Source of the DNA: Fulvivirga aurantia
Lineage (GTDB): Bacteria > Bacteroidota > Bacteroidia > Cytophagales > Cyclobacteriaceae
Assembly (NCBI RefSeq): GCF_009711475.1
Contig: NZ_SMMD01000868.1
Span: forward strand, 1-12,281
DNA: 12,281 nt
Direction: 5' to 3'
The notes beneath the pieces are model-generated. The model was not told where the DNA came from. It saw only the letters and a program-made list of their open reading frames with translations, and searched no databases. Below, piece by piece: positions 1 through 12,281 of the stretch. Position 1 is the stretch's first letter. Every line of letters starts with the position of its first letter. The position numbers and the translations under genes are program-made.

Positions 1-302
1 AATCTAATGAGTCTTCATTTTTCAATGAAATAATCGGGGAGGTTAGAATAAATAAAGCTGCTAAAAGTTCGATAAACGCTCAGTTACGATGGTCTGAGAT
101 CGACTTTACAGGAAATGAAAACTCGCCTATTGGCTACGACTTGCTAAATGCGCTAAGACCGGGGCGTAATATCACGTGGTCATTAAACTGGCAGCAAAGA
201 ATCTTATCCGGTTTGCAATTGAATCTTAGCTATGATGGTAGAAAATCAGAAGATGCTGATACCATACATGTGGGTAGGGTACAGGTGAGTGCATTGTTTT
301 AG
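1..302 (+). CDS. C-terminal fragment of a probable outer-membrane beta-barrel protein
   Basis: An open frame runs from the left edge (complete codons from base 3) to a TAG at 300-302, giving the last 99 residues of a longer protein. The tail has alternating polar and hydrophobic residues typical of transmembrane beta strands (for example ITWSLNWQQRI, then SGLQLNLSYDGR) and ends in VQVSALF. A C-terminal aromatic residue at the end of an amphipathic strand is characteristic of outer-membrane barrels. I do not recognise the family, so only the location is inferred. The start and most of the protein lie outside the window. It converges on mlaF: the two stop codons are separated by only 2 bases and no terminator hairpin is visible between them. 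Confidence 0.75.
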   Translation, partial: SNESSFFNEIIGEVRINKAAKSSINAQLRWSEIDFTGNENSPIGYDLLNALRPGRNITWSLNWQQRILSGLQLNLSYDGRKSEDADTIHVGRVQVSALF

Positions 303-304
303 AC

Positions 305-1057
305 TCAATCCATTTTCTTAAGCTTGCGCATTACTTTATTGGCAAAAACGAAATCATCAAACTCCTTCACACCAGAATCCATAATCTCATCTTTATTACC
401 TTCCCACAGTTTATGGCCTTTGTATAGAAACATAATGTTTTCACCTATACCCAAAACACTGTTCATATCGTGCGTTACAACCACTGTGGTAATATTGTAC
501 TCTTCGGTAATTTCAAGAATGAGCTCATCGATAAGGATAGAGGTTTGTGGATCAAGCCCGGAGTTAGGCTCATCACAAAACAAATAGCTCGACTCATTTA
601 CAATGGCTCGAGCGATACCAACACGCTTTTGCATACCTCCACTTATTTCTGAAGGCATTTTATCGTTTTGATTTTCGAGACCTACACGCTGTAGGCAGAA
701 GTTAACACGATCCAGTTTTTCATCTTCAGGCATCTTTGTGAGCACATTCAGCGGAAACATTACATTTTGTTCCACCGTCTTAGAATCAAACAAAGCACCA
801 CCCTGAAAAAGCATTCCAATTTGTCGTCTTATTTCTGTTTTAAGGTCTCTGTCTGCGTGGGTAAATTCTTTATCACCATAGTAAACCAATCCCTCATCAG
901 GCTTCACAAGACCTACAATACACTTTAGTAGTACACTTTTTCCGGTTCCACTACTGCCGATGATTAAATTTGGCTTTCCCTTCTCGAAAGTGCCGCTGAT
1001 GCCTTTAAGCACTTCTTTATCTCCGAAAGTCTTTTTTATATTTTCTATTTTAATCAT
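305..1057 (-). CDS. mlaF: ABC transporter ATP-binding protein, MlaF family (lipid transport)
   Basis: This 250-residue protein is a complete ABC ATPase. It shows a Walker A motif GSSGTGKS (residues 34-41), a Q-loop FQGGALF (Gln85), the signature ISGGMQKRV (138-146), Walker B YLFCDEP (158-164), a D-loop SGLD (166-169) and the H-loop His196. The FQGGALFDSKTVEQNV stretch and the GGMQKRVGIARA signature are typical of the Mla/Ttg2A subfamily, which powers phospholipid movement between the inner and outer membranes. The ATG overlaps the stop of the MlaE-like permease gene by 4 bases (ATGA), so the two are translationally coupled and surely form one transporter. The usual DEPTSGLDP is DEPNSGLDP here, a mild change. 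No MCE-domain (MlaD) gene follows inside the window. The cargo is not shown by the sequence. Confidence 0.9.
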   Translation of the reverse strand: MIKIENIKKTFGDKEVLKGISGTFEKGKPNLIIGSSGTGKSVLLKCIVGLVKPDEGLVYYGDKEFTHADRDLKTEIRRQIGMLFQGGALFDSKTVEQNVMFPLNVLTKMPEDEKLDRVNFCLQRVGLENQNDKMPSEISGGMQKRVGIARAIVNESSYLFCDEPNSGLDPQTSILIDELILEITEEYNITTVVVTHDMNSVLGIGENIMFLYKGHKLWEGNKDEIMDSGVKEFDDFVFANKVMRKLKKMD

Positions 1058-1782
1058 AACAGCAATTGAGCTAAAAGATAATCAGCTAGCAGGATAGCGA
1101 TAACGCTTTGCGTAACTGCTGCTGTACTCGATTGACCAACTTCCACTGCACCTCCGGTGGTATAGTATCCTTTATAAGATGAAATAGAAGCTACCAGAAA
1201 AGCAAAAACAAATGATTTGATAAGGGCAAAAGTGACGGTGTATTCATTAAAGTCGAACCGCATGCCGTAAACATATTCTGTTGCAGTGATCACTTCAGTG
1301 AGTACTCCTGCTAAATACCCCCCAGCCATTGCTAATAAGCCTGCTAATATCACTAGCATTGGGTACATCAAAACTGTTCCTAATATTTTAGGCAATACCA
1401 AATATGACGCTGAGTTGATACCCATCACTTCAAGGGCATCGATCTGCTCTGAGATACGCATTGTGCCTAACCCACTAGCCATACTTGAGCCAACTTTACC
1501 AGCAAAAATAACTCCTATGATTGTTGGCGCGAGCTCCAGAATCGTCATATCACGCACAACCAAAGAAATTACATAATCAGGTATAAGAGGGTTTATTAAA
1601 TTATAGGCTGTCTGAATAGTGGTAACAGCACCCATAAAAAAGGAAACGAGCGATACTAAAAATATAGAGCCTATACCTATAGAGACACATTCATCGATTG
1701 TGAGTTTGAAGTACGTTTTAAAAGTTTCCCGATTGACAAAAAGTGAACCAAGAAATATGAAATACTTGCCGAGGCTTTCCAT
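1054..1782 (-). CDS. mlaE: ABC transporter permease, MlaE family (lipid transport)
   Basis: This 242-residue integral membrane protein has several hydrophobic segments (about 35-58, 84-103, 128-160, 185-203 and 222-242). It carries the MlaE-family core: GKVGSSMASGLGTM (95-108) followed by SEQIDALEVMGI (111-122), whose EQIDAL is the most conserved stretch of the family. The family forms the inner-membrane permease dimer of Mla-type retrograde or anterograde phospholipid transporters, working with the ATPase encoded immediately downstream through an ATGA overlap. The length matches the short, single-domain form of the family. The start chosen is the ATG giving MESLGKYFIFLG, the usual N-terminal amphipathic segment. 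The 207-base gap upstream separates it from a divergent dehydrogenase gene; two small hairpins lie there but no convincing promoter. Family confidence is high, cargo unknown. Confidence 0.9.
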   Translation of the reverse strand: MESLGKYFIFLGSLFVNRETFKTYFKLTIDECVSIGIGSIFLVSLVSFFMGAVTTIQTAYNLINPLIPDYVISLVVRDMTILELAPTIIGVIFAGKVGSSMASGLGTMRISEQIDALEVMGINSASYLVLPKILGTVLMYPMLVILAGLLAMAGGYLAGVLTEVITATEYVYGMRFDFNEYTVTFALIKSFVFAFLVASISSYKGYYTTGGAVEVGQSSTAAVTQSVIAILLADYLLAQLLL

Positions 1783-1808
1783 TAATTAGCTTTAGATTTT
1801 GCTCGTAT

Positions 1809-1849
1809 AGGTGTTTTATCTACCTTAACACCTTGCTGAAAGTTAGCAA
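1809..1849 (-). other. Two adjacent small hairpins in the mlaE upstream region
   Basis: Two inverted repeats abut in the gap before mlaE: a 7-bp stem (1809-1815 with 1827-1833, AGGTGTT/AACACCT, 11-base loop) and a 5-bp stem (1833-1837 with 1845-1849, TTGCT/AGCAA, 7-base loop). They would lie in the 5' untranslated region of the mlaEF message. Neither is followed by a U tract in either direction, so they are not intrinsic terminators. Chance is a real possibility in AT-rich DNA, and I assign no function. Confidence 0.3.
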
Positions 1850-1989
1850 TATTATTATAAAAGGATTGAGATAAAAATTGTTTTAGTAAGTAAATTGAAT
1901 AAGATGCACCAACTGTCAGTTAGCAGATGGTTCCGTGTGATCTTTCATTTTGATTTACCTGTATCTAACTCTTTAAAACACAATTAATT

Positions 1990-2694
1990 ATGAGAAAGCT
2001 TGCGGTAATTACCGGGGGTACCAAAGGCATTGGTCGCGCATTGGTTTTTCTATTTGCCAGAAATGATTTTGATGTAGTGGTTTGTGCCAGAAATAGTGAT
2101 GACCTGGCCGCTCTCAAAGATGAGGTTGAAGATGCGCTGGATGTTGATATTTATACGAAAGCCACAGATGTATCAAAAAAAGAAGAGATTGATGCTTTGA
2201 TTCAGTTTATAAAAGCAAAAGGTCGAAAAGTTGATGTATTGATTAACAATGCGGGTGTATTTATTCCCGGACAGGTGCATAGCGAAGAAGAGGGAATGCT
2301 TGAAAAAATGATTGATACCAATTTATATAGTGCCTACAGACTTACACGCGGCCTTATTGATGGAATGGTAAAGAGTAAAAGCGGTCATATTTTCAACATG
2401 TGTTCTACGGCCTCATTTATGCCTTATGTAAATGGTGGTTCTTATTGCATTTCTAAATATGCTTTGTTGGGCATGTCAAAAGTACTGAGAGAAGAAATGA
2501 AGGAGCACAATGTGAGAGTTACTTCAGTGATGCCCGGAGCTACTTATACTGCCAGTTGGGAAGGAGCTGACATTCCGGAAGAACGCTTTATGAAAGCCGA
2601 GGACGTGGCTGAAGCAATATGGCAGGCTTATGTTTTATCTAAACGCACTGTACTAGAAGAGCTCGTGCTTAGACCTCAGTTGGGAGATTTATAA
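1990..2694 (+). CDS. Short-chain dehydrogenase/reductase (SDR), classical type
   Basis: This 234-residue classical SDR has the Rossmann cofactor motif TGGTKGIG (residues 8-15), the structural NNAG (86-89), Asn111, and the catalytic Ser139, Tyr152 and Lys156 in the canonical YxxxK arrangement. Pro182-Gly183 follows the sixth strand. CARN at 32-35 leaves an arginine at the usual NADP-selecting position, so NADPH is the likelier cofactor (inference). All catalytic residues are present, so it should be an active oxidoreductase, but the substrate cannot be read from sequence. SDRs of this size include 3-oxoacyl-ACP reductase-like and sugar or sterol dehydrogenases. The gene stands alone, divergent from mlaE and convergent with murB. 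The ATG at 1990 sits right at the start of the first beta strand, and no Shine-Dalgarno sequence is visible. Confidence 0.9.
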   Translation: MRKLAVITGGTKGIGRALVFLFARNDFDVVVCARNSDDLAALKDEVEDALDVDIYTKATDVSKKEEIDALIQFIKAKGRKVDVLINNAGVFIPGQVHSEEEGMLEKMIDTNLYSAYRLTRGLIDGMVKSKSGHIFNMCSTASFMPYVNGGSYCISKYALLGMSKVLREEMKEHNVRVTSVMPGATYTASWEGADIPEERFMKAEDVAEAIWQAYVLSKRTVLEELVLRPQLGDL

Positions 2695-2715
2695 TTAGTT
2701 AGATGAAAATATATG

Positions 2716-2751
2716 AGCCGTAAGAAGAGACTACTACCTCTTGCGGCTTTT
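2716..2751 (+). terminator. Probable intrinsic terminator between convergent SDR and murB genes
   Basis: A 10-bp stem with one G-U pair (2716-2725 AGCCGTAAGA with 2739-2748 TCTTGCGGCT) encloses a 13-base loop and is followed on the plus strand by a short T run (2748-2751). It lies 21 bases past the SDR stop and 15 bases past the murB stop on the other strand. On the minus strand the hairpin is followed by a looser AT-rich stretch, so it may serve both directions but is better for the plus strand. An alternative fold pairs AAGAG with CTCTT inside an AGCCG/CGGCT stem. Confidence 0.6.
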
Positions 2752-2762
2752 ACTTACCCCTA

Positions 2763-3785
2763 TTACCTAATAACATTCACCTCAGGGTTAAGAGAAATAC
2801 CAAACTTCTCAGCCACGCTTTTCTGTATCTCCTGAGCCAGATCCCAGATATCTTCACCTTTGCCACCTCCGTGGTTAACCAAAACAAGAGCTTGTTTGTC
2901 ATGCACACCGATGTCTCCAATTTTCTTTCCTTTCCAACCACATTGCTCAATCAACCAACCGGCAGGTACCTTAATTTTATCTTCAGGTAGCTCATACCCT
3001 GGGATATCGCTAAACTCAGCTTTAAGACCTTCATAATCTATCTTATCGATCGTAGGGTTTTTAAAGAAGCTACCTGAGTTGCCAATCTTTTTCGGGTCTG
3101 GAAGTTTTGACTGGCGGATTTTGATTACGGCATCGCTGATGTCTTTAATGGTAGGCTTATCGATGCCCATTTCCTTAAGTGTATCTGCAATGGCCCCATA
3201 GCTTGTATTGAGCTTATGTTCATTGTTAGAAAGTCTCAAAACCACCTCAGCTATGATGTACTCACCTTTTACTACATTTTTGAAGATGCTCTCTCTATAA
3301 CCAAACTGACAATCTGTGTTGTTGAATTTTTCAACTTTGCCTGTTTTGCGATTTACTGCCAATAGGTAATCAAAAACCTCTTTGATCTCAACACCATATG
3401 CCCCGATATTTTGCATGGGCGCAGCTCCCATAGTGCCTGGTATAAGTGATAGATTTTCAACACCACCCCAATTATTTTTAATGGCTTCAAGTACAAACTC
3501 GTGCCAATTTTCGCCTGCACCGACTTTTACAACTACCTCTTCGTTATTTTCATGCTGCAGTTCGATACCCTTAATGTCAATCTTAATGACCAATCCGTCA
3601 AAATCTTTGGTAAGTAATATATTACTTCCACCACCAAGCAGCAAAACCTCATTGTCTTGAGCTTCTGAAGTTTTAAGAATTGCTTGTAGATCTTCGATAC
3701 TTTGAGCTTCGGTAAAGTATCTGGCTTTTGCCTCAAGGCCGAAAGTATTATATGGCTTAAGTGAAATGTTCTTTTCTATCTGCAT
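2763..3785 (-). CDS. murB: UDP-N-acetylmuramate dehydrogenase (UDP-N-acetylenolpyruvoylglucosamine reductase)
   Basis: MurB reduces UDP-GlcNAc-enolpyruvate to UDP-MurNAc with NADPH and FAD, the second committed step of peptidoglycan synthesis, in the cytosol. The 340-residue protein is the long (type I, E. coli-like) form. It has the FAD-binding GGGSN (51-55), the IPGTMGAAPMQNIGAYG region (115-131), FGYRESIFK with Arg164, GNSGSFFKNP with catalytic Ser239 (proton donor position) and a C-terminal NPEVNVI with Glu335. The ATG at 3785, giving MQIEKNISLKPYNTFG, matches the usual family N-terminus; a longer reading would need a TTG at 3812 and adds nine unlikely residues. It follows the DAHP synthase stop by 64 bases on the same strand with no clear terminator or promoter between, so it may be the last gene of the aromatic operon (inference). 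Confidence 0.95.
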   Translation of the reverse strand: MQIEKNISLKPYNTFGLEAKARYFTEAQSIEDLQAILKTSEAQDNEVLLLGGGSNILLTKDFDGLVIKIDIKGIELQHENNEEVVVKVGAGENWHEFVLEAIKNNWGGVENLSLIPGTMGAAPMQNIGAYGVEIKEVFDYLLAVNRKTGKVEKFNNTDCQFGYRESIFKNVVKGEYIIAEVVLRLSNNEHKLNTSYGAIADTLKEMGIDKPTIKDISDAVIKIRQSKLPDPKKIGNSGSFFKNPTIDKIDYEGLKAEFSDIPGYELPEDKIKVPAGWLIEQCGWKGKKIGDIGVHDKQALVLVNHGGGKGEDIWDLAQEIQKSVAEKFGISLNPEVNVIR

Positions 3786-3849
3786 TGATGCGAAATAACG
3801 ATAAAATGCCAAAAATACAGCATTAAAGGCTTAAAAATGGCCGATATTC

Positions 3850-4947
3850 TTACGACCCGTTGCTATTCATGATTTTATTTTGATGATTGATTGACTCCTG
3901 ATGTACAGCCTTAAAATACTTCTCAATAAACTCACGGCTTAGGCCAAGCTTTTCTCCTTTACTACACACCTGATTTAGGATTTCTTCCCATCTTTTGGTT
4001 TGAAGAATGGTAAGGTTGTTGGCTTTTTTATAGAGTCCAATGTCTTCGGCCACTGTCATGCGTTGTGCAAATAAAGAGAGTATTTCATCATCAAATTTAT
4101 CGATTTGGCTTCTTAAAGATTCCAGTTCTCCCGGTATAGCATCTTTAACACTTACATCTTCTCTTAGCACAAATTTGTCGATCATTTCAGCAAGCTTTTG
4201 AGGAGTGACTTGCTGCTTTGCATCGCTCCAAGCCTTGTCAGGGTTAATGTGGGACTCGATCATCAGGCCATCATAATTGAGGTCTAGTGCTTCCTGAGCT
4301 ACTTCGTAGAGCAACTCTCTATTGCCGGCAATATGGCTAGGGTCACAGATTATGGGTATGCCAGGAATTTGTCTCCTTAACTCAATAGGGAGCTGCCATT
4401 GAGGCGTGTTTCGATATTTTTTCTCACCGTATTTGGCAAACCCTCGGTGTATCGCACCTACCTGACTTATACCGGCCTGGTGAATTCTCTCAATAGCTCC
4501 AATCCAAAGCTGTAAATCAGCATTGATCGGATTTTTGATAAGAACTGGGATGTCAACACCCTTTAGCGCATCGGCTATCTCCTGTACAGAAAATGGGTTA
4601 ACAGTGGTGCGAGCGCCTATCCATAAAATGTCGACACCATGCTTTAAAGCCTCAAGCACGTGTTGTGCATTTGCCACTTCTACAGTTATCGGCAACCCGG
4701 TTACGGCCTTAGCTTTTCTAAGCCATTTAAGTCCCTCAGCACCAACCCCTTCGAAGTTGTTGGGTCTCGTGCGTGGCTTCCAAATACCTGCTCTTAAAAT
4801 ATCTACTTTATTGGTTGCTGCGAGTTGTTTACAGGTTTCTATTACCTGTTCCTCTGTTTCAGCACTGCATGGGCCACTGATAATTACCGGTCTGTCCAGG
4901 TTAGGAAGCCAAGTGTTGAGGGGTGAAATATCTGTTAATTTACTCAT
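3850..4947 (-). CDS. Bifunctional 3-deoxy-7-phosphoheptulonate synthase / chorismate mutase type II
   Basis: The N-terminal part (about 18-262) is a DAHP synthase of the KDO8P-synthase-like group, which joins phosphoenolpyruvate and erythrose 4-phosphate at the entry to the shikimate pathway. Visible motifs are SGPCSAE with metal-ligand Cys27, KPRTRP (57-62), IKNP (137-140), DPSHIAG with His205 and MIESH with Glu231. Residues about 274-356 form an AroQ-type helical chorismate mutase (LRSQIDKFDDEILSLFAQR, then IGLYKK), converting chorismate to prephenate. The fusion puts the first pathway step and the Phe/Tyr branch step on one polypeptide; in related fusions the mutase domain also helps prephenate or aromatic products inhibit the synthase (established for the family, not shown here). 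It is separated from tyrA by only 4 bases, so it is translationally linked to the pheA-led operon. Confidence 0.95.
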   Translation of the reverse strand: MSKLTDISPLNTWLPNLDRPVIISGPCSAETEEQVIETCKQLAATNKVDILRAGIWKPRTRPNNFEGVGAEGLKWLRKAKAVTGLPITVEVANAQHVLEALKHGVDILWIGARTTVNPFSVQEIADALKGVDIPVLIKNPINADLQLWIGAIERIHQAGISQVGAIHRGFAKYGEKKYRNTPQWQLPIELRRQIPGIPIICDPSHIAGNRELLYEVAQEALDLNYDGLMIESHINPDKAWSDAKQQVTPQKLAEMIDKFVLREDVSVKDAIPGELESLRSQIDKFDDEILSLFAQRMTVAEDIGLYKKANNLTILQTKRWEEILNQVCSKGEKLGLSREFIEKYFKAVHQESINHQNKIMNSNGS

Positions 4948-4951
4948 GGTC

Positions 4952-5833
4952 TTAATTGTTTAAAGTGGCTGCCTGATTTTTCAATTCTATCCCATCCAAT
5001 ATTCTTTTGATTTGATTCGACTCTTCAATAGCCCGATAAGTCTCACCGGTATTTCCGCTCTCAATCATCTGCTTAAGGTCATTGAGTTTGTCTATAAATG
5101 AATCGATGGCACTGGTTAGGTTTTCTTTATTTTCGTTAAAAATGGGTGTCCACATTGCGGGAGAACTTTTCGCCAATCTTACAGTAGAAGCGAAACCACT
5201 ACCAGCCATATTGAAAATGCTTTTTTCGTCTTTTTCAATATCTAAAACAGTAAGTCCTAATGTAAAAGAGGTGATGTGAGAAAGATGAGAAACATAAGCA
5301 ATGTGACGGTCATGCTCTTCTGCTTCCATATGTATATTCTTCATTTTCAATGCTTCGAATACTTCTGTAGCGGTTTTAAGCGCTGATTTACTGCTCTTGT
5401 CTACATCAGTCATGATGTTGATTTTACCATCGAAAAGGTAGTAGTGCGCAGCTTCAGGGCCACTATATTCAGTTCCGGCAATCGGATGGCAGGCCACAAA
5501 TTGAGACCGCTTTTCGTGAGCATCTGCTACTTTACATATATTGGCCTTTATCGACCCGACATCCAGTACGATCGCGTTTTCTTTAATATGATCTAATACC
5601 TCTTTCAAAAGCGATGGCGCCTGATCTACTGGAACTGCTATGATAACGAGATCGGCCTTCTGCGCTGATTCTTTAAGATCTAGTACCTCATCAATAATAC
5701 CTAGTTCTAAGGCCTTGGCTATATGCTCGGTGTTGCTATCAACACCAATTATCTGTTGGGCTATGTTTCTTTTTTTAAGGTCCAGCGCCATAGAGCCCCC
5801 TATTAGTCCTGTACCTATTACTGTGATAATCAT
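4952..5833 (-). CDS. tyrA: Prephenate dehydrogenase (tyrosine branch)
   Basis: This 293-residue TyrA-family enzyme oxidatively decarboxylates prephenate to 4-hydroxyphenylpyruvate. The N-terminal Rossmann fold has GTGLIGGS (7-14) with Asp32 at the end of the second strand, which favours NAD over NADP. ACHPIAGTEYSGP (115-126) contains the catalytic His116, HDRHIAYVSHLSH (174-186) is the conserved helical segment, and STVRLAKSSPAMW contains Arg219, the substrate-binding arginine position. There is no C-terminal ACT domain, so tyrosine feedback through such a domain is not expected. The gene starts 10 bases after the aminotransferase stop and ends 4 bases before the DAHP synthase/mutase ATG. Its prephenate substrate is made by the mutase domain encoded next to it. 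Arogenate activity cannot be excluded from sequence. Confidence 0.92.
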   Translation of the reverse strand: MIITVIGTGLIGGSMALDLKKRNIAQQIIGVDSNTEHIAKALELGIIDEVLDLKESAQKADLVIIAVPVDQAPSLLKEVLDHIKENAIVLDVGSIKANICKVADAHEKRSQFVACHPIAGTEYSGPEAAHYYLFDGKINIMTDVDKSSKSALKTATEVFEALKMKNIHMEAEEHDRHIAYVSHLSHITSFTLGLTVLDIEKDEKSIFNMAGSGFASTVRLAKSSPAMWTPIFNENKENLTSAIDSFIDKLNDLKQMIESGNTGETYRAIEESNQIKRILDGIELKNQAATLNN

Positions 5834-5843
5834 ATTTTTATGT

Positions 5844-6992
5844 TTAAATTTTAATTCTATTAAGTGCTTCTTCTAATCTTGTCTTTGGTGTGCAAAGGGA
5901 GATACGTACATACCTTTGTCCGTTACTACCGAAAATAAATCCGGGAGTTATGAATATTTGGTATTTGATGAGTAGTTCATCTACCCACTGGGCTACATCA
6001 TTGACAGAGTCTGGTGCTTTGGCCCATACGAACATGCCGACCTGATCATTTTTGTACTCGCATTTCAGTTGATCAAGTACTTGCCAGACAATCTCCCTAC
6101 GTTGGCTGTAGGTATCGTTTACTTTCTTAAACCACATTTGGCCTTGTTTTAACGCGACAATTGCAGCCTCCTGAATAGGTAAAAACATACCGGAATCCAC
6201 ATTACTTTTAAAACGAAGAATATTGTTGATGTGCTCTTCATGAGCGGCAATCACCCCCATACGCCAGCCAGCCATATTATGTGATTTGCTCAATGAGTTT
6301 AGTTCGAGTATATACGGGCTTAGACCACTTGATAATAGGCTCTGAGGATTTTTATTCAGAATAAAACTGTAAGGATTGTCGTTACAGATCAGAATATTGT
6401 GTTTCTCGCCAAAGGCAGCCAATGACCTGAAAAGCTCGTCACTGGCTTGTGTTCCGGTTGGCATGTTGGGGTAGTTGACCCACATCAGCTTCACTTTAGA
6501 TAAGTCGTGTTGCTCGATCTCTTCTAAGTTGGGCATCCAATTATTGTCGGCCGTTAGGTTATAATTTACTACAGCCGCTCCCGCAAGCTGAGTGGCAGCA
6601 GCATAGGCAGGATACCCTGGATTAGGAACCAACGCTACATCACCAGCCTGCAAGTAAGTCATGGAGATGTGAACAATGCCTTCTTTACTGCCAATAAGAG
6701 GGAGTATCTCAGTTTCGGCATTTAATTTTACATGGTAACTCCGTTTGTACCATTCTGCGTAAGCTTCACGCAAGCCAGGTATACCTTTATAACTTTGGTA
6801 GCCATGATTGCCCGGCTCAGATGCGCTGGTGGCAAGTCGATGAATTACCTTTTTAGGCGGAGGTAGATCGGGGCTACCTATACCAAGGTTTATGATATCT
6901 TTTCCTGTAGCCTTGAGTTGAGCTATCTCTCGGAGCTTTTGAGAAAAATAGTATTCCTGTATTGCATTAAGTCTGTCTGCGGGCTTAATCAT
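5844..6992 (-). CDS. PLP-dependent aminotransferase, class I/II, probably aromatic
   Basis: This 382-residue fold-type I aminotransferase has NYPNMPTG (173-180) with Asn176, NDNPYSF with Asp205 contacting the pyridine nitrogen, SLSKSHNMAGWRMG with the PLP lysine Lys236 and Arg239-region helix, and YVRISLC with Arg363, the substrate carboxylate clamp. Overall it resembles the family annotated as LL-diaminopimelate or aspartate/aromatic aminotransferases. Sitting between prephenate dehydratase and prephenate dehydrogenase, its natural job is most likely transamination of phenylpyruvate and 4-hydroxyphenylpyruvate to Phe and Tyr (inference from context). The ATG overlaps the pheA stop by 4 bases (ATGA), indicating coupled translation. 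A broader amino-donor range or action on diaminopimelate-pathway intermediates remains possible. Confidence 0.88.
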   Translation of the reverse strand: MIKPADRLNAIQEYYFSQKLREIAQLKATGKDIINLGIGSPDLPPPKKVIHRLATSASEPGNHGYQSYKGIPGLREAYAEWYKRSYHVKLNAETEILPLIGSKEGIVHISMTYLQAGDVALVPNPGYPAYAAATQLAGAAVVNYNLTADNNWMPNLEEIEQHDLSKVKLMWVNYPNMPTGTQASDELFRSLAAFGEKHNILICNDNPYSFILNKNPQSLLSSGLSPYILELNSLSKSHNMAGWRMGVIAAHEEHINNILRFKSNVDSGMFLPIQEAAIVALKQGQMWFKKVNDTYSQRREIVWQVLDQLKCEYKNDQVGMFVWAKAPDSVNDVAQWVDELLIKYQIFITPGFIFGSNGQRYVRISLCTPKTRLEEALNRIKI

Positions 6993-7828
6993 TTTCTTCC
7001 ATTTTTATAAATTCCTAATACTCTTAATCCCGTGCATAGTGTAGCTAGTGCTGTTTTTAAAGATTCAAATTGTTCCATACTGTCAAACTCAAGGTCTAGA
7101 TGAAAACTATATTCCCACTCAGTGACTACATGAGGTATCGATTGTATTTTCGAAATATTGATATGATGCCCGGTAATCACCTGCATCACATTTGACAAGC
7201 TGCCAGGGCGATGTGGGAGGGTAAATCGCACTGAAGCCTTGTTAGCGTCATGCAATTGAATAGGTGTAGTCGATAAAATGAGAAAGCGTGTGTAATTGTT
7301 GCTTACCGTTTCTATGTTGCGTTCGATGATCTCAAGTTCGTAAAGGTTGGCAGCAGTACTACTGGCTATAGCAGCGATAGAGTGATCTCTTATTTCAGCT
7401 ATATTTTTTGCGCTTAATGCTGTGTCTGCAGTTTCTATCAACCTCATGCGTGGGTGTTGTTTGAGAAAATCAGCGCACTGTAGCAAGGCCATGGGGTGAG
7501 AGTGTACTTCTCTGATATGGCTAAGCTTTGTACCTGGCAGAGCCATCAGGTGCTGCTCTATTTTGATGTATACCTCACCAACAATGTGCAACTCAGATTG
7601 CTCCAAAAGCGCATAATTTGGTAAAATACTACCTGCGATAGAGTTTTCTATCGCCATTACTCCTTCATTTGCATTGCCGTTTTGAGTGTTAACGATCAAC
7701 TGATTAAAAGTAGACATGGGAACAATCTCAATATGCTCAGGGTAATGCTTTTGTGCAGCTTCCTGATGAAAACTACCTTCATAACCTTGAATGGCTATTT
7801 TTAACTTTTTACCTGTTATCACTTCCAT
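6989..7828 (-). CDS. pheA: Prephenate dehydratase with C-terminal ACT domain
   Basis: PheA converts prephenate to phenylpyruvate, committing carbon to phenylalanine. The 279-residue protein has a catalytic region (about 9-185) starting KIAIQGYEGSFHQEAA, with MAIENSIAGSI (58-68) and the hallmark NNYTRF (177-182), whose Thr180 is essential in the family. An ACT regulatory domain (about 198-275) follows; the positions of the usual GALV and ESRP effector motifs read PGSLSNVM and KIQSIP, so Phe feedback is likely but the motifs diverge. There is no fused chorismate mutase, unlike E. coli PheA; that activity is on the DAHP synthase of the same operon. It is the first gene of the operon, its ATG lying 11 bases after the U tract of a terminator preceded by two Phe/Tyr leader peptides, so its transcription is predicted to respond to Phe and Tyr supply. 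Confidence 0.95.
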   Translation of the reverse strand: MEVITGKKLKIAIQGYEGSFHQEAAQKHYPEHIEIVPMSTFNQLIVNTQNGNANEGVMAIENSIAGSILPNYALLEQSELHIVGEVYIKIEQHLMALPGTKLSHIREVHSHPMALLQCADFLKQHPRMRLIETADTALSAKNIAEIRDHSIAAIASSTAANLYELEIIERNIETVSNNYTRFLILSTTPIQLHDANKASVRFTLPHRPGSLSNVMQVITGHHINISKIQSIPHVVTEWEYSFHLDLEFDSMEQFESLKTALATLCTGLRVLGIYKNGRK

Positions 7829-7839
7829 AATTATTGAGC

Positions 7840-7871
7840 AAAAAAAAAGAGTCCCCTTTCGGAGGACTCTT
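7840..7871 (-). terminator. Attenuator 2 terminator, immediately before pheA
   Basis: Read on the minus strand: AAGAGTCC, a bulged T, CC, the GNRA tetraloop GAAA, then GG and GGACTCTT, giving an 8-bp plus 2-bp stem (7871-7861 with 7856-7847), followed by a run of nine T (7848-7840, its first two in the stem). This is a strong intrinsic terminator placed 11 bases before the pheA start codon, where no minus-strand coding region ends except the leader peptide. Its 5' arm is the exact partner of the antiterminator strand in leader 2. Its place ahead of the operon, rather than after it, marks it as an attenuator. Confidence 0.88.
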
Positions 7872-7909
7872 GTGGTTAAATTCGTTTAAAGAATATCACA
7901 TAGTCCTCC
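7861..7909 (-). promoter_or_regulatory. Attenuator 2 antiterminator pairing
   Basis: On the minus strand GGAGGACT (7909-7902) is exactly complementary over 8 bases to AGTCCTCC (7868-7861), which is the 5' arm of the terminator just upstream of pheA. Both pairings cannot exist together. The upstream strand lies in codons 22-24 of leader peptide 2 (numbered from the ATG at 7973), 9 bases after the last Tyr codon. A ribosome stalled on the Phe/Tyr run would leave it free to pair, while one reaching the stop codon would cover it and let the terminator form. A weaker earlier partner, AGTCC in leader codons 6-7 (7958-7954), could pair with its 3' half as a region 1:2 structure. Confidence 0.85.
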
Positions 7910-7988
7910 TGCTTCTTTTGTAATAAAAGAAGTAATAAAAGTTGTAGAAGAATGGACTTACGGTATTCATCATTAAAAGCAAAAGCAT
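7896..7988 (-). CDS. Phe/Tyr leader peptide 2 of the aromatic operon
   Basis: This short minus-strand ORF ends at TGA (7898-7896). From the ATG at 7973 it encodes 25 residues, and residues 8-18 read FFYNFYYFFYY: five Phe and five Tyr in eleven. The tail KRSRRTM carries the antiterminator strand. Three in-frame starts exist: 7988 (30 residues, adding MLLLL), 7973 and 7970. The 7988 ATG is preceded at 8-base spacing by AGGAGG in the 3' arm of the first terminator, so I give the longest form; 7973 is the alternative. As in the classical E. coli pheA leader, the product is expected to be dispensable and its translation to act as a sensor of charged tRNA-Phe and tRNA-Tyr for the downstream terminator. 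The run of aromatic codons, the position and the RNA structures together make this convincing. Confidence 0.88.
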   Translation of the reverse strand: MLLLLMMNTVSPFFYNFYYFFYYKRSRRTM

Positions 7989-8018
7989 AAAAAAAGCCTC
8001 CTGATTTTCAGGAGGCTT
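7989..8018 (-). terminator. Attenuator 1 terminator, upstream of leader peptide 2
   Basis: Read on the minus strand, AAGCCTCCTGA (8018-8008), loop AAA and TCAGGAGGCTT (8004-7994) form a perfect 11-bp stem, followed by a T run (7995-7989, its first two in the stem). No minus-strand protein gene ends upstream, because the neighbouring gene at 8209 is divergent. On the plus strand the hairpin is not followed by a T tract and has no plus-strand gene before it. It therefore works on the pheA leader transcript. The 3' arm contains AGGAGG (8002-7997) in possible ribosome-binding position for leader peptide 2. Confidence 0.87.
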
Positions 8019-8048
8019 AGTAAATATTTTAGATACAGATAGCCTCCT
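8010..8048 (-). promoter_or_regulatory. Attenuator 1 antiterminator pairing
   Basis: On the minus strand AGGAGGCT (8048-8041), beginning 4 bases after the leader-1 stop codon, is exactly complementary over 8 bases to AGCCTCCT (8017-8010), the 5' arm of the 11-bp terminator downstream, with a 23-base loop. A ribosome waiting at the stop codon would cover the first strand and favour termination; a ribosome stalled on the Phe/Tyr codons would leave it free. A small competing hairpin, CTTTAA-GTAA-TTAAAG (8062-8047), spans the stop codon and could hold the strand closed when no ribosome is present, playing the part of a region 1:2 structure. Confidence 0.83.
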
Positions 8049-8052
8049 TTAA

Positions 8053-8112
8053 TTACTTAAAGTAAAAAAAGTAAAAACTATAATTGGCTGTATTAGATTT
8101 CTGCGTTTTCAT
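8053..8112 (-). CDS. Phe/Tyr leader peptide 1 of the aromatic operon
   Basis: This 19-residue minus-strand ORF runs from the ATG at 8112 to TAA (8055-8053) and reads MKTQKSNTANYSFYFFYFK. Four Phe and three Tyr fall in the last nine residues. The N-terminal half is polar and has no aromatic codons, so stalling would happen only near the end, close to the antiterminator strand that starts just after the stop. It lies upstream of its own terminator and of the second leader. The sensing role is inferred from codon content and from RNA elements that match the classical arrangement. No Shine-Dalgarno sequence precedes it, as is usual in Bacteroidota. The protein product itself probably has no function. 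Confidence 0.85.
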   Translation of the reverse strand: MKTQKSNTANYSFYFFYFK

Positions 8113-8154
8113 TAATGTCTAAAGATTGATTAAAAATTTTTATTTGACAAAAGG

Positions 8155-8185
8155 TTTTTGATAAAATTTACGGGTGTGTAATTTG
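8155..8185 (+). promoter_or_regulatory. Weak promoter candidate for the DUF1028 gene
   Basis: On the plus strand TTTTTG (8155-8160) is followed after 18 bases by TAATTTG (8179-8185), one base short of the TAnnTTTG element. Initiation near 8190 would leave about 20 untranslated bases before the ATG at 8209. The spacing and match are both imperfect. It overlaps the minus-strand operon promoter candidate. Confidence 0.25.
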
Positions 8186-8195
8186 AGGACCCAAA
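8163..8195 (-). promoter_or_regulatory. Candidate promoter of the attenuated aromatic operon
   Basis: On the minus strand TTTG (8195-8192) is followed after 21 bases by TAAATTTT (8170-8163), which matches seven of eight positions of the Bacteroidota -7 consensus TAnnTTTG at the expected spacing from a -33 TTTG. Initiation would fall near 8155-8160, leaving about 45 bases before leader peptide 1. A second, weaker candidate (TTTG 8151-8148, 20 bases, AATCTTTA 8127-8120) would make leader 1 almost leaderless. Confidence 0.5.
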
Positions 8196-8208
8196 CTAAA
8201 CCAACCTT

Positions 8209-9192
8209 ATGAAGCATCTAATTCTAGTTCTTTTGCTTGTAATCAGTGTTACTGGTCAGGCTCAATTATATAAAGTAGAAAGTCCATTTGCCCACACTTA
8301 CTCTATTGTGGCCCGTGATGAGGTCACAGGAGAAATGGCTGTAGCCGTACAGAGCCACTGGTTTAATGTAGGAGGGGTTGTAAGCTGGGGTGAGGCAGGA
8401 GTAGGTGTAGTGGCAACGCAATCTTTCGTGAATAAATCTTTTGGTATAAGAGGGCTCGCACTTATAAAAGAGGGCAAGACAGCTCAGGAGGCTTTGGATA
8501 TATTATTAGCTACAGATGAAGGCCGCGCTGTAAGACAGGTGTCAATCTTAGATGCTGAAGGAAATGTAGCCACACACACGGGGGAGAGTTGTATTAAATA
8601 TGCGGGACATATAAAAGGAGACAACTATTCTGTACAGGCAAATATGATGCTTACCGATGAAGTATGGCCTGCCATGGCCAATGCCTATGAGCTAAACTAC
8701 GGTTTACCGCTACCGGAACGCATGCTGGCCGTGCTAGAAGCAGCAGAAAAGGCAGGTGGAGATATCAGAGGAAAACAATCAGCTGCATTATTGGTTGTGC
8801 AAGGAGAGAAACTAGAAAATATCTGGGATGACCCGATGATTGATTTAAGTGTTGAGGATGCTGAAAACCCGCTGGAGGAGTTAAAAAGGTTGCTTAAAGT
8901 GTATAGGGCTTATGAGCACATGAATAATGGCGATCTTGCTGTAGAACATGGAGACATGCAAAAGGCTATGGCTGCCTATGGTTCGGCTCAAAAAATGTTT
9001 CCAAATAATCTGGAAATGCAGTATTGGACAGCCATAACTCTAGCCAACCAGGGGGAGCTGGAAAAAGCAAAACCTATTTTAAAAAGAGTTTTTGCAAGAG
9101 ATGAAAACTGGCGCGAACTTACCAGACGACTGCCCGAAGCAGGTTTGCTAGAGTTGAGCGAAGAAGAGATCGATCAGTTACTCGCACTTTGA
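8209..9192 (+). CDS. Secreted DUF1028 family protein (Ntn-hydrolase-like) with TPR-like C-terminus
   Basis: The 327-residue product begins with a signal peptide (MKHLILVLLLVISVTGQA, probable cleavage near residue 18), so it is exported to the periplasm or beyond. Residues about 24-220 match the DUF1028 family: HTYSIVARDEVTGEMAVAVQSHW, GVGVVATQSFVN, ILDAEGNVATHTGESC and GDIRGKQSAALLVV. That family is predicted to have an Ntn-hydrolase fold; no enzymatic reaction is firmly assigned as far as I know. Residues about 225-300 are helical and repeat-like (AVEHGDMQKAMAAYGSAQKMFPNN, then AITLANQGELEKAKPILKRVF), resembling one or two TPR units, after which the chain ends in a short acidic helix. It is divergent from the aromatic operon and 76 bases upstream of a histidine kinase; no functional link is evident. 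Confidence 0.85.
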   Translation: MKHLILVLLLVISVTGQAQLYKVESPFAHTYSIVARDEVTGEMAVAVQSHWFNVGGVVSWGEAGVGVVATQSFVNKSFGIRGLALIKEGKTAQEALDILLATDEGRAVRQVSILDAEGNVATHTGESCIKYAGHIKGDNYSVQANMMLTDEVWPAMANAYELNYGLPLPERMLAVLEAAEKAGGDIRGKQSAALLVVQGEKLENIWDDPMIDLSVEDAENPLEELKRLLKVYRAYEHMNNGDLAVEHGDMQKAMAAYGSAQKMFPNNLEMQYWTAITLANQGELEKAKPILKRVFARDENWRELTRRLPEAGLLELSEEEIDQLLAL

Positions 9193-9268
9193 TGACATTG
9201 AACATTAAGGCTATTTTTTTGGTGATTTGTCGGTTTTCTACCGATTCGGACTTACTTTATTTTTCTAA

Positions 9269-10693
9269 ATGATTGGAATTGCAAAGGGCTCAAATGTAGT
9301 TATACAACTAATAGATGCGAGCGGTACTATTTTATCTCTGGAAGGTGCCAGGTATCTTACTATGAGGCTGCGTAACAAAGCAGCTACTGGTCAGTCGGTA
9401 TACGAAACCTACAAACGCTACACAGGTGTAATAGATGATATAGATAAGGCGATGGCCGGTCAGATAATTGATCGGGAGGTGGAGCTTGATGGCACCATCT
9501 ATGACATGAAATACAGGCCAATCCCTTTAAATGAAGAGGATAAAGGCGTTTTAATGTTATGGCAGGATCTGACGGAAAGAAGAGAGGCCGAAAACAAAAT
9601 ATTGCGAAGTGAGAAAAGGTTTAGAACGCTTTTCGATTTTGCAGATGATGCCATTTTCTTAATGGATCACAAAACCTTTGTAGATGTAAACAAATCAACC
9701 GAAAGGATTTACGGTTGTAATAGAAATCAAATTCTGGGAGAAACTCCAGATCGATTTAGCCCACCTTTTCAGCCCGATGGCAAACCGTCTGAGTTAGCAG
9801 CATTGGAAAAAATAGAAGCTGCCCTGGCAGGTGAAAAACAATTCTTTGAGTGGAAGCACATCAGGTATGATGGTACTCCGTTCGATGCCGAAGTATCTCT
9901 CAATAGGTTAGAAATAGGAGATCGTACGTATATACAGGCGATTGTAAGAGATATAACACGGAGAAAGGAAGCTGAACTCGCGCTACAGGAAAAAAACAAA
10001 GAGCTTGAAATGATTAATGAAGAGCTCGATAAGTTTGTATACAGTGCCTCTCATGATTTACGAGCTCCGATTGCCTCATTGTTAGGCCTTGTACATATCA
10101 TACAGCTAGAGGAGGATCGGGAAAAAGTTTTAGAACTGGTAGAGCGCCAGCGGGTCAGTCTATTGCGTATGGATAGGTTTATACAAGATATTGTTGACTA
10201 CTCAAGAAACAGAAGACTCGTAGCAGAACCTGATAAAATTGATTTTGAGAAAGAGTTTGCCGAGACATTTGAAGCACTCAACTTTATGGATAACGTTGAG
10301 AAAATCAAGACAGAGGTTAAGGTCTCTGGAGATGAATTCTATGCTGATATACGCAGAATTAAGATCATACTCAACAACCTATTTTCCAATGCCATAAAAT
10401 ACTCTGACCTTGAAAAGGAGCAAAGTTTTGTGAAGTTTGAGGTAAAAATAGATGGCGGTGTTGCCCGCATGAAAGTAACTGACAACGGTGAAGGCGTAGA
10501 TGCGGATTCAAAAGATAAACTATTTAATATGTTTTTTAGAGCCTCAGAGAAGGGAAGCGGATCTGGTTTGGGTCTCTACATAGTAAAAGAAGCCATCGAT
10601 AAGATGGGCGGTGCTGTAGAAGTGGATAGCGAACTAAATGTGGGGACAGAATTTCGCATTACTATACCAGATGCCCGCACGATCATGGATTAG
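9269..10693 (+). CDS. Cytosolic PAS-PAS sensor histidine kinase
   Basis: This 474-residue sensor kinase has two PAS domains (about 10-103 and 115-230, each ending in the D-[LI]-T-x-R-[RK] signature: DLTERRE and DITRRKE), a short coiled linker, a HisKA dimerisation domain with SASHDLRAP (259-267, phospho-accepting His262) and a HATPase domain with N-box [10 protein letters not shown] (Asn374), G1 box DNGEG (405-409) and G2 box GSGLGLYIV (431-439). All catalytic boxes are intact. There is no signal peptide or membrane segment, so it senses something inside the cell. An in-frame TAA lies directly before the ATG at 9269, which fixes the start; the first PAS domain lacks the usual N-terminal cap helix. 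No response regulator gene is nearby, so the partner is unknown. The ligand of the PAS domains cannot be told from sequence. Confidence 0.93.
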
Positions 10694-11771
10694 CGTGTTT
10701 TAAGCTTTTCTTACTTTCAGAATCGATGTGATTACCTGCGTTTTTTCTTTCAAAGTCAAGTAACCATTGCTTACGCGCCAAACCACCTGCGTACCCGGTA
10801 AGTTGCCCATTACTACCAATCACTCGATGGCAGGGTATAACAATTGCCACCCGATTGTGACCATTAGCCGATGCTACCGCTCTTACAGCCTCAGGTCTTT
10901 GGAGCTTGATCGCCTGCTCTTTGTAAGAGGCTGTTTGACCATAAGGGATTTTCTGCAGTATTTTCCATACTTCGTTTTGAAAATCTGTACCGGGCGTAAG
11001 AAGCTGTAGATCAAAAGTTTGTCTTTTGCCTTCGAAGTATTCCGACATTTGAGCTTGTAATTGCTCAAGATGTGGATTTGTGCCAGGTAAAATCACTGCA
11101 TTCAGCCTTTTCCTTAAGTCTTTAAATTCTGTTTCTAACATCCGCCTGTCGGTAAACTCACACAGACAAATGCCGTCATCAGTAGCACAGGCATACATGG
11201 GACCTAATGGGGTTGTAAATCTTGTGATTACAATGACACCGGTACCAGTTGACTGAGTAGGGGAGCTGCCGAAAATGGACTGATAGCTCTCACCAAAACC
11301 ACTTAGAGATTCAAAGCCGCTGTCATAAGCTGTAGCAGTTACTTTCTCACCGTTAGAGATTTGCCTGTAGGCATTATTGAGGCGCAACATGCGCTGAAAC
11401 GCATGAAATGTGATATTATGATGCTTTTTAAACCATCTTCTGATGGTAGCTGGGTCAATCCCTCGAACTCTTAAATCCTGATCTTTTAAACGCAAATAAG
11501 GCTTTTGAGTTAGCTCTTTGATGATTTGCTCGTAAGCTTTAGGTGTTGCTTCAAGAGGCTCAAGAGGTTTACATACTTTACAAGGCCTGAAGCCATGTTG
11601 CATAGCCTCCTGCACTGATTCAAAAAACCTCACGTTCTCAGGTTTGGGTTTCCGGGCCGTACAAATTGGTCTACAGAAAATGTTGGTGGTTTTTACCCCA
11701 GTGATAAATACACCTTCATAGGATACATCCTTATTGACGATGGCATTGTATTTTTCTTCGAACGTAAGCAT
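10683..11771 (-). CDS. ada: Bifunctional transcriptional activator / O6-methylguanine-DNA methyltransferase (Ada)
   Basis: Ada repairs alkylated DNA by moving methyl groups onto its own cysteines and, once methylated, activates alkylation-response genes. Numbering from the ATG at 11771 (362 residues), the N-terminal zinc domain has Cys33, Cys37, Cys64 and Cys67 (FCRPIC and CKVC), of which Cys33 is the phosphotriester methyl acceptor position. An AraC-type helix-turn-helix region follows (about 80-170, with [21 protein letters not shown]). The C-terminal methyltransferase domain has IPCHRVIG with acceptor Cys314 and a [12 protein letters not shown] end. The longer reading begins at TTG (11783) and adds four residues; ATG is preferred. 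Its last 11 bases overlap the end of the convergent histidine kinase gene. No AlkA or AlkB gene lies in the window. Confidence 0.94.
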
Positions 11772-11798
11772 AGCGTTTGGCAATAGTTAAAGTTAATA

Positions 11799-11806
11799 CA
11801 AAACTA
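11799..11806 (-). promoter_or_regulatory. Candidate -7 promoter element of ada
   Basis: On the minus strand TAGTTTTG is an exact match to the Bacteroidota -7 consensus TAnnTTTG. It lies 27 bases before the ada ATG, giving a plausible short untranslated leader. The region 19-21 bases upstream has no good TTTG, so the promoter would be weak or activator-dependent, which would suit a self-activated gene. No recognisable E. coli-type Ada box is seen. Confidence 0.4.
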
Positions 11807-11864
11807 GTATGCCATTAAAACTGGTGCTACCGAAAAATGAACAGGCAATTTTTTATTTAGTTAA

Positions 11865-12281
11865 TTACAAGGTCACAATGACTTTGTACAATTCTCCTCT
11901 GTCAGCTATCCTGTCAAGATTAAGGTCATTATGAATAACTAAGTACAATTTCTCTACACCAGAGTCTTCAAAAGAGACAGGTGTGCCATCGATGTATATT
12001 TCGTCAATATTAAATTGTAGCTTAAGAAAATCATCCTCGCGGTCTATTAAGCTTACACGGGTGTAGTTTTCATTTTCATAGAATAGATAATGATTGGCTT
12101 TATCTCTGATATATAATGCTTTATATCCATCTGCCTCGGTAGCCATTCCTGTACCGAAAGCAAAGTATTTGATGTCATCAAGTGCTTTGCCCTCAGCTGC
12201 GAGGGACATGTCGTTTTCATTAGATAAGGATGCCAATTTCAACGAATAAGTCGCTCCTCTTTTATAGGCTTTATTAAAATA
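11865..12281 (-). CDS. C-terminal part of an unrecognised protein with an EF-hand-like loop
   Basis: The frame is open from the right edge (12281) to TAA at 11867-11865, giving the last 138 residues of a protein whose start lies outside the window; an internal TTG at 12242 is not a convincing start. I do not recognise the family. The chain is acidic, alternates short beta-like segments with charged turns (KALYIRDK, then NHYLFYENENYTRVSLIDRED) and has no membrane segment, which would suit an exported or lipid-anchored beta-rich protein (inference). Near the end, DLNLDRIADRGE fits the calcium-binding loop pattern DxNxDxxxDxxE, with Arg in place of the usual Gly at position 6. It is upstream of ada on the same strand, with a 93-base gap and no visible terminator. 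Confidence 0.7.
   Translation of the reverse strand, partial: YFNKAYKRGATYSLKLASLSNENDMSLAAEGKALDDIKYFAFGTGMATEADGYKALYIRDKANHYLFYENENYTRVSLIDREDDFLKLQFNIDEIYIDGTPVSFEDSGVEKLYLVIHNDLNLDRIADRGELYKVIVTL

Follow-up and report, generated by a model that had tools for sequence, protein, structure and literature searches.

In biosynthetic operons, the textbook ribosome-mediated attenuator is a single switch. The leader of E. coli pheA resembles the locus described here in its Phe-rich leader peptide, its alternative 2:3 and 3:4 hairpins, its intrinsic terminator and the prephenate dehydratase operon that follows, but it consists of one unit with Phe codons only, whereas the window (the whole 12,281-nt stretch of DNA that was analysed) has two units, each with Phe and Tyr codons. 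Tandem T-boxes and tandem riboswitches also place two sensors that terminate transcription one after the other on the same transcript; there, unlike here, the RNA itself binds the tRNA or ligand, and neither a leader peptide nor a ribosome is involved. The metE riboswitches of B. clausii are one tandem example, mentioned in the accessible part of PMC3641672.

The nearest precedent that we found is the Salmonella mgtCBR operon, for which the accessible part of the same paper describes two short leader ORFs in series on one mRNA, each with its own attenuator (PMC3641672). It differs in that ATP acts via mgtM and proline via mgtP, the stem-loops do not resemble intrinsic terminators and the operon is not biosynthetic (PMC3641672, same part). 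Two leader peptides also precede one gene in ermB, but according to the excerpt available the attenuation there is translational, is induced by erythromycin and does not sense charged tRNA (PMC8274638). The same gene and phylum as in the window are represented by a structured 5' element without an Rfam match, found before pheA in Flavobacterium psychrophilum and relatives and also before hisG in Flavobacteriaceae; the same authors report clues of leader-peptide attenuation before amino-acid operons (PMC9723704, in part). The accessible text of that paper does not mention a tandem, and the Flavobacterium loci among the best 80 of 579 matches in our own sample have single units. With the Rfam leader families (Phe_leader, Trp_leader and others) we obtained no match at gathering score, either in the window or in 11 loci.

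An earlier note on this DNA knew of no description of the doubled arrangement. Within a search of open-access full texts this stands, in that no doubled leader attenuator with the same signal was found described (the word 'tandem' is absent from PMC4833913 and PMC1262725; the survey of Lopatovskaya et al. 2010 lies outside that scope). Tandem leader-ORF attenuators as such are known, from what the accessible part of the Salmonella mgtCBR paper describes. Classical ribosome-mediated attenuation doubled on one signal is the best interpretation available for the locus.

Two attenuator units upstream of pheA

A tandem pair of attenuators, each complete, occupies the minus strand from 8112 to 7840, upstream of a pheA-aminotransferase-tyrA-DAHP synthase/chorismate mutase operon. 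The order of leader, antiterminator and terminator, twice over, had been read from the letters alone and was confirmed, with every part in its place:

8053..8112, minus strand: leader peptide 1, MKTQKSNTANYSFYFFYFK and stop; Phe/Tyr run, the stop preceding region 2
8041..8048, minus strand: AGGAGGCT, region 2 of attenuator 1; its antiterminator partner is the 5' arm of terminator 1
7989..8018, minus strand: terminator 1 (AAGCCTCCTGA-AAA-TCAGGAGGCTT plus T tract); stem 8018-7994, T run 7995-7989
7896..7973, minus strand: leader peptide 2, M(M)NTVSPFFYNFYYFFYYKRSRRTM and stop; Phe/Tyr run, the ORF extending through region 2
7902..7909, minus strand: GGAGGACT, region 2 of attenuator 2; lies within leader 2
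7840..7871, minus strand: terminator 2 (AAGAGTCCTC-CGAAA-GGGGACTCTT plus T tract); stem 7871-7847, T run 7848-7840
6989..7828, minus strand: pheA, prephenate dehydratase, with a PDT domain and a weak ACT match; ATG at 7828; the first gene controlled
5844..6992, minus strand: class I/II aminotransferase, presumed aromatic
4952..5833, minus strand: prephenate dehydrogenase (tyrA)
3850..4947, minus strand: DAHP synthase fused to chorismate mutase

Leader 1 has 19 codons, from the ATG at 8112 to the stop at 8055-8053, and seven of the eight residues in its densest stretch are Phe or Tyr. Leader 2 runs from the ATG at 7973 (or 7970) to the stop at 7898-7896. Phe and Tyr codons number 4 + 3 in leader 1 and 5 + 5 in leader 2, and neither contains Trp. 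In attenuator 1, AGGAGGCT (8048-8041) pairs exactly over 8 bp with AGCCTCCT inside terminator 1, and region 2 starts 13 nt downstream of where the last Phe codon begins. In attenuator 2, GGAGGACT (7909-7902) likewise pairs exactly over 8 bp with AGTCCTCC inside terminator 2, with region 2 about 14 nt downstream of where the last Tyr codon begins. Classical attenuators have a 1:2 protector pairing, and the window units are alike in this: the minimum-energy fold of each has region 2 paired with sequence that codes for the leader. Both leader regions fold more stably than shuffles (z of -4.5 for leader 1 and -3.5 for leader 2). The claim that one plan is followed twice holds for the exact 8-bp switch in each unit and fails for the leaders themselves, since leader 1 ends before region 2 whilst leader 2 would be translated through it.

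The operon under the leaders makes the amino acids that would be sensed (Phe, Tyr). Its gene order is identical in 13/13 tandem loci that have enough downstream sequence, and among single-leader loci the three further genes all lie within 4 kb in 46/55. In the window, murB comes next after the DAHP synthase-chorismate mutase gene, on the same strand. On the other side, about 97 nt from leader 1, a divergent gene for a DUF1028 protein with TPR matches occupies 8209-9192 on the plus strand.

The best explanation of the pair, and one that on this sequence evidence we consider highly probable, is a single transcript with two successive ribosome-mediated Phe/Tyr attenuators. RNA polymerase would start upstream of leader 1. 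With charged tRNA-Phe and tRNA-Tyr ample, a ribosome at the leader 1 stop would cover region 2, terminator 1 would form and transcription would end near 7989. With a ribosome stalled in the Phe/Tyr run, region 2, just past the ribosome, would capture the 5' arm of terminator 1 by pairing, giving readthrough. Leader 2 would repeat the test, with region 2 covered as the translating ribosome passes over it. Both codons occur in each leader, so that shortage of either Phe or Tyr should open both gates. Leakage in fed cells would be the product of two leak rates, which would widen the range; sensing would stay OR, not AND. Translation of the leaders, termination, the starvation response and the multiplied repression are the functions that we infer for these parts.

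Recurrence in Bacteroidota and apparent losses among relatives

For the chance test, a unit was counted as an ATG sORF spanning 12-45 codons in which 5 or more of 8 residues are Phe or Tyr, together with a terminator. Two units were found in 0/3000 dinucleotide shuffles of 7829-8180 (one unit in 8), in 0/2720 control windows of 620 nt taken from elsewhere in the fetched loci on both strands (one unit in 30), and in 0/195 reverse strands of the pheA upstream zone (one unit in 3/195). The leader region is AT-rich, as are Phe and Tyr codons, so that the pair might be chance AT-rich sequence next to two ordinary terminators; the shuffles and control windows tell against this, as does the recurrence of the tandem form in 50 of 232 different pheA upstream loci (best matches of each search), and we regard coincidence as vanishingly improbable.

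The 50 loci belong to several families, and the arrangement extends beyond this genome. In this class, pheA is commonly preceded by a single Phe/Tyr leader. The 232 loci comprise 192 (four same-DNA duplicates removed), L229 and 39 of 40 self-chosen stretches; the 50 tandems comprise 49 called by script and L229. The sample is non-random: it consists of the best 80 of 579 matches, the best matches of the other searches (at most 30 each) and 40 stretches hand-picked from tables. L123, L193, L084 and L124 were removed as duplicates of upstream DNA, and L181 has no upstream sequence. L003 and L068, which have TTG ORFs, were counted as single; L191 and L211, with two leader ORFs and one terminator each, are outside the 50 and were set as tandem in one tree. 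For L048 and L051 the first terminator given by the script was false, and real ones are present. L097 and L103 have <300 nt upstream, where a first unit could be missed.

Among loci from named genomes the tandem form occurs in 14/79 (among the best 80 of 579 matches), these being Chitinophaga (10/10), Hymenobacter (3/3) and one Saprospiraceae MAG. In the class sample it was found in 3/25 and 0/20 loci, in family f2 in 13/27 and in family f62 in 19/29 (in each case among the matches listed); a pheA match was present in 61/217 class-sample genomes, 62/80 f2 genomes and 55/80 f62 genomes. Family f2 is probably Hymenobacteraceae, because the pheA upstream DNA of its genome G635 is the same as that of Hymenobacter roseosalivarius (L070). 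Of 52 pheA loci read in the window's own family, f1, none but the window is tandem (1/6 in the genus, 0/27 and 0/19 in the rest of the family).

We compared promoter positions using TTG-N-TAnnTTTG, which we take to be the Bacteroidota-type consensus. The best match in the window (8/9) is 50 nt upstream of leader 1, and another, of 7/9, precedes leader 2, so the window taken alone is ambiguous. The second match would suit an arrangement that is not in series, in which leader 2 is transcribed from a promoter of its own and the short RNA or peptide made from unit 1 acts separately at other sites, as trpL RNA reportedly does in rhizobia; terminator 1 would close a complete short RNA. Across 50 tandem loci (L193 of the 50 duplicates L070), however, an 8-9/9 match precedes leader 1 in 39, whilst a match of at least 8/9 lies between the units in one, the stretch searched there being less long (some 50-70 nt in the loci listed, vs 90 nt). 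We consider separate transcription of this kind very improbable.

Close relatives lacking both ORFs and hairpins had been named beforehand as the finding that would refute the serial reading, and this refutation failed: five genus mates have a close pheA, with one unit each. G005 retains a leader-1-like unit only (MNATRTYTTYFSFYFFYFK, with a GGCCTCC terminator), and G002, G014, G001 and G006 a leader-2-like unit only (in G014 the peptide is MNNTFTIYFSYFFFYLQKKGWRYM, with region 2 within the ORF). In nine further genus mates there is only a 28-31% identical dehydratase, with no such leader before it. Six f2 loci (L202 and L204-L208) also have a leader-1-like unit only, for example MFSNRYFFGFYYFTPPA. 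Either unit can apparently be lost. That either is kept alone would also fit a state in which one unit regulates and the other is a relic en route to loss, the single-unit close relatives being the next stage. All parts and the exact 8-bp switches are nevertheless present in both window units, and both units are kept in 10/10 Chitinophaga loci, with pairings co-adapted in both; we think a relic unlikely.

The history of gain and loss was followed in trees of pheA. Starred branches join the genes of G002 and G001 to other rows and leave out the window, which itself has no secure position. The trees need 8 changes (48 rows) or 15 changes (197 rows) and do not separate gain from loss; the '1 change' of the tree group test is no evidence, because 27 ungrouped rows went uncounted. 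A repeat insertion behind the loss of leader 2 in G005 was considered and rejected, the 126-nt stretch concerned having one weak second match in that genome. Viral contigs contained no pheA relative. As a separate observation, nine f1 loci (L025, L027, L030, L031, L033, L034, L037, L039 and L040) and the f14 loci have a close pheA with no Phe/Tyr leader directly upstream; in these clades the leader may have been lost, or the operon may start elsewhere.

Co-adapted pairings and geometry

In MAFFT alignments (L048 left out of two of them) the f2 loci were misaligned at region 2, and a swap test therefore took the place of pair counting; in it, pairings within a locus are compared with those formed between loci (46 units for each leader; the single leader of G005 counted with leader 1; L044, L190 and L193 left out). 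With relatedness not controlled, own 2:3 and 3:4 pairings are stronger than between-locus pairings for both leaders; 0/5000 permutations were as good, and within lineages, again with relatedness not controlled, 0 to 36/5000. On this test and its sample, pairings are co-adapted within units. At the level of sequence, the parts of the pair, their co-adaptation and their recurrence are demonstrated. The reading of the locus as serial Phe/Tyr attenuators is supported by the shuffles, the control windows, the homologues, the co-adaptation, the promoter position in relatives and the operon content.

The groups differ in how specific the pairings are. The own 2:3 pairing exceeds that of a shuffled region 2 at z<-2 for leaders 1 and 2 in 9/10 and 9/10 Chitinophaga loci and in 18/20 and 15/20 loci of the f62 type; for f2 the counts are 11/19 for leader 2 and only 3/19 for leader 1, a weak signal. 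Measured against region 3 of the other unit in the same locus, the own 2:3 pairing is the stronger for leaders 1 and 2 in 10/10 and 9/10 (Chitinophaga), 16/19 and 19/19 (f2 type), and 15/20 and 14/20 (f62 plus L113). In the window this is so for leader 1 and not for leader 2: region 2 of attenuator 2 (7902-7910) scores -14.7 kcal/mol with region 3 of attenuator 1 (8008-8018) and -11.0 kcal/mol with its own.

Counted from where the last aromatic codon begins to the first base of region 2, group medians are 11-16 nt, for both leaders and for single leaders. A distance of 11-16 nt is about the reach of a stalled ribosome. Shuffles give the same medians, with a wider spread, for f2 leader 1 (16) and f62 leader 1 (15), where the spacing test says little. 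The asymmetry of the window leaders recurs, in that for the window, Chitinophaga and f2 types the stop codon lies, on the same count, at a median of 6-12 nt in leader 1 vs 24-33 nt in leader 2; the f62 leaders both end near the end of the run. The two f62 units of one locus are also more alike (mean score 20.8) than units from different loci (16.3), as would be expected from a later duplication; the corresponding scores are 16.2 vs 17.2 in Chitinophaga and 14.1 vs 15.0 in f2. In a dN/dS-style test, synonymous changes were not predominant in the leaders, which lends no support to translation (L044, L190 and L193 were left out of this comparison and of that of unit likeness).

A Trp codon lies near the end of the run in leader 1 of 10/10 Chitinophaga loci (L043, L044, L046-L049, L051, L057, L060 and L066) and in leader 2 of 0/10. 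It is a possible third aromatic input, and it raises the question of whether the two gates sense different things, each leader having its own aromatic set, for instance with Trp added in leader 1. The DAHP synthase of the operon catalyses the opening step of the pathway shared by Phe, Tyr and Trp, which would suit such a division. Against it, the window leaders lack Trp and both contain Phe and Tyr (4 + 3 and 5 + 5), and Trp occurs in 0/19 leader-1 peptides of the f2 type. Different signals for the two gates are rather doubtful on these grounds.

Leaders of trpE, ilvD and hisG

The trpE upstream region was readable in 41/42 loci; the window's own trpE lies at the contig edge. Two Trp-run leaders, each with a terminator, were found in 7/41 readable loci, one in 31 and none in 3. 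The doubled cases (WWW runs; L260, L261, L306, L309, L310, L311 and L330) are from G001, G002, G005, G006, G010 and G014, i.e. 6/14 genus mates, and from G181 of the same family; in G005 the leaders are MKKNFKNNAWWWHFLK and MRNKQILSWWWHLTIPTD. Not even one unit appeared in 1400 shuffles of trpE regions. An 8-9/9 promoter match precedes leader 1 in 7/7 of these pairs, and a match of at least 8/9 lies between the units in 0/7. Their own 2:3 pairings (-7.8/-6.1) and the swapped ones (-7.2/-5.9) score too close together to be told apart. All five genus mates with a single pheA unit have a doubled trpE leader.

Taking both operons together, we lean slightly towards a recurrent doubling of same-signal attenuators in aromatic operons of Bacteroidota, which takes two or more forms at pheA, arises separately at trpE within the genus of the window, and would act as a multiplicative two-gate switch; the pheA gates would be openable by shortage of Phe or of Tyr, with gate 1 of Chitinophaga perhaps also reading Trp. 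On this reading the pheA forms would include an asymmetric pair (window, Chitinophaga and Hymenobacter) and a pair of look-alike units (f62). A natural pair that recurs with the same amino acids in two operons would offer a clean test of what attenuation in series gains in range, sharpness and noise, and ready-made comparisons would come from species that have either half or both, and from those in which pheA or trpE has the doubled switch.

Doubling is neither confined to pheA nor general. One unit precedes ilvD in 1/11 loci, with L283, one of the 11, found to be without a unit on recheck. TGGTGGTGG occurs at 91 places in the window's genome, which is not above the reversed control, and no Trp leader was recognised among the 20 of these 91 that were read. 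Two His-run units precede hisG in 0/40 readable loci (of 41), and a single His-run leader with a terminator does so in 37/40 (L248-L259 and L335-L363).
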